Assembly (NCBI GenBank): GCA_016125165.1
Contig: WGMH01000003.1
Coordinates: 434,001 to 498,000 of the forward strand
Direction: 5' to 3'
DNA length: 64,000 nt
Source of the DNA: Alphaproteobacteria bacterium
GTDB lineage: Bacteria; Pseudomonadota; Alphaproteobacteria; Micropepsales; Micropepsaceae
Shown: positions 1-64,000 of the stretch, one piece after another
How the letters are laid out: each line of letters opens with the position of its first letter
Position numbering within the stretch: the first letter of the stretch is position 1
Made by a program: the position numbers and the translations under genes
The notes under the pieces: model-generated
What the model was told of the DNA's origin: nothing
The model's input: the letters and a program-made list of their open reading frames with translations, nothing else
Databases searched by the model: none

Positions 1-1
1 C

Positions 2-853
2 CTCCTGCTCGAACGCTACTGGCGTGATTTCACGCCGACGCAAACCTACAAATCCTGGTCGATGGCCAAATCCATCACACAGGCGCTGGTGGGCATTCTG
101 GTGAAGGATGGCAAGCTCGACATTCACGCGCCCGCCGCCGTGCCGGAGTGGCAGTCGGACGACGATCCGCGCAAGGCCATCACGCTCGATCTGCTCCTGC
201 GCATGTCCAGCGGCCTTGCTTTCGTGGAAGAGTACGTGCCGGGCAAAGTTTCCGACGTGCGCGAGATGCTGTTCTTCGGCGGCAAGGCGGACATGGCGCA
301 CTACGCGGCCTCGCGCCCGCTGGAATATCCGCCGGGCAGCTTCTGGTCCTATTCCAGCGGTACCACAAACATCATCGCGCGCCTTGTTGGCCAAGCAGCG
401 GGTGCGCACAGCGCGGCGGACTACGAAGCCTTCATGCGTTCGCGGCTTCTGGACAAGATCGGCATGAAAAGCGCGCGGCCAAAATTCGATGCGGCGGGCA
501 CGTTTATCGGCTCATCATACTGTTTCGCCAGCGCGCGGGACTTCGCGCGCTTCGGCACGCTCTATTTGCGCGATGGCGTGTGGGACGGCGAACGCATCCT
601 TCCCGAAGGCTGGGTTGACTATGCGCGCACGCCGACATGGCAGCAGCCCACCGATCAGGGCCGGTATGGCGCGCATTGGTGGCTTGATCTGGCAGGACCC
701 GGCAGCTTTTCCTGCAATGGCTATGAAGGACAGTTCACCGCGGTGATTCCAGACCGTGACATGGTGATCGTCCGTCACGGCGCGACGCAGGCCGAACAGG
801 GACCGAATGTGAAGGCGTGGATCAAGGCAGTTGCCGAATGCTTTTCAGCGTGA
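2..853 (+). CDS. Serine hydrolase, beta-lactamase (class C)/penicillin-binding-like, 5' truncated
   Basis: The reading frame is open from base 2, so the start lies before the window; an ATG at 62 is internal. The serine-hydrolase SxxK nucleophile motif is visible as Ser-Met-Ala-Lys at 59-70, so only the region upstream of the active site is missing. A Tyr-Ser-Ser motif follows around 350, at the position of the YxN motif of class C enzymes. The C-terminal part carries the CNGYEGQ and VRHGAT segments typical of the esterase/6-aminohexanoate-hydrolase-like branch. That branch acts on esters, amides or D-amino-acid peptides; the substrate here cannot be told. The family call is firm, the reaction is open. 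Confidence 0.85.
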   Translation, partial: LLLERYWRDFTPTQTYKSWSMAKSITQALVGILVKDGKLDIHAPAAVPEWQSDDDPRKAITLDLLLRMSSGLAFVEEYVPGKVSDVREMLFFGGKADMAHYAASRPLEYPPGSFWSYSSGTTNIIARLVGQAAGAHSAADYEAFMRSRLLDKIGMKSARPKFDAAGTFIGSSYCFASARDFARFGTLYLRDGVWDGERILPEGWVDYARTPTWQQPTDQGRYGAHWWLDLAGPGSFSCNGYEGQFTAVIPDRDMVIVRHGATQAEQGPNVKAWIKAVAECFSA

Positions 854-892
854 ACATCAGCCGGCAGGGTCGCGTCCGAGCGGAGAACCGGA

Positions 893-1471
893 ATGGGAAA
901 AGTCAGACTTGAAGCCTTCAGCGATGCAGTGCTGGCAATCATCATCACCATCATGGTGCTGGAGCTGCGCGTTCCGCATGGCGACAGCATCGCGGACCTT
1001 GCCCCGTTGCTGCCGAAATTTCTGAACTACGTGCTCAGCTTCATCTATCTGGGCATCTACTGGAACAATCACCACCACCTGCTTCACACGCTGCACCGGG
1101 TGAGCGGTGGAATTCTTTGGGCCAATCTGCACCTGCTGTTCTGGCTGTCGCTCCTGCCATTTGTCACGGACTGGATGGGGGAAAATCATTTCGCCGCCGG
1201 CCCAACTGCGCTCTATGGTGGCGTTCTGTTCATGGCAGCGCTGGCCTATTCGATTCTGGTCTGGACGATGATCGCCAGCGAAGGGAGAGCCTCGCTGGTT
1301 GGCCGCGCCGTGGGCCGAGACCTCAAGGGCAATCTCTCGCTGGCTGCCTATGCGCTGGGGGTGGGCCTTTCCTATTGGCAAACATGGCTGGCGCAAGGGC
1401 TCTACATCGCTGTTGCGCTGACGTGGCTCATTCCCGATCGCCGCATTGAGCGGGCCATCAGCGAAGAATAA
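893..1471 (+). CDS. TMEM175/DUF1211 family membrane protein, putative potassium channel
   Basis: A 192-residue, strongly hydrophobic protein with about five to six membrane segments. Its N-terminus carries the Phe-Ser-Asp (FSD) signature at residues 9-11, the hallmark of TMEM175 proteins, whose bacterial members form potassium-permeable channels. The ATG at 893 is preceded by GGAG seven bases upstream. It follows the hydrolase by 39 bases on the same strand and may be cotranscribed. Function is inferred from the family; selectivity cannot be read from sequence. Confidence 0.8.
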   Translation: MGKVRLEAFSDAVLAIIITIMVLELRVPHGDSIADLAPLLPKFLNYVLSFIYLGIYWNNHHHLLHTLHRVSGGILWANLHLLFWLSLLPFVTDWMGENHFAAGPTALYGGVLFMAALAYSILVWTMIASEGRASLVGRAVGRDLKGNLSLAAYALGVGLSYWQTWLAQGLYIAVALTWLIPDRRIERAISEE

Positions 1472-1479
1472 GCGGCGGG

Positions 1480-2514
1480 CTAACGTTCCGGCACATCCGG
1501 AATTTCGGCGAGACCGCGCAGCGCGTCTTCGTGCAACGGCGAATGTTCCAACACTCGCCGATACCACCGCCGCGCGCCTTCTTTGTCGCCCGCTTGCCGG
1601 TAACGATCCGCGATCAAAGCACCTAGCGCCGCGTGCCAGGGGCGTATCAGCGCAGATTGTCTGTCATAGTCCGCCGACATGATTTCAAAGGCGCGTTCCA
1701 AAAGGTCCAGTGCCTTTGCCGCGAAGCCTTCCATGCCTTCAATGTCGGCCAGATTGATGAGAACGCCCCACGCATCGGGATCGCACTTCAGCGCTGTCTC
1801 ATAGCACTGCCTCGCATCGGCGAAGCGACCCAACGCCGTCAGCACGAGCCCCATGGCCTTCAGTGCCTGCGCACTCTCAGGCTCTATCGACAGAGCCCGG
1901 TCGCAAAGCGCATGCGCCTCGTTCAGGACTTTCCCGCCTTCCGGCGATACGAACACGCCACTTTCCAAAGCCTCCTGCATCGTGCGGCGCGGGGCATCAC
2001 CGGGCTTCAAGTTCAGCCAGCGGATGGCGCGCTGCGCGAACGCATTGGCAAGCCCCGCCAGCGCAACCGTGTCGCGCCCGTTTCGCGCAAGCGCGCGCTC
2101 ATAGAGGATGATCGCCGCTTCGTTTTCGGACTGCGTGAACTGGAAATAGTGTTCGTCCGCGCGGCGCTTCAGAATATCTGCTTCCCTATCGCCCGCAGCA
2201 GCCATCAAGCGGTAGCCGCGCCGGGAAACGGTTTCGATGAAGCGCGGCGCCTCCGGATTGTCATCAAGCGCGCGGCGCAGCTTGAAGACGCAACGCGACA
2301 GCGTATCGGCGTCGACGGTTACGCCCGGCCATAACGCGTGCAGGATCTCGTCACGGCTGAACACTCGTCCCGGTTCGCGCGCCAGAAGAAACAGCAGACC
2401 GATGACCTTCGGTTCGACCTTTCGCGTTTCGCCGCTGCGCGTGAGCCGGCAGGCGCGGTAATCCGCGAGCCATTCCTGGACAGTGAGCGTGTCGGTTAAT
2501 GTGCCGGACATCAT
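1480..2514 (-). CDS. Winged-helix (OmpR/CadC-type) transcriptional regulator with TPR-like C-terminus
   Basis: A 344-residue protein. Residues about 15-105 match the DNA-binding winged helix of OmpR/PhoB/CadC proteins, including the VFSRDEILHALWPG and SRRGYRL segments. No receiver domain and no membrane helix are seen. From about residue 115 the protein is helical and alanine-rich with TPR-like repeats, as in a soluble class of CadC-like regulators that use a TPR domain for sensing or oligomerisation. It is divergent from the secreted S41 peptidase gene at 2624 with 109 bases between them, so that promoter is a plausible target (inference). Met1 and Met2 are equally possible starts. Confidence 0.8.
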   Translation of the reverse strand: MMSGTLTDTLTVQEWLADYRACRLTRSGETRKVEPKVIGLLFLLAREPGRVFSRDEILHALWPGVTVDADTLSRCVFKLRRALDDNPEAPRFIETVSRRGYRLMAAAGDREADILKRRADEHYFQFTQSENEAAIILYERALARNGRDTVALAGLANAFAQRAIRWLNLKPGDAPRRTMQEALESGVFVSPEGGKVLNEAHALCDRALSIEPESAQALKAMGLVLTALGRFADARQCYETALKCDPDAWGVLINLADIEGMEGFAAKALDLLERAFEIMSADYDRQSALIRPWHAALGALIADRYRQAGDKEGARRWYRRVLEHSPLHEDALRGLAEIPDVPER

Positions 2515-2623
2515 GCCCGCAAAGCATATCGCCGGACGCGGTCAGAAAAACAGGAGGATTGCGCAGTTGTGATGCGCATGGCCGCACCCTACTTACAATC
2601 CCGGCAAAGAGGGAGCTTTCGGC

Positions 2624-4096
2624 ATGCGTTCGGGATTGCGTGGCGCGGCAGCAGCCGCATCGCTATTTGCGTTTTTCACTAGCAGCGCACCCGTCGCGAG
2701 CGCCGAACAGACGTTCGCGCCCGATGCAATCCGGCAGGATTTCGCCGCGCTCTATGACGGCCTTCAATCCGGTTCCTTCAACTTCTTCGCTTTCACGCCG
2801 AAGGCCGAGATGGATCACGCCTACACTGCCGCGCTTGCAGATTTGAACACGCCGATGACGAAGCTCGAAACGGAAAAGCATTTCGAAGGCTTTATCGCGA
2901 AGGCGCATCTGGCCCATGCGCGCATCGATTTTCCCTACGCCGACTGGTCGGCGTTTCTCGACGGCGACGGAAAGACCTTCCCATTGCAGGTCCGCATCAT
3001 CGGCGAGCGAATCTATGTCGAGCAGAACCGCAGCGGCATCGACGGCATTTCGCCAGGCGATGAAATTCTCTCCATCAACGGCGAACCCGCCCGGCAATGG
3101 CTCAATACGCTCACGCGCCAGATTTCGGCGGAGACACCCTACATGGCGCGCGCCATTCTGGAACCCAATTTCCGCGCACGCCTCTGGTATGAGCGCGATG
3201 AGATTGAGACGTTTTCTCTGACGCTGAGGGCGCGGGATGGCGGCACGGCAACCGTCAGCGTTCCCGCCCGCACGGCCAGCGAGATGCAGGAATTCGCGGC
3301 AAAGCAGCCGCCCCTCCTGTCGATTTGGGAGCCGATGCGGGACGTGCGCATTCTTGCGGGGAACGTTGGCTATCTGCGACCGGGCCCATTCTACAACGCC
3401 GAAGCGAAGACGGGTGCGGATGAATGGGATGTGTCGGGATTTCGCGCCTTCATCGACGACGCGTTTGCAAAGTTCCGCGCAGCGGGCGTGGACCGGCTCA
3501 TCACCGACCTGCGGGGCAACCCCGGCGGCGACAATCTCTTCAGCGACGTGATGGTCGCCTGGTTCGCGGACAGGCCCTTCCGCTTCTTTTCGAAATTCCA
3601 GGTGAAGGTGAGCCCGGAATCGACCAAGGCAAATGCCGATCGCATCGCCCATGACGCCGCCGCGGCAGGTCCGGTGTCGCAGCAATATGCGCACATGTAT
3701 AGCGGGGCGAAGAATGGCGACGTGCTCGATTTCGAAATGCCCATGGCCGACCCTCGCGCGGGCGAGCGGTTTATGGGCAAGGTCTTCGCGCTGATCGACC
3801 GCCGCTCCTACTCCAACACCGTGGCGCTGGCCGCCATGATTCAGGACGACAGGCTCGGCACCCTGCTGGGCGAGGAAACCTCCGACCCGACACCCCAATA
3901 CGGCGCGATGGAACAGTTCACCCTGCCGAACACGGGCATCGTCGTGGGGTATCCCAAGGCCTACATCGTGCGCCCCGCCGGACCCGGCCGCGCGGGTGGC
4001 GTGAAGCCGGACATCACCATCGCGATTCCCGTCGTGCAGACCAGCGCCGATCCGGTGCTCCAGCGGGCCCTTTCCATTGCCCTTTCGGCGCATTGA
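2624..4096 (+). CDS. Secreted S41 family (tail-specific-protease-like) serine peptidase
   Basis: A 490-residue protein beginning with an N-terminal signal peptide (hydrophobic stretch ending in Ala-Ser-Ala near residue 27), so it is probably periplasmic or exported. A PDZ-like region lies around residues 110-165 (GISPGDEILSINGEPA). The C-terminal S41 domain includes the LRGNPGGD loop and the RRSYSNTVAL segment, whose serine is the likely nucleophile, followed by GTLLGEETSD. These are classic features of C-terminal-processing peptidases and their secreted relatives. It is expressed divergently from the winged-helix regulator, and a stem-loop with a T-tract lies about 50 bases after its stop. 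Substrate unknown. Confidence 0.87.
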   Translation: MRSGLRGAAAAASLFAFFTSSAPVASAEQTFAPDAIRQDFAALYDGLQSGSFNFFAFTPKAEMDHAYTAALADLNTPMTKLETEKHFEGFIAKAHLAHARIDFPYADWSAFLDGDGKTFPLQVRIIGERIYVEQNRSGIDGISPGDEILSINGEPARQWLNTLTRQISAETPYMARAILEPNFRARLWYERDEIETFSLTLRARDGGTATVSVPARTASEMQEFAAKQPPLLSIWEPMRDVRILAGNVGYLRPGPFYNAEAKTGADEWDVSGFRAFIDDAFAKFRAAGVDRLITDLRGNPGGDNLFSDVMVAWFADRPFRFFSKFQVKVSPESTKANADRIAHDAAAAGPVSQQYAHMYSGAKNGDVLDFEMPMADPRAGERFMGKVFALIDRRSYSNTVALAAMIQDDRLGTLLGEETSDPTPQYGAMEQFTLPNTGIVVGYPKAYIVRPAGPGRAGGVKPDITIAIPVVQTSADPVLQRALSIALSAH

Positions 4097-4145
4097 ACAC
4101 GCGAAGACGGTGGCCGGGGCACGCGCCACCCGCGCCGCCGAATCT

Positions 4146-4196
4146 GTCCACAGGCCGTCAACAGAAATCTGCGACCTGTGGACTGTGAATTTTTTT
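4146..4196 (+). terminator. Candidate rho-independent terminator after the S41 peptidase gene
   Basis: A perfect 9-bp inverted repeat (GTCCACAGG at 4146-4154, CCTGTGGAC at 4175-4183) encloses a 20-base loop and is followed at 4190-4196 by seven T residues. The loop is long and the T run starts seven bases after the stem, so termination is likely but not certain. The two arms also resemble degenerate DnaA boxes, which is probably coincidence. Confidence 0.5.
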
Positions 4197-4492
4197 CGGA
4201 AGTGCATTAACCATCTTGACTCTCAATGTTTGCCGCAAAAATTCGCGGTGTGCGCTGCACCACAATGGGTGGTGTGGGTACCCTGTTAACGAACTAGTTC
4301 TTGCGGGGCCCGGCGAGCCTTGGCATGGTTAGCGCCTGTCGCTCATCGCGGCACAAAATCTGGCGGACGACCCACTATCTGGCGTCCGGGTTCTTTGGCC
4401 ACGCAGGCCAACCCCCGGCGACGGGAGAGGAGTCTCCAAAGGGTCGCGATGGGCCGGGATGGGACCAACTTTTTATTCGCTTTGGGGGCCAC
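4197..4492 (+). promoter_or_regulatory. Non-coding leader of nrdJ with several inverted repeats
   Basis: No gene is seen between the terminator and nrdJ. The stretch holds a CACCAC/GTGGTG hairpin (4258-4274), a 10-bp perfect palindrome GAACTAGTTC (4291-4300) preceded by GTTAAC, and a compound stem: CCGGG 4386-4390 with CCCGG 4414-4418 outside TTGGCC 4395-4400 and GGCCAA 4406-4411. A GGAGA/TCTCC hairpin follows at 4424-4437. The density of stems suggests a structured 5' leader or operators for a regulator such as NrdR. I looked for the B12 box of cobalamin riboswitches, expected for a B12-dependent enzyme, and did not find it. Function is inference. Confidence 0.4.
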
Positions 4493-7400
4493 ATGCGTAT
4501 CCGGCGTCTGTTCACTGTCGAAGGCCGCTCTCCGTACGAGGGCATCGCGTTCCGCAACGCGTCGAGTGAAATCCGAAATCCGGATGGCTCGATCGTCTTC
4601 CGGCAAACAGACATCGAGGTTCCCGAGTCGTGGAGCCAGGTGGCCTGCGACGTGCTCGCGCAGAAGTATTTCCGCAAGGCCGGCGTTCCGGAGGCTCTGA
4701 AGCCTGTCGCCGAACAGGGCGTGCCGGAATTCCTGTGGCGTCAGGAAATGGACGAGACCACCTCCGGCAAAAAAGTCGGTGAGAACTCGGCCAAGCAGGT
4801 GTTCAACCGCCTCGCTGGCGCGTGGACCTATTGGGGCTGGAAGGGTGGCTATTTCGACCGCGAGGGCGATGCACAGGCCTTCTACGACGAGATGTGCCAC
4901 ATGCTGGCCGCACAGAAAGCCGCCCCCAACAGTCCGCAATGGTTCAACACGGGTCTGCATTGGGCCTATGGCATCGATGGTCCGAGCCAGGGACACTATT
5001 ACGTCGATCACAAAACCGGCCGGCTGACGAAGTCGCTCTCCTCCTACGAGCATCCGCAGCCGCACGCCTGCTTCATCCAGAGCGTCTCCGACGATCTGGT
5101 GAATGAAGGCGGCATCATGGATCTTTGGACTCGCGAGGCCCGCCTCTTCAAATACGGCTCCGGCACCGGCACCAATTTCTCCAACCTGCGCGGCGAGAAC
5201 GAGAAGCTCTCCGGCGGCGGCCGTTCCTCCGGCCTGATGAGCTTTCTGAAGATCGGCGATCGCGCGGCGGGCGCGATCAAATCGGGCGGCACCACGCGCC
5301 GCGCGGCAAAGATGGTGATCGTCGATATCGATCACCCGGATATCGAGAACTTCATCGAGTGGAAGGTGCTCGAAGAGCAGAAGGTTGCCGCGATGGTGGC
5401 CGGCTCCAAGCTCGCCGAGAAACACCTGAAGGCGGTGATGAAAGCGTGCGTCAACTGCGAAGGCGCCAACGACGATTGCTTCGATCCGAAGAAAAACCCG
5501 GCACTGCGCCGCGAAATCCGCGCCGCGCGCAAGAGCATGATCCCCGACAACTACATCGAGCGCGTCATCTCTTTCGCCAAGCAGGGCTACAAGCAGATCG
5601 AGTTCAAGACCTACGATACCGATTGGGATAGCGAAGCCTATCTGTCGGTCTCGGGCCAGAATTCGAACAACTCGGTGCGCGTGACCGACGAATTCCTGCG
5701 TGCCGTGGAGAACGACGAAGACTGGATGCTCACCTATCGCCAGGGCGGCGTCGCCAAGGTCGTGAAGGCACGCGAGCTGTGGGAGAAGGTGTCTTATGCG
5801 GCGTGGGCCTGCGCCGATCCCGGCATCCAGTTCCACACCACGATCAACGACTGGCACACCTGCCCGGCGGGCGGCGACATTCGCGCCTCCAACCCGTGCT
5901 CGGAATACATGTTCCTCGACGACACGGCCTGCAATCTTGCCTCGCTGAACCTGATGCAGTTCCGCAAGGAGGTTGACGGCAAGATGGTGTTCGACGTCGC
6001 GGCATTCGAACATGCCGTGCGTCTGTGGACCATCGTGCTCGAAATTTCGGTGATGATGGCGCAGTTCCCCTCCAAGGAAATCGCGCAGCTGTCGTATGAC
6101 TACCGCACGCTCGGCCTCGGCTTCGCCAATATCGGCGGCCTCTTGATGGCGGCGGGCATCCCCTATGACAGCCGTGAAGGCCGCGCGATCGCAGGCGCGA
6201 TCTCCGCCGTGATGACGGGCGTGTCCTACGCAACCTCTGCGGAAATGGCGGGCGAGCTTGGCGCGTTTCCCGAGCATGCACCGAACCGCGATTCCATGCT
6301 GCGCGTGATCCGCAACCACCGCCGCGCGGCGCATGGCGAAAAGGCGGGCTATGAAAGCCTGTCAGTGACGCCGGTTCCGCTCGATCACGAAGCAATCGTG
6401 CAAAAGGATCTCGCCGACGCCGCCAGACGCGCCTGGGATGACGCGCTCTCCATGGGTGAGGAATTCGGCTATCGCAACGCCCAATCCACCGTGATTGCGC
6501 CCACGGGCACGATCGGCCTTGTGATGGATTGCGATACCACGGGCGTGGAACCCGATTTCGCGCTGGTGAAGTTCAAAAAGCTCGCGGGCGGAGGTTACTT
6601 CAAGATCATCAACCGCTGCGTTCCCGAAGCGCTGACCGCGCTTGGCTACAACCAGCAGCAGATCGACGCCATTGTCGCCTATGCGGTGGGCCACGGCACG
6701 CTGGAAACCCACACCGGCGCCCTCTCCCACAAGGCGCTGCGCGCCAAGGGATTCGGCGATGAGCAGATCGCGGCCATCGAAGGCGCGCTGGAATCGGCCT
6801 TCGACATCCGCTTCGTGTTCAACAAGTGGACGCTTGGTGAAGCCTTCTGCACCGGCACGCTCAAGCTCGACAGCGAGGCGATGAACGCGCCGGACTTCGA
6901 CATGCTGAAACTGCTTGGTTTCGCACGCGCCGACGTCGACGCGGCCAACCTGCATGTTTGCGGCGCCATGACGCTGGAAGGCGCGCCGCATCTGAAGGCC
7001 GAACATCTGCCGGTGTTTGATTGCGCAAACCCGTGCGGCCGCATCGGCAAGCGCGCCCTCAGCGTGGAAAGCCACATCCACATGATGGCGGCGGTTCAGC
7101 CCTTCATCTCGGGCGCGATCTCCAAGACCATCAACATGCCCAACAGCGCCTCGGTGGCGGAATGTGGCGAAAGCTACATGCTCTCCTGGAAGCTGGCACT
7201 GAAGGCCAATGCCCTTTATCGCGATGGCTCCAAGCTCTCGCAGCCGCTGGCCGCGCAGGTGCTGCAGTTCGACGAGGACGAGGAAGAGGCCGAAGAGTTC
7301 GCCGCCGCCCCGATGGCCGCGCGCACCACGCAGGTCACCGAACGCGTTGTCGAGCGCATCATCGAAAAGGTGGTTCGCCAGCGTGAACGCGAACGCCTGC

Positions 7401-8254
7401 CCCAGCGCCGCAAGGGCTACACCCAGAAGGCGGTTGTCGGCGGTCACAAGGTCTATCTGCGCACCGGCGAATATGATGACGGCCGCGCGGGCGAAATCTT
7501 CATTGACATGCACAAGGAAGGCGCCGCCTTCCGCAGCCTGATGAACAATTTCGCCATCGCCGTTTCCATCGGCCTGCAATATGGCGTGCCGCTGGAAGAA
7601 TATGTGGAAGCCTTCACTTTCACCCGCTTCGAACCGGCAGGCCTCGTGATCGGCAATGACTCGATCAAGAATGCGACCAGCGTGCTGGATTATATCTTCC
7701 GCGAACTGGCTGTGTCGTATCTCGGCCGCAACGATCTGGCCCATGTCCAGCCGGCGCAGGACGACGATCTGGGCTATGGCGGCGATGACAGCGGACGCGA
7801 AACAGCGAAGAACATCGCACAGACCATGTCGCGCGTGGCCTCGTCGGGCTTCCTGCGCGGGCACATTCCGAATATCGGCGTCGTGCGCGGCGGTGCCGCT
7901 CCGAAGATGGAGATGATGCATGCGCATGACCACGAAGCGCATGATCATGAAGTGATCGAAGCGGAGGAAGATTCCTTCGAGGCGCAGATGCTGGAAATCC
8001 GCGGCGAGATTGAAGCGGCAGTGAACCCGGTGGGCGAGATGGTGGAAGCCATCGGCATCAGCCTGACACAGCGCGCCGAAGTGGCGCTGGAAAAGGCCGG
8101 CAAGGCGCGCGAAGTGCAAGCCAAGCGCATCGCCGAAGCCCGCATGAAGGGCTACGAAGGCGACGCTTGCGGAAGCTGCGGCAACTTCACGCTCGTGCGC
8201 AATGGCACCTGCATGAAGTGCAACACCTGCGGGAGTACCAGCGGGTGTAGCTAA
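4493..8254 (+). CDS. nrdJ: Vitamin B12-dependent (class II) ribonucleoside-diphosphate reductase
   Basis: A 1253-residue protein, the usual size for the long alphaproteobacterial NrdJ. It reduces ribonucleotides to deoxyribonucleotides with adenosylcobalamin as radical generator, independent of oxygen. Visible motifs are the redox cysteine segment ACFIQS (Cys193), the finger-loop motif NPCSE (Asn467, Cys469, Glu471) with radical cysteine and acid/base residues, and [15 protein letters not shown]. The TSCPD-like region is near residues 960-1080. The C-terminal tail is cysteine-rich (CGSC, CMKC, CGSTSGC), the shuttle cysteines and zinc ribbon of this class. A His-rich linker (about 1143-1155) precedes the tail. 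The start at 4493 matches the family N-terminus; the frame is open upstream to 4301 but is not family-like there. The stop overlaps the next ATG (TAATG). Confidence 0.96.
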
Positions 8255-9945
8255 TGAGTGAAAAACCAAACCTGATCCCCATATCCCGCCGAGATGAGCC
8301 GAATCTACTCGACTGGTCCATAGTCGAGGACGAAATCAAAGCTCACTCGTCGGGGGATGGTGACCGCTCCAAAGCTTTCATTGAATTTGCACTTGATGCA
8401 CTCTTTGACAGATCGTCGACACTATTGAGCTTTTGGATAACCGATGGAGGCAACGACAGGGGCATCGACGCCGTCGTAATAGATGATTCCAGCCAGACTA
8501 TTCACTTTCTAAATACCAAATGCGTACAGTCGTCAGCTAAATCGAAGCACAATTTCCCGTCCAGCGAAGTCGACAAAGCCCTTCGCTTTCTTGACGAATA
8601 TTTGGAAAAGTCCGCAGCATTGTTGAAGTGCAATCTGGAACTTGCAGACGCGGTTCAAGCTGGGTGGGATCGGCTGGAAAACAGCCATTATGGCATTCAT
8701 TTACATCTGTGCTCCAATCAGACCTCATTGACTCCTGAAGAGCGCCACAGGTTGGGAATAGGTCTTCAGGCAAAGCGCATCTTGCTCCACGAGCATCATT
8801 TGATTGCTTTTGCCTCAGGGAAAACACGCCCAACGCCACCTGTCACGCGAAGCATAACTTTTATCGCCGGAGCGAAAATTGAGCGAACGCTTGGAAAAGT
8901 TCGCACTGTTTCCGGATACGTCACTGTTGCGTCTCTTGCGAACTTTCTAAAAGGGCAAGATGGCCGGTTGGATGACACGTTATTCTTTAGCAACGTACGC
9001 GCATTTCTCGGCGCAAAGACATCGGTGAATGATGAAATAGCGAAGACACTCCTATCTTCGGATAGAGGTCTGTTTGAATGCTTCAACAATGGTCTCAAGC
9101 TTGTTTGCGAAGCAATTATAGGCGTTTCAGGTGCATTTCCTGTCCGGCTCACCAACCCCCAAATACTAAACGGTCTCCAGACCGCAAATGTCATTTTTGA
9201 GTTCGCGCTATCTCGGCCAACCGAAGCCGCAGAGACTTCTGTGTTCATTCAGATAACCGAAACGTCCGACCGTTCGGTCGCAAACAAGATTGCTCTCGCG
9301 AGCAATAATCAGCAGCGCATTGGCACTCGTGACTTGCGGGCAAACGATGATGTGCAGATACGAATTGAGCGCGAGTTGGCAAAGCGCGGATATGGCTATG
9401 TGAGGAAGCAGGGGCAGACCCACTCCAAGCATGGCGCTCAAGTAATTGACTCTCTGAGCTTGGGTCAGATTATTGTTTCATATGAGCTCTTCTTGCCTGA
9501 AAAGGCCAAGACACAGACGGATAGCATATTTGGCGACATGTACGACGAGGTCTTTAACCCCAAGCTTCTGACAGCGGACCGGATAATTACGCTCAATTCG
9601 CTCTACGCACTTGTGAACGAGCGTAAGAAGCTTGCGAAAGTGAAGCAAAGGCGCATTTCGCGAGGCGACTATTCGGAAGAGTGGATTATTGAGGGCATAT
9701 TCCATGTCCTTTTGGCAGTGCGCCGCCTCTGCGAGACGAACGGGTTAGACCCTTACTCGCTGGAAGATGCTAAGAGCCAAATTAATGATGCAATCGATCT
9801 GGTCTCAGATCTCTATGCGGAATCCAAATCGTCCGCCTATCGCTATTTTCGACTGGCAGCAACGCGCACGGCAGTCCAAGAAAGATGCTTTATGTGTCAG
9901 CCCAGCATAGGCTGTTCGAAAGCTCAGTATGAGTTTGATCTTTAG
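8254..9945 (+). CDS. AIPR (abortive infection phage resistance) family protein with PD-(D/E)XK-like N-terminus
   Basis: A 563-residue protein whose centre carries the AIPR signature: NVRAFLG at 247-253, CFNNG at 276-280 and NPQILNGLQT at 301-310. The N-terminal 120 residues look like a Mrr/PD-(D/E)XK nuclease fold: GNDRGIDAV with Asp68 and Asp72, then a hydrophobic strand ending in Asn-Thr-Lys (87-89), where E/Q-x-K is expected. AIPR proteins were named from phage abortive infection and often sit in defence loci. The gene is visibly richer in A/T and rarer codons than its neighbours, suggesting transfer. Its ATG shares one base with the nrdJ stop (TAATG), so it is probably translated by coupling. 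No partner gene is present. Confidence 0.85.
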   Translation: MSEKPNLIPISRRDEPNLLDWSIVEDEIKAHSSGDGDRSKAFIEFALDALFDRSSTLLSFWITDGGNDRGIDAVVIDDSSQTIHFLNTKCVQSSAKSKHNFPSSEVDKALRFLDEYLEKSAALLKCNLELADAVQAGWDRLENSHYGIHLHLCSNQTSLTPEERHRLGIGLQAKRILLHEHHLIAFASGKTRPTPPVTRSITFIAGAKIERTLGKVRTVSGYVTVASLANFLKGQDGRLDDTLFFSNVRAFLGAKTSVNDEIAKTLLSSDRGLFECFNNGLKLVCEAIIGVSGAFPVRLTNPQILNGLQTANVIFEFALSRPTEAAETSVFIQITETSDRSVANKIALASNNQQRIGTRDLRANDDVQIRIERELAKRGYGYVRKQGQTHSKHGAQVIDSLSLGQIIVSYELFLPEKAKTQTDSIFGDMYDEVFNPKLLTADRIITLNSLYALVNERKKLAKVKQRRISRGDYSEEWIIEGIFHVLLAVRRLCETNGLDPYSLEDAKSQINDAIDLVSDLYAESKSSAYRYFRLAATRTAVQERCFMCQPSIGCSKAQYEFDL

Positions 9946-9958
9946 TCCGCGACTAAAG
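9940..9958 (+). terminator. Stem-loop at the end of the AIPR gene
   Basis: A perfect 8-bp stem (CTTTAGTC 9940-9947, GACTAAAG 9951-9958) with a 3-base loop overlaps the TAG stop of the AIPR gene and lies between convergent genes. There is no clear T-tract on either side, so it may be only an mRNA 3'-end structure. Confidence 0.3.
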
Positions 9959-9977
9959 CCGTGGCGCATGGTAGATA

Positions 9978-10871
9978 TTATATTTCAATCCCCGCCAGCC
10001 GCTTCAGCGCTTCGGCGTATTTCGCGGCGGTGCCTTCGATAACATGATCGGGAAGATGCGGACCCGGCGCTCGCTTGTTCCATGTGAGCGTTTCCAGATA
10101 GTCGCGCACGAACTGCTTGTCGTAGCTGGGCGGGCTGGTACCGACCTTGTATTCATCCGCCGGCCAGAAGCGCGAGGAATCCGGCGTCAGCATCTCGTCC
10201 ATCACATAGAGCTTGCCGCTTTCATCGAGACCGAATTCGAGCTTGGTGTCGGCGATGATGATGCCGCGCTCCGCCGCATAGTTCGACGCGTAACGATAGA
10301 TGGCGAGCGTCGCATCGCGCACCTGTTCGGCGAGGTCCGAGCCGATCAGCGAAATCACCGCCTCCATGCTCACATTCTCGTCGTGATCACCCATCGCCGC
10401 CTTGGTAGAGGGCGTGAAGATCGCCTCGGGGAGTTGTTCGGCCTGCCGGAGCCCTTTCGGCAATGCGATACCGCACACAGCACCGCGCGCCTGATAATCC
10501 TTCCAGCCAGAGCCGATCAGATAACCGCGCGCGATCGCTTCCACCGGCAACGGCTTCAGCCCGCGCACGACCACCGAACGCTTCTCATAGAGCGCCACGT
10601 CGGTGCCCTTGGGCAGCACATCGGCCACTTTCGCACCCGTCAAATGGTTGGGCATCAGATGCTGGGTCTTGGCGAACCAGAAGTTCGAGATCTGCGTCAG
10701 CATCTCGCCCTTGCCGGGAATGGGATCGGGCAGGATCACATCGAAGGCCGAAAGCCGGTCTGTCGCGACGATCAGAAGCCGGTCATCGGGCAGCGCATAG
10801 ATGTCGCGCACCTTGCCGCGATATTTGGGCTCCATGCCGGGAATCTGGGACTGGCTGAGACAGGTGGGCAT
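9978..10871 (-). CDS. purC: Phosphoribosylaminoimidazole-succinocarboxamide synthase (SAICAR synthase)
   Basis: A 297-residue protein catalysing ATP-dependent ligation of CAIR with aspartate in purine synthesis. The N-terminal YRGKVRDIY nucleotide-binding motif, the [10 protein letters not shown] segment and the [11 protein letters not shown]-like segment ([11 protein letters not shown]) with the [10 protein letters not shown] motif are all present, typical of the about 300-residue, yeast-like PurC form. The ATG at 10871 is preceded by GGAAG at suitable distance; an upstream ATG at 10910 would add 13 residues without family support. It converges on the AIPR gene with 32 bases between the stops. 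Confidence 0.95.
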
Positions 10872-10908
10872 CGTCGCTTCCGAATCGAAAACACGAGTGT
10901 AGAGGATC

Positions 10909-10970
10909 ACGCAGAGGACGCGGAGGGCGCGGAATGCTCATTGCGCTCCGCGACCTTAGCGGCCTCTGCG
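10909..10970 (+). repeat. Imperfect inverted-repeat element upstream of purC
   Basis: The 292-base gap between purC and the DUF1203 gene has no gene. It contains nested inverted repeats: CGCAGAGG (10910-10917) with CCTCTGCG (10963-10970), and inside them CGCGGAG (10920-10926) with CTCCGCG (10946-10952). The 'cgcagagg' arms look like the short GC-rich dispersed palindromes found in many bacterial intergenic regions. Whether copies exist elsewhere cannot be judged here. The rest of the gap (10971-11163) shows nothing I can name. Confidence 0.45.
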
Positions 10971-11163
10971 CGCAAATGCCTTCCTGACGAGATGCCAATC
11001 GCACGAGCAACAGCGCGCAACGATTTTTTGCGTGCACTCCGCGCAAGATTCGAAAACGAATCTCAGATTTCATCTCAGCGACTCAGTGCAACCGCTTCTG
11101 GATTCACACATAATCCAACAATCCCGCTTCATTTGCGCGCCAATGTTTCTGCCGGAAACTGGA

Positions 11164-11628
11164 TTAGCCGCGATCCACGCGCGCGGCGAAGCAGCCGCGG
11201 CGGGCAAAATGCACATGCACATAATCCACAGCGGGATCGGCAAAGAGGCGCTCCAGCAGCGTCTCGATCGCGGTGCCTTCGGTCACATCGGCATCGACTA
11301 TCATGCCTTCGGCGTCGTAGGCGCGGAGCGACAAGAGGCGGCAGCGCAGCTGTTCAGGCACCTCCGTTCCCTTGAAGGCGGCCACCGCCGCCTCGCGCAC
11401 GAAGATCGGGCCGGAGGCACGATAGGGCGAGTCCACAGGTTGGTGCTCGAAGTTCAACAGCAGCAGGCGTTCGCCCGGTTCGGCGTCTGCAAGCGATACC
11501 CGGCAGGGAAAGCCGGGCTTCTCATCGGCCACCACGCGGCGGATGCCCTGCCCGGCCAGTGCCGCGTCTGATAGTGCCATCAGCGGCGCGAAACGTTCGG
11601 AAGGAAGACCTTGAAAGCGGAATGTCAT
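11164..11628 (-). CDS. DUF1203 domain-containing protein
   Basis: A 154-residue protein matching DUF1203 across its length, including the conserved block VVADEKPGFPCRVSLADAEPG and the following LLLNFEHQPVDSPYRASGPIFV. These proteins are cytosolic and of unknown function. The start at 11628 (MTFRFQG) fits the family; a GTG/ATG 12 bases upstream is also open. It is divergent from the pentapeptide-repeat gene. Confidence 0.85.
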   Translation of the reverse strand: MTFRFQGLPSERFAPLMALSDAALAGQGIRRVVADEKPGFPCRVSLADAEPGERLLLLNFEHQPVDSPYRASGPIFVREAAVAAFKGTEVPEQLRCRLLSLRAYDAEGMIVDADVTEGTAIETLLERLFADPAVDYVHVHFARRGCFAARVDRG

Positions 11629-11809
11629 GGTGCGGTCCATCGGGATTTGCGCAGCATGGATCGGGCAAGGCTGCCCTTCGCTCCACCCGGTTCTTGCGCC
11701 GTTTCAAAGCGGGACGGTGCGCCGGAAAGGGGCTACGGATCGCTCCAATCCGGCGCGGCACGGCGATTGCGACACTTCCGGCAGACGTACCGAACCGGGA
11801 CAAGCCGCC

Positions 11810-12262
11810 ATGATGTACCTGCTCGCCTACCTGATGGCCTCCGCCGCCCCCATGCCCGCCGCCGTGCATCACGGCCCCGATCTGGCGGCCATTGAGCGCA
11901 TCCATGCCGGCCAGCGCGATTGCAAGGCGTGCAATCTGGCGGGTGCGGACCTCACCAATCAGTGCGTGAAGGAAGGCAATCTCGCCGGTGCGAATTTCGA
12001 CCGCGCCAACCTGACCTTGATGTGCATGTCCTACGCGAATTTCTCGAACGCCACCTTCCGCGGCACCAACCTTTCGGCCGCGAACCTGGCGCACGCAAAG
12101 CTCGACGGCGCGGATTTCACTGGCGCCATCCTCACCATCACCAGCGTGAAGGGAACGGACCTGACCAGGGTCAAGGGCCTGACACAGAAGCAACTGGATA
12201 CCGCCTGCGGCGACGCGGAGACGAAAGTCCCCGCCGGCATGACCGCGAAGGTCTGCAACTAG
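11810..12262 (+). CDS. Secreted pentapeptide-repeat protein
   Basis: A 150-residue protein with a hydrophobic N-terminal signal sequence (about 18-20 residues) followed by about 16 tandem A(D/N)LXX-type pentapeptides, which should fold as a right-handed quadrilateral beta-helix. Examples are CNLAGADLTNQ and ANFDRANLTL. Four cysteines in the first half and two near the C-terminus suggest an oxidised, exported protein. Exported pentapeptide proteins have no common known role; cytosolic ones include gyrase protectors. A strong terminator follows 33 bases after the stop. The frame is open upstream to 11627 but the signal peptide begins at the ATG pair at 11810/11813. Confidence 0.8.
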   Translation: MMYLLAYLMASAAPMPAAVHHGPDLAAIERIHAGQRDCKACNLAGADLTNQCVKEGNLAGANFDRANLTLMCMSYANFSNATFRGTNLSAANLAHAKLDGADFTGAILTITSVKGTDLTRVKGLTQKQLDTACGDAETKVPAGMTAKVCN

Positions 12263-12294
12263 TTTTGAGTGCCTCCTGACTGACACCAAACTTC

Positions 12295-12330
12295 AACCCC
12301 CGCTCGCGGATGTACCGGGCGGGGGTTTTT
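12295..12330 (+). terminator. Rho-independent terminator after the pentapeptide-repeat gene
   Basis: A perfect 9-bp GC-rich stem (AACCCCCGC 12295-12303, GCGGGGGTT 12319-12327) with a 15-base loop runs into TTTTT at 12326-12330. It terminates the plus-strand gene and lies only nine bases beyond the gcvPB stop on the other strand, where it could act weakly in reverse. Confidence 0.8.
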
Positions 12331-12339
12331 CTTTGTGAC

Positions 12340-13908
12340 CTACTCCGCCGCCTGCGGCAGGTCCTTCGGCTTCCAGCGCAGGATCGGTTTGCGCGCGGCG
12401 GCGGTTTCATCGAGGCGGCGGCGCGGGGCAAGGCGCGGTGCACCACCGAAGCGTTCGGTTTTTCCAGCCTTCGCTTCTTCGGCCATCGTGCGCAGCACGT
12501 GGATGAAGCGGTCCACGGATTCCCTGGATTCGGATTCCGTGGGTTCGATCAGCATCGCGCCGTGCACCACCAGCGGGAAATACATCGTCATCGGGTGATA
12601 GCCCTCGTCGATCATCGCTTTTGCGAAATCAAGTGTGGTAACGCCGGTACCTTCGAGGAACGAGTCATCGAACAGCGCTTCGTGCATGCAGGGCCCGTCG
12701 CCGAACGGCGCACTCATCACATCCTTCAGCGAAGCCAGAATGTAGTTCGCCGAAAGCACCGCATCTTCGGAGGCCTGGCGGATACCGTCCGCGCCGTGAC
12801 TGAGCATGTAAGCGAGCGCGCGCGTGAACATGCCCATCTGGCCATGGAATGCGCACATGCGGCCGAAGGGGTTTGCTCCTTCCGGCAGATCCGCACGGTC
12901 CTCGATCAGGCGGAAGCCTTTGCTGTCATGTACCAGAAGCGGCAGCGGCGCGAACGGTGCCAGCGCCTCGGAGAGCACAACCGGTCCCGCGCCCGGTCCG
13001 CCGCCACCATGCGGCGTGGAGAATGTCTTGTGCAGGTTGATGTGCATCGCGTCGATGCCGAGATCGCCGGGGCGCACACGCCCGGCAATCGCGTTGAAAT
13101 TCGCGCCATCGCAATAGAAGTAAGCACCCGCGCGATGCACATGCTCCGCGATTTCGATGATGCGCTTTTCGAACAAGCCGCAAGTGTTGGGATTGGTGAG
13201 CATGATCGCCGCCACATCGAGACCAAGCTTGGCTTCGAGCGCATCGGCATCGACGTGTCCATCGCCCTTTGCCGGCACTTCATCCACCGTGAAACCGGCG
13301 AACGCCGCGGTGGCGGGATTGGTACCATGCGCGGATTCCGGAACGAGGATGCGCTTGCGATTTTCGCCGCGTGCCTCGATGGCCGCGCGAATGGCCAGAA
13401 GCCCGCACAATTCGCCATGCGCGCCGGCCTTGGGGCTCATGGCCACGGCGGGCATGCCGGTGAGTGTGGTCAGCCAGTTCATCAGCTGCGCAATGGCTTC
13501 CATCGCGCCCTGCACCGTTTTCTGCGGCGCCAGCGGATGGGCATCGGCGAATCCCGGCAGCCGCGCCATCTTCTCGTTCAGGCGCGGATTGTGCTTCATC
13601 GTGCAGGAGCCAAGCGGATAGAGCCCGGCATCGATGGAATAGTTCGTTTGCGAAAGCCGCACATAGTGACGCACGACTTCCGGCTCGGAGAGGCCTGGAA
13701 GCCCGACAGGCCCCTTGCGGCGCATGCCGCCAAGGCGCGCTTCGCTCATTTGAACTTCGGGCAGGTCCACACCTGTCATACCGGGACGGCCCAGTTCGAA
13801 GATCAGCGGTTCTTCATGCATGAGCCCGCGATCGCCGGAGATGGTCGGCAGCTCGTTTGCTTCGATGGTGCCCGGTGCGGTGGGGCGGCCCTGATTGTTC
13901 ATGGTCAT
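12340..13908 (-). CDS. gcvPB: Glycine dehydrogenase (decarboxylating) subunit 2
   Basis: A 522-residue PLP enzyme, the C-terminal half of the split P-protein. With GcvPA it decarboxylates glycine and transfers the aminomethyl group to lipoyl-GcvH. The PLP lysine lies in the NLHKTFSTPHGGGGPG segment, and the CTMKHNPRLNE motif near the N-terminus is typical of GcvPB. Its start shares its A with the gcvPA stop (13908), so the two are translationally coupled in the order gcvPA-gcvPB. It is the last gene of the minus-strand glycine cleavage operon. Split P-protein is usual in some alphaproteobacteria and Gram-positives, while many proteobacteria have a fused GcvP. Confidence 0.95.
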   Translation of the reverse strand: MTMNNQGRPTAPGTIEANELPTISGDRGLMHEEPLIFELGRPGMTGVDLPEVQMSEARLGGMRRKGPVGLPGLSEPEVVRHYVRLSQTNYSIDAGLYPLGSCTMKHNPRLNEKMARLPGFADAHPLAPQKTVQGAMEAIAQLMNWLTTLTGMPAVAMSPKAGAHGELCGLLAIRAAIEARGENRKRILVPESAHGTNPATAAFAGFTVDEVPAKGDGHVDADALEAKLGLDVAAIMLTNPNTCGLFEKRIIEIAEHVHRAGAYFYCDGANFNAIAGRVRPGDLGIDAMHINLHKTFSTPHGGGGPGAGPVVLSEALAPFAPLPLLVHDSKGFRLIEDRADLPEGANPFGRMCAFHGQMGMFTRALAYMLSHGADGIRQASEDAVLSANYILASLKDVMSAPFGDGPCMHEALFDDSFLEGTGVTTLDFAKAMIDEGYHPMTMYFPLVVHGAMLIEPTESESRESVDRFIHVLRTMAEEAKAGKTERFGGAPRLAPRRRLDETAAARKPILRWKPKDLPQAAE

Positions 13909-15251
13909 TACAGAACCTCCGCCAGCGCCTTCGCGAACGCCGCGCAGTCTTCATCGGAATTGGTTTCGGTGGCGGCGACGATCAGAAGATCGCGCACATT
14001 CGGATCATGCGGCAGCAGGCGCGAGACGGGAACGCCCGCGATGACGCCCTTGTCCACCAGCGCATCGACGACTTCGACTGCTGGCTTCGGCAGTTTGATC
14101 GTGAATTCGTTGAAGAAGCTCTGGGTTGCAAGCGAAACGCCTTTCACGGCGGCGAGCTTGTCTGCCAGCGCAGATGCTTTCGCGTGGTTGGTGCGCGCCA
14201 GCCGCCCGAAGCCTTCCTCACCCAGAAGCGAGAGATGGATGGTGAAGGCAAGGCAGCACAATCCGGAATTCGTGCAAATGTTGCTTGTCGCCTTCTCGCG
14301 GCGGATGTGCTGCTCGCGTGTGGAGAGCGTGAGCACGTAGCCGCGCTTGCCTTCGGCATCTACGGTTTCACCCGTGAGGCGGCCCGGCATCTGGCGGAGG
14401 AATTTCTCGCGCGTTGCGAAGAGGCCCACATACGGCCCGCCGAAATTGATGGCATTGCCGATGGACTGGCCTTCGGCGGCTACGATGTCTGCGCCCTGCG
14501 CGCCCGGCGGTTCGATGAGGCCAAGCGAAACGATCTCGGTCACCACCGCGATCAAGAGCGCACCCTTGGCATGCGCCGCTTCGGCAATGGGTTTCAGGTT
14601 GCGGATCAGGCCGAACACATCCGGGCTCTGCACCACGACGCAGGCCGTCTTGTCGTCGATCATCGCGGCGATGTCTTCGGCGGCGCCCGGCGTGACGGGC
14701 GCGCGCACCACTTCGCCCGAAAGCGCGGCGACAGTCTCGACGGTTTCGGCATAATGCGGATGAAGCCCGCCCGAGAGGATTGCCTTGGGGCGGCGCGTCA
14801 CGCGCTGCGCCATCAGCACGGCTTCGGCGGTGGCAGTCGAGCCGTCATAGAGCGAGGCGTTCGCCACTTCCATGCCGGTGAGAAGCGCCACCTGCGTCTG
14901 GAATTCGAACAGATATTGCAGCGTGCCCTGCGCGATTTCCGGCTGATAGGGCGTGTATGAGGTGAGGAATTCGGAACGCTGGATCAGATGATCCACGCTC
15001 GCCGGAACATGGTGGCGATAGGCGCCCGCGCCGCAGAAGAACGGCAGCGATCCGGCGGCGGTCGTTTTTGCCGCGAGGCGCGACATGTGCCGCTCGACTT
15101 CGATCTCACCTTGCGTGTCGGGAAGATCGAACATGCTCCGGCTGACGACGGCAGCTTTCGGTACATCGCGGAACAGCGCATCCATGTCGCGTGCGCCGAT
15201 GCGGTTCAGCATCGCCGCGCGATCATCTGATGTTAGGGGTAGATATCTCAT
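13908..15251 (-). CDS. gcvPA: Glycine dehydrogenase (decarboxylating) subunit 1
   Basis: A 447-residue protein matching the N-terminal half of the P-protein, including [11 protein letters not shown] at the start, [18 protein letters not shown] and the [14 protein letters not shown] segment. It forms the heterotetramer with GcvPB. The ATG at 15251 has a near-perfect AGGAG five bases upstream; a further in-frame start at 15269 lacks this. The palindromic repeat at 15264-15388 begins directly upstream of the ribosome binding site, so translation of gcvPA could be affected by that structure. Confidence 0.95.
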
Positions 15252-15263
15252 CACAACTCCTAT

Positions 15264-15388
15264 TGTCATGCCCCGCGAATGCGGGCCACCCAGATGGCGA
15301 ATGTCAGCTTTCGAAGAACTGGACCGTCATCACCTGGCATCATCAGGCAAGGCTGCAACTGGGTGGCCCGCATTTGCGGGCCATGACA
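15264..15388 (-). repeat. REP/MITE-like palindromic element inside the gcv operon
   Basis: Two near-perfect 30-bp inverted arms (15264-15293 and 15359-15388) flank a 65-base centre in the gcvH-gcvPA gap. They differ at only about two to three positions. Each arm is itself palindromic (CCCGCATTTGCGGG at 15367-15380 and a variant in the other arm), so each could fold alone or pair with the other. The outer ends read TGTCATG/CATGACA. No coding capacity is evident. This is the pattern of dispersed intergenic REP doublets in GC-rich proteobacteria. One arm ends only one or two bases from the gcvPA Shine-Dalgarno. Confidence 0.75.
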
Positions 15389-15397
15389 GCCAGTTTT

Positions 15398-15772
15398 CTA
15401 CAGCCCCTTCACAAACTCCGCGTATTGGTCGGCGGTCATCAGCTTGGCGAGTTCGCCCTTGTCGGCGATCTTCATTTTGAAGAACCAGCCCTCGCCTTCC
15501 GGGTCGGCGTTCACCTTCGCCGGATCGTCGGCCAACGCGGTATTGCCTTCCGTCACTTCGCCACCGATGGGCGCATAGACTTCGCTTGCCGCCTTCACGC
15601 TTTCGACGACGGCCGCCTCGCCGCCCGCGCCGATATTGCGCCCGGCCTCGGGCACTTCGACGAACACAACATCGCCAAGCTGTTCGGCGGCGTATTTGGT
15701 GATGCCCACGGTGGCGCTGTCGCCATCGATACGGACCCATTCATGCTGATCGGTGAAACGGACTTCGCTCAT
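15398..15772 (-). CDS. gcvH: Glycine cleavage system H protein
   Basis: A 124-residue lipoyl carrier, the usual length. The lipoylation lysine sits in the [12 protein letters not shown] motif at about residue 60. It shuttles the aminomethyl intermediate between the P, T and L proteins. It lies 24 bases after gcvT and 146 bases before gcvPA, the gap being taken by the palindromic repeat. The L protein (lipoamide dehydrogenase) is not in this window. Confidence 0.96.
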
Positions 15773-15796
15773 CGGATGAACCCCACGGTTGTTAAT

Positions 15797-16918
15797 TCAG
15801 TTGGCGCGTTTGTAGCGGTGCGGAAAGAACGGCATCGGCGCGACCTTGGCAGGCATCGGCTTGCCCCTCACGATCAGATCGATGGCCGTTCCATCATTCG
15901 CGAATTCGGTTTCGACATAGCCCATGGCCACCGGCGCATTCAGGCTTGGCCCGAAGCCGCCGCTGGTGATCGTGCCGATCACGCGGCCGGATTTGTCGGC
16001 GATACCGGTGCCTTCGCGTGCGGGCGCGCGTCCATCAGGAAGAATGCCGACGCGCTTTTTCGCGGTCCCGTTGAAGAGCGCATCCATGATCTTTTCGGCA
16101 GCCGGAAAATCCTTGTCCATCTTGCGGCGCTTGCCGACGGACCAGGTGAGGTTTGCCTCGATCGGATTGACGGTCTCATCAATGTCGTGGCCATACAGAC
16201 AGAGCCCCGCTTCAAGGCGCAACGAGTCGCGCGCGCCAAGCCCGATAGGCATAACTTCCGGCTCACCCAGAAGCGCACGGGCGACCTTTTCGCCATCCGT
16301 GCCTTCGATGGATATCTCGTAGCCGTCTTCGCCGGTGTAGCCCGAACGGCTGACGATGGCGGGGCATCCGGCCACATCCATGCGCGCCACCTTCATGAAG
16401 GTGAGCCCAGCGGCAGCAGGCGCATGACGCGCGAGTACCGCTTCCGCCGCCGGCCCCTGCAACGCGAGCAGCGCGCGATCAAAGCGCGTGGTGATCTTGG
16501 CCGAACCACCGAACTTCCCGGCCATGTAGGCATAATCGCCTTCCTTCGTGCCGGCATTGACGACGATATACATCGCACGTTCACCAGCGAGCCTGGAGAA
16601 CATGAAATCATCTTTGATGGTGCCTTCGTCATTCAGCAACAGGCCATAGCGCTGCATGCCTTCCTTCAGGCCGCGCACATCGGCGGGCGTGACATGCTCG
16701 AGCGCGGCGGCGGGATCATCGCCATCGAGGAACGCCTGCCCCATATGCGAAACGTCGAACAGCCCCGCCTTTTCGCGCGTGTGCAGATGCTCCTTCAGGA
16801 TGCCTGCCGGGTATTGCACCGGCATCTCGTAACCGGCGAACGGCACCATCTTACCGCCTAGCTCCAGATGAAGCGCGTAAAGCGGTGTGCGGCGAAGATT
16901 TTCAGAAGTGTCTGTCAT
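15797..16918 (-). CDS. gcvT: Glycine cleavage system aminomethyltransferase (T protein)
   Basis: A 373-residue protein transferring the methylene group to tetrahydrofolate and releasing ammonia. Family motifs include LRRTPLYALH at the N-terminus, GLFDVSHMGQ, and RSGYTGEDGYEIS, with the C-terminal barrel ending in a PFFPHRYKR-like segment. The ATG at 16918 is chosen because upstream codons to 17017 fall within the riboswitch leader and do not match the family. It is the first gene of the operon and lies directly behind the tandem glycine riboswitch. Confidence 0.95.
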   Translation of the reverse strand: MTDTSENLRRTPLYALHLELGGKMVPFAGYEMPVQYPAGILKEHLHTREKAGLFDVSHMGQAFLDGDDPAAALEHVTPADVRGLKEGMQRYGLLLNDEGTIKDDFMFSRLAGERAMYIVVNAGTKEGDYAYMAGKFGGSAKITTRFDRALLALQGPAAEAVLARHAPAAAGLTFMKVARMDVAGCPAIVSRSGYTGEDGYEISIEGTDGEKVARALLGEPEVMPIGLGARDSLRLEAGLCLYGHDIDETVNPIEANLTWSVGKRRKMDKDFPAAEKIMDALFNGTAKKRVGILPDGRAPAREGTGIADKSGRVIGTITSGGFGPSLNAPVAMGYVETEFANDGTAIDLIVRGKPMPAKVAPMPFFPHRYKRAN

Positions 16919-16971
16919 GTCGGTCCGGCATTGGGGTTGATCGCGCATGAGTCCACGACCGGACTCCTGCA

Positions 16972-17198
16972 CCCCTCTGTCATCGGACCTGAGAGATTTC
17001 CCCCGGCATGCCAACACTTGGTCGGCGGCGGGATTACCCCTTCGGTGGGAACAGCTTTCGCTGCCCCGCTTTCCAGATTGTCATCTTCCGCGCGGTCCTT
17101 TTGCCTGAGAGTTTCCGGGGCGGTTGCTCCTTCGGCCTTCGCCTTCGGCTTCGGCCGACAGGTCGGCCTTCACCCAAGACAAACGTCTCCCGCGCGGG
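16972..17198 (-). promoter_or_regulatory. Tandem glycine riboswitch upstream of gcvT
   Basis: Read on the minus strand, two glycine aptamers follow each other. The first (about 17198-17090) has GCGGGAGA, GCCGAAGGAGCAA and then ACTCTCAGGCAAAAGGACCGC. The second (about 17082-16972) has CACCGAAGGGGTAA and ATCTCTCAGGTCCGATGACAGAGG. These are the conserved cores of the cooperative glycine riboswitch. A possible expression platform follows: GAGTCC/GGACTC hairpin (16949-16966), of which the CCGGAC part can instead pair with GTCCGG at 16923-16928, just upstream of the gcvT ATG. Such a switch normally turns the operon on when glycine is abundant; the direction here is inferred. Confidence 0.93.
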
Positions 17199-17310
17199 AT
17201 CGAATGTATGGCCGAGCCGCCTGCGCCTCGCGGCGGAAGGGCTCGTTGCGGTGCATCATAGGGGGCGGCTTTGGCGAGTCAACGCGAAGCCGGGAACCCA
17301 ACCGATTCGC

Positions 17311-19074
17311 TCACATGCGCGCCGGGACTTCGATGCCCAGAAGACCCAGAACCTTGGAAAGCGTGGCCAAAGTGAGCTTGCACAGGCCGAGGCGCGCGGC
17401 CCGCAATTCCACATCGCTTTCCGAGAGAATATGGTGCTCGGAATAGAAGCTGCTGAAAGTCTGGGCGAGCGTGAAGGCATAGTCGCACAGCACGTTCGGC
17501 GCGCGGCGTTCTTCGGCGGTGACCATCGCATCGTGCAGCGCCAGCAGTTGCAGGATCAGGTTGCGCTCTTGCGGCGAACGGATGACGGGAGCGGAGACGG
17601 TGTATCCCGCTTCCTCGGCCCGGCGCAGGATCGACTGAATACGCACCGCCGCATATTGCAGATAGGGGCCGGTCTTGCCTTCAAAGCGTGTGAACCGTTC
17701 AAGGTCGAAGATGTAATCGGACGTCCGATAGTTCACGAGATCCGCAAACTTGATGGCGCCTATCCCGACAATCCGCGCGATATCGGCCCGTTCCTCCGCC
17801 TCGTAGTTGAGACCAATGCCGCTTTCCGAAAGGCGCTTATCCGCTTCAGATTTTGCCATTTCGATGAGGTCGTAGAGCTTCATCGTGCCGCCAGCGCGCG
17901 TGCGGAAACGCTTGCCATCCGGTCCATTCACAGTGCCAAAACCTACATGCTCCAGCAGAGCTTTACCGTTGAGGCCCGCCTTTTCGGCTGCACGAAACAC
18001 CTGCTGAAAATGCAGATGCTGCCCCAAATCCACGACATAAAGGATGAGATCGGGGTTTTGCTCCTGAACGCGATCAACAATCGTCGCCAAGTCTGTCGAA
18101 CCGTAAAGCACGGCACCATCAGACTTGACGAGGATGAGCGGCGGCATTTCCTTCTTGTCACCGTCCTGTGCCACACGAATGACAAGTGCCCCGTCGCTCT
18201 CTTCGGTAATGTGACGAGACTTAAGGTCGTCGATCATCGGCGTCATCAGGTGATTGACGCTCGCCTCGCCTTTCCAAAGATCGAAATGAATGCCGAGGCT
18301 GCCCCACTCGCGCTCAAGCCCGACTTTGGAAACCGAGAAGAAATGTTCCCACAGCGCGCGATAACCGGGGCGGCCCGCCTGCAATTCCGCCGTCGCCTTG
18401 CGGGCTTCTTCCAGCCGTTCGGGATCGGCTTTGCATGCGGCGGAGGCCGCCGGATAGATCTCTTCGAGATCGTCCATCGTCACCGGCGATTGCTCCGGAT
18501 AGGGGCCGGTGAAATTCACGTCGAAATAGAGGGGCGCGATGCCGCGCCGCCCAATCTCGGAAATGAGCTGACCCATCTGCAGGCCCCAATCGCCCAGGTG
18601 CACATCACTGATGACATTCCACCCATTCGCCCGGAACAGACGCTGGAGACTGTCACCAATCACCGAAGACCGCAGGTGACCGACATGCATGGGCTTGGCG
18701 ACATTCGCGCCGCCGAAATCGATCACCGCCGTTTTGCCCTTGCCGGTTTCGGGGGCGCCAAGACTTTCGTCCCGCGCCAGATCGGAACCCCACGCGGCAA
18801 TCGCATTGTCGGTGAGATTGAGGTTGATGAAGCCGGGTCCGGCGATCTCCACCTTCCCGAACAATTCATTCGCCTTCAGCCGCGCGACAACTTTCTCGGC
18901 GATGGCGCGCGGGTTGGCCTTCGCGGCCTTGGCGGCGGCGAGCGCGCCATTGCACTGAAACTGGGCAAGGTCGGGCCGGTCGGATGGTTGAACCGCACCC
19001 ATCGCCGCGGGCAGGCCCTCAGACACGAAGGCATCCCCCACGATTTGCGAGAGTTGTTCAATCAAGGACGTCAT
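17311..19074 (-). CDS. argS: Arginyl-tRNA synthetase
   Basis: A 587-residue class I synthetase charging tRNA-Arg. The HIGH signature appears as MHVGHLRSS, preceded by the ANVAKP segment typical of ArgRS, and the N-terminal additional domain (residues about 1-100) recognises the tRNA D-loop. The KMSK-equivalent loop is the degenerate FRTRAGGTMKL, as usual in ArgRS, and the C-terminal anticodon-binding domain ends near residue 587 with LGIEVPARM. The start at 19074 lies 94 bases from the divergent ispH. Confidence 0.96.
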   Translation of the reverse strand: MTSLIEQLSQIVGDAFVSEGLPAAMGAVQPSDRPDLAQFQCNGALAAAKAAKANPRAIAEKVVARLKANELFGKVEIAGPGFINLNLTDNAIAAWGSDLARDESLGAPETGKGKTAVIDFGGANVAKPMHVGHLRSSVIGDSLQRLFRANGWNVISDVHLGDWGLQMGQLISEIGRRGIAPLYFDVNFTGPYPEQSPVTMDDLEEIYPAASAACKADPERLEEARKATAELQAGRPGYRALWEHFFSVSKVGLEREWGSLGIHFDLWKGEASVNHLMTPMIDDLKSRHITEESDGALVIRVAQDGDKKEMPPLILVKSDGAVLYGSTDLATIVDRVQEQNPDLILYVVDLGQHLHFQQVFRAAEKAGLNGKALLEHVGFGTVNGPDGKRFRTRAGGTMKLYDLIEMAKSEADKRLSESGIGLNYEAEERADIARIVGIGAIKFADLVNYRTSDYIFDLERFTRFEGKTGPYLQYAAVRIQSILRRAEEAGYTVSAPVIRSPQERNLILQLLALHDAMVTAEERRAPNVLCDYAFTLAQTFSSFYSEHHILSESDVELRAARLGLCKLTLATLSKVLGLLGIEVPARM

Positions 19075-19168
19075 GGCTCAACCAAATCCTGCCCAAATGG
19101 GCGCTCATGCTTGACTTTTCCGGCCCGAAAGGCCGACTTCCCCGACACAGGTGCCGAAAGGCGCCGGA

Positions 19169-20164
19169 ATGTATCCATTGAGTCCGGGCATGGAAAGCCA
19201 GAGCAACACCGCGCCGCAATCCGAAAAGCCGCAGCTCACCGTGCTGCTGGCGGCGCCGCGCGGGTTCTGTGCCGGTGTGGACCGGGCCATCCGCATTGTG
19301 GAACTGGCGATCCAGAAATACGGCCCGCCGATCTATGTGCGCCATGAGATCGTTCACAACCGCTTCGTGGTGGAGCGGCTGGAGAAAATGGGCGCAGTGT
19401 TCATCGACGAACTGACCGAAGCACCCGACAACGCGCGCGTGATTTTCTCGGCGCATGGCGTTCCCAAATCCGTTCCCGCCGAGGCGCAGCGCAGGCAGCT
19501 CTTCTATCTCGATGCCACCTGCCCACTTGTGTCCAAGGTGCATGTGGAAGCAGAGCGGCACTATCGTGCCGGGCACCAGATTCTTCTGATCGGTCATGCC
19601 GGCCATCCGGAGGTTGAAGGCACCATGGGCCAATTGCCGGATGGCGCTGTCTCACTGATCGAAACGGTGACAGATGCGCGCTCCTTTGTGGCGCACGATC
19701 CGGACAATCTTGCCTACATCACGCAGACCACTCTGTCCGTGGACGACACCGCCGAGATCGTGAGCGTGCTGCAGGAACGATTCCCGTCAATTTCCGGTCC
19801 TCACAAGGAAGACATCTGCTACGCAACTACCAACCGGCAGGAGGCCATGAAAGCCATTGCGCCGCGATCCGATCTGGTGCTGGTGATCGGTGCACCCAAT
19901 TCGTCCAACTCCATGCGGCTTGTGGAAGTGGCCAAGCGTGCGGGCGCAAAAGCCTCAGCGCTCATCCAGCGCGCAAGCGATATCGACTGGAGCCAGCTGG
20001 AGGGCGTGCGCACGATCGGACTTTCGGCCGGCGCTTCGGCACCGGAAGTTCTGATGGACGAAGTGATCGCGGCGCTGAAGTCGCACTACGATGTTGACGT
20101 GGAAGAAGTGACAGTGAGCCGCGAAGACGTCATCTTCAACGTGCCACGCGTGCTGGCATCCTAG
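19169..20164 (+). CDS. ispH: 4-hydroxy-3-methylbut-2-enyl diphosphate reductase
   Basis: A 331-residue iron-sulfur enzyme of the last step of the MEP isoprenoid pathway, giving IPP and DMAPP. The three cluster-binding cysteines are visible in [11 protein letters not shown] (Cys34), LDATCPLV (Cys118) and [10 protein letters not shown] (Cys217), and the [11 protein letters not shown] motif holds the substrate-site glutamate. The ATG at 19169 has AAGG seven bases upstream; a GTG at 19151 and an ATG at 19190 are alternatives. It leads a plus-strand operon with thrB and rnhA, two bases separating it from thrB. Confidence 0.95.
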
Positions 20165-20166
20165 CC

Positions 20167-21126
20167 ATGGCAGTCTACACGGACGTTTCCTTCGAGGACC
20201 TCGAAGCCTTGCTTGCCGGTTACGACATCGGCGAGCCGCGCATGTTCAAGGGCATTGCGGAAGGCGTGGAAAATTCCAACTTCCTGCTCCAGACCGATCG
20301 CGGTTCTTTCATTCTCACGCTCTACGAAAAGCGGGTGCATGCGGGGGACTTGCCGTTTTTTCTGGGACTTCTGGAACATCTCGCCCAGCGCGGCGTGCAA
20401 TGCCCGCTGCCGGTGCGTTCGCGCTCTGGCGATGTTTCGATGATACTGAATGGCAGGCCCGGCGCGATCCTGACGTTTCTCGAAGGCGTCTCGTTCCGCA
20501 AGCCGGATGTGATCCATTGCGCGGCGGCAGGCGCGGCGCTTGCAGATTTACACATTGCCGGTGAAGGCTTTGCCATAGCGCGGCCGAATGCGCTTGGGCT
20601 TGCCGGCTGGCAGCCGCTCGCCGACGCCACTGCGGAACGCGCGGACGATGTCGAACGCGGCCTCGCGAAGGCCATCCAGGAAGCCCTTTCACATCTGAAG
20701 GCGAACTGGCCTTCTGGGCTTCCGAACGGCGTGATTCATGCGGACCTCTTTCCCGACAACGTGCTGTTCATGGGGCACCAGATTTCGGGCCTCATCGATT
20801 TCTATTTTGCCTGCAATGACGCGCTTGCCTACGACCTTGCCGTGATGCTGAACGCCTGGTGTTTCGAGACGGACGGTTCCTACAACATCACCAAAGGCCA
20901 AAGGCTGATCGGCGCCTACAACGAACGGCGCAAACTGGGTACGGACGAAATCGCGGCGCTGCCGGTTCTGGCGCGCGGCGCGGCGCTCCGGTTTCTGCTG
21001 ACGCGCCTCTACGACTGGCTCAACCCCGATCCGCAGGCACTGGTGCGTCCCAAGGATCCACGCGAATATTCCAAACGCCTGCGCTTTCACATGCAGACGC
21101 AAAGCGCCAAGGAGTATGGTGCGTGA
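20167..21126 (+). CDS. thrB: Homoserine kinase (ThrB, choline-kinase-like fold)
   Basis: A 319-residue protein of the aminoglycoside/choline-kinase-like homoserine kinase family found in alphaproteobacteria and pseudomonads. It phosphorylates homoserine for threonine synthesis; its partner thrC is in the window at 27.65-29.04 kb. The catalytic loop [14 protein letters not shown] and the [15 protein letters not shown] metal-binding segment are clear, as is the N-terminal GVENSNFLL motif. The stop overlaps the GTG start of rnhA (GTGA). Confidence 0.93.
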
Positions 21127-21548
21127 CAAAGATTGACGTATTCACCGATGGTGCCTGCTCCGGCAATCCCGGCCCCGGCGGGTGGGGCGCGATCCTGCGC
21201 TCCGGCGAACACGAGCGCGAAATCTCCGGTGGCGAGCGCGCCACGACAAACAACCGCATGGAAATCATGGCGGCGATCCGCGCCCTTCAGGCAATCAAGC
21301 GCGAATCAGAAATCACCATCCATACGGACTCGCGATATGTCATGGACGGCGCGACCAAATGGCTGCCGCGCTGGAAAGCCAATGGCTGGCGCACCGCCGA
21401 CAAGAAGCCCGTCAAGAACGAAGATCTCTGGCGGGAACTGGATGCGGAAATGGCCCGCCACACAGTGCATTGGCGCTGGGTGAAGGGCCATTCCGATCAT
21501 GTCGAGAATGAACGCGCGGACACACTGGCCCGCGCAGCCATTCCGTAG
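21123..21548 (+). CDS. rnhA: Ribonuclease HI
   Basis: A 141-residue protein degrading RNA in RNA-DNA hybrids. All four catalytic carboxylates are visible: Asp9 ([11 protein letters not shown]), Glu47 (NNRMEIMA), Asp69 (HTDSRYV) and Asp133 (ENERADTLA). The start is a GTG at 21123 overlapping the thrB stop by four bases; the frame is open far upstream within thrB but only in a shadow reading. The length is slightly shorter than the E. coli enzyme (155) because the C-terminus is short. Confidence 0.94.
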
Positions 21549-21550
21549 AA

Positions 21551-22033
21551 TCAAACCTGCTTCAGCATGTGCTCTGCGCTGGAAACCGCGAAGGCACCGG
21601 GCTCTTCGACATTCAGTTCCTTCACCACGCCATTATCGACCAGCATGGAATAGCGCTGGCTGCGATGCCCCATGCCGAACTTCGTTCCATCCATCTCAAG
21701 GCCAACAGCCTTGGTGAAATCACCATTGCCATCGGCAAGCATGGCAACCTTGTCGCCCGAACCCTGCTGATCGCCCCAAGCGCCCATGACAAATGCGTCG
21801 TTCACGGAAACGCACGCGATGGCATCCACACCCTTGGCCTTGAATGCATCGGCGTTCTGGATGAAGCCGGGAAGATGCTTGGCCGAGCAGGTCGGCGTAA
21901 ATGCGCCGGGAAGCGCGAACACCGCCACCTTCTTGCCAGCGAAGAGGTCATCCGTCTTCACGGGCGTCGGCTTGCCATCTTTCATCTGCATCAGCACGGC
22001 GGACGGAACCTTGTCACCAACCTTGATTGTCAT
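21551..22033 (-). CDS. Peroxiredoxin (Prx5/AhpE-like, thiol peroxidase)
   Basis: A 160-residue protein of the Prx5 subfamily, often fused to or partnered with glutaredoxin. The peroxidatic Cys49 lies in the PGAFTPTCSAKHLP motif (PxxxTxxC). It reduces hydrogen peroxide and alkyl hydroperoxides in the cytosol. It converges on rnhA with two bases between the stops and is divergent from yqgE. Confidence 0.93.
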   Translation of the reverse strand: MTIKVGDKVPSAVLMQMKDGKPTPVKTDDLFAGKKVAVFALPGAFTPTCSAKHLPGFIQNADAFKAKGVDAIACVSVNDAFVMGAWGDQQGSGDKVAMLADGNGDFTKAVGLEMDGTKFGMGHRSQRYSMLVDNGVVKELNVEEPGAFAVSSAEHMLKQV

Positions 22034-22153
22034 GTCACTCTCCCGAAAGTTGCGAATAATTCCGGACTGCTTTTAGCGCATGGTTGCCCCCGCCGAAAGG
22101 CCAACGGGCAATCCAGAACTGGTAATAAGCAGTACGCGTGCTAGGGTTGCGTC

Positions 22154-22747
22154 ATGGCACGCGGCACAGGTCCAAAAACCATTGAGGGCGAAGGTTTTCT
22201 CGAAGGAAAACTGCTCATCGCCCTGCCGGGCATGCCCGATCCGAGATTTGAAAAAACCGTCATTTTCATTTGCGCGCATTCCGAGGAAGGCGCGATGGGC
22301 CTGATCATCAACAGGCCCATCGAGGGCTTGCACTTTCACGAACTGATGCAAAAGCTCGAAGTGAGCGTGACAAGGAATACACCCGACCAGCCAATCTACT
22401 ACGGCGGACCCGTGCAGACCGGACGCGGTTTCGTTCTGCACAGCGGCGACTACGCCGCATCGGACGCCACCCTGCCGGTATCCGACGACATTTCCCTCAC
22501 AGCATCTCTGGATATTCTGCGTGCCATCGCAGAGGGCCATGGGCCGGAGCGCTCGCTGTTCGCGCTCGGCTATGCCGGATGGGGCGAAGGCCAGATCGAA
22601 GACGAAATCCGCGGCAATGGCTGGGTTCATTGCGACGCCGATGCCGCGCTGCTTTTCGACACCGAAACCGATCGCATCTGGAGCGCATCACTGGCCAAAT
22701 TGGGCATCGATGTCTCGGCGCTATCGGCGCTTGCAGGCCGCGCCTGA
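22154..22747 (+). CDS. yqgE: YqgE/AlgH family protein (DUF179)
   Basis: A 197-residue cytosolic protein with the family hallmarks: LEGKLLIALPGMPDPRFEKTV near the N-terminus, GLIINRP and YYGGPVQTGRGFVLH. In Pseudomonas AlgH was linked to alginate regulation, but the molecular function of the family is unknown. It converges on the EAL protein gene with three bases between the stops. Confidence 0.93.
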   Translation: MARGTGPKTIEGEGFLEGKLLIALPGMPDPRFEKTVIFICAHSEEGAMGLIINRPIEGLHFHELMQKLEVSVTRNTPDQPIYYGGPVQTGRGFVLHSGDYAASDATLPVSDDISLTASLDILRAIAEGHGPERSLFALGYAGWGEGQIEDEIRGNGWVHCDADAALLFDTETDRIWSASLAKLGIDVSALSALAGRA

Positions 22748-22750
22748 GGT

Positions 22751-25700
22751 TCAGACGGATTTGGTGCGCGGCACGGCATCCTGCGCCCGATAGTGGCGGG
22801 CGATGAATTTCAGCGCATCGGCGGCAGGCAGCGGGCTTCCGAAATAATAGCCTTGCGCATATTCGCAGCCCAATTCCTTCAATCGCTCCGCGTCGGCAGC
22901 ATGCTCCACGCCTTCCACCACGACGGAACGGCCAAGACCATGCACCAGAGAAACGATGGAACCCAGAATAACATCGGCCTCGTTGCCGCCATCGGGCGAG
23001 CGGGAGAGAAAAGTCTTGTCGATCTTCACCGTATCGAAAGGCAAATCCTTGAGTTGGCTGAGAGCCGAAAAGCCGGTGCCAAAATCGTCAATCGATATCC
23101 CCGCGCCGAGCGCATGAATGCGCGAGAGCGTTGCGCGAGCCTCCGCACCACTGCTTGCGGTCGTTTCGGTGAGTTCGAGTTTCAACGTCCCGGTCGCCAG
23201 CCGGCGCGCTTTCAGAACATTTTCCAGAATGCCGCAAAAGTCTTCATCCGACAGCTGGCGTGGCGACAGGTTCACGCTGGCGAACAGCGGGGGATCAAGT
23301 GGAAAGTTTTTTTGCCATCCCTCCAAATCCTGCGCGGCACGTTCTAGCGCGAAACGGCCCACCGACACGATCAGGCCGGTTTCCTCGCAATGCGGCAGAA
23401 AATCGGACGGCTCCAGCACGCCGCGTTGCGGATGATTCCAGCGCATCAAGCCTTCAAAGCCCGCAACGTGACCGTCTTCGAGGCGAATGATGGGCTGATA
23501 ATAGAGTTCCAATTGGCCATCGGCCTCGGCATTTCGCAGTTCGGTATCGAGCTGCACGGGATCGCCCGCAACAGCCGCCACCTGACCGCGCGTATAGGAC
23601 CGCGCGCAGGCACCGCCTGCCCGCTTTGCTTCCTGCAATGCCAGTTCGGCATTTTTTAGAAGATCAAGAGGGTCCGATGCATCGCGGCCCGCCGCGACAC
23701 CAACGCTGACTGGCGCGAAAACATTGCGCTCACGATAGGGAAACGGCGCGCTCGAAATCTCTGCAAGGTCGTTGCCGACGGCTTCAAGACTGGCGCTGTG
23801 ATCGGCCAACAGCACGGCAAAGCCATCGCCGCCGACCCGGAAGATCGTCGCCACGCCCTGATACCGCTTGGACAGCCGCTGCGCGACGCCTACCAGCACG
23901 GCATCACCGCCAGCATCACCCAGGCTGGCATGAATGGATTTGAAGCGGTCGATATCGAGCAGCGCGAAGGCCGACTTGTCGAAGCCGTCGCCGAGATTTT
24001 CCAGCGCTTCCATCAGTGCAACGCGATTGCCGAGGCCAGTAAGGGAATCGCGAAGCGTACGCTCGATGTTTGCGGCTTCACTTTCCTTGCGCGTCGTCAC
24101 ATCCGCCATCAGTCCGAGACAGCGGCTGGCATGCGGGCCTTCGCCCATCATGGTGGCGCGCAGCTCAAACCATGGAAAACGACCCGTCTCACTGCGTACG
24201 CGAAATTCAATGCGAAAAGCCAGGCCGGGATGGGCGCGGTAATCGCCAATCGCCGCCTTGTACACATCGCGATCATCAGGATGCACACGCGCGATCCATG
24301 ACACATGGGGGAACGATTGCGCGCCACTCGGAAAGCCGATGAGCGCGCCAGCTTCCGCAGACAGCTTCACGACATCGCGGCGGAAATCGAGTTCGAACAC
24401 GCCCTGATGCGATGCACCGATGGCCTGCAACGCCGCCGTGGTGACGGGTGCCACTGGAGCAACCGGCGCTGCGATGCGTGCAGGTTCGGGCCCTGGCGCG
24501 GGCGTGACGGTAACAGGCTGCGGCGCGGGCACCACGCGCATGGCCGGCAGGATGGCGATGCCTTCGCCGGCCGCGACAGCAAGCGCGAGCAACACAGCAC
24601 CAGCAGCGGCGAAACCGCCCGTCATTGCGGGCGCCATGGGATTGCCCGCAAATCCGCCAAGCGCGGCGATGGCTGCAGCGGCGGTGACAAGCGCAAACAC
24701 GGCGGCTGCCGGGGCTGCAACGCGGGCAGCCTGCGCACCCAAACGCCCGCGATGAACGAGATAGGCGGCAACAGCCGTGGCACCTACGACCAGCAAAACC
24801 TGCGTCAGCAGCGCCATGCCGGGTACGCCCAGAAACGCGAGGACGGCAAGGCCGCAAATGCCGTAGAGACCAGGACGCATCCAACGCTCGAGAAACGGCC
24901 ACACAGACGCGAAGGGGACGATGGTGTCTGCCAGGCGAATGGCGCTGGCGAGTGCAAGACCTTCAAATAGCGCCACCAATCCATAAGGCCCGCCGACAGC
25001 CGTGGTCCACGACATGTCGAATATGCCAGTGGAGGACAGACGCACGAGAAAGATCATCAACAGGGTCATAGCCGCCCAACGCGGCGCAGCATGGCCTGTC
25101 ATCACCGCAAGTCCCGCCGCAATCGCGAGCGAAGCGGCGATCAGACCGGCCACGGCGGCGACAAAGATCGAATACTGTTTGGACTGCGAAGCCAGTGCAC
25201 CCTCGGCCCAGGCCGAAACCTCCGGATGTTCGCCCGCATTGGTCAGCCGAATGGCGAGCGATACCGACGTGGCGGGCGGCACAGAAACGCGAAAGGCGCG
25301 GCGGCCATAGGCGCGCGCGCGCTCCACGGTCACGCCCGCCTCAGAGCTTGCAATCTGTTGCACGGCGGGACGCGCGCGGCGCGGAAAAATGGTCAGTCCA
25401 GCATAGGACGGCTCTTCAGCGACGATGATACGCGTCGCGGTGCGCGGAGCCTTGTTCACCGCGCTCACCAGATACCATCGCGAACCATCAGGCTCCGGCA
25501 CCTGATAGGGCGCCAATGCATATTGAAGATCGATGACGGAGGGCTTGCCGGCGAAATCGACCGCGTTCTTGCTGACCTTTGGCTTTTGCGGGGTCTGCTT
25601 TACGGGCGCAAGTTGCGTCAGCGGTTTTGTGGCACTGCCAGGCGCGGCAGTCACCCCCGCCGCAACACCGAGCGGCAGAAGCGCCAGAACCAGAGCAACA

Positions 25701-25819
25701 AGGATGCGGGCCGGATTTCTTATCGGTCTTACTCTCTCACGGTGATTGATTCGCGGCTCGGCGGCTAACCTAGCTTCGCCTCGTCGGCGAGCAAAGCGTA
25801 TTGCAGGTGATCCTGCCAT
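22751..25819 (-). CDS. Membrane-bound PAS-GGDEF-EAL cyclic-di-GMP protein
   Basis: A 1022-residue protein: a basic N-terminus and signal-anchor (about residues 36-58), a periplasmic part, then about seven membrane helices (about 205-420) resembling 7TMR-DISM sensors. A Pro/Ala-rich linker follows, then a PAS domain (about 460-590), GGDEF (about 590-755) and EAL (about 770-1010). The GGDEF site is degenerate (GGDGF), so cyclase activity is doubtful. The EAL site reads EGL but keeps ELTET and DDFGTGFS, so phosphodiesterase activity is plausible. The only reasonable start, ATG at 25819, overlaps the GNAT gene by 55 bases; no nearer ATG/GTG/TTG in frame precedes the signal-anchor. Confidence 0.88.
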   Translation of the reverse strand: MAGSPAIRFARRRGEARLAAEPRINHRERVRPIRNPARILVALVLALLPLGVAAGVTAAPGSATKPLTQLAPVKQTPQKPKVSKNAVDFAGKPSVIDLQYALAPYQVPEPDGSRWYLVSAVNKAPRTATRIIVAEEPSYAGLTIFPRRARPAVQQIASSEAGVTVERARAYGRRAFRVSVPPATSVSLAIRLTNAGEHPEVSAWAEGALASQSKQYSIFVAAVAGLIAASLAIAAGLAVMTGHAAPRWAAMTLLMIFLVRLSSTGIFDMSWTTAVGGPYGLVALFEGLALASAIRLADTIVPFASVWPFLERWMRPGLYGICGLAVLAFLGVPGMALLTQVLLVVGATAVAAYLVHRGRLGAQAARVAAPAAAVFALVTAAAAIAALGGFAGNPMAPAMTGGFAAAGAVLLALAVAAGEGIAILPAMRVVPAPQPVTVTPAPGPEPARIAAPVAPVAPVTTAALQAIGASHQGVFELDFRRDVVKLSAEAGALIGFPSGAQSFPHVSWIARVHPDDRDVYKAAIGDYRAHPGLAFRIEFRVRSETGRFPWFELRATMMGEGPHASRCLGLMADVTTRKESEAANIERTLRDSLTGLGNRVALMEALENLGDGFDKSAFALLDIDRFKSIHASLGDAGGDAVLVGVAQRLSKRYQGVATIFRVGGDGFAVLLADHSASLEAVGNDLAEISSAPFPYRERNVFAPVSVGVAAGRDASDPLDLLKNAELALQEAKRAGGACARSYTRGQVAAVAGDPVQLDTELRNAEADGQLELYYQPIIRLEDGHVAGFEGLMRWNHPQRGVLEPSDFLPHCEETGLIVSVGRFALERAAQDLEGWQKNFPLDPPLFASVNLSPRQLSDEDFCGILENVLKARRLATGTLKLELTETTASSGAEARATLSRIHALGAGISIDDFGTGFSALSQLKDLPFDTVKIDKTFLSRSPDGGNEADVILGSIVSLVHGLGRSVVVEGVEHAADAERLKELGCEYAQGYYFGSPLPAADALKFIARHYRAQDAVPRTKSV

Positions 25820-26376
25820 TCTCCCGCAATCTGCAGGTAACGCCGCGCGAGGCCCTCCTGCCGAAAACCGGCCTTTACGAGCAGTTGCTTCGAGGGCTCG
25901 TTGGACGGCAGGCAGGCTGCCTCGATCCGATGAAGCGCCAATGTCCGAAAGATGAACGGAATGAGAGCTTTCACAGCATCAAACATATAACCCTGCCGGG
26001 AAAAACGCTCGCCAATCCAATAGCCAAGCGCGCAGCATTGGGTGACACCGCGCCGGACATTGGAAAGTGTGCAGCCGCCCAGAAGCGCATCATCAGAGGA
26101 ACGGAACACGAAAAAGGCATAAGCCGAATCCATGCGGGCGTCACGCTGATAGCGCTTCAGGCGGCGGCGGAACGCGCCACGTGACAGTTCATCGGTTGCC
26201 CAAGAGGGTTCCCAGGGCGTGAGAAAGTCACGGCTCTCCGAACGAAGCACCGACCACTGCGCAAAATCCGCGACGCGCGGATAACGCAAATAGACGCCTT
26301 CGCCCTTGATGACAGGCTGCTGACCACCGGGGAATGTCAGTCCCCGCATGAACCCCATGGCCGACGCCGGATTCAT
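25765..26376 (-). CDS. GNAT family N-acetyltransferase (RimJ/RimL-like)
   Basis: A 203-residue acetyltransferase. Motif A appears as YWIGERFSRQGYMFDAVKAL and the later HRIEAACLPSNEPSKQLLVKAGFRQEG is typical of RimJ/RimL ribosomal-protein N-acetyltransferases. The substrate is probably a protein N-terminus or small amine, unproven. Its ATG overlaps the M16 stop (ATGA), with AAGG seven bases upstream. The order thrC-M16 peptidase-GNAT is common in alphaproteobacteria. Confidence 0.9.
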   Translation of the reverse strand: MNPASAMGFMRGLTFPGGQQPVIKGEGVYLRYPRVADFAQWSVLRSESRDFLTPWEPSWATDELSRGAFRRRLKRYQRDARMDSAYAFFVFRSSDDALLGGCTLSNVRRGVTQCCALGYWIGERFSRQGYMFDAVKALIPFIFRTLALHRIEAACLPSNEPSKQLLVKAGFRQEGLARRYLQIAGEWQDHLQYALLADEAKLG

Positions 26377-27653
26377 TCCGCAGCCTTGACCGCGGCTCCG
26401 AAGCGCCGCGCAAAATGCGAACGATCTTCCACATGGGTTACCGGGCCAACCGCAGCCAGCGACGGATCGCCCGCGTTCATCACGCGCGAACCGAAAGCCC
26501 TGACGGCGGACGCATCCACCGCTTCGAGCTTTGCCAGCACTTCTTCGACGCCAAGCACGCGACCAAAAGCATGAAGCTGGGAAGCAATCTGTTCAGCACG
26601 CGCGGAGGGCCGTTCCAGCCCCATCAGAAAGGACGAGCGCATCTGCGCCTTGGCGCGCGCAACCTCTTCCTCGCTGGCGGTTTCGGCGAGCGCTGCCATC
26701 TGATCGGCAATGACGGCGGAAATCTCACCGGCTTCCTTTTCGCCGGTTCCCGCATAGATGCCAATGATGCCGCCATCCACAAAGGCATTGGCATAGGAAT
26801 AGATCGAGTAGCACAGCCCACGCTTCTCGCGCGCTTCCTGAAACAGGCGCGATGACATGCCGCCACCAAGCGCCGCAACATAGACCTGCGCCGCATAAAG
26901 TTCCGGATCGGCGCTTGCCACACCGGGAAAGGCATAGGCGATGTGGACCTGTTCCAGATCGTCTTCCACGCGCAGATCGCCACCGGCGTAACGCGCAGGC
27001 CGGGCATTCTGGGCGCTGCCAGATTTCAGGCCGGCAAATTTTTCGGACACCAGCGCAACCATATCGGCATGGCTCACCGCACCGGAGGCAATGAATGCCA
27101 TGGAGCCTGCACGGTAATTCGGACCCATATAGTTTTTCAGATCGTCGCGGCCAAAGCTGTTGACGCTCTCCTCGTTGCCGAGGATGGGAAATCCCATCGG
27201 CTGATCAGGATAGGCGACAGATTGCAGGTGATCGAAAACGATATCGTCTGGTGTGTCCTTGGACTGACCGATTTCCTGCAGGATGACCCCGCGTTCCCGC
27301 TCAAGCTCCAACGGCTCGAAGGTGGGATTGATGAGAATGTCTGCAAGAACATCGACCGCCAGCGGCACATCACCCTTCAGCGCACGGGCGTGAAAGGCAG
27401 TCTGTTCGCGGCTGGTATAGGCATTCAGATAGGCGCCGACGCTCTCCATTTCCTCGGCAATCTGGCGCGCATTGCGGCGTTCGGTGCCCTTGAACGCCAT
27501 GTGCTCAAGCATGTGGGAAAGCCCCATCTGCGCAAGCGTTTCGTTGCGTCCGCCGCAATTGACCCACACGCCCACCGCCGCACTCTGAAGTTGCGGCATC
27601 GGATCGGTGACAATGGTCATGCCATTGGGAAGTTTGGTGATCTCGACGTTCAT
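26373..27653 (-). CDS. M16 family zinc peptidase (mitochondrial processing peptidase-like)
   Basis: A 426-residue insulinase-family peptidase with an intact HxxEH site (His47, Glu50, His51 in LSHMLEHMAFKGT) and the downstream glutamate region ERERGVILQEI. Bacterial members of this type are the closest relatives of mitochondrial processing peptidase beta. No signal peptide is seen. It is coupled to thrC upstream (ATGA) and to the GNAT gene downstream (ATGA). Confidence 0.94.
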   Translation of the reverse strand: MNVEITKLPNGMTIVTDPMPQLQSAAVGVWVNCGGRNETLAQMGLSHMLEHMAFKGTERRNARQIAEEMESVGAYLNAYTSREQTAFHARALKGDVPLAVDVLADILINPTFEPLELERERGVILQEIGQSKDTPDDIVFDHLQSVAYPDQPMGFPILGNEESVNSFGRDDLKNYMGPNYRAGSMAFIASGAVSHADMVALVSEKFAGLKSGSAQNARPARYAGGDLRVEDDLEQVHIAYAFPGVASADPELYAAQVYVAALGGGMSSRLFQEAREKRGLCYSIYSYANAFVDGGIIGIYAGTGEKEAGEISAVIADQMAALAETASEEEVARAKAQMRSSFLMGLERPSARAEQIASQLHAFGRVLGVEEVLAKLEAVDASAVRAFGSRVMNAGDPSLAAVGPVTHVEDRSHFARRFGAAVKAAE

Positions 27654-29038
27654 GCGTCTCCCAGTTTTTCAAGAATGAAGGAACGGATCGATCCGGATTC
27701 TGCCGGAAGGACAGTATAGCGCTCTTCGCCCTCATAGAGGCCTTTGAGTTGCGGCGGCAAATCCGGTTCCTCGCCGGTTGCGCGCGCCACCGCTTCCGGA
27801 AACTTCGCGGGATGAGCAGTCGAAAGTATGACGAGGGGCCCCTGCCCCGCGAAAGGTTCCGCCGCCGCCCATGCGACCGCCGTGTGCGGATCGATCACGA
27901 TACCTTCGTTTTCATAGACAGAAGCAATCGTTTCAAGCGTTTCCTCGTTCGAGGTGACATGCGCGGCATAGCGCTGGCGCAGATCGTCGAATACGCCTGA
28001 CGGCAAGGCGAGAGAGCCGCTGCCCGAAAATTCCAGCATCGCCTCCCTGATCCATTCGCTGTCACGGCCCGATGCCTCAAACAGTGCGCGTTCAAAATTC
28101 GACGCGACCTGAATGTCCATCGAAGGGCTGAACGTGGGTTGCACGTCAGCGGATTCATAGACGCCTTCGCGCAGGGTGCGCGCCATGATGTCATTTTCGT
28201 TGGTGGCGACAACAAGCTGCGAAATGGGAAGCCCCATGCGCATGGCCGCCTCGCCCGCGAACACGTCACCGAAATTGCCCGTGGGCACCACGAAGGTCGG
28301 TACATCGCCCACCTGAACGGCAGCGGTGAAATAGTAGACAGCCTGCGCCGCAATGCGCGCGAAGTTGATCGAATTGACGGCCGTGAGATTGACGCCTCGC
28401 GAAAACGATCGCTGGCCGAACAGGGTTTTCACGATGGCCTGCGCATCGTCGAACGTGCCTTCTACAGCGATGTTGTGCACGTTCGCATGTGGCGAGGTGG
28501 TCATTTGCAGACGCTGCACCTCACTGACGCGATCCTTGGGATGCATCACGAACACATCGATATTCGGCAATCCGCCGAGCGCGGCGATGGCCGCCGACCC
28601 CGTGTCGCCGGAGGTGGCAGCCAGCACGGTGGCGCGATTGCCGGTGCGGGCGAGTGCGCGCGCAAACAGACGCCCCAGCACCTGCATTGCGATGTCCTTG
28701 AACGCGAGCGTGGGGCCGTGAAACAGCTCAAGCAGATACGCATCTTCCAGCGTATCGAGCTGCAGGAGCGGCGCGATGGCGGGATCATCGAAATCCGCAT
28801 AGGCGGCTTCTATATCGTCACGCAACTCGCGTTCACTGAAGGACTCGCCCGCGAAACGGCTGAGGATCGCGTAGGCCACATCCTGATAGGACCTGCCGCG
28901 AAACGACGCGATTTCCATCGGCGAAATGCGCGGCCAGACTTCGGGCATGAACAGCCCGCCATCCGGTGCGAGGCCGGCGAGCAAAATCTGCGCAAAATCC
29001 TGCGGCGCGGCGGACCCGCGCGTGCTGATGTACTGCAT
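27650..29038 (-). CDS. thrC: Threonine synthase
   Basis: A 462-residue PLP enzyme converting O-phosphohomoserine to threonine. The PLP lysine is in FHGPTLAFKDIAMQVLG and the ATSGDTGSAAIAAL phosphate loop is intact. The ATG at 29038 (MQYISTRG) matches the family; the frame is open to 29338 without support. It is the first gene of thrC-M16-GNAT-EAL on the minus strand. Confidence 0.95.
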   Translation of the reverse strand: MQYISTRGSAAPQDFAQILLAGLAPDGGLFMPEVWPRISPMEIASFRGRSYQDVAYAILSRFAGESFSERELRDDIEAAYADFDDPAIAPLLQLDTLEDAYLLELFHGPTLAFKDIAMQVLGRLFARALARTGNRATVLAATSGDTGSAAIAALGGLPNIDVFVMHPKDRVSEVQRLQMTTSPHANVHNIAVEGTFDDAQAIVKTLFGQRSFSRGVNLTAVNSINFARIAAQAVYYFTAAVQVGDVPTFVVPTGNFGDVFAGEAAMRMGLPISQLVVATNENDIMARTLREGVYESADVQPTFSPSMDIQVASNFERALFEASGRDSEWIREAMLEFSGSGSLALPSGVFDDLRQRYAAHVTSNEETLETIASVYENEGIVIDPHTAVAWAAAEPFAGQGPLVILSTAHPAKFPEAVARATGEEPDLPPQLKGLYEGEERYTVLPAESGSIRSFILEKLGDA

Positions 29039-29373
29039 CGTTCCGGTACCTGTGACGGCTGGTTTTCCCAGCAAAGACGGGCCCACGTCCAGCGCAAACG
29101 ACGGTTTTTTCCGCCGAATGGTGGACGGCGGCGCGCAAGCCCAAATGTCGGGATGTAGGTCAAATGGGGTTCGCAGCGCATCGCTGCAAGGGGCGGCCAG
29201 AGGTATTTTCCCCAGGCGCGATTGCCGAGTGATATCAAGCGGTTGGGGACAAGCGCGCCGGACGCGCTTTGCGAAAATTGCGCCGGTGTCGTCCCAAATA
29301 TTTTCGTCCTTCACCATCGCCGGACTCGACCCGGTCATGGTGAAGATGGAGCAAGCTGCCAGCGGGGCGTGGT
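29039..29373. other. Non-coding gap between SURF1 and thrC genes
   Basis: No gene is seen in these 335 bases. A 7-bp hairpin (AAGCGCG 29251-29257, CGCGCTT 29263-29269) lies 104 bases beyond the SURF1 stop, without a T-tract in the minus-strand direction. The stretch should hold the thrC promoter, but no clear -35/-10 pair stands out. Confidence 0.5.
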
Positions 29374-30093
29374 CTACCGCAGACCCAATCGGCCCTGCGC
29401 GCGGTGGTAGGCGAGATAGACACCAAGCAGGACCACGCCGAGCGCGTACCAGGTGATGGCATATTGCAGGTGATCGTTGCGGAAGGTCACCACCGTCTGC
29501 CCGCCCCTGGGCCAGCCGCCGGGATTGGCGGCGGCATCGGCCTCGATGATCACCGGCGCTGTGAGATTGATGCCCGCAGCCCGCGCCATGCCTTCGACAT
29601 CGCGGTCATACCAGACCCGATTTGGGCGATCTGGTGCGGGGGTGAACATGCCGGGTGGGTCCGGCACCCGCCAGACTCCGACGATATTCTGCTCGCCTTC
29701 CACCTGACCTGCCGCGCGCGCCGCCGGATCTTTCAGCGTGAGTGGAACCATGCCGCGATCAACCATCAGCACGCCGCCGCCAACGAGCAGAAACGGCGTG
29801 ATGACGTGATAGACCGGCTTGCCGCCCTCGCCCGTCGTGAAGACGAACGCCTCATGCGCGTGATCGAAGCGGCCACGGAGCACGACGTGACGGTATTGGG
29901 CTTCGTGCAGGCCCAGCCTTTCGGCTTCGGCAAGACCGATGGGCGCGGCCTTCATGTTGGTACCGGCCTGCGCGATCAGGCCTTCCTTCCAGTGCAAGCG
30001 CTCGATCTGCCATGTACCGAGCGCCATCATCGCCGCAAAAGCGAAGAGGAAAGCGATGGTGAGATTGCGGAGGGGGCGAAAGCGGACGCCCAT
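29374..30093 (-). CDS. SURF1 family cytochrome c oxidase assembly protein
   Basis: A 239-residue protein with the SURF1 topology: one membrane helix near residues 11-29 and one near 215-232, with a large periplasmic domain between. The GTWQIERLHWK motif after the first helix and QYAITWYALGVVLLGVY in the last are typical. It assists heme insertion into subunit I of aa3-type oxidases and closes the ctaC-ctaD-ctaB-coxF-ctaE-DUF983 cluster, four bases after DUF983. Confidence 0.92.
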   Translation of the reverse strand: MGVRFRPLRNLTIAFLFAFAAMMALGTWQIERLHWKEGLIAQAGTNMKAAPIGLAEAERLGLHEAQYRHVVLRGRFDHAHEAFVFTTGEGGKPVYHVITPFLLVGGGVLMVDRGMVPLTLKDPAARAAGQVEGEQNIVGVWRVPDPPGMFTPAPDRPNRVWYDRDVEGMARAAGINLTAPVIIEADAAANPGGWPRGGQTVVTFRNDHLQYAITWYALGVVLLGVYLAYHRAQGRLGLR

Positions 30094-30097
30094 GCGA

Positions 30098-30463
30098 TCA
30101 CTCCTCCAGCCGGCCCTCGCGTGCCTGGTTCTTGTATTGCAGCACGAGCAGAAGCCCCTTCAGGAAACGCAGCACCGAAAACGTAAGAATGACGATCAGT
30201 GGCAGCCAGATGGCCGCATGCACCCAATAGGGCGGGCTATATGCCACTTCGACATAAAGCGCGCTGCCGGCCACCAGAAAACCGATGATCAGAATGCCGA
30301 ACACGGCCGGACCATCGCCCGGATCGAACATCGCATAATCGAGATGGCAGACACGGCAGGCTTTGGCGACCGTAAGGTAGCCGTCAAACAGGCTCCCCTG
30401 CCCGCAGCGTGGACAACGTCCCAGAATGGCCGCAGGCAGAGTTGCCGGAGATGCGTGATCCAT
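30098..30463 (-). CDS. DUF983 domain-containing membrane protein
   Basis: A 121-residue protein with an N-terminal zinc-ribbon-like segment (RCPRCGQGSLF then CRVCHLDYAMFDPGDG) and two membrane helices. The family is nearly always next to ctaE and SURF1 in alphaproteobacteria and is thought to take part in oxidase assembly, without direct proof. The ATG at 30463 is two bases from the ctaE stop. Confidence 0.9.
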   Translation of the reverse strand: MDHASPATLPAAILGRCPRCGQGSLFDGYLTVAKACRVCHLDYAMFDPGDGPAVFGILIIGFLVAGSALYVEVAYSPPYWVHAAIWLPLIVILTFSVLRFLKGLLLVLQYKNQAREGRLEE

Positions 30464-30465
30464 GA

Positions 30466-31374
30466 TCAGCCGGCGGTAGGCCCGGCTCCCCACACATAGA
30501 TGCAGGCGAACAGGAACAGCCACACGACGTCAACGAAGTGCCAGTACCAGGCCGCCGCCTCAAAGCCGAAGTGACGATCCGGCGTGAAGTCGCCGCGGAT
30601 GGCGCGGAACAGGCACACGATCAGGAAGATCGTGCCGATGATGACGTGCAGACCGTGGAAGCCCGTGGCCATGAAAAAGGTGGAGCCATAGATGGCGCCC
30701 ATGTTGCCAACGCCCGCCGCCAGATCCACATGCGACGGCGTGGTGAAGGGAAGCTTCTCAAGACCATTGAAGCCGAAGGTGAACGGCGCATGGGCATATT
30801 CGAAGGCCTGGATGCCGCTGAACGAAAGGCCGAGCAGCACCGTGAGCAGAAGACCCTGAACCGCGCCCTTGCGGTCACCATGCTGGATGGCGTGGTGCGC
30901 CCAGGTGACCGTGGTGCCGGAGCACAGCAGGATCAGCGTGTTGAGCAGCGGCAGGTGCCACGGATCGAGTGTGATGATGCCTTCCGGCGGCCACGCGGAA
31001 ACGCCGACATCAGCGTGGAAAATGGCGGTGTTGAAATAGGCCCAGAACCACGCCACGAAGAACATCACTTCCGAGGCGATGAAGAGCAGCATGCCGTAAC
31101 GCAGGCCGAGCTTCACGATCGGGCGGTGATCATGGCGCACAACGGACTCGTTGATGACGTCACGCCACCAGCCGGCCATCGTGTAAAGCACGAGGGCAAG
31201 ACCGATCAGGAATATCCATGGATGCCCTGCGACCGGAAGGCCGAAGAAATCGTAGCTCGAGTTCATCCAGAACACAGCGCCAACCATCATGACGAACGCG
31301 CCGACCGAACCGACAAACGGCCACGGGCTCGGATCGACCAGATGATAGTCGTGCCTGACTTCTGCGTGCGACAT
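30466..31374 (-). CDS. ctaE: Cytochrome c oxidase subunit III
   Basis: A 302-residue protein with seven membrane helices and the features of subunit III ([11 protein letters not shown] at the N-terminus, [28 protein letters not shown] at the C-terminus). It stabilises the aa3 core and its proton uptake. The ATG at 31374 has GAGG close upstream; a TTG at 31383 with GGAGAGG upstream is an alternative. Confidence 0.96.
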
Positions 31375-31395
31375 GTCCCTCAACCCTCTCCTGGT

Positions 31396-31542
31396 CTAAC
31401 CGCCGAAGCGAATGGCTAGCTTCACAACGGTCATCACGAAAAACAAAACGACGATACCGCCGAGCACAAGGCCCAGCACGATGTTGCGTTTGCGGCGTTC
31501 ACGCAGTGCCTGCTGTTTGTGATCGTCCGCATCATCGGCCAT
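31396..31542 (-). CDS. Small CoxF-like membrane protein of the oxidase cluster
   Basis: A 48-residue protein: an acidic/charged N-terminus (MADDADDHKQQ, then basic RERRKR) and a single membrane helix (about residues 20-42), ending AIRFGG before the TAG. It starts at 31542, one base after the ctaB stop, and ends 21 bases before ctaE. A short single-helix protein (CoxF) at exactly this place is conserved in alphaproteobacterial oxidase operons. It is below common ORF length cut-offs. Role in oxidase assembly is inferred from position. Confidence 0.75.
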   Translation of the reverse strand: MADDADDHKQQALRERRKRNIVLGLVLGGIVVLFFVMTVVKLAIRFGG

Positions 31543-31543
31543 C

Positions 31544-32470
31544 TCACAGCCACGTCCCGAACGGAGCGATGCCGATGAGCCGCTCCACGATCAGGGCCGC
31601 GAACAAGGCAAACAGATACATCAGCGAAACCGCGAACAGCTTGCGCGCCGCCGTCTCCTTCACTTCATCGGTTTCGCGCAGCACGCGAACTGATTCAAAC
31701 ACCATCCAGCCGCCGAAAAAGGCCGCGCACGCCGCATAGAGCGGACCTGCGAACCCGAGCACGGCGGGCAAAAGGCCGACCGGCGCGAGAAGCAACGAAT
31801 AAACGAAAATCTGGCGGCGTGTGGATTGCTTGCCCCGCACCACCGGCATCATGGGCACGCCCGCGCGCGCATAGTCGCCATTACGAAAGAGCGCGAGCGC
31901 CCAGAAATGCGGCGGCGTCCAAAGGAATGTTATGAGCACGAGAACGAGCGGTGCGAGCGTAAGATCGCCCGTGACCGCGGCCCAGCCAATGGCTGGCGGC
32001 ATGGCGCCGGACAACCCGCCAATGACGATGTTCTGCGGCGTCGAGCGCTTCAGCCATAGCGTGTAGACGACGACGTAGAAGAAGATCGTGAACGCCAGCA
32101 ACGCTGCCGCCAGCAGGTTCACGAAGAGACCCATCACGGTGACCGACGCGGCAGACAGCGTCCAGCCATAGGCAAGCGCTTCCTCGCGCGCGACGCGTCC
32201 AAGCGGGATCGGCCGATTTGCCGTGCGCGCCATCAACTGATCGATGTCGCTGTCATAGGCCATGTTGAGCGCGCCGGAAGCGCCCGCCCCCACCGCGATG
32301 CAGAGCAGCGCGGTGAAAGCGAGCGCCGGATGCAATGCTCCCGGCGCGGCCACGATTCCGGCAAGGCCCGTGAACACCACGAGCGACATGACGCGCGGTT
32401 TGAGCAGCGCAAACCAGTCGCCGACTGTGGCGACGCGGTAGGCGCTGGCGTATGTCGCAGCGGTGTTCAT
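31544..32470 (-). CDS. ctaB: Protoheme IX farnesyltransferase (heme o synthase)
   Basis: A 308-residue UbiA-superfamily membrane enzyme with eight to nine helices. The prenyl-diphosphate-binding motif [21 protein letters not shown] is intact and the second Asp-containing loop [12 protein letters not shown] is typical of CtaB/CyoE. It farnesylates protoheme to heme o, the precursor of heme a in the oxidase encoded alongside. It lies six bases after ctaD. Confidence 0.95.
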
Positions 32471-32476
32471 AAGCCC

Positions 32477-34108
<1,632 letters not shown>

Positions 34109-34122
34109 TTACAGGCTACTTG

Positions 34123-34968
34123 TTACTTCGAAAGCGCGGCGAGCCGCGTGTCGCCGGTATTGGACGCGAACTTCTTCTTCGCCTCCTCCAGCCACTTCTT
34201 GTATTCGGCCTCGGAGACCACATGCACCTCGATGGGCATGAAGGCATGGCGCGCGCCGCACAGTTCGGAACATTCGCCGTAGTAGACGCCTTCCTTGGTG
34301 GCACGGAACCATGTGTGATTGATGCGACCGGGGACCGCGTCCATCTTCACGCCGAACGCCGGAACCGCCCAGGAATGGATGACATCGGCGCCCGCAGTCT
34401 CGATGATAACGTTCTTGTTCACTGGGACATAGATCGGATTATCGACGCCCAGAAGGCGCGGCTTGCCCGCCTTGTCTGCGTCTGCATCCGACAGACCCAG
34501 TGAATCGAACTGCATGTTGCCCGCGTCCGGATATTCGTAGGTCCAGAACCACTGCTTGCCGATGGCCTTAACGGTCACGTCAGCCTTCGGCAGTTCCATT
34601 TCGAAATACAGCAGACGGAAGGACGGGATTGCGATCACCACGAGGATGATGACGGGAATGATCGTCCAGGCGAATTCCAGGATCGTGTTGTGGCTCGTCT
34701 TGCTGGGAACCGGATTGGAACGCTGATTGTAGCGAACCATGATCCAGATCAGCAGCGCCAACACGAACAGCGAAATCGCCGTGATGATCCAAAGCAGAAG
34801 GGTGTGGAACTCTTCAATCTTCTCCATCACCGGCGTCGCGGCGGGCTGAAGATTGATTTGCCATGGCAGGGGCTGCGCCGCATGAGCGGCCCCAGCCAAT
34901 ACCATCATCGCGGCCACGCACCCGAGAAGAAGGGCACCAAGGCGCGCGCCGTTATTTTTCAAAAGCAT
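34123..34968 (-). CDS. ctaC: Cytochrome c oxidase subunit II
   Basis: A 281-residue protein with a signal peptide (ending near AAHAAQP), two membrane helices and a periplasmic cupredoxin domain. The CuA site is in CSELCGARHAFMPIEV, and the aromatic WFWTYEYPD patch for cytochrome c electron entry is present. The ATG at 34968 has GAGG seven bases upstream; an upstream start at 35001 would add 11 residues. It is the first gene of the minus-strand oxidase operon. Confidence 0.96.
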   Translation of the reverse strand: MLLKNNGARLGALLLGCVAAMMVLAGAAHAAQPLPWQINLQPAATPVMEKIEEFHTLLLWIITAISLFVLALLIWIMVRYNQRSNPVPSKTSHNTILEFAWTIIPVIILVVIAIPSFRLLYFEMELPKADVTVKAIGKQWFWTYEYPDAGNMQFDSLGLSDADADKAGKPRLLGVDNPIYVPVNKNVIIETAGADVIHSWAVPAFGVKMDAVPGRINHTWFRATKEGVYYGECSELCGARHAFMPIEVHVVSEAEYKKWLEEAKKKFASNTGDTRLAALSK

Positions 34969-35003
34969 CCGGCGACCTCGCAAAGGTGGCGCGGACGCCA
35001 ATG

Positions 35004-35045
35004 GCCCCCGCCCCGAACGACTCCGGTAGCGGAGTCTGCCGGGGG
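35004..35045. other. Strong stem-loop between divergent ctaC and tldD
   Basis: A perfect 7-bp stem (GACTCCG 35019-35025, CGGAGTC 35030-35036, loop GTAG) sits within an outer CCCCC/GGGGG pairing (35004-35008 with 35041-35045). It lies 36 bases upstream of the ctaC ATG, between divergent genes, so it cannot be a simple terminator. It may be part of the ctaC leader. No T-tract is present. Confidence 0.4.
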
Positions 35046-35176
35046 ATTTACGGCTCGCAACCCTATGAAGTCATTGCGACCTTATGCCACGCGGATGCTC
35101 GTAATCGCGTTTTGCGTGACCATATGTCACGAAGGCGGCAATATGCCCGACCATTCCGGTCAACAAGGAGCGTCCC

Positions 35177-36607
35177 ATGGCGTCTGGCAGCGATCTGTTC
35201 TTCAGCGAAACAGGGCTCGACCGCAGCCGGGTGCAGGGCATCGTGGATGAGGCCCTGACCGGCGCAGACGATGGTGAGCTGTATCTCGAATATGTGCAGA
35301 GCGAGACGTTCGCATTCGACGACGGACGGCTGAAGGCGGCGACCTTCGACACCAGTCAGGGTTTCGGACTGCGCGCAGTCTCGGGCGAAGCCACGGGCTA
35401 TGCCCATGCATCGGAACTGTCCGAAGAGGCGATCAAGCGCGCAGCCTCGACGGTGCGCGCTGTAACAAGCGGGCACACTGGCAACATCGCCATCTCTCCT
35501 GCCCGCACCAACACAAAGCTCTATACCGACATCGATCCTCTGCAATCGGCCAATTTCGAAGCAAAAGTGAAATTGCTGGCCGACATCAACGAATACGCTC
35601 GAAAGAAGGACAGTCGCGTAAGGCAGGTTTCCTGTTCGCTGTCGGGCGAATGGCAGACAGTGGAAATCGTGCGGCCCGGTGGCGAGGTGTATCGCGATAT
35701 CCGCCCGCTGGTGCGGATCAATGTGTCCGTCGTGGTGGAAGAAAACGGGCGCCAGGAAGCCGGCAGCTATGGCGGCGGTGGGCGGGCAAGCTACGAAAGC
35801 TATATCACGAACGATTACTGGCATGCCGCTGTTGACGAGGCTCTGCGCATGGCGTTGGTCAATCTCTCCTCCGTTCCTGCTCCGGCCGGCGTGATGCCGG
35901 TCGTGCTGGGACCGGGGTGGCCCGGCGTTCTACTGCATGAAGCGGTGGGCCATGGCCTTGAAGGCGATTTCAATCGCAAGAAGACCAGCGCCTTTGCCGG
36001 GCTGCTCGGTCAGCGCGTGGCCGCGTCCGGCGTTACGGTGGTGGACGACGGCACACTGACCGACCGCCGCGGCTCTCTGACCATCGACGATGAAGGCACA
36101 CCAACGTCGCGCACGGTTCTGATCGAAGACGGCATCCTCAAAGGCTTCATGCAGGACCGTCAAAACGCGCGGCTGATGGGCGTGAAACCTACCGGCAACG
36201 GACGACGTCAATCCTATGCGCATTCGGTGATGCCGCGCATGACCAACACCTACATGCTCGGCGGCGACCGCGATCCGGCGGAAATCATCGCGAGCGTGGA
36301 CAAGGGAATCTACGCGACCAATTTCGGCGGCGGCCAGGTGGACATCACCAACGGCAAGTTCGTGTTCTCCTGCACGGAGGCCTATCTGATCGAGAACGGC
36401 AAAGTCGGCCCCGCCATCAAGGGCGCGACGCTCATTGGAGATGGCGCCACCGCGATGACGCAAATCTCCATGATCGGGAACGACATGAAGCTGGACACGG
36501 GTGTCGGCGTGTGCGGGAAGAACGGCCAATCCGTGCCGGTGGGCGTGGGCCAGCCGACGCTCCGCATCGACGGATTGACGGTTGGCGGAACGGCAAAGGC
36601 GGCGTGA
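35177..36607 (+). CDS. tldD: Metalloprotease TldD
   Basis: A 476-residue protein with the zinc site HEAVGH inside LLHEAVGHGLEGDFN. TldD works as a heterodimer with TldE/PmbA, which is in this window at 59.9 kb, to cleave unfolded peptides (microcin B17 maturation, CcdA degradation in E. coli). AAGGAG is at optimal distance before the ATG at 35177. It is not coupled to its neighbours. Confidence 0.96.
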   Translation: MASGSDLFFSETGLDRSRVQGIVDEALTGADDGELYLEYVQSETFAFDDGRLKAATFDTSQGFGLRAVSGEATGYAHASELSEEAIKRAASTVRAVTSGHTGNIAISPARTNTKLYTDIDPLQSANFEAKVKLLADINEYARKKDSRVRQVSCSLSGEWQTVEIVRPGGEVYRDIRPLVRINVSVVVEENGRQEAGSYGGGGRASYESYITNDYWHAAVDEALRMALVNLSSVPAPAGVMPVVLGPGWPGVLLHEAVGHGLEGDFNRKKTSAFAGLLGQRVAASGVTVVDDGTLTDRRGSLTIDDEGTPTSRTVLIEDGILKGFMQDRQNARLMGVKPTGNGRRQSYAHSVMPRMTNTYMLGGDRDPAEIIASVDKGIYATNFGGGQVDITNGKFVFSCTEAYLIENGKVGPAIKGATLIGDGATAMTQISMIGNDMKLDTGVGVCGKNGQSVPVGVGQPTLRIDGLTVGGTAKAA

Positions 36608-36707
36608 TCGTTCTGCGTTTGCCAGAACGTGGTGTGCAATCCTGATCTTGCGCAAAGATGCGGACGGGAAATCCGCTTAGAAGAATTCCTGATCCGCGGG
36701 GTGGGCC

Positions 36708-37937
36708 ATGCGCATTTCGTTCGTTTTGCCTTTGCTCGTGCTGCTGCTCAGTTGCGGCAGCGCCGCAGCGCAGGACGATGAAGCGCCGTCTGAAACCATT
36801 GGCCGGTGGCTCGGCGGCACCAATGAAGCCGTTCAGGCCTTTGGAAAGAGCCAGAATCTCCTCGTGCCCCTTACTGCAAAGAGCTTTGTTGGGTCCGGAC
36901 CTGGCAGCACAAAGAGAGCCTTGGCAAAAAGCTGGAACGCGATAGGTCAGGGGTTGCGCGGAACGGCCGATGCGACAAAGAACTCACTGCCCTACAGCGT
37001 CGCTCCAGCCGTCTTCAACATATCCGATTTCGCGACATCGGTGGTCGCCCCTGCAATAGAAGGCGACGGAAAGGGCGCCGTAAGCGGCGCGGTGAACGTT
37101 GGTGTTTCAAGTATCGTCGCCACGCAAGGTGCGACAGCCGGTGCGCAGCTTTTTGGCGCGATTGGCGGCACCGTCGGTTCCTTCATCCCCGTAGTCGGTA
37201 CGGCGGCCGGAGCAATGGTTGGCGGTGCCATAGGCACGGTGGCCGGAGGTTTCATCGCCTCGATCGCCTATGATCGCTATGGCAAGAGCATTGTGGGCAA
37301 AATCATCGAGGGTGGATTATCGGCGGTGTTCGACCCCGATCCGATGCTGCAAGCCATCGCCGCGCGGGAAGATTTTCTGCGCAAGCAGGCCGCGCCCGAA
37401 CTGCAGGCCAACTGGGACTACAACATCAGTGTCGGTCAAAGCTACGGTCAGGAAGAAGAACAATTGTTCAAGCCGCTGACCGGCGTTTATACGCCCAAGA
37501 TCGCACCGGCGCCCGGAGATTTGGCCGTCGACTGGAATAGCGTGAAACTGATCGAGCTGGTGTTCTGGACCGATCCGAATTTCAAGGTGCATCTGCAGTG
37601 TGACGTTGCCCCCGGCGTGCTGAATTGTACAGGACACGAGAGATATCCCGGCGCGCGCGAGGAGCTTTCGCTGACTGGAACGATTTCCGGCAACGCAATC
37701 GCATTCAAAGAACATATCACGCTGGTGTATGCGAGCGGCGAATGTGACTCGAGTTACGATATCCATACGAACTCACAGCACACGCTGCTTCCCGGCGGGC
37801 AAGAGAAATTTCATATGCTCGGCGGAACGGGCCGATGGCTCTACTTCAGGGGAAAATGTGGGCGCACGGATCTCATTCCCGTCGAAACCAAAATACCGCA
37901 GATAGATGGGGTCGGCACATGGCGGGTGATCAAATGA
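36708..37937 (+). CDS. Exported protein of unknown function with glycine-zipper region
   Basis: A 409-residue protein not assignable to a known family. It starts with a signal peptide that contains a possible lipobox (LLSC, Cys16) or a type I site after Ala-Ala-Ala. Residues about 120-185 are a glycine/alanine-rich hydrophobic stretch with GxxxG spacing (glycine-zipper-like, two hairpin-like halves), compatible with membrane association or pore formation. The C-terminal half (about 240-409) looks beta-rich with several Cys. The stop overlaps the next gene by four bases (ATGA), so the two are probably made together. Function unknown. Confidence 0.7.
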   Translation: MRISFVLPLLVLLLSCGSAAAQDDEAPSETIGRWLGGTNEAVQAFGKSQNLLVPLTAKSFVGSGPGSTKRALAKSWNAIGQGLRGTADATKNSLPYSVAPAVFNISDFATSVVAPAIEGDGKGAVSGAVNVGVSSIVATQGATAGAQLFGAIGGTVGSFIPVVGTAAGAMVGGAIGTVAGGFIASIAYDRYGKSIVGKIIEGGLSAVFDPDPMLQAIAAREDFLRKQAAPELQANWDYNISVGQSYGQEEEQLFKPLTGVYTPKIAPAPGDLAVDWNSVKLIELVFWTDPNFKVHLQCDVAPGVLNCTGHERYPGAREELSLTGTISGNAIAFKEHITLVYASGECDSSYDIHTNSQHTLLPGGQEKFHMLGGTGRWLYFRGKCGRTDLIPVETKIPQIDGVGTWRVIK

Positions 37938-38989
37938 CGATGATGCGCAGGCCAAGACTTCCGACCGTGGGGTTATGGTCGGCCATGCAAGTCGCCCTGC
38001 TCGCAACCGGCGTCTCGCCGCCAGCAAGCGCCAGTCCGGAACACCCTTCGCTCACAGAGGTCAGCGCCGTTGTCGAAGCCCTGCGATTTCGCGGAACGAT
38101 GCTGACCGATCCAGTCCGGGCGATCACCACGTACTCTACCGGCTATGGCCGCCAATCGCTCGATATGCTTGACGGTCAAATGAAGGCGGCTGGCATCACA
38201 GGCGTTGCCGGTTGGCGGTTTTTTTTGGGCACGTCCGTGTTCACCGCAATCGGAATTGCGGAGAAAAAGACTCTCTTCGTCTTCTACAATCCCTGGATCG
38301 ACAGCGCGCTCTTCACTGTCTGGCAGCAGGTGGGCAAGCGCAGGCACGTCGTCGATGCTGCATGGGTGCCCGGCGATCTCATCCGCAAATCTCATGCGCA
38401 GATTGACCCAAAGCCGCTTTGGCTGAGGTTCAAATCATACCGGCCGGACGCGCTGGCACACGAGGTCATCACGTCGACGGATGCCATTGAGACACGCTTT
38501 GGCAACCCCAAGAACGTTGCAAACTGGCGTCACACGCTGGGCATTGATGACGCGAAAACATTCAATCGCCTGATTGTTCCCATGCTCGCGCTGACGCTTG
38601 ACGAAACGCTGCTCCGCCTCAAGGCGCTGGCTGTTCCAGCCAGCCACGAGGATGCGAAATTCCCCGCACTGCGCGCGGCGGTTCACGGCTTTGTAGAGGA
38701 TGTGACGAAAAAAGGATTCGCGAGGCCGCTGACGCAGGCAAAAGAAACCACTGCGACCATGAAGGTGGCCCTTTTGCGGTTCAATCCCAGAACCATGTCG
38801 GGCATCGCGCCCGTCGCCTATGTGGCGGGTTCGGCAAACGTTACCGTCTTCTTTGCGTCGACAAAAACCGCCGACTTCTGCATCTCCGTCCGATTCATAG
38901 AGCATGGCGGTACGTACACGCCCGCCCAGATCGAACTCATCCCCTATGCGGCGACTTATCAGGCTGCAAAGGCCCAATTGCACCCCTAG
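37934..38989 (+). CDS. Exported protein of unknown function, coupled to the preceding gene
   Basis: A 351-residue protein with a likely signal peptide (hydrophobic stretch then PPASAS near residue 30). No family is recognised. It contains a compact central region with FVFYNPWIDSALF and VVDAAWVPGDLI and has no enzymatic motif I can identify. The ATG at 37934 overlaps the stop of the glycine-zipper protein as ATGA, so the pair forms an operon; the frame is open further upstream but inside the other gene. Possibly a partner protein in the envelope (inference from the coupling). Confidence 0.65.
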   Translation: MTMMRRPRLPTVGLWSAMQVALLATGVSPPASASPEHPSLTEVSAVVEALRFRGTMLTDPVRAITTYSTGYGRQSLDMLDGQMKAAGITGVAGWRFFLGTSVFTAIGIAEKKTLFVFYNPWIDSALFTVWQQVGKRRHVVDAAWVPGDLIRKSHAQIDPKPLWLRFKSYRPDALAHEVITSTDAIETRFGNPKNVANWRHTLGIDDAKTFNRLIVPMLALTLDETLLRLKALAVPASHEDAKFPALRAAVHGFVEDVTKKGFARPLTQAKETTATMKVALLRFNPRTMSGIAPVAYVAGSANVTVFFASTKTADFCISVRFIEHGGTYTPAQIELIPYAATYQAAKAQLHP

Positions 38990-39150
38990 CTGAGCGCCGT
39001 TTCACAGAAGCCCAAAATTGAGCACTTGATCCTTGACACGGATCAGTTCAAATCCGCGAGGCAGAGACCGGCGGTCTGTGAGCCTTTCAAGCCGGGGAAA
39101 ACCGTACCGAAGGCTCGTGCAAACCGGACGGCGAGCGGCGAAGGAACAGC

Positions 39151-39510
39151 ATGAAGATCTTCAAATTCTGTCATCCCCTCGAATGGGAAGCCGCGCAGGC
39201 GGGCCAGATTTTCTATGGGTCCGAGAAGGACAAGAAAGATGGCTTCCTGCATTTCTCGATCTCTTCGCAAATCGCGGGCACTCTGACCAAGCACTATGCC
39301 AATGCGGGCAACCTGGTGCTGATCGCTGTGGATTCCGAAAAGCTTGGCGATGAATTGAAGTGGGAGCCCTCCCGCGAGGGTGAAGTGTTTCCCCACCTCT
39401 ATGGCCCGCTGCATCTGAACCAGATTGATTGGGCGGTCAGCGTGCCGCGCAAGTCCAATGGCGCCTACGCCCTCCCTCCACAGGCTTTCGTGACCAGCAC
39501 GAACGGCTGA
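39151..39510 (+). CDS. DUF952 domain-containing protein
   Basis: A 119-residue cytosolic protein with the DUF952 pattern: DGFLHFSISSQIAGTL, LVLIAVDSEKLG and FPHLYGPLHLNQI. The family resembles ADP-ribosyltransferase-fold proteins in structure predictions, but no activity is established. AAGGA lies five bases before the ATG. Confidence 0.88.
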   Translation: MKIFKFCHPLEWEAAQAGQIFYGSEKDKKDGFLHFSISSQIAGTLTKHYANAGNLVLIAVDSEKLGDELKWEPSREGEVFPHLYGPLHLNQIDWAVSVPRKSNGAYALPPQAFVTSTNG

Positions 39511-39611
39511 TCGACCATTACGCTTCGCTTCCGTTACCGGTGGCGTGGCCGCTGGTCGGAATGGCGGCATGGGGATATGCTCGCCGCACAAACAGATACG
39601 GGGTGGGAACA

Positions 39612-39797
39612 ATGCGCATTGTTGTGTTGATCATTGGCCTGTTGGCGCTTGCCATGGGTCTGCTGTGGGTTGGCCAGGGCACTGGTTATGTGATGTGGCC
39701 GAAATCGAGCTTTATGCTGACCGACATGAAGTGGGCCTATATTGGCGGCGCAACGGCACTGGCGGGATTGATCGCCATCGTGTGGTCGCGACGCTGA
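39612..39797 (+). CDS. Small two-helix membrane protein
   Basis: A 61-residue protein with two hydrophobic helices (about 3-19 and 42-57) separated by a short hydrophilic loop. It resembles short proteins annotated as hypothetical membrane proteins in alphaproteobacteria. It lies between DUF952 and pirin on the same strand. The Shine-Dalgarno is weak. Frame is open upstream to 39429 but not family-like. Confidence 0.55.
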   Translation: MRIVVLIIGLLALAMGLLWVGQGTGYVMWPKSSFMLTDMKWAYIGGATALAGLIAIVWSRR

Positions 39798-39819
39798 CAT
39801 AACGCATGAAGGAGACGGC

Positions 39820-40686
39820 ATGCTGACACTCCGCGGAAAGCCACGCGATCTCGGTGACGGGTTTCGCGTGGCGCGGCTCCTTCCGCAAATCGAGCAGCGT
39901 GCCGTCGGCCCCTTCGTGTTCTTCGACTATTTCGGCCCGGTGGAGTTTGCGCCGGGCAAAGGCATCGACGTGCGGCCGCATCCGCATATCGGGCTGGCGA
40001 CGGTGACCTATCTGTTCGAAGGCGCGCAGGTGCATCGCGACAGCTTAGGCTCGGTGCAGGCGATCGAGCCGGGCGATGTGAACTGGATGACGGCGGGGCG
40101 CGGCATCGTGCATTCGGAGCGCACGGGGCCGGAGATGCGGGCTGCAGGACACCGCATGCACGGCATTCAGAGTTGGGTCGGCTTGCCCACGAAAGATCAG
40201 GAAGTGGAGCCGAGCTTTCAGCATGTTGGCAAAGCCGACCTGCCGGTGAAGCGCGAAGGCGGCGTGACCTTGCGCATGGTGACGGGCGAAGCGTTCGGGC
40301 TGATCTCGCCGGTGAAAGTGTTCTCGCCCATCTTCTATGCCGATGCGCAGTTTGAGCCGGGCGCATCCCTCAAGATGTGCGACAAGCACGAAGAGCGCGC
40401 GGTGTTCATGGTGGCGGGCACCATCGAGATCGATGGCGAAGACTATGCGCCTGGCGACATGGCCATACTTGGCCCCGGTGAAGACATAACGATAATCAGC
40501 AAAGATGGCGGACGTGCGATGCTTCTGGGCGGTGCGCCCCTCGATGGCGAACGGCATCTCTACTGGAATTTCGTGTCGAGTTCGAAGGAGCGCATCGAAC
40601 AGGCAAAGGCCGACTGGAAGGCGATGCGTTTCAATCTGATCCCCGACGACCATGACGAATTCATTCCGCTGCCGGATGCGAAATGA
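39820..40686 (+). CDS. Pirin family protein
   Basis: A 288-residue bicupin. The N-terminal cupin shows the metal-binding RPHPHIGLATVTYLFEG motif and the following HRDSLG and MTAGRGIVHSER segments; some pirins have quercetin dioxygenase activity, others act as iron-dependent regulators. The second cupin covers about residues 175-280. AAGGAG precedes the ATG at five bases. Overlaps the next gene by four bases (ATGA). Confidence 0.93.
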   Translation: MLTLRGKPRDLGDGFRVARLLPQIEQRAVGPFVFFDYFGPVEFAPGKGIDVRPHPHIGLATVTYLFEGAQVHRDSLGSVQAIEPGDVNWMTAGRGIVHSERTGPEMRAAGHRMHGIQSWVGLPTKDQEVEPSFQHVGKADLPVKREGGVTLRMVTGEAFGLISPVKVFSPIFYADAQFEPGASLKMCDKHEERAVFMVAGTIEIDGEDYAPGDMAILGPGEDITIISKDGGRAMLLGGAPLDGERHLYWNFVSSSKERIEQAKADWKAMRFNLIPDDHDEFIPLPDAK

Positions 40687-41291
40687 CGGAAGGCGAATTC
40701 GTCAAGGCCGCACTTTTCAATTCCAACAATCGCATTCTTCTTGAGCGCCTTGCCGCGCTGAACCTGCCCGATGCGTGGCTGGTTTCCGGATCGCTGTTTC
40801 AGACAATCTGGAATCTGAAAACGGGACGCGCACCGCATCAGGGCATCAAGGACTACGACGTTTTCATCTTCGATTCCGATACGTCATGGGAAGCGGAAGA
40901 TGCCACCATCAAGCGGTTGCACGCGGTCACCGCTGATATGGGCATCGACATCGAGTTGCGCAATCAGGCCCGCGTGCATCTTTGGTACGAAGAAAAATTC
41001 GGATCGCCCTACCCGCCGCTGACCCGCGCGACGGACGGGATTGACCGCTTCCTGATGCCGTGTGCGCAGGTTGGCATCCGCGCAAACGGCAATCGCTTCG
41101 ATGTCTATGCGCCGAAAGGCTTCGGCGATCTCGACGCGATGATCGTGCGGCCCAACGATACAATCGCAAATTTTCAGGCTGCGCATTACGCCGAAAAGGC
41201 CGAACGCTGGAAGGCGCTGTGGCCGGAGCTGACGGTGTTACCCGCTACTCCCCAAAGCCCTCGCCCGGCTCCTGCGGCTTCATGCGGATAA
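40683..41291 (+). CDS. Nucleotidyltransferase family protein (DUF925/COG3575)
   Basis: A 202-residue protein with the DYDVFIFD motif typical of this nucleotidyltransferase-fold family, preceded by SGSLFQTIWN (GS motif). Substrate unknown. It is coupled to pirin through ATGA and its 3' end overlaps the convergent DUF1330 gene by 47 bases. Confidence 0.87.
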   Translation: MTEGEFVKAALFNSNNRILLERLAALNLPDAWLVSGSLFQTIWNLKTGRAPHQGIKDYDVFIFDSDTSWEAEDATIKRLHAVTADMGIDIELRNQARVHLWYEEKFGSPYPPLTRATDGIDRFLMPCAQVGIRANGNRFDVYAPKGFGDLDAMIVRPNDTIANFQAAHYAEKAERWKALWPELTVLPATPQSPRPAPAASCG

Positions 41292-41679
41292 GTCGGGAAT
41301 CCAGCACCGCGGCCTGACGGTGCTTGACGTGTTCGCGGTAGCCGGGATCGGTGACCATTTCGAGGAATGCGCCCGCGCTCGGATAGTAGGCGATGAACGC
41401 GAGATCCCATGCTTCGTCGGACGGGCCGGTGAGCACGACTTCCGGCTTTCCCACCCACACCTGCTTGCCACCGACACGCTTGAACACTTCGGCAGAGGTG
41501 CGTCCGTAGGCGCGATAAGCGTCGAGCCCCGACAAATCCTTGCCGTGATCGGGATGGCCTTCGGGATATTGCGCCTTCTCGTTCAGGCGAATGAGATTGA
41601 GCATGTGAATGGGTTCATCACGCGGCAGCGATTTGAAGGCATTGAACTGCTCGCGCAGCGGATCGATGGAACCGGTCAT
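41245..41679 (-). CDS. DUF1330 domain-containing protein
   Basis: A 144-residue protein with an alpha-beta barrel-like DUF1330/dimeric barrel pattern: PIHMLNLIRLNEKA, YRAYGRTSAEVFKRVGGK and the later FLEMVTDPGYREHVKHR. Function unknown. It overlaps the nucleotidyltransferase gene tail-to-tail by 47 bases and lies 18 bases after the HNH gene on the same strand. Confidence 0.88.
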   Translation of the reverse strand: MTGSIDPLREQFNAFKSLPRDEPIHMLNLIRLNEKAQYPEGHPDHGKDLSGLDAYRAYGRTSAEVFKRVGGKQVWVGKPEVVLTGPSDEAWDLAFIAYYPSAGAFLEMVTDPGYREHVKHRQAAVLDSRLIRMKPQEPGEGFGE

Positions 41680-41697
41680 TGCTCTTCCCTCTCGTGT

Positions 41698-42669
41698 TCA
41701 ATTCTTGCGATTTGCTTTCGCCGCGCCAACCAGAATTCGCAGTCGCTCTAAGTCGGATGGATCCTCAAGGCGATGAATCATGCGGTGACAATTGCTGCAC
41801 AACACCGCAAAATCCTTCTCAGGATCAAGAGCGACCGTTACCCCCTCTTCCAGAGAGCTCACAGGCTGTAAATGGTGTGCCTCAATGTAGCCTTCGCCAA
41901 GCTCACCGTAACACCCTTCAAATTCAAACTCACAAACCTCGCATTTTGTGCCTCGAATTAGCTTCACATACGCCGAGTTGTTTCTGTTTCTCTCAATACG
42001 CTTGTGAAATCGATAACGGCGAGTTTCTTGAAGCGAAAGTGGCGCAGTCTCACCATCCTCATCAACTCTAGTAGAAGCCTCTGGCGAGGAATCTAGCCCC
42101 CCTCTAAAGAGTAACGCACGATAGGCCGCAATTGCGTTGTCCAAATCAGAAATCAGTTGCTCCTCGGAGGGTGGGCTAAATGCGCTGTAGCGGTACCCCA
42201 AAGCGTGACCAGCCTCGTAATCACGAGGGAGCGAATGCGCCGAGCCAAGATCAATTGACCTTACCGGCAGCCGATCACAATACTCGGGCAGCCGAGCTCG
42301 GATGAGAGCCGCCCGCTCATTTAGAACGTCACGTGCGCTTGATCCAAATTCGCGGCGAACTCCAGTGGTGCCTTGATTGAGTGAAAGGTAGAGGTCCCCG
42401 GTCACGGCATAGAGGTAGACCAAGTAACACCCTTCTCGCGCAGTTGTAGTTTCGAGCGGATCAAATAGTGCGAGCCACGGAACCTCTGCAAAATTGCCTG
42501 TGCCTGCGCTTCCTTTGCAGATTAAGCCAGAACCACGGACGACCGCGGTATTTTCAAGAGCTTGCCTAGCATCATTTCGAATAAAATCTGCCAGCGGATG
42601 TCCAGCAAACGTTTCGACTGTTGCTTGCTGGTATTCGATACCTATTTTGAGAAGAGCGGGCGCAAGCAA
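41698..42669 (-). CDS. MrcB-like N-terminal domain fused to an HNH endonuclease
   Basis: A 323-residue protein. Residues about 1-180 match the MrcB_N (DUF3578) domain found at the N-terminus of McrB-like type IV restriction proteins: GTGNFAEVPWLALFDP (57-72), YLVYLYAV (82-89) and YLSLNQGTT (94-102). Residues about 240-305 are an HNH nuclease with a Cys zinc cage (Cys243/Cys246, Cys291/Cys294) and AHHLQP (His265-His266). Such fusions are thought to be modification-dependent or otherwise restrictive defence nucleases. The likely start is TTG at 42669 with GGAGG eight bases upstream; the open frame runs on into gshA in shadow reading only. AT-richer than neighbours. Confidence 0.82.
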   Translation of the reverse strand: MLAPALLKIGIEYQQATVETFAGHPLADFIRNDARQALENTAVVRGSGLICKGSAGTGNFAEVPWLALFDPLETTTAREGCYLVYLYAVTGDLYLSLNQGTTGVRREFGSSARDVLNERAALIRARLPEYCDRLPVRSIDLGSAHSLPRDYEAGHALGYRYSAFSPPSEEQLISDLDNAIAAYRALLFRGGLDSSPEASTRVDEDGETAPLSLQETRRYRFHKRIERNRNNSAYVKLIRGTKCEVCEFEFEGCYGELGEGYIEAHHLQPVSSLEEGVTVALDPEKDFAVLCSNCHRMIHRLEDPSDLERLRILVGAAKANRKN

Positions 42670-42688
42670 TCCGAGTCCCTCCAAAAGC

Positions 42689-44053
42689 TCACAGAAAATT
42701 ATATTCCTTGAAGAGCGGCGTGAGGTCGCCCTTCCATTCGTTGCGATATTTCGCGAGCAATTCCTCGGAGCGGGTATAGCCGCGATCCACCAGTTCGCGC
42801 AGCGGATTAAGGAAGCCTTCCTCCGTTGAACCGATGGAATCTTCCGACGCGCGGCGGCGAAGGCCGCGCTGCGAAATATCGAGCATGGTTTTGGCGAGCG
42901 CGCCGACATTTGTGGTGCGGAACGGCGTTTTGAAGCCGAGGCGCGGAACACTGTCGCGCATCTGCTGACGCTCCTCATCCGTCCAGTCCTTCACGACCTC
43001 CCACGCTTCATCGAGGGCCTGATCGTCATACAGCAAACCGACCCAAAGCGCGGGCAACCCGCAAATGCGCCGCCACGAGCCGGCATCGGCGCCGCGCATT
43101 TCCAGAAACTTCTTCATGCGCACTTCGGGAAAGATGGTGGTGAGATGATCGGCCCAATCGGCCATGGTCGGCACCACGCCCTTCAGTTCGGGGATGTTGC
43201 CGTCCAGAAAATCGCGGAAGCATTTTCCGGCGACGTCTATGTATTGCCCATCGCGATAGACGAAATACATCGGCACGGAGAGGGCATAATCGACATAGCG
43301 CTCGAACCCCATGCCATCCTCGAACACCCAGGGCAGCATACCGGCGCGGGCATTGTCGACATCCGTCCACACATGGCTGCGATAAGAGAGAAAACCGTTG
43401 GGGCGGCCTTCGCGGAACGGCGAATTGGCGAACAAAGCCGTTGCCACCGGCTGCCATGCGAGCGAGGCACGGAATTTCTTGACCATGTCGGCTTCGGAGG
43501 AGAAGTCGAGGTTCACCTGCACGGTGCAGGTGCGGAACATCATCTCCAGCCCATAGCCGCCGACCTTTGGCATATAGCGCCGCATGATGTTGTAGCGGCC
43601 CTTCGGCATCATCGGAACCTCATCGAGGCCCCATGACGGCGCATAGCCAAGACCTATGACACCGACGCCGATCTCGGCGGCGACCTGGCGTACCTGTTCC
43701 TGATGCGTGTTCACCTCTGAACAGGTTTCGTGCACCGACATAAGCGGCGCACCGGAAAGCTCGAACTGCCCGCCCGGTTCAAGACTGATGGAGGCACCGT
43801 TCTGGGTGAGGCCGATGATGCTGTCGCCTTCCATCACGGGTTCCCACCCGAAGCGGCGCATGCCTTCGAGCAGCGCGCGGATACCGCCTTCGCCCGCGTA
43901 GGGAACGGGCTTCATCGTCTTCAGGCCGTAGATGAATTTCTCGTGCTCGGTGCCGATGCGCCAATCGGATTTCGGCTTACTGCCAGAAGCGAGATAGGCC
44001 ACCAGCGAGTCCCGCGACTCGATCGGCCCCCCGGCGGATTGCGGGATGGACAT
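42689..44053 (-). CDS. gshA: Glutamate-cysteine ligase (plant-type GshA)
   Basis: A 454-residue protein of the plant/alphaproteobacterial type GCL, first step of glutathione synthesis. Visible are KPKSDWRIGTEHEKFIY near the N-terminus, the GGQFELSGAPL segment, and FRTCTVQVNLDFSSEADM. The ATG at 44053 is preceded by GGAGG nine bases upstream. The MrcB_N-HNH gene follows the stop by 19 bases on the same strand. The GFA protein at 50.5 kb uses glutathione. Confidence 0.95.
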   Translation of the reverse strand: MSIPQSAGGPIESRDSLVAYLASGSKPKSDWRIGTEHEKFIYGLKTMKPVPYAGEGGIRALLEGMRRFGWEPVMEGDSIIGLTQNGASISLEPGGQFELSGAPLMSVHETCSEVNTHQEQVRQVAAEIGVGVIGLGYAPSWGLDEVPMMPKGRYNIMRRYMPKVGGYGLEMMFRTCTVQVNLDFSSEADMVKKFRASLAWQPVATALFANSPFREGRPNGFLSYRSHVWTDVDNARAGMLPWVFEDGMGFERYVDYALSVPMYFVYRDGQYIDVAGKCFRDFLDGNIPELKGVVPTMADWADHLTTIFPEVRMKKFLEMRGADAGSWRRICGLPALWVGLLYDDQALDEAWEVVKDWTDEERQQMRDSVPRLGFKTPFRTTNVGALAKTMLDISQRGLRRRASEDSIGSTEEGFLNPLRELVDRGYTRSEELLAKYRNEWKGDLTPLFKEYNFL

Positions 44054-44358
44054 GGATGAACGCCTCCTCCGTTTGGCCCGTTGGCCAATGTCCCGCCGGC
44101 TTTGTGTGAATTCTGAACCAGCCGTTCAGGTCTTAGGTATGTAGCTGTGCCCCGGCCCTTCAACAAGGTGATGACAGGGATGCCGGTATTTCACAGCTCG
44201 CAGTCGTTTTTCAGAATTTGCCGATTTGGGGAGGGGGGAGGGTCCACCCTCGCCCGCCCCGAAAGAAAGACGCACTGAACATATATGTTCTTGAAACGTT
44301 CCAGACAAGGCCCGGACGCAGCCGCCAGAAGGAGGCCGCGCCCGATGCCCGAAACTCT
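44054..44358. other. Non-coding gap upstream of gshA
   Basis: No gene is seen in 305 bases. A G-rich/C-rich hairpin, GAGGGT-CC-ACCCTC at 44238-44251, sits within a GGGG...CCCC context (44231-44260). It has no T-tract. The remainder shows the expected gshA promoter space with no clear element. Confidence 0.45.
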
Positions 44359-44658
44359 TTAGGCGCGATTGCCCGAGAACGGGAAGGAGCCGAACGAGCC
44401 CGCTTTCACGTTGCCGGAAATCTTGTCGCCATCGACGGCACCGGCGAATTCCAGTGTCATCGGGAAAGGTGTCGTCACCGAGATCGACCAGGAGACGTTG
44501 TTGCCGTCGACCTTGCCGTTCTGGATTTCAACGGACTGACCGTTCGCACCCGAGCCCTTGCCCGTCAGCGTCGCGCCGTCGGCCTTGAGTTCGAGCGTGG
44601 ATTTCTGGGGGCCCATCGGGGAATTCACGGTGATTTCCCACTTGCCATCAATTGCCAT
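44359..44658 (-). CDS. Small lipocalin-like beta protein of unknown function
   Basis: A 99-residue protein starting MAIDGKWEITV with alternating strands (PMGPQKSTLELKADGATLTGKGSG, later TPFPMTLEFAGAVDGDKISG). This pattern is seen in small alphaproteobacterial hypothetical proteins that may form a beta-barrel. No signal peptide. GGGAGG lies about nine bases upstream of the ATG at 44658. Function unknown. Confidence 0.7.
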   Translation of the reverse strand: MAIDGKWEITVNSPMGPQKSTLELKADGATLTGKGSGANGQSVEIQNGKVDGNNVSWSISVTTPFPMTLEFAGAVDGDKISGNVKAGSFGSFPFSGNRA

Positions 44659-44734
44659 TCGATAATTCCTCCCTTGAAGGTGCGGCATCTAAATCGGGAT
44701 TGGTTACCCGCGCAAGACTTTCGTGACGGAAGCG

Positions 44735-45490
44735 TCAGGCACTCCAGTCGCCTGTCAGCGCCTGCCACACCGCCAGCGATGCCAGCGCCGCCGTATCAGC
44801 TCTTAAAATGCGCCCGCCGAGTGTCACGGGCATGACGGACGGCAGCGCGCGGATCATGTCGCGTTCCGCTGGGTCAAAGCCGCCTTCAGGTCCGGTGAGA
44901 ATGGCCCATGCGCCGCCGCGCGCGCCGTGCAACGCATCCGCGATGGGGCGCGCGTCTCCGGCCTCATCACAGAACAGAATGCGCCTGCCCGACGGCCAAT
45001 CGCGCAACAGTTTCGGAAGGTCACGCGGCTCCCGGATTTCGGGAACGGTGAGACGGCCCGACTGCTCCGCCGCTTCGATGGCATTCGCCTGCATGCGATC
45101 AAGATTGACGCGGGTAACGATGGTGCGGCGGGTGAACACCGGCTGCAGCACGGAAACGCCAAGTTCAGTTGCCTTCTGCACCACATAGTCGGCCGGCGTT
45201 TTCTTGATCGGCGCGAACAGTAGCCAAAGATCGGGTACGCTGGATTGCGGTTCGCTCTGCGCCTCGCAGACCAGCGCACAGGATTTCTTTATGAGATCGG
45301 CGATGCGGGCGCGCCATTCGCCGTCGCGGCCATTGAACAGGCTGACGGCATCGCCCGCTTTCGCGCGCATTACGTGGAGCAGATAATGCGCCTGCCCTGC
45401 ATCGGGCACGACGCGCATGCCAGCCCCAAGCGGCGCCTCGACATAAAGGCGCACCTTGCCGCCGGGTTCGGTGAGGTGTTCATCTATCAT
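44735..45490 (-). CDS. rsmE: 16S rRNA (uracil1498-N3)-methyltransferase
   Basis: A 251-residue SPOUT methyltransferase that modifies U1498 in 16S rRNA. Motifs include HYLLHVMRAKAGD near the N-terminus and the SPOUT knot segments KATELGVSVLQPVFTRRTIV and LTGPEGGFDPAERD, with LGGRILRADTAAL at the C-terminus. The ATG at 45490 is preceded by a GTG at 45493. It is divergent from ubiA with 18 bases between the starts. Confidence 0.94.
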   Translation of the reverse strand: MIDEHLTEPGGKVRLYVEAPLGAGMRVVPDAGQAHYLLHVMRAKAGDAVSLFNGRDGEWRARIADLIKKSCALVCEAQSEPQSSVPDLWLLFAPIKKTPADYVVQKATELGVSVLQPVFTRRTIVTRVNLDRMQANAIEAAEQSGRLTVPEIREPRDLPKLLRDWPSGRRILFCDEAGDARPIADALHGARGGAWAILTGPEGGFDPAERDMIRALPSVMPVTLGGRILRADTAALASLAVWQALTGDWSA

Positions 45491-45508
45491 CACTGGCAGA
45501 GTGAGAAG

Positions 45509-46465
45509 ATGACCGATTCATCGCAAGCCCCCGCCGACGCCATTCCGCAAAGCTGGGTGGATCACACTCCTGGTGGGACGCAGCCCTATTTGCGCCTGAT
45601 GCGGCTGGACCGGCCGATCGGCACATGGCTCTTGTTCTGGCCCTGTGTGTTCGGATTGGCGCTGGGCGCGGCGGCAGGCGGGCGCAGTTTCGGTATGGAG
45701 CCAAAAGATTGGTGGCTGCTCGTTCTGTTCGCCGTGGGCTCGGTGGTGATGCGCGGCGCGGGCTGCACCTATAACGACATCGTGGATCGCGACATCGATG
45801 CCAAGGTGGCGCGCACACGCGGGCGGCCCATTCCATCGGGCGCGGTGAGCGTGAAGAAGGCGTGGGCGTTTCTGGCCGCGCAATGCCTGATCGGGCTTTT
45901 TATTCTTCTTCAGCTCAATCCCTTCTCGATTGTGCTCGGCGCTTCCTCGCTCATCCTGATCGCGATCTATCCCTTCATGAAGCGCGTGACATGGTGGCCG
46001 CAGGCCTGGCTCGGCCTGACCTTCAACTGGGGTGCGCTTCTGGGATATGCGGCGATGACCGGAACGCTCGATGCCGAATCCTGCCTGCTCTATGCGGCGT
46101 GCTTCTTCTGGACGCTGGGTTACGACACGATCTATGCGCTGCAAGATGTGGAAGACGATGCGCTGATCGGCGTGCGTTCCACGGCGCGGCTGTTCGGCGA
46201 ACGCGCGCCGCTGGCGATCGGAATCTTCTATGCTATCACCTTCATTCTCTTGAGCCTGACCGTGATCGACCGGTTCAACATCCACGGAATCACGCCCCTG
46301 CCCGTCGTGCTGCTGATGCCGGTGCTGCTGCATCTGATGTGGCAGACCGTGCGGGTGGATGTGACCAATCCGGCAGCCTGCCTGCGCCTGTTCCGCGCGA
46401 ACCGGGATACGGGATTGCTGATTGCCGCGGCATTTGTAGCTGCCGGCTACGTCAGCCTGCCCTGA
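45509..46465 (+). CDS. ubiA: 4-hydroxybenzoate polyprenyltransferase
   Basis: A 318-residue intramembrane prenyltransferase with eight to nine helices. Both Asp-rich motifs are present: NDIVDRDIDAKVARTRGRP and TLGYDTIYALQDVEDD. It attaches the polyprenyl tail to 4-hydroxybenzoate in ubiquinone synthesis; ubiD lies at 54.7 kb. The frame is open upstream through rsmE but the family N-terminus starts at the ATG at 45509 (GAGAAG close upstream). Confidence 0.95.
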   Translation: MTDSSQAPADAIPQSWVDHTPGGTQPYLRLMRLDRPIGTWLLFWPCVFGLALGAAAGGRSFGMEPKDWWLLVLFAVGSVVMRGAGCTYNDIVDRDIDAKVARTRGRPIPSGAVSVKKAWAFLAAQCLIGLFILLQLNPFSIVLGASSLILIAIYPFMKRVTWWPQAWLGLTFNWGALLGYAAMTGTLDAESCLLYAACFFWTLGYDTIYALQDVEDDALIGVRSTARLFGERAPLAIGIFYAITFILLSLTVIDRFNIHGITPLPVVLLMPVLLHLMWQTVRVDVTNPAACLRLFRANRDTGLLIAAAFVAAGYVSLP

Positions 46466-46508
46466 CAGGGCCTTTCCCCCGCGGATGCGCCTGCGTTACA
46501 ATTTCCCC

Positions 46509-47471
46509 ATGAACGTCCAGCGCTTCGACCCGACCGAGTCTTTTTCGCCCGCAGAAATCGCGAGCGTGCGCGAACGCTCGGACCTGAACGGTTTTCTGTG
46601 CGCGGCGCATGCATGGCTCGGTATCGCGGCGTGCATGATGCTCTATGCGCTTTGGCCCAATCCGCTGACATTCGTGGCGGCGGTGATCCTGATCGGCTCG
46701 CGCCAGCTTGGCCTTGCCATCCTGATGCATGACGCGGCGCATGGCGTTCTGTTGAAGACGCATTGGGCGAACGAATTCGTGGGGCAATGGCTCTGCGGCC
46801 TTCCGGTGTTCTCCGACATGATCGGCTATCGCCACTATCACCTGATCCATCACAGGAAGACGCAGCAGCCGGACGATCCGGACATCGCGCTCTCGGCCAA
46901 GTTTCCGATCACACGCAAAAGCTATCGCCGCAAGTTCATCCGCGACCTGACGGGGCAGACAGGCTTCAAGCAGCGCCGCTCGCAGATTCGCAATGCGCTC
47001 GGCAAGCCGGGCGCGGGTTTCTCGGAGCGCTTTGCCACCTTCCGGAAGCGCATGGGCGCGATGGTGGTGGCGAATATCATCCTGCTCGCCATCCTCACCG
47101 CCTTCGGCAAGCCGCATTACTATCTGATGTTCTGGCTTCTGCCGCTGATCACCTGGCAGCAGGTGGTGACGCGCATCCGCAACATCGCCGAGCACGCGAT
47201 GGTGCCGGACAATGACGATCCGATGCGCAACGCCCGCACCACCTATGCGAAATGGTGGGAGCGCGTGATCTTCGCGCCCTACTGGGTGAACTATCACGTC
47301 GATCATCACCTGATGTTCTATGTGCCCTGCTACAACCTTCCCAAGCTGCATGAATTGCTCCTGCAGAAGGGATTGGGGCCGAAGATGGAAATCCAGCACA
47401 ATTATTTCGACGTGCTGAAGCTCGCCACCTCCAAGCCCGAGCCGCGCGAACCGCTGCCTGCCGCGGCCTGA
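46509..47471 (+). CDS. Fatty acid desaturase family protein
   Basis: A 320-residue membrane di-iron protein with three His boxes: MHDAAH (His74, His78), RHYHLIHH (His109-His115) and VDHHLMFYVP near the C-terminus. It may act on fatty acyl lipids, carotenoids or sphingolipids; the substrate is unknown. The ATG at 46509 is chosen as the family-like start; an ATG at 46485 is equally open and neither has a clear Shine-Dalgarno. One base separates its stop from the methyltransferase GTG, so the two are probably coupled. Confidence 0.88.
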   Translation: MNVQRFDPTESFSPAEIASVRERSDLNGFLCAAHAWLGIAACMMLYALWPNPLTFVAAVILIGSRQLGLAILMHDAAHGVLLKTHWANEFVGQWLCGLPVFSDMIGYRHYHLIHHRKTQQPDDPDIALSAKFPITRKSYRRKFIRDLTGQTGFKQRRSQIRNALGKPGAGFSERFATFRKRMGAMVVANIILLAILTAFGKPHYYLMFWLLPLITWQQVVTRIRNIAEHAMVPDNDDPMRNARTTYAKWWERVIFAPYWVNYHVDHHLMFYVPCYNLPKLHELLLQKGLGPKMEIQHNYFDVLKLATSKPEPREPLPAAA

Positions 47472-47472
47472 C

Positions 47473-48132
47473 GTGCACGATCCCAAAGCCTTCATCCGCG
47501 CCAACACCGCTGCTCTGGCGCCGCCGCTGGTGCCCGACGTGTTGCTGCATCTGGCGACGGAAGTGGTGCCCTTGTGGCGCAAGACCGAGGAAGAACTGGA
47601 AGCCGAAGGCGTGCCCCCGCCCTATTGGGCATTTGCGTGGGCGGGCGGTCAGGCACTGGCGCGGCATGTTTTGGACAATGCGGACATCGTGCGCGGTAAA
47701 CGTGTGCTCGATTTCGGATCGGGATCGGGGCTTGTGGGCATCGCGGCGATGAAGGCAGGCGCAGCGAATGTCGTGAGCGCGGATATCGATGTGTTCGCCT
47801 GCGCGGCAATTGAGATGAACGCAGAGGCGAATGGTGTGGCGATCTCCGCCGACAGCCGCGACATCATCGGCAGCGAATGCGCGTGGGACACGATCCTCGT
47901 AGGCGACATGTGCTACGAGCGGCCGCTGGCCGAACGGCTGCTGCTGTGGCTGAAAGATTGCGTGCGCGGCGGCGCGCTGGTTCTGCTGGGCGATCCGGGG
48001 CGGAGCTATTTCCCGAAAAGCGGCGTCGAGAAGCTCGAAACCTATCGCGTGCAAACAACGCGCGAACTGGAAGATCGCGAAATCCGTGAGACGAGCGTTT
48101 ACCGGCTTCTTGCCGGCGATGGCCCGACATAG
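47473..48132 (+). CDS. Class I SAM methyltransferase, ETF-beta lysine methyltransferase (METTL20)-like
   Basis: A 219-residue protein with motif I LDFGSGSGLVGIAAMKAGA, the PPYWAFAWAGGQALAR block and the GDMCYERPLAERLL post-motif. This matches the bacterial relatives of METTL20, which methylate lysines on the beta subunit of electron-transfer flavoprotein; L11 or small-molecule substrates are not excluded. It starts with a GTG at 47473 right behind the desaturase stop and its 3' end overlaps the convergent HTH-citrate synthase by 34 bases. Confidence 0.8.
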   Translation: MHDPKAFIRANTAALAPPLVPDVLLHLATEVVPLWRKTEEELEAEGVPPPYWAFAWAGGQALARHVLDNADIVRGKRVLDFGSGSGLVGIAAMKAGAANVVSADIDVFACAAIEMNAEANGVAISADSRDIIGSECAWDTILVGDMCYERPLAERLLLWLKDCVRGGALVLLGDPGRSYFPKSGVEKLETYRVQTTRELEDREIRETSVYRLLAGDGPT

Positions 48133-49307
48133 CGTGCCCGCGGGCGGATAAGCGTGCCCGTGCGCAATTGCTCGATGCCGTGCGCGATCCAGCCTGCCGT
48201 GCGCGCCATGGCGAAGATCGAGGTTTCGCAGCCGATGCCAAGCCCCTGCATGCGCATGAGCACGGCGAGCGCGTAATCGATGTTGGGATAAAGGCCCGTA
48301 GCTTCGGTGATGAGCGCGGGCGCTTCCACGGCGAGCCGCTTGTCGGCACCGGCTTTGACCAGCGCAGGCAGCAACGATTGCGCTCGCGGATCGCCGTGCT
48401 TGTAGATGGTGTGGCCGAAGCCGGGGATGCGTTCGCCCAGCGCCACGCGCTTGCGCACCTTCGCGGCAACATCGCCTTCGGCCAGCGACTGGACCATATA
48501 GGCGGCCAGCGGCCCCGCCCCGCCATGCTTCGGGCCTTTCAGCGCGACAAGGCCCGCGATCACCGCATCATAAAGGTTGAGCCCGGTCGAAACCGCACAG
48601 CGCAAGGTGAAGGTGGAGGCGTTGAGTTCGTGATCCGCAAGAAGCACCAGCGCACGGCGGAAGAGATCTTCGGCGGCAGCATTGCCGGGCGCCCAGGCGC
48701 GCGCGATCTGCTTGTGCAGAGGATCGGCGGACGGTTCGGTGCCAAGAATACTCGCCGCGACAAGGCGGATGATGCGTGCGCCGATTTGCGCGCGGCCATC
48801 GGAGGAACGGTTGTAGCTCTTGGGATCGGCATCGCTGGCAAGAGCCAGAACCGAAATGGCGCGCGCCAGCGGGGCTTCGTGGCGCGTGGCCTCCATCACC
48901 GCGCGCATGGCAGGCGAAATCACCGGCAGGTTTGAACGCGCGAAGGGATCACTGCCTGTCGCATTCCACAAAAGCGTGGCGGTGTGTTCGAGCGATGCGG
49001 CTTCGGACAACGCCACCGCATCGACGCCGCGATAGAGCGGGCCATCTTCGGTGATGGTGGAAATTTCGGAATCCAGCACAGGCACATCGGTGTCGAAACC
49101 GCGCATGGGGCGGTTCTCGCCCGGCGGCGCGCGGCGGGATTTGAGCGCACGGATATCGTCGGCCCGGTAGCGTTTGGCGCGGGAATCGCCGGTGGGCTCC
49201 GAGCGGACCAGACCCCGGCTGACATAGGCATAAAGCGTGGCCGGAGAGATAGAGAGCTCGGAGGCCGCCTCGCGGGCGGAAAGATAGAGCGGCTCAGAAT
49301 TTTCCAT
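48099..49307 (-). CDS. Citrate synthase family protein with N-terminal helix-turn-helix domain
   Basis: A 402-residue protein. Residues about 8-57 are a MerR/excisionase-like helix-turn-helix (YLSAREAASELSISPATLY, then a wing with YRADDIRALK). Residues about 75-400 are a full citrate synthase domain. The catalytic set appears intact: His261 (GPKHGGA), His299 (GFGHTIY) and Asp344 (PNIDYALA), with His226 in DHELNAST. The fusion suggests a regulator that senses citrate-cycle metabolites, a bifunctional enzyme-regulator, or simply an enzyme with a relic domain. It is divergent from a second citrate synthase with a 76-base gap carrying palindromes. Overlaps the methyltransferase gene by 34 bases at its 3' end. 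Confidence 0.85.
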   Translation of the reverse strand: MENSEPLYLSAREAASELSISPATLYAYVSRGLVRSEPTGDSRAKRYRADDIRALKSRRAPPGENRPMRGFDTDVPVLDSEISTITEDGPLYRGVDAVALSEAASLEHTATLLWNATGSDPFARSNLPVISPAMRAVMEATRHEAPLARAISVLALASDADPKSYNRSSDGRAQIGARIIRLVAASILGTEPSADPLHKQIARAWAPGNAAAEDLFRRALVLLADHELNASTFTLRCAVSTGLNLYDAVIAGLVALKGPKHGGAGPLAAYMVQSLAEGDVAAKVRKRVALGERIPGFGHTIYKHGDPRAQSLLPALVKAGADKRLAVEAPALITEATGLYPNIDYALAVLMRMQGLGIGCETSIFAMARTAGWIAHGIEQLRTGTLIRPRARYVGPSPARSR

Positions 49308-49383
49308 ATTGATTAGCTTAATCAAGATTGATCCATACGAGACTAGACCCAATCTTTGTTGCAATGCAACAGAGGAGATCGGG
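49308..49383. promoter_or_regulatory. Divergent promoter region with two palindromes between the citrate synthase genes
   Basis: The 76-base gap holds a 17-bp palindrome TTGATTA-GCT-TAATCAA (49309-49325), abutting the start codon of the HTH-citrate synthase, and a 13-bp palindrome GTTGCA-A-TGCAAC (49358-49370) just upstream of the GGAG of the other gene. Both are plausible operators for the HTH protein, giving autoregulation and control of the second synthase. Binding is inference; the palindromes are seen directly. Confidence 0.55.
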
Positions 49384-50469
49384 ATGACCATCCAGAGCAA
49401 AACCCCCATCGGACTGGACGGGGTGGCGGCAGCGGAAACCGCGCTGAGCCATGTGGACGGCGAAAAAGGCGAACTCATCATCGCGGGCGACCGCGTGGAC
49501 GATCTGGTCCTGAAGACCGGGTTCGAGGGGATCACGGCGCGGCTGTGGTCGGCCGGAAGCGGTGTATCGATAAGCGAGGCGGAAGTGCGCTCCCAACTTG
49601 GGCAGGCACGCGAGCGGGCCTTCGCCAGGTTGCCCGCCCTGCTCGCGGCGACCGAAGGCATTTCGGTGGTCGATGGCTTTCGCGCCGCGATGGCGGGCTT
49701 GCGCGAAGAACCCGGCTTGAAGCCCGAAGCGGTGATCGTGGGCGCGCTGCCGGTGATCGCGGCGGCGCTTGCACGCAAGGCCATCAAGGAAGCGCCCGTC
49801 GCACCCTCGCCCACGTTCAGCCATGCAGCAGATACGCTGAAGATGCTGCGCGGCGCAAAACCTTCCGCCGACGAAGCGAAGGCGCTCGATGCCTATCTGA
49901 CAACCGTGAGCGATCACGGCATGAACGCATCGACCTTCACCGCGCGCGTGGTGGCATCGACGCAGGCCGATCTCTTCATGTCCACGACAGCGGCCTATTG
50001 CGCGCTGACGGGCCCCTTGCATGGCGGCGCGCCGGAACCGGTGCTGGAAATGCTCGATGCCATCGGCACGCGCGAACGCATCCAGCCCTGGATCGACTCG
50101 GCGCTGGCGCGCGGCGAACGGCTGATGGGCTTTGGCCACCGCATCTACCGCGTGCGCGATCCGCGCGCCGATGTTCTGAAAGGCGCGATCGAACGCTTGG
50201 GCTCGAACACCACCGATCTCGGTTTCGCAGCGGAGGTGGAAGCCTATGCGCGCGCGGCGCTGCGGAAGAAAAATCCGGAAAGGGCTCTCGATACGAATGT
50301 GGAGTTCTTTACGGCCATACTTCTCGACGCGCTGAAGATTCCGCGGCAGGCTTTCACGCCAATCTTTGGTGTGGGACGCTCGGCCGGCTGGACCGCGCAT
50401 GCCCGAGAGCAACAGCGCACGGGGCGGCTTCTGCGTCCCGGCTCGATCTATGTGGGACCAATGCCATGA
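49384..50469 (+). CDS. Citrate/2-methylcitrate synthase family protein
   Basis: A 361-residue synthase. His213 (GPLHGGA) and His252 (GFGHRIY) are present. The position of the catalytic aspartate is a glutamate: Glu307 in NVEFFT, where NVDFYS is the common form. This variant recurs in short citrate synthases and may shift activity or acyl-CoA preference (inference). The ATG at 49384 has GGAG eight bases upstream. It is coupled to the GFA gene by ATGA. The substrate (acetyl- or propionyl-CoA) is undecided. Confidence 0.88.
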   Translation: MTIQSKTPIGLDGVAAAETALSHVDGEKGELIIAGDRVDDLVLKTGFEGITARLWSAGSGVSISEAEVRSQLGQARERAFARLPALLAATEGISVVDGFRAAMAGLREEPGLKPEAVIVGALPVIAAALARKAIKEAPVAPSPTFSHAADTLKMLRGAKPSADEAKALDAYLTTVSDHGMNASTFTARVVASTQADLFMSTTAAYCALTGPLHGGAPEPVLEMLDAIGTRERIQPWIDSALARGERLMGFGHRIYRVRDPRADVLKGAIERLGSNTTDLGFAAEVEAYARAALRKKNPERALDTNVEFFTAILLDALKIPRQAFTPIFGVGRSAGWTAHAREQQRTGRLLRPGSIYVGPMP

Positions 50470-50876
50470 AAATCGACGGCGGCTGCCATTGCGGCGCAAT
50501 CCGTTTTGAAGCCGAGGTAGCCGCCGATCGCATCACGATCTGCCATTGCACCGATTGCCAGAACCTCACCGGGACCGCATACCGCGCAACAGTTGCAGCG
50601 CCCGGCGAAAGCTTCACGCTGCAAGGTGCGCCGACGATTTACGTGAAGACCGGTACGAGCGGCGCGAAGCGTGAGCATGCGTTCTGCCCCACTTGCGGAG
50701 CACCGATCTATTCGACCGGCCCCGAGACGCATGCCGTCTATTCGCTGCGCATCGGCACGATCAGACAACGCCACGATCTTGGCAGACCGCGAGGACAAGG
50801 CTGGTCGCGGTCGGCGCTCGCATGGAGCGCCGACCTGACCGGGATACCGAAGCACCCTACGCAGCCGCAATACTGA
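50466..50876 (+). CDS. GFA (glutathione-dependent formaldehyde-activating) family protein
   Basis: A 136-residue Gfa/CENP-V-type zinc protein with GGCHCGAIRFEAE, CHCTDCQN and AFCPTCGAP cysteine clusters. Some members are proposed to conjugate formaldehyde to glutathione; many are of unknown function. The ATG at 50466 overlaps the citrate synthase stop. It ends one base before the convergent symporter stop at 50877. Confidence 0.9.
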   Translation: MKIDGGCHCGAIRFEAEVAADRITICHCTDCQNLTGTAYRATVAAPGESFTLQGAPTIYVKTGTSGAKREHAFCPTCGAPIYSTGPETHAVYSLRIGTIRQRHDLGRPRGQGWSRSALAWSADLTGIPKHPTQPQY

Positions 50877-52343
50877 TTACTTGCCCATCTCCGCCGGTGT
50901 TGCCTGGGTGGGAATTTCCGGCGGCGGCGCATCGAGATCGCCGCGCGCGGCGGGCGACATCTTCGTGAGGCTGAAGATGGTGCCCGACAGCAGGATAAGC
51001 GCGATCAGGTTCGGGATCGCCATGAGCGCATTCATCACGTCGGAGAAATTCCACACCATTTCGAGCTTCAGGGTGGCGCCAACATAGACGGCGATCACCC
51101 AGAGGATGCGATAGGGCGTGATGACCTTTGGGCCGAAGAGATATTCGGCGGCGCGCTCGCCGTAATAGCTCCAGCCAAGCAGCGTGGAGAACACAAAGGT
51201 CACAAGACCGAATGTGACGATCCATTGGCCGATCTGCGGGAGGCCGTGACCGAAGGCGAGCGCGGACAACGAAGCGCCCGTCTGCCCGCTCATCCATGCG
51301 GGCATATCCTGCATCACGCCGTTCACTTCCACAGGCACGTAGACTGTGACGATGACGAGCGCCGTCATGGTGCAGACGACGATGGTGTCGATAAAGGTGC
51401 CGAGCATGGCGACCATGCCGAGACGCGCGGGATCCTTTGTCTGCGCGGCGGCATGGGCGATGGCGGCGGAACCGAGGCCTGCCTCATTCGAGAAAATGCC
51501 GCGCGCCACGCCGAAGCGAACGCCCATCATCACAGCGGCGCCGGCAAAGCCGCCCGTCGCCGCGGTGTCCGTGAACGCATTCTTGAAGATGAAGACGAAT
51601 GCAGCCGGAATATGCTGGATGTTGATGAGGATAATGGCGAGCGCGCCGGCCACATAAACAATGGCCATGAGCGGCACGAGCTTGTCGGACCAAGACGCGA
51701 TGCGCTTCAGCCCGCCGATGATGACGAGGAACACGATGGCCGCGAGCACGATGCCCGTGAGCCATGTCGGCGCACCCGTGGAATGCTCGAATACGTCGGA
51801 CAGCGAATTGGCCTGCACCATGTTGCCGATACCGAATGCGGCGATGGTGGCGAACAACGCAAACAGCCAGCCAAGCCACGCAAAGCGCGGTCCAAGACCG
51901 TTCTTGATGTAGTACATCGGCCCGCCGACATACCGGCCCTGCGCATCGACTTCACGGAAGCGGATGGCAAGCACGGCTTCGGCATATTTTGTTGCCATGC
52001 CGACCAGCGCCGTCATCCACATCCAGAACACCGCGCCGGGGCCGCCTAGCGCGATGGCCGTAGCGACGCCCGCGATATTGCCTGTGCCGATAGTGGCGGC
52101 GAGCGCTGTCATCAATGACTGAAAGGGCGTGATCTCGCCCTTGTCGCCCGCGCCCGTCACGCGCCCCTGAAACATCAGGCGGATGGCGGAGGGGATGCGG
52201 CGGATCGGCATAAAACCGAGGCCCAGAGTGAGATAGAGGCCAGTGCCCAAGATGAGGACCAGCATCACCGGCCCCCAGACAACGCCATCAATGTAATTGA
52301 TCCAATCGTTCAGCTGCGCGAGGAAGCCCGCCTGACTGTCCAT
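50877..52343 (-). CDS. Sodium:alanine/glycine symporter family protein (AGCS)
   Basis: A 488-residue membrane protein with about 10-11 helices and AGCS hallmarks: GNIAGVATAIALGGPGAVFWMW, KYAEAVLAIRFRE and FSNEAGLGSAAIAHAAAQT. It imports alanine or glycine with Na+. It faces away from the small lipoprotein gene; the 201-base intergenic stretch there is AT-richer. Confidence 0.94.
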   Translation of the reverse strand: MDSQAGFLAQLNDWINYIDGVVWGPVMLVLILGTGLYLTLGLGFMPIRRIPSAIRLMFQGRVTGAGDKGEITPFQSLMTALAATIGTGNIAGVATAIALGGPGAVFWMWMTALVGMATKYAEAVLAIRFREVDAQGRYVGGPMYYIKNGLGPRFAWLGWLFALFATIAAFGIGNMVQANSLSDVFEHSTGAPTWLTGIVLAAIVFLVIIGGLKRIASWSDKLVPLMAIVYVAGALAIILINIQHIPAAFVFIFKNAFTDTAATGGFAGAAVMMGVRFGVARGIFSNEAGLGSAAIAHAAAQTKDPARLGMVAMLGTFIDTIVVCTMTALVIVTVYVPVEVNGVMQDMPAWMSGQTGASLSALAFGHGLPQIGQWIVTFGLVTFVFSTLLGWSYYGERAAEYLFGPKVITPYRILWVIAVYVGATLKLEMVWNFSDVMNALMAIPNLIALILLSGTIFSLTKMSPAARGDLDAPPPEIPTQATPAEMGK

Positions 52344-52544
52344 GAATTGCCCCTGCCCCGAGTCACCGCATCACATTGGCGCGCTTTGAGGGGGTGGGCA
52401 AACACCGCGCGCTCAAAGTTGCACCAGGTTGCAATTCCAATAGTTCCCTAAGAAAAGTTCCAGTTAAAACTGTCATGGACGCATTATTCATTTTGGTTAT
52501 GTTTACGATATGATTTGGCTGGGCGAAGGAAATTGAGGCGAGCT

Positions 52545-52745
52545 ATGCGCCATATTTTTGTGCCCATTGCGTGCATTCTTCTGTATGGCTGCGGCGCCAA
52601 TGCGATGGCCGATCAATATTTGATGGTGCAGCGCGCGATGAACGAATCCAGGCGCTATTCCATCTGCCGGGCGGCCAATGTTTCACCCGATACCCAAGCC
52701 TTTCAGGCCTGCATGAGCGGGAATGCCTTTCAGGACCAGAACTGA
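52545..52745 (+). CDS. Small putative lipoprotein
   Basis: A 66-residue protein with a signal sequence and possible lipobox (LLYGC), then a short Cys-containing mature part. GAGG precedes the ATG at 52545. No family is recognised. A TATGAT hexamer at 52509-52514 may be its -10 element, but no clear -35 stands out. Confidence 0.6.
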   Translation: MRHIFVPIACILLYGCGANAMADQYLMVQRAMNESRRYSICRAANVSPDTQAFQACMSGNAFQDQN

Positions 52746-52802
52746 CACTGCTTGACCGCTTGCGAGCATCATGGTTGAATGGAACAAAAGAGGAACATTC
52801 TT

Positions 52803-53147
52803 ATGCCCGCTGACGGATACCTCGATTACATCGAACTTCCCGGGTCGGACATTCCGGCTACGAAGCGCTTTTATGGCGCGGTGTTTGGCTGGACCTTTAC
52901 CGACTATGGGCCGGACTACGTGGCGTTCGACAGCGCGGGACGATCAGGTGGCTTCAATGCAGCGCGTCGTGTGGTGAAGGAAGGCGGCCCGCTGATCGTG
53001 CTCTTCGCGGCCGATCTCGATTCCATGGAAGAAAAGGTGCGCGCCGCCGGAGCCGAGATCATCTCGCGCGAGGAATTCTCAGGCGGGCGACGCTTTCATT
53101 TCCGCGATCCCAACGGAAATGAAATCGCCGTGTGGACCACCGGTTAG
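52803..53147 (+). CDS. VOC (glyoxalase/bleomycin resistance) family protein
   Basis: A 114-residue vicinal-oxygen-chelate protein: IELPGSDIPATKRFYGAVFGW at the N-terminus and FHFRDPNGNEIAVWTT at the C-terminus, one complete module. It probably dimerises to form the metal site; substrate unknown. AGAGG lies upstream of the ATG at 52803; the frame is also open from 52779. Confidence 0.88.
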   Translation: MPADGYLDYIELPGSDIPATKRFYGAVFGWTFTDYGPDYVAFDSAGRSGGFNAARRVVKEGGPLIVLFAADLDSMEEKVRAAGAEIISREEFSGGRRFHFRDPNGNEIAVWTTG

Positions 53148-53269
53148 ATTTCGCATCCGCAACAATTCCAGATTTCCCCAGCGGTTGGCGCGCCCTGCCC
53201 GCCATGCAACAGTGCGCGCCAAGGAATCCGCATGGCTGCGCTCGGGCGTCGCCATCAAGGGGGAGATTC

Positions 53270-54709
53270 ATGTCGGATACGATTTCCAAGCCTGAAACCG
53301 AAGAAGAAGAACACGAGCTGCACCGCGTGCTGGGCCGATGGCACCTGATCGCGCTGGGCATCGGCGCGATCATCGGCGCCGGTATCTTCGTCATCACCGG
53401 AACCGCGGCGGCCGAACATGCCGGCCCCGCCGTGGTCCTTTCCTTCGTGATCGCCGGTGTCGGCTGTCTGTTCGCAGGACTTTGCTACGCCGAGTTCGCG
53501 GCCATGATCCCGGTTGCAGGCAGCGCCTACACCTATTCCTACGCCACCATGGGCCGCTGGGTTGCCTGGTTCATCGGCTGGAATCTTGTGCTGGAATATC
53601 TGGTCGCCGCCTCGACGGTTGCCGTGGGCTGGTCCAGCTATTTCGTGAACCTGCTGAAGGATTTCGGGATCAACGTGCCCGAGCACCTGTCCAACGCACC
53701 GCTCTCGCTCGATAACAATCACATTGTCATGACGGGCGCGTCGCTGAACTTTCCCGCCATCGCGCTGGTCGTTCTGCTGACATCCATGCTGGTGGTTGGC
53801 GTTCGCGAATCCGCCCGCTTCAACAATCTGATGGTGATCATCAAGGTGATCGTGGTGCTGATGGTCATATTCTTTGGCCTCAGCCATGTATCGTCTGCCA
53901 ACCTGACGCCGTTCATTCCACCGAACGAAGGACATTTCGGCGTATTCGGCTGGTCGGGCGTGCTGGCGGCGGCGGGTCTTATCTTCTTCGCCTATATCGG
54001 CTTCGACGCGGTGTCGGTAGCAGCACAGGAAGCGAAGAATCCGCAGCGCGACATGCCCATCGGCATTCTGGGATCGCTGGCGATCTGCACAGTGCTCTAC
54101 ATCCTCATGGCCATCGTGCTGACCGGTATCGCGCCATACCGCTCGCTGGCGGTGGGCCATCCGGTGTCATTCGCCGTTTCACAGGTGCCGGATCTGGCGT
54201 GGCTTTCCACCATCGTGAATTTCGGCGCAACCGTCGGCCTTGCCTCCGTGGTGTTCGTTTCGCTCTACGGTCAATCGCGCATCTTCTACGCGATGTCGCG
54301 CGACGGCTTCTTGTGGAAGCTCTTCAGCCGGATTCATCCGCGCTACAAGACACCGCATCGCGGCACGATCATCACCGGCGCGTTCGCCGCCGTTCTGGCG
54401 GGGCTGCTGCCGCTCGACATCCTGGGTGAACTGGTCTCGATCGGAACACTGGCGGCATTCACCGTGGTGTGCCTCGGCGTGATGATCCTTCGCGTCCGCG
54501 CGCCGCGCGCGCACCGGCCCTTCCGCACGCCGTTCGTGTGGTTCGTGGCGCCGGCGGGCGTCCTGGTCTGCGGCGCGATGATGTATGGGCTGCCGGCCGA
54601 TACATGGATCCGTCTTGCGATCTGGACCGGGATCGGTTTTGTGATCTTCTTCGTCTATGGCATCTGGCACGCCAAGGCCTCGAAGTGGACGGTCGAAAAC
54701 GCGGACTGA
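53270..54709 (+). CDS. APC superfamily amino acid permease
   Basis: A 479-residue transporter with 12 predicted helices. [24 protein letters not shown] is the conserved first-helix motif, and [23 protein letters not shown] the consensus of the cationic amino acid transporter/YfnA branch. The ATG at 53270 has GGGGAG upstream; earlier in-frame codons from 53132 are not family-like. It ends 10 bases before ubiD. Confidence 0.93.
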
Positions 54710-54719
54710 CGGACGGATT

Positions 54720-56246
54720 ATGACCTATCGCTCGCTGCGCGATTTTCTGGCGCGGCTGGAATCGTGCGGCGAGCTGGTTCGCGTGAGCGAACCGGTCTCG
54801 ACCGTTCTGGAAATGACGGAGATCCAGACCCGCCTTCTGGCCGAAGGCGGGCCTGCCGTTCTGTTCGAGAACGCACGGAAGGCCGACGGCACACGCTCTT
54901 CCATGCCGGTGCTCGCCAATCTGTTCGGTACGGTAAAGCGCGTGGCGATGGGTGTGCGTATGGGCGGCAAGGAACGCACCGACGCCACATCGCTGCGCGA
55001 AGTGGGCGAATTGCTTGCGACCCTCCGCCAACCCGAACCACCACGCAGCATCGGCGAAGCGATGGAGCTTCTGCCGCTCGCCAAGGCGGCGATGAGCATG
55101 CGACCGAAAACGTCGGGCTCTCCGCCCTGCCAGCAAGTGGTGCTGCGCGGAAACGATATCGATCTGAACGCGCTGCCGATCCAGACATGCTGGCCGGGCG
55201 AACCGGCGCCGCTCATCACCTGGCCGCTGGTGGTGACCAAAGGCCCCGGCGATGCGCGCGAAGACAATTCCAACCTCGGCATCTATCGCATGCAGGTGCT
55301 GAACAGGAGCCAGACGCTGATGCGCTGGCTGAAACATCGCGGCGGCGCGCAGCATCATGCGCGCTGGGCAAAAGAGAACACGAAACCGCTGCCCGCGGCA
55401 GCGGTGATCGGCGCCGATCCCGGCACCATTCTGGCAGCGGTGACGCCGGTGCCTGACACGCTTTCGGAATATCAGTTCGCCGGGTTGCTGCGCGGACAGC
55501 GCGTGGAGCTTGCCGATTGCGTATCGCAGCCGCTGAAAGTGCCCGCCGAATCGGAGATTGTGATCGAAGGCGAGGTTTCGCTCGGCGATTATCGCGACGA
55601 AGGCCCCTACGGCGATCACACCGGTTATTACAATTCGGTCGAGCAGTTTCCCGTGTTCACGGTGACGGCGATAACCATGCGCCGCGATCCGATCTATCTC
55701 ACGACCTTCACGGGAAGACCGCCGGACGAACCATCCGTACTGGGCGAGGCGCTCAACGAGGTGTTCATTCCGCTCTTCCAGCAGCAGTTTCCGGAGATCG
55801 TGGATTTCTGGCTGCCACCGGAGGGATGCTCATACCGCATCGCCGTGGTGAGCATGAAGAAGGCTTACCCCGGCCACGCCAAGCGCGTGATGATGGGTGT
55901 GTGGTCGTATCTTCGCCAGTTCATGTACACGAAATGGGTGATCGTGGTGGATGACGATGTGAATGCGCGCGACTGGAAGGATGTGATGTGGGCGATCTCC
56001 ACGCGCATGGATCCGGCGCGCGACATCACCGTGATTGAAGGCACACCCATCGACTATCTCGATTTTGCGTCACCGGAATCTGGGCTGGGTTCCAAGATCG
56101 GGCTGGATGCCACCAACAAATGGCCACCCGAGACGAAGCGCGAATGGGGCCGGCTGTTGCACATGGACAACGACGTTGTGCAGACCGTTACCGAGAAATG
56201 GCCGCGTCTCGGATTGCCCGGTTCCGGCAAGCCGATCTGGAAATAG
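54720..56246 (+). CDS. ubiD: UbiD family decarboxylase (3-polyprenyl-4-hydroxybenzoate carboxy-lyase)
   Basis: A 508-residue prenyl-FMN-dependent decarboxylase. Typical motifs are [14 protein letters not shown] at the start, [10 protein letters not shown] (prFMN/metal binding) and [12 protein letters not shown]. With ubiA it makes ubiquinone; ubiX (the prFMN prenyltransferase) is not in the window. The ATG at 54720 is used since the frame upstream to 54657 overlaps the permease only as a shadow. Confidence 0.95.
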
Positions 56247-56309
56247 CCAGTACACTTGCAATACACGCAAGAGGTGTGAGTTAATCGCGCCCATATTCGA
56301 GGGGCATCG

Positions 56310-57275
56310 ATGAAAATCGTTCAAATGATATTTCCGGCGACGCTGCTCGCCGCAGCTTCATCCTTTTTCTCGACAGATGCGATCGCGGGCGACTGTCAGC
56401 TGAAGATACTGGCATCCTTGCCCGTTTCATATTCCAGCAATGGCGACGCCATGATTCCCGTTAACGTCGAAGGGCGCGATATCGTCATGAAATTTTCGCC
56501 GAACAGCCTTGTTTCCCTGATCAATCAGGATGTGGCGATTGCGCTTGGGCTTCATCGCACCGAGATCAACCAAAATGTCGTCATCAATTACAATGGCGGA
56601 CAGGTAAAGGTGCGAACCACGGCAAAGCTCAAGATCGGCAGTATATCTGGTGATAGCGATTTTGGCGTGCCATTCAGCCCCGTGAGCTCCGATCCAAAAA
56701 TGGCCGGCATACTCGCATTCGATATCCTGAAGAAGATGGACATTGAACTGGATATTGCTCACGGCAAGATCAACTTCTTCACGCAGGATCACTGTCCAGG
56801 CGCAGTCGTCTACTGGACCCGCTCGGCACCTGTCGCAGCCATCCCTATGGAAATGCGCGGTTCGCATAATTTCCTCATACCGATGACTCTTGACGGCACA
56901 GACATCGAGGTACAGCTTGAACCGTCGATCGACCGAGCTTTCCTGAGTACCGGCGTTGCCGAACGCGAGTATGGCCAGCCGCGCACCGACGATGAGGATT
57001 CGCTTTCTCAGCCATATACCTTCAAATCGCTTGGTGTCGAAGGCATCGCTATCGGCAATCCAAAATTCTATCCTTATTGGGACCCGGACGGCGGGGCGTG
57101 TTCCGGCAAAGGCCAGGAAACATCTCCCGAATTGCGCAATGAAACCAATCGGCGCCTCATTCGGTGTTTTGGGAGTCTGGATGCCTATTTGGGCAGGTCT
57201 CAACTGAAGCTGCTGCGCATCTTCCTCGCGTTCAAGGAGAAGATGATGTACGTGACGGCTGCCAATGCCGAATAG
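56310..57275 (+). CDS. Secreted two-lobed aspartyl-protease-like protein, catalytic motifs lost
   Basis: A 321-residue protein with a signal peptide (to about residue 26). It is homologous over its length to the next two genes: the N-terminal Cys29 after the signal, HCPGAVVYW (Cys162) in the middle and the C-terminal AFKEKMMYVTAANAE. In its paralogues each half has a Asp-Thr-Gly active-site motif. Here the first reads KFSPNS (61-66) and the second QLEPSI (202-207), so both catalytic aspartates are gone. It is probably an inactive member that keeps the fold, perhaps for binding or regulation (inference). The stop overlaps the next ATG by 11 bases. Confidence 0.72.
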   Translation: MKIVQMIFPATLLAAASSFFSTDAIAGDCQLKILASLPVSYSSNGDAMIPVNVEGRDIVMKFSPNSLVSLINQDVAIALGLHRTEINQNVVINYNGGQVKVRTTAKLKIGSISGDSDFGVPFSPVSSDPKMAGILAFDILKKMDIELDIAHGKINFFTQDHCPGAVVYWTRSAPVAAIPMEMRGSHNFLIPMTLDGTDIEVQLEPSIDRAFLSTGVAEREYGQPRTDDEDSLSQPYTFKSLGVEGIAIGNPKFYPYWDPDGGACSGKGQETSPELRNETNRRLIRCFGSLDAYLGRSQLKLLRIFLAFKEKMMYVTAANAE

Positions 57276-58233
57276 ACCACTTGCTGTTGCAGCATTGCTT
57301 GGCGTTCTTGCCGGTCCTGCTCTTGCCGACGACTGTTCACTTCAGCAGATGGCGGCGCTCGACATGCGCGAATTGCAAGACGGACGCATCACTGTTCCCG
57401 TGAAGGTGAATGGCGCGGAGTATCAGTTTCTTGTCGACACGGGCGGCGTCTACAGCAGCCTTAGTTCCGACATCGTCAAGCAACTTGATTTGAAAAAGCA
57501 CGAGATCGCGGGCCAGCTTTACGGCATTCGCGGCAATCGCAAGAAATACGGTGTGAGCCTCGACTCCTTCATGATCGGGCCGAATGAGGCCAAGCGATTC
57601 AAGGTCGTGGTGGAAGATGCGGATGGGCTGCCGCCCGGCGTTTCCGGCATCCTCGCGCCCGACATGCTGAGCGTATTCGACGCGGATTTCGATTTCGGCA
57701 AGAAGAAGCTGAACCTGTTCTCGCAGCGCCATTGCCCCGGCAAGGTGGTCTATTGGACCAATGCCTATGTGGAAGTACCATTTGACTACATCGGGCGCGG
57801 CGGCCACATCAATTTCAGCATGGCGTTGGACGGAAAAGTACTTCCCATAACCTTCGACACCGGCTCGGCGATCACGCTCATCAGTGAAAGCCGCGCCCGC
57901 TCGCAGTTTGGCGTGGCGACCGATTCACCCGGTGTTGAGCGCATGCCTGACGCGAAAGACGACTGGGTGGTGAAATTCAGCAAGCGCTTTGACACGCTGA
58001 CGCTGGACGGGGTGACGGTGAAGAACCCGATGATCTACCTGTTCGACGACGCCGCAATTGCGCGCGGCTTCAAACGCGAGAATTCCTACAAGAGTGACAC
58101 AGACCCGATCTATGGCGACTCGATTTCGGCATCGCCGCTCATTCTCGGCATGAACGTGATCCAGAAGCTTCATCTCTACGTGGCATTTGGCGAGAAGAAG
58201 ATTTATGCGACGGCTGCAGGCGACACAAAATAG
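57265..58233 (+). CDS. Secreted two-lobed retropepsin/pepsin-like aspartyl protease
   Basis: A 322-residue protein with a signal peptide (ending Ala-Leu-Ala near residue 21) and two aspartyl-protease motifs: FLVDTGGVYS (Asp58) and ITFDTGSAIT (Asp198). Each lies in a retropepsin-like half (about 40-150 and 175-320), so the single chain would form the bilobal pair that retropepsins make as dimers. Cys24 and Cys157 (HCPGKVVYW) are shared with its paralogues and could form a disulfide. It belongs to the bacterial Asp_protease_2/retropepsin-like group, mostly uncharacterised. Second gene of a three-gene tandem, overlapping both neighbours. Confidence 0.78.
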   Translation: MPNRPLAVAALLGVLAGPALADDCSLQQMAALDMRELQDGRITVPVKVNGAEYQFLVDTGGVYSSLSSDIVKQLDLKKHEIAGQLYGIRGNRKKYGVSLDSFMIGPNEAKRFKVVVEDADGLPPGVSGILAPDMLSVFDADFDFGKKKLNLFSQRHCPGKVVYWTNAYVEVPFDYIGRGGHINFSMALDGKVLPITFDTGSAITLISESRARSQFGVATDSPGVERMPDAKDDWVVKFSKRFDTLTLDGVTVKNPMIYLFDDAAIARGFKRENSYKSDTDPIYGDSISASPLILGMNVIQKLHLYVAFGEKKIYATAAGDTK

Positions 58234-59380
58234 TGCGCGCAGATTGTGGGCTTTCCTGCTGCTAGTGTGCGTGACGCTTGCGCCAAACCACGTTCAGTCA
58301 CGCGACGAGAAACTTGTAATTGTGCCGTACCCAAACTTGCCTGATTACGATCTCCCCCGAGAATACTACCCGGAATTCACGATCGATAACGAACCGTTTC
58401 GCACACTGGCCGAGGAAGATGCGATCACAAATGGCCCCTATAGGATAGACTTGGGTGGCGGCGCAGACGATACGCAGAATGGCGCAGTGAGTACCACCAA
58501 GAAGCCTGATACCTGCAATCTCGAACGCGTGGATGTTTATCCGCTTTATGACGACGAGGCGGGGCATGTAATGGTTCCAGTAATGATGGACAAACGCCGC
58601 AACCTGGTGGTGGACACTGGCGGCGCGATCAGCACGCTCATACCTAAGACCGTGGCGGAGATGCGCCTTGAACCAAAGCAATCCAGCTGGAATTGGCAAT
58701 CAGACCTTACCGGTCGCGTAAATAATACGCTTGTCAGGGTACCTAACCTGACGTTCGGAAAAGTCGCCATGCACGATGCAACATTCTTCGTTGAAGCAGC
58801 CGACCCGGACGCCATCACATTGCCATCCAAGATGGAAGGCGTTCTAGGACCGAGCCACTTGATGACGTTTGATGTTGAACTCGATTTCGGGAACGGCACG
58901 ATGTCTCTGTATTCGCCGTTTCATTGTCCGGGCAAAGTCGTGCATTGGGCGAAGGCGTGGACCGAAATTCCGTTCAAAATTAAGAATGGCCACATACAAT
59001 TCTATATCCGCCTTGATGGAAAATCCCTATCAGCGGTCCTTGATACCGGGGCGCCCTATTCGATTTTGAACATGTCCGCCGCAAAAAGGTGGTTCGACAT
59101 CACCACCAGAACGCCCGGCGTGGAGCCGATAGGGCACCTGAACGGCGTCCAAAAGGACACTCACATCACGTACCACAAGCGATTTCAATCGCTCTCGCTG
59201 GATGGGCTTGAAATCAAGAATCCTTATCTGGTTCTGATCCCCGATTTGATGCAGGGTGCAAAGGGCGAGCACATCAAGACGGCGGATCTCATACTGGGTC
59301 TTCGTGAGATTTCTGCACTGCACATCTATATCTCCTATCGTGAGGAGAAGATTTACCTGACTGCCGCGAACGCGCATTAG
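58205..59380 (+). CDS. Secreted two-lobed aspartyl-protease-like protein with N-terminal extension
   Basis: A 391-residue protein with a basic, hydrophobic signal region (about 13-32), an extra segment of about 70 residues that its paralogues lack (rich in Pro, Asp and Glu, starting near DEKLVIVPYPNLPD), then the shared two-lobe core: LVVDTGGAIS (Asp137), FHCPGKVVHW (Cys241) and VLDTGAPYSI (Asp280). Both catalytic motifs are intact. The ATG at 58205 is preferred; a TTG at 58187 is open. It overlaps the previous gene by 29 bases. Its C-terminus (SYREEKIYLTAANAH) closely resembles the first paralogue. Confidence 0.76.
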   Translation: MRRLQATQNSARRLWAFLLLVCVTLAPNHVQSRDEKLVIVPYPNLPDYDLPREYYPEFTIDNEPFRTLAEEDAITNGPYRIDLGGGADDTQNGAVSTTKKPDTCNLERVDVYPLYDDEAGHVMVPVMMDKRRNLVVDTGGAISTLIPKTVAEMRLEPKQSSWNWQSDLTGRVNNTLVRVPNLTFGKVAMHDATFFVEAADPDAITLPSKMEGVLGPSHLMTFDVELDFGNGTMSLYSPFHCPGKVVHWAKAWTEIPFKIKNGHIQFYIRLDGKSLSAVLDTGAPYSILNMSAAKRWFDITTRTPGVEPIGHLNGVQKDTHITYHKRFQSLSLDGLEIKNPYLVLIPDLMQGAKGEHIKTADLILGLREISALHIYISYREEKIYLTAANAH

Positions 59381-59490
59381 CCGAGCGCGAGCGCTCGGCG
59401 GGCAGCCGAGCCACCTCCTCCCCACCCGCTTGACCGGCCACAAAAACGGCCTACACATGGCGGCGGTTCAGGCCAAAGGGGCGCTTCGCC

Positions 59491-59910
59491 ATGTTCTTCG
59501 AGAGCACGTTTCAATCCTGCGCGTTCTACACGGGCACCAATGCCCTTATCATGCTCATTCTTTCGGTGCTTGTGGTGCGCGCCCGCGTGACCACGCAGAC
59601 CGCCATCGGGGACGGGAACAATCCGCTCATGGCCGGGCCGTTGCGCGCGCACGGGAACAATACGGAATATGTGCCGGTCGCCCTCATGCTGATGTGGGCT
59701 CTGCTGCCATTCGACGGCTCTATCTGGCTGGTGCACGGCGTGGGCCTGCCTCTGACCGTTGGGCGCATCCTCCACGCGATGGGGCTTTCGGGGAACACTG
59801 GTCCTTCAACGCTGCGGCTGGCCGGCATGATGCTGACCTGGATTGCCTACATCGTCGGCATCGTCGGCCTGTTCTACGTAACCTTCATTCCGCCGATGAT
59901 GGCAAGCTAA
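59491..59910 (+). CDS. MAPEG family membrane protein
   Basis: A 139-residue protein with four membrane helices and the MAPEG pattern: RAHGNNTEYVPVALMLM near the middle (the conserved glutamate/asparagine region) and GRILHAMG. Family members are glutathione-dependent enzymes of membrane-bound lipid or leukotriene-type substrates; the bacterial substrate is unknown. It is followed within three bases by pmbA. Confidence 0.9.
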   Translation: MFFESTFQSCAFYTGTNALIMLILSVLVVRARVTTQTAIGDGNNPLMAGPLRAHGNNTEYVPVALMLMWALLPFDGSIWLVHGVGLPLTVGRILHAMGLSGNTGPSTLRLAGMMLTWIAYIVGIVGLFYVTFIPPMMAS

Positions 59911-59913
59911 CGC

Positions 59914-61263
59914 GTGGCTTCCAAACAGAAGACGACCGCCGAAGACATCCTCTCAGGGTTGATCCGTGGGGCGCGCGCCGCAGGCGCGGATGCCGCCGAC
60001 GCCCTGATCGTGGAGAGCGTGTCATCGGCGGTGTCTTACCGGCTCGGCAATCTTGAGGATGTGGAGCGCGCCGAATCCAGCGATCTGGGTTTGCGCGTAT
60101 TCGTTGGCGAGCGCGTTGCCTTCGTGTCATCCACCGATCTGCGCCCCGCGGCCCTGAAGGAGCTGCCGGAACGCGCGGTGGCCATGGCCAAGCTGGCGCC
60201 GGAAGACCGGTTCGCCTGTCTCGCACCCGCCGATCTTCTGGCGCGCAAAATTCCCGATCTCGACATTGAGGACAAAGCCGAGCCTTCCACAGAGACGCTG
60301 ATCGCAGCAGCCAAGGCCGTGGAAGGCGCCGCAATGGCCGTGGCGGGCATCACCAATTCCGAAGGCGGCAGCGCGAATTTCGGGCGCAACGCCATTGCGC
60401 TTGCCACGAGCGAGGGCTTCTTCGGGCGCTATGCAGCCACAAGCCATTCCATCGGCGTGGCGGTGCTGGGTGGCGAAGGCATGGAGATGGAGCGCGACTA
60501 CGACTATGCGAGCGCGCGCCACGCGGCCGATCTGGATCGCCCGGACGACATCGGCCGGCGCGCGGGCGAGCGCACCATCGCCCGTCTGCATCCGCGCAAG
60601 GTGAAATCCCAGGCCGTTCCCGTGATCTTCGATCCGCGCGTCAGCACGGGACTTGTCGGTCACTTCGTCAGCGCAATTTCGGGCACCGCGATCGCGCGTG
60701 GCGTGAGCTTTCTGAAGGATCGGATGGGCAAGTCTGTTTTCGCAGCCGGCATCCGCATCATCGACGATCCGCACCGCTTGCGTGGTCTGCGCTCCAAACC
60801 GTTTGACGGTGAGGGCGTGCGCAACCAAAAAATGACGTTCGTGGAAGATGGCGTGCTGCAAAGCTGGCTGCTGGATTGCGGCACGGCCAAGCAGCTCGGC
60901 CTTACCTCTACCGGCCATGCGGCACGCGGTACGGGCGGACCGCCTTCGCCCTCGCCCACCAACCTCTATATGGAGGCCGGTGCACAATCGCCCGAGGCAC
61001 TCATGGCCGACATCAAAAGCGGCTTCTACGTCACCGAAATGATGGGCATGGGTGTGAACAATGTGACCGGCGATTACAGCCGCGGCGCCTCCGGATTCTG
61101 GATTGAGAACGGCAAGATTGCCTATCCCGTGGCGGGCGTGACCATCGCCGGCAATCTGAAAGACATGTTCCAGCACATGACGCCCGCAAGCGATCTGGAA
61201 TTCCGCTATGGCACCAACGCACCAACACTTCGCGTTGAAGGGATGACCCTTGCCGGCGCCTGA
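59914..61263 (+). CDS. pmbA: TldE/PmbA family protein
   Basis: A 449-residue paralogue of TldD without the HExxxH site, as expected for the TldE subunit of the TldD-TldE peptidase (see tldD at 35.2 kb). Recognisable are AVSYRLGNLEDVERAES near the start, VIFDPRVSTGLVGHF and RGASGFWIENGKIAYPV near the end. It starts with GTG at 59914. Its 3' end overlaps the next gene by 14 bases. Confidence 0.94.
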   Translation: MASKQKTTAEDILSGLIRGARAAGADAADALIVESVSSAVSYRLGNLEDVERAESSDLGLRVFVGERVAFVSSTDLRPAALKELPERAVAMAKLAPEDRFACLAPADLLARKIPDLDIEDKAEPSTETLIAAAKAVEGAAMAVAGITNSEGGSANFGRNAIALATSEGFFGRYAATSHSIGVAVLGGEGMEMERDYDYASARHAADLDRPDDIGRRAGERTIARLHPRKVKSQAVPVIFDPRVSTGLVGHFVSAISGTAIARGVSFLKDRMGKSVFAAGIRIIDDPHRLRGLRSKPFDGEGVRNQKMTFVEDGVLQSWLLDCGTAKQLGLTSTGHAARGTGGPPSPSPTNLYMEAGAQSPEALMADIKSGFYVTEMMGMGVNNVTGDYSRGASGFWIENGKIAYPVAGVTIAGNLKDMFQHMTPASDLEFRYGTNAPTLRVEGMTLAGA

Positions 61264-62065
61264 TGCCGACGATCTGAATCTGATCCGCGACGCGGTAAAC
61301 GAGGCGGGCAACATCGCGCGGCATTATTTCGGCGGCGACTACAAACGCTGGGACAAGGGCAAGAACCAGCCCGTTACCGAAGCCGACATCGCCATCGATA
61401 CATTTCTGCGCGACACGCTGACCGCGGCGCGACCAGACTATGGCTGGCTCTCGGAAGAAACGCGCGACGATCCCGCACGGCTCCAGCAGGAAACCGTCTT
61501 CATCGTCGATCCCATCGACGGCACAACGGCATTCCTCAAAGGCAAGCCGCATTTCTCAATCTCGGTCGCCGTGGTGCATGGCGGACGGCCGCGTGTGGGC
61601 GTGGTTTCCAATCCGATCACCCGCGAGTGCTTCGCCGCCCGTCTTGGCCAAGGTGCAACAAAGAACGAATTGCCGATCCATGTGAGCAGCTGCACGGCGC
61701 TGGAGGGGTGCCGCATCCTTGGCCCGAAAGACATGTTCAGCCATCCAGCCTGGAACACGCCGCCAAACCGGCCCTGGCCGCCGATGGAGATTGCAGCGCG
61801 CAGTTCAATCGCCTATCGCCTCGCGCTGGTGGCAGACGGCACGTTTGACGCCGCGCTGGTGCTCAGTTCCAAGCACGACTGGGACATGGCTGCAGGCGAC
61901 CTGATCGCGACCGAAGCTGGCGGTCTGGTAACCTCACATGATGGCCGCATCCCGCTATACAATGGTCCAACGACTCTGCAGCACTCCATGATCTGCGCGG
62001 GGCCGGAGCTTCATGCGCAGATCCTTAACCGGGTGCAGCATATCAAGCTTCCACGAGGGCAATGA
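61250..62065 (+). CDS. Inositol monophosphatase/CysQ-like phosphatase
   Basis: A 271-residue protein with the metal-dependent phosphatase signatures VDPIDGTTAFL (Asp-Pro-Ile-Asp) and WDMAAGDLIATEAGG (the family C-terminal motif), plus VTEADIAID in the first third. It could dephosphorylate PAP (CysQ) or inositol phosphates. The start is a TTG at 61250 with GAAGGG upstream, overlapping pmbA. It is coupled to the DUF4170 gene. Confidence 0.86.
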   Translation: MPAPDADDLNLIRDAVNEAGNIARHYFGGDYKRWDKGKNQPVTEADIAIDTFLRDTLTAARPDYGWLSEETRDDPARLQQETVFIVDPIDGTTAFLKGKPHFSISVAVVHGGRPRVGVVSNPITRECFAARLGQGATKNELPIHVSSCTALEGCRILGPKDMFSHPAWNTPPNRPWPPMEIAARSSIAYRLALVADGTFDAALVLSSKHDWDMAAGDLIATEAGGLVTSHDGRIPLYNGPTTLQHSMICAGPELHAQILNRVQHIKLPRGQ

Positions 62066-62067
62066 CC

Positions 62068-62310
62068 ATGGCCGAACACGAATCCAAACAGCTTCTGCAT
62101 CTGGTCTTCGGCGGCGAACTGAACTCGACCGAGACGGTGGAGTTCAAGGATCTGAAGGCGCTGGACATCGTGGGTATCTACCCAAACTACAAGGCCGCCT
62201 TCGACGCCTGGAAATCCAAGGCGCAGGCCACCGTGGACAACGCACAGATGCGCTATTTCGTGGTCCACATGCACCGGCTGATGGAGCCCCACCCCGAAGA
62301 CGGGGATTGA
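62068..62310 (+). CDS. DUF4170 domain-containing protein
   Basis: An 80-residue protein starting MAEHESKQLLHLVFGGEL, the DUF4170 pattern, with FVVHMHRLMEP near the end. Function unknown. A GAGG is at proper distance before the ATG at 62068; an ATG at 62062 overlaps the phosphatase stop. The neighbourhood pmbA-phosphatase-DUF4170-MsbA is typical of alphaproteobacteria. Confidence 0.85.
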   Translation: MAEHESKQLLHLVFGGELNSTETVEFKDLKALDIVGIYPNYKAAFDAWKSKAQATVDNAQMRYFVVHMHRLMEPHPEDGD

Positions 62311-62348
62311 GGCTTCGCCCCGCCCTGCCCGCGTGCTAGAGGCTGGCC

Positions 62349-64000
62349 ATGAAAGCACCGACCGCCACCAGGAACAGGACCGGAGACTGGTCCATCGTCC
62401 GCCGCCTGTTCCGCGACTACATCAGGGGCCAATGGCCAATATTGGCCGTAGCGGTCCTCTGCATGGTCGTGACGTCGGCCCTGACCGGGGCGCTCGCGTG
62501 GGTGCTCGACCCCCTGATCCATTTCGTCTTCATCGAGAAGAACGCCCGGATGCTTCTGATCCTCCCGCCCTGTGTGGCAGGGCTGATCGGGGTTCGCGCT
62601 TTCACGCAGTTCGGACAGGACGCGATCCTCAACAGCATGTCGGAACGCATCATCGCGGCAACGCAGCGCGACATGTTCAAGAGCCAGATCCGCCTCGATA
62701 TCGGCGCCCTGAACAGCGTGCACTCCGGCGAGCTGATCGCGAAGTTCCTCTATGACACCACGCTGCTGCGCACGGCGCTGACGCGCGGCGTGGCAGGGTT
62801 CGGCAAAGAGCTTGTGACGCTGATCGCGCTGGCTGGCGTCATGATCTATCAGGATTGGCAATTGGCGGCGATCTCGGTGCTGCTGCTGCCGCCGGTTGCC
62901 TGGGTAACGGGCAATCTGGGTCGCTCGCTGCGCAAATTCTCCACGCGCGGCATGGAGGAGACCGGCGTTCTCTCCAAATCCCTCTCCGAGGCATTGAGCG
63001 GGCGGCGCATCATCAAGGCCTATAATCTTGAAGATCACGCTGCAAAACTCGCCGATGGCCGCATCTCCGAACGCTTGCGCTATCTGCTGCGTGCAGTGCG
63101 GGCACGCGCGGCGGCCGTGCCATCCACCGATTTCATTGGCGGCGTGGCAGCCGCGCTGACATTCGCGTTCGCAGGCTATCAAAGCCTGCACGGGCAGCTG
63201 GAGATCAACAAATTCACATCGTTCATTGCGGCGATGCTGCTGGCGCAGCAGCCGGTGCGTACCCTCAGCCAGCTCTGGACGATCTCGTCGGAAGGGCTTT
63301 CCGCTGCCAATCGCATTTTCGCGGTGATCGACGCCAAGCCAGCTATTGAAGACAAACCCGGCGCCAGGCCCCTGACGTCAGCGGGCGCTCATGTTCACGG
63401 CGCGGTGACGTTTGAAAACGTATCATTCGCCTATGCCTCCGGTGCGGACTCGCCGGCGATCAACGATGTGACCATCGAGATACCAGCGGGAAAGCAGGTG
63501 GCACTGGTGGGACCATCGGGCGCCGGCAAGACAACGATCTTCAATCTTCTGTTGCGGTTTTACGAGCAGAAGAGCGGCACGATCACCATTGATGGGACCG
63601 ATACGCGCGATGTAACGCTGCAGTCGCTGCGCGACAGTATCGCGCTCGTAACCCAGGATCCCTTCCTGTTCGACGAAACCGTTGCGGAAAACATCGCGCT
63701 GGGCCGCCCCGGCGCGAGCCGCGAAGATATCGAAGTGGCGGCGCGCGCTGCGGCGGCGCATGATTTCATAACCGCGCTGCCGCTCGGCTACGATTCGGGC
63801 GTGGGTGAAGCGGGATCGAAACTCTCCGGCGGACAACGCCAGCGCATCGCTATTGCACGCGCCATGCTGCGCAACGCGCCAATCCTGTTGCTCGACGAAG
63901 CGACTTCGGCACTCGACACAGAGAGCGAGCGGCAGGTGCAGGAAGCGCTTGCCCGGCTGATGCGAGGGCGCACGACGATCGTGATCGCGCATCGCCTGAG
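62349..64000 (+). CDS. msbA: MsbA-like ABC exporter (lipid A/lipid flippase), 3' truncated
   Basis: About 550 residues are visible; the gene runs past the window end. The N-terminal half has about six membrane helices (ABC type I exporter), and the nucleotide-binding domain carries Walker A GPSGAGKTT (388-396), the Q-loop region TQDPFLF, signature LSGGQ (492-496) and Walker B LLLDE (Asp516, Glu517), with the H-loop near residue 549. Its place behind pmbA-phosphatase-DUF4170 matches the alphaproteobacterial lipopolysaccharide-export neighbourhood, where kdtA and lpxK usually follow (they would lie beyond the window). MsbA is the best match, but other lipid exporters share this form. Confidence 0.82.
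   Translation, partial: MKAPTATRNRTGDWSIVRRLFRDYIRGQWPILAVAVLCMVVTSALTGALAWVLDPLIHFVFIEKNARMLLILPPCVAGLIGVRAFTQFGQDAILNSMSERIIAATQRDMFKSQIRLDIGALNSVHSGELIAKFLYDTTLLRTALTRGVAGFGKELVTLIALAGVMIYQDWQLAAISVLLLPPVAWVTGNLGRSLRKFSTRGMEETGVLSKSLSEALSGRRIIKAYNLEDHAAKLADGRISERLRYLLRAVRARAAAVPSTDFIGGVAAALTFAFAGYQSLHGQLEINKFTSFIAAMLLAQQPVRTLSQLWTISSEGLSAANRIFAVIDAKPAIEDKPGARPLTSAGAHVHGAVTFENVSFAYASGADSPAINDVTIEIPAGKQVALVGPSGAGKTTIFNLLLRFYEQKSGTITIDGTDTRDVTLQSLRDSIALVTQDPFLFDETVAENIALGRPGASREDIEVAARAAAAHDFITALPLGYDSGVGEAGSKLSGGQRQRIAIARAMLRNAPILLLDEATSALDTESERQVQEALARLMRGRTTIVIAHRL

Follow-up and report, generated by a model that had tools for sequence, protein, structure and literature searches.

A run of three overlapping genes in the window (the whole stretch of 64,000 nucleotides analysed here, from an alphaproteobacterium of the Micropepsaceae) codes for P1, P2 and P3, members of a duplicated family of pepsin-like proteins. 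In the reading that we consider likely, P2 and P3 are exported peptidases, and P1 is a maintained pseudo-pepsin, which would bind without cutting. By its sequence and predicted fold P1 is a pseudoprotease: the catalytic residues are lost, and the predicted fold is conserved. P1 belongs to a separate branch of the family marked by a cysteine pair of its own, an observation which goes beyond the sequence-only reading made earlier on the same DNA.

The trio resides on one strand, and the gene order is UbiD decarboxylase, P1, P2, P3, MAPEG, PmbA (Table 1). P1 and P2 overlap by 11 bp, P2 and P3 by 29 or 47 bp, depending on whether P3 starts at the ATG used in Table 1 or at an alternative TTG (58187-59380, 397 aa). 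About 70 additional residues precede the conserved N-terminal cysteine in P3. Close family members in the 3.04 Mb source genome are five, the trio and two more on another contig.

Table 1. Features of the P1-P2-P3 locus, in window coordinates
Feature	Coordinates	Strand	Remarks
UbiD-family decarboxylase	54657..56246	+	upstream border of recurrent site
P1, pseudo-pepsin	56310..57275	+	321 aa; DTG lost in both lobes; second Cys pair
P1 Ser63-Pro-Asn	56496..56504	+	replaces the family's first Asp-Thr-Gly
P1 Glu204-Pro-Ser	56919..56927	+	replaces the family's second Asp-Thr-Gly
P1 Cys264	57099..57101	+	first of branch-specific cysteine pair
P1 Cys286	57165..57167	+	second of branch-specific cysteine pair
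P2, pepsin-like aspartic peptidase (by homology)	57265..58233	+	322 aa; probable signal peptide
P2 Asp58-Thr-Gly	57436..57444	+	N-lobe predicted catalytic motif
P2 Asp198-Thr-Gly	57856..57864	+	C-lobe predicted catalytic motif
P3, pepsin-like aspartic peptidase (by homology)	58205..59380	+	391 aa from ATG
P3 Asp137-Thr-Gly	58613..58621	+	ATG-start numbering
P3 Asp280-Thr-Gly	59042..59050	+	ATG-start numbering
MAPEG-family protein	59491..59910	+	downstream border where present
PmbA/TldD-family metallopeptidase	59914..61263	+	downstream border of recurrent site

Motifs, export and fold of the three proteins

P1 is homologous to P2 (E 5e-25, 28% identity). This match and the open reading frame coordinates bear out the homology of the three overlapping genes claimed in the sequence-only reading, and chance similarity among the trio is ruled out by the same match and by the homology of the lobe profiles described below. 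As also claimed, P2 and P3 feature one Asp-Thr-Gly motif in each half (Asp58/Asp198 and Asp137/Asp280, respectively), and both motifs are lost in P1, replaced by Ser63-Pro-Asn and Glu204-Pro-Ser. A sequencing error in P1 had been named beforehand as one case against that reading. Neither an error nor a frameshift is the source of the loss, because relatives which occupy the corresponding chromosomal site of other genomes are motif-less as well. P1 is unlikely to have gained a new catalytic residue, since its closest relatives show different replacements of the motifs (SPN/EPS, EFG/ATD, SMD/IFS).

The profile search proposed with the sequence-only reading places P2 and P3 among retropepsin-like families, their Pfam matches being PF13650/PF13975. 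PF13650 (Asp_protease_2, clan AA; cut-off 24.3) is matched in two stretches by both P2 (E 7.4e-18, 65.5 bits) and P3 (E 8.7e-14, 52.4 bits). The retroviral protease model PF00077 is matched marginally by P3 (21.0 bits, barely past the 20.7 cut-off), under the cut-off by P2 (15.7), and not by P1. NCBIfam TIGR02281 scores 39.8 in P2 and 27 in P3, both under its cut-off of 57.95. P1 has no Pfam or NCBIfam match at E ≤ 1, and thus does not reach the PF13650 gathering score. No A1 pepsin Pfam model was matched by P2 or P3 at E ≤ 1, in scans whose filters remove most weak matches.

Signal peptides were judged by eye. A hydrophobic core, and an AxA motif ahead of the cysteine in P1 and P2, suggest that the three proteins are probably exported. 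Hardly any space for a propeptide is left in P2 between the signal peptide and the conserved cysteine. By homology, P2 and P3 would be active, and are probably exported aspartic endopeptidases.

Structure prediction, one of the checks proposed earlier, was run for P1 and P2, and both models are pepsin-like. The P2 model has pLDDT 90.0 and pTM 0.86; that of P1 has pLDDT 85.3 and pTM 0.82, and was derived from an alignment made mostly of relatives with intact motifs, of which it is not independent. Fold comparisons, carried out on these two models, made use of Foldseek, followed by a second look (Z) at its matches. The top match of P2 is 9IY9, a putative endopeptidase of Bacteroides fragilis (Z 20.8, rmsd 3.1, 249 residues). 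Fungal, protozoan and animal pepsins follow in the best 50 rows, with Z 17.5-18.8; for penicillopepsin, Z is 18.7, and rmsd 3.6 over 249 residues. P1 matches aspergillopepsin (Z 18.5) and 9IY9 (Z 18.4). Its best 50 matches include inactive relatives, as the xylanase inhibitor 1t6g (Z 17.6), the basic 7S globulin 3aup (Z 17.5) and Bla g 2, and many active pepsins which score level with them.

Profiles of the N-lobe and of the C-lobe align end-to-end, DTG on DTG, with a probability of 99.1, or 98.5 when the catalytic columns are masked. The lobes are homologous, and each chain carries an internal duplication; the family hence departs from the A2 pattern of a one-lobe dimerising chain. A two-lobed, single-chain, pepsin-like architecture is well supported for P2 by its predicted model. 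Model, fold matches and lobe alignment agree with the earlier claim that one chain forms two lobes with one motif each.

The P1 branch and its cysteine pair

The branch including P1 counts at least 15 proteins, found in at least 14 of the 69 genomes of the genus. A second pair of C-lobe cysteines (C264/C286 in P1) was found in 8/8 members of the P1 clade, and is absent from the other 130 members in which both motif sites are readable, 96 of them intact. A P1-type profile built from the 8 sequences identified 7 further pair-bearing members, outside the profile's own rows; the profile includes the cysteine columns, so this test is not fully independent. It yielded 30 loci among the matches listed, and the figure of 15 members is a lower bound. 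The pair is absent in 23/23 other rows among these matches, some of which are partial or repeated, and in the already-known profile hits (44 checked) other than the P1 clade. At E ≤ 1e-25 the profile matches 60 of the 69 genus genomes, most matches being other family members. Profile score alone does not set the branch apart, because L235 (same protein as L122), which is active-type by motifs and has no extra pair, outscores five of the seven added members (263 bits).

A tree was built from 59 rows (the 15 P1-type proteins, P2 with 12 selected neighbours, P3, 22 of the remaining members drawn at random, and 8 further members which have lost both Asp residues), leaving out the catalytic and Cys-loop columns. 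The 15 P1-type proteins group once (88/81), with one trait change; some branches are long, and the grouping is of moderate strength. No intact Asp-Thr-Gly was found in either lobe of the 15 proteins. In six, a single Asp letter remains in a triad otherwise altered, either the first along the chain (L233, L236, L238, L240) or the second (L090, L234), and these six may have residual activity; none keeps both.

The extra cysteines lie directly ahead of the Leu-Gly element of the C-lobe, and a loop closed covalently by a putative C264/C286 disulfide, close to the former cleft, is therefore a fair guess. The corresponding region of the P1 model (residues 261-290) is of low confidence (pLDDT 49-59). 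On a narrower account, which we hold only tentatively, the branch arose in one event, in which a secreted pepsin-like protein lost intact triads in both lobes and gained a disulfide-closed loop in the C-lobe, and it was then retained by at least 14 species in the role of inhibitor, decoy or receptor; the same tentative account takes in one or more further motif-poor branches (L053, L080, L098, L115) of separate origin.

The ubiD-pmbA site, neighbouring genes and alternative readings

The genomes of 23 members of the same genus were searched for ubiD and pmbA, which share a contig in 19. The interval between the two genes hosts one to three family genes, some broken, in 13 genomes, a remnant in one (G004), and no family gene in five (G006, G012, G015, G020, G021); in this count, G011 was judged from coordinates. 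Broken copies were found in G014 and G008. A lone P1-type gene resides between ubiD and pmbA in three relatives. In G022 and G028 the order is ubiD, P1-type gene, MAPEG, pmbA; in G003 a pyridoxal-dependent decarboxylase gene is inserted ahead of the P1-type gene. In G420 a P1-type gene adjoins pmbA, with no ubiD within 1.5 kb on the opposite side. At or beside the site are 5 of the 15 P1-type genes, the one in the window included, and the other 10, judging from the stretches examined, lie elsewhere. Single members of other motif-changed lineages occupy the site in G030, G005 and G009. The site is old, and its occupants turn over. The synteny check suggested in the sequence-only reading finds P1-type genes without motifs recurring at the same site in related genomes. 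A role linked to ubiD or pmbA was discarded as the main explanation, many family members residing at other places, such as next to a TPR gene or in the vicinity of metH.

The sequence-only reading had viewed the trio as a set of active and inactive proteins acting jointly. In its strong form, P1 would serve P2 and P3 as an obligate partner, whether regulatory or structural, and the trio would be a functional unit. The overlapping genes in the window suggest co-transcription, and arrays mixing intact and changed members are known elsewhere (e.g. L127, L128, L139, L152); yet the changed members of the other mixed arrays have no extra cysteine pair, and a family gene was found near just 1 of the 15 P1-type genes, that of the window, in stretches measuring 3-7 kb, whose flanks mostly span some 0.5 to 1.5 kb per side, a more distant family gene being possible. 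Neither are members without the two Asp residues enriched in arrays. Among the 119 of 135 members with sufficient flank, both Asp residues are lost in 6/49 members in arrays vs 11/70 solitary ones (Fisher p 0.79), any Asp in 14/49 vs 15/70 (p 0.39), and any triad is changed in 18/49 vs 21/70 (p 0.55); the looser definitions of loss tilt slightly towards arrays, not significantly. In G022, a genome 97% complete, the P1-type gene at the site is the sole close family member, and P2 and P3 are missing. P1-type genes need no active neighbours, and joint action of the set is not borne out. An interaction of P1 with P2 and P3 in the source organism may occur, but it is no longer the explanation of first choice, and an obligate partnership is unlikely.

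Alternatively, P1 could be a decaying duplicate under relaxed selection. The broken copies, the remnant and the empty intervals at the ubiD-pmbA site would fit successive stages of such a process. Against it, reading frames are uninterrupted in the 15 P1-type proteins of 14 genomes, and the cysteine pair is common to P1-type members. Of the scaffold positions conserved in intact members P1 keeps 18/20, and of the catalytic positions 0/6; in the 17 members which have lost both Asp residues, 307/340 scaffold and 27/102 catalytic positions are kept. Differences by codon position between P1 and its relative in G003 (0.45/0.37/0.62) resemble those of the intact pair P2-L010 (0.43/0.35/0.64), which argues that the P1 protein sequence is still constrained. 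Decay seems improbable, and retention of P1 as a pseudo-pepsin is preferred.

The family at large was surveyed in 146 members, collected from relatives and named loci; in 8, one or both motif sites are not readable. Both lobes keep D[TS]G in 96 of the remaining 138, triads are changed in both lobes in 29, in the first only in 12, in the second only in 1. In line with the shared cysteines noted earlier, the N-terminal cysteine is present in 138/139 rows with a letter at that position, the central one in 140/143, and both are better conserved than the triads. A quick tree was made of 135 members, after omission of 11 rows that were fragmentary or only partly aligned; it requires at least 6 changes of the double-Asp state and at least 21 of the intact/changed one. 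The repeated changes of the double-Asp state, the number of members with both triads changed, and the better conservation of the cysteines are what one would expect if the whole family mainly binds, proteolysis being a side activity, or lost even in members with DTG. Unless catalysis is under selection, it is difficult to see why most members keep D[TS]G in both lobes, and we regard a family of binders as quite improbable.

Related loci reside mostly in metagenome-assembled genomes of Alphaproteobacteria/Proteobacteria, and include Rhizomicrobium (R. electricum too), Micropepsaceae, and three Candidatus Marinimicrobia. In a class-wide sample of 385 genomes, in which up to 5 candidates were scored per genome, 12, belonging to four families, match at E ≤ 1e-25.

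Known relatives and significance

The closest known structure is 9IY9, which the family profile also ranks first among PDB sequences (E 1.2e-12). It is bacterial, and a single chain, with DTG in both aligned halves, the second of which aligns weakly; it differs in sequence (14% identity in the fold alignment with P2), and about 155 residues precede the matched part. A single-chain bacterial fold with two DTG motifs is thus already known from this solved structure, and the novelty claimed in the sequence-only reading is weakened as regards the fold. In the open-licence literature, with the terms used, the papers listed included none on a bacterial pseudo-pepsin or on the P1/P2/P3 family, nor, where searched, one naming 9IY9.

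Family A1 pepsins, shewasins A and D included, are similarly single chains with two lobes, and one D[TS]G per lobe. For bacterial A1 members the bi-lobal form was postulated from modelling, and shewasin D is described as active and cytoplasmic (PMC4814920), in contrast to the predicted export of P2 and P3. The latter differ from A1 proteins also in their Pfam matches, and P2 in leaving next to no space for a propeptide. RloA (Pseudomonas) and APRc (Rickettsia) are retropepsin-like bacterial proteases which have the DTG motif in common with P2 and P3. RloA carries a signal peptide, and is reported as a dimer of one-lobe chains (PMC12239564), unlike the two fused lobes of the P1/P2/P3 family. 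The family profile matches APRc structures (ApRick) at E 9e-6.

The pepsin fold is kept, as predicted for P1, in the plant xylanase inhibitor, basic 7S globulin and EDGP, and in cockroach Bla g 2, which is inactive. In the three plant proteins the catalytic Asp of the C-lobe is described as replaced and activity as lost (PMC11313796). These homologues are eukaryotic, and belong to the pepsin family; P1 is bacterial, its family is retropepsin-like, and neither triad is retained.

In the mechanism that we propose, a probably exported family of single-chain, pepsin-like proteins expanded by duplication in Rhizomicrobium/Micropepsaceae-like Alphaproteobacteria, the interval between ubiD and pmbA being one recurrent site. 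P2 and P3, which keep both Asp-Thr-Gly loops, would most likely cleave peptides outside the cytoplasm, by a dyad of the Asp58/Asp198 type. P1 most likely binds a protein or peptide through the remaining cleft or surface, as an inhibitor, a decoy or a receptor; that it binds without cleaving is probable, judging from its residues and those of its branch.

As a set of many predicted two-lobed bacterial aspartic peptidases, the family may serve to study the route from one-lobe retropepsins to pepsins. Since several species have a P1-type gene alone at the site, the role of a pepsin fold devoid of catalytic residues becomes a question that can be tested on a single small protein. In plants and animals, pepsin homologues that are inactive and serve other purposes are known, and the marked bacterial branch would have taken the same path independently, from retropepsin-like ancestors. 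If it did arise in one event, it would be a bacterial parallel to the pepsin-fold xylanase inhibitors of plants.

Motif-poor members and altered arrays

Five proteins, encoded at loci L053 (two genes in tandem), L080, L098 and L115, form a motif-poor branch of their own, with support 100/100 in the tree of 59 rows from which catalytic and Cys-loop columns had been removed. The DTG motif, found once per lobe in the family, is replaced in these proteins by the triads (first/second lobe) STD/ESG, GTA/NTD, ATA/NTG, STA/STD and ELG/NGG. All lack the extra C-lobe cysteine pair (C264/C286 in P1) which marks the P1-type pseudo-pepsin branch.

Arrays of three and four members were found at L106 and L107 in G049, a genome from another family. 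Motifs are altered in all three members at L106 (ATA/DSS, STS/DSG, HTS/DSG).

Extended and distant family members

In P3, about 70 residues, which could represent a propeptide, separate the likely signal peptide from the conserved N-terminal Cys, and a long extension is featured also by the L003 member. More distant matches, lying within long open frames of 617 and 421 codons, reside elsewhere in the source genome, and similar ones in genomes G022, G003 and G020; these are possibly two-lobed proteins carrying an added domain.

Coordinates of the features described
Feature	Location	Position
P3 N-terminal extension	window	58205-58520
Conserved gene order	window	53132-64000
Two-DTG gene and TPR gene	L084 (source genome, other contig)	4502-6765
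Distant long-frame matches	source genome, contig C8	636006-638045

Genomic neighbourhoods

On another contig of the source genome, a two-DTG family gene is directly preceded upstream by a gene for a TPR protein that probably carries a signal peptide; a comparison of 51 stretches found homologues of the TPR gene in 9 of them.

The conserved order in the window is amino acid permease, ubiD, pepsin-like array, MAPEG, pmbA, inositol monophosphatase family and an MsbA-like ABC transporter. In relatives, the gene order includes also genes resembling waaA and lpxK. A lipid A/LPS cluster may lie downstream of the pepsin-like array.
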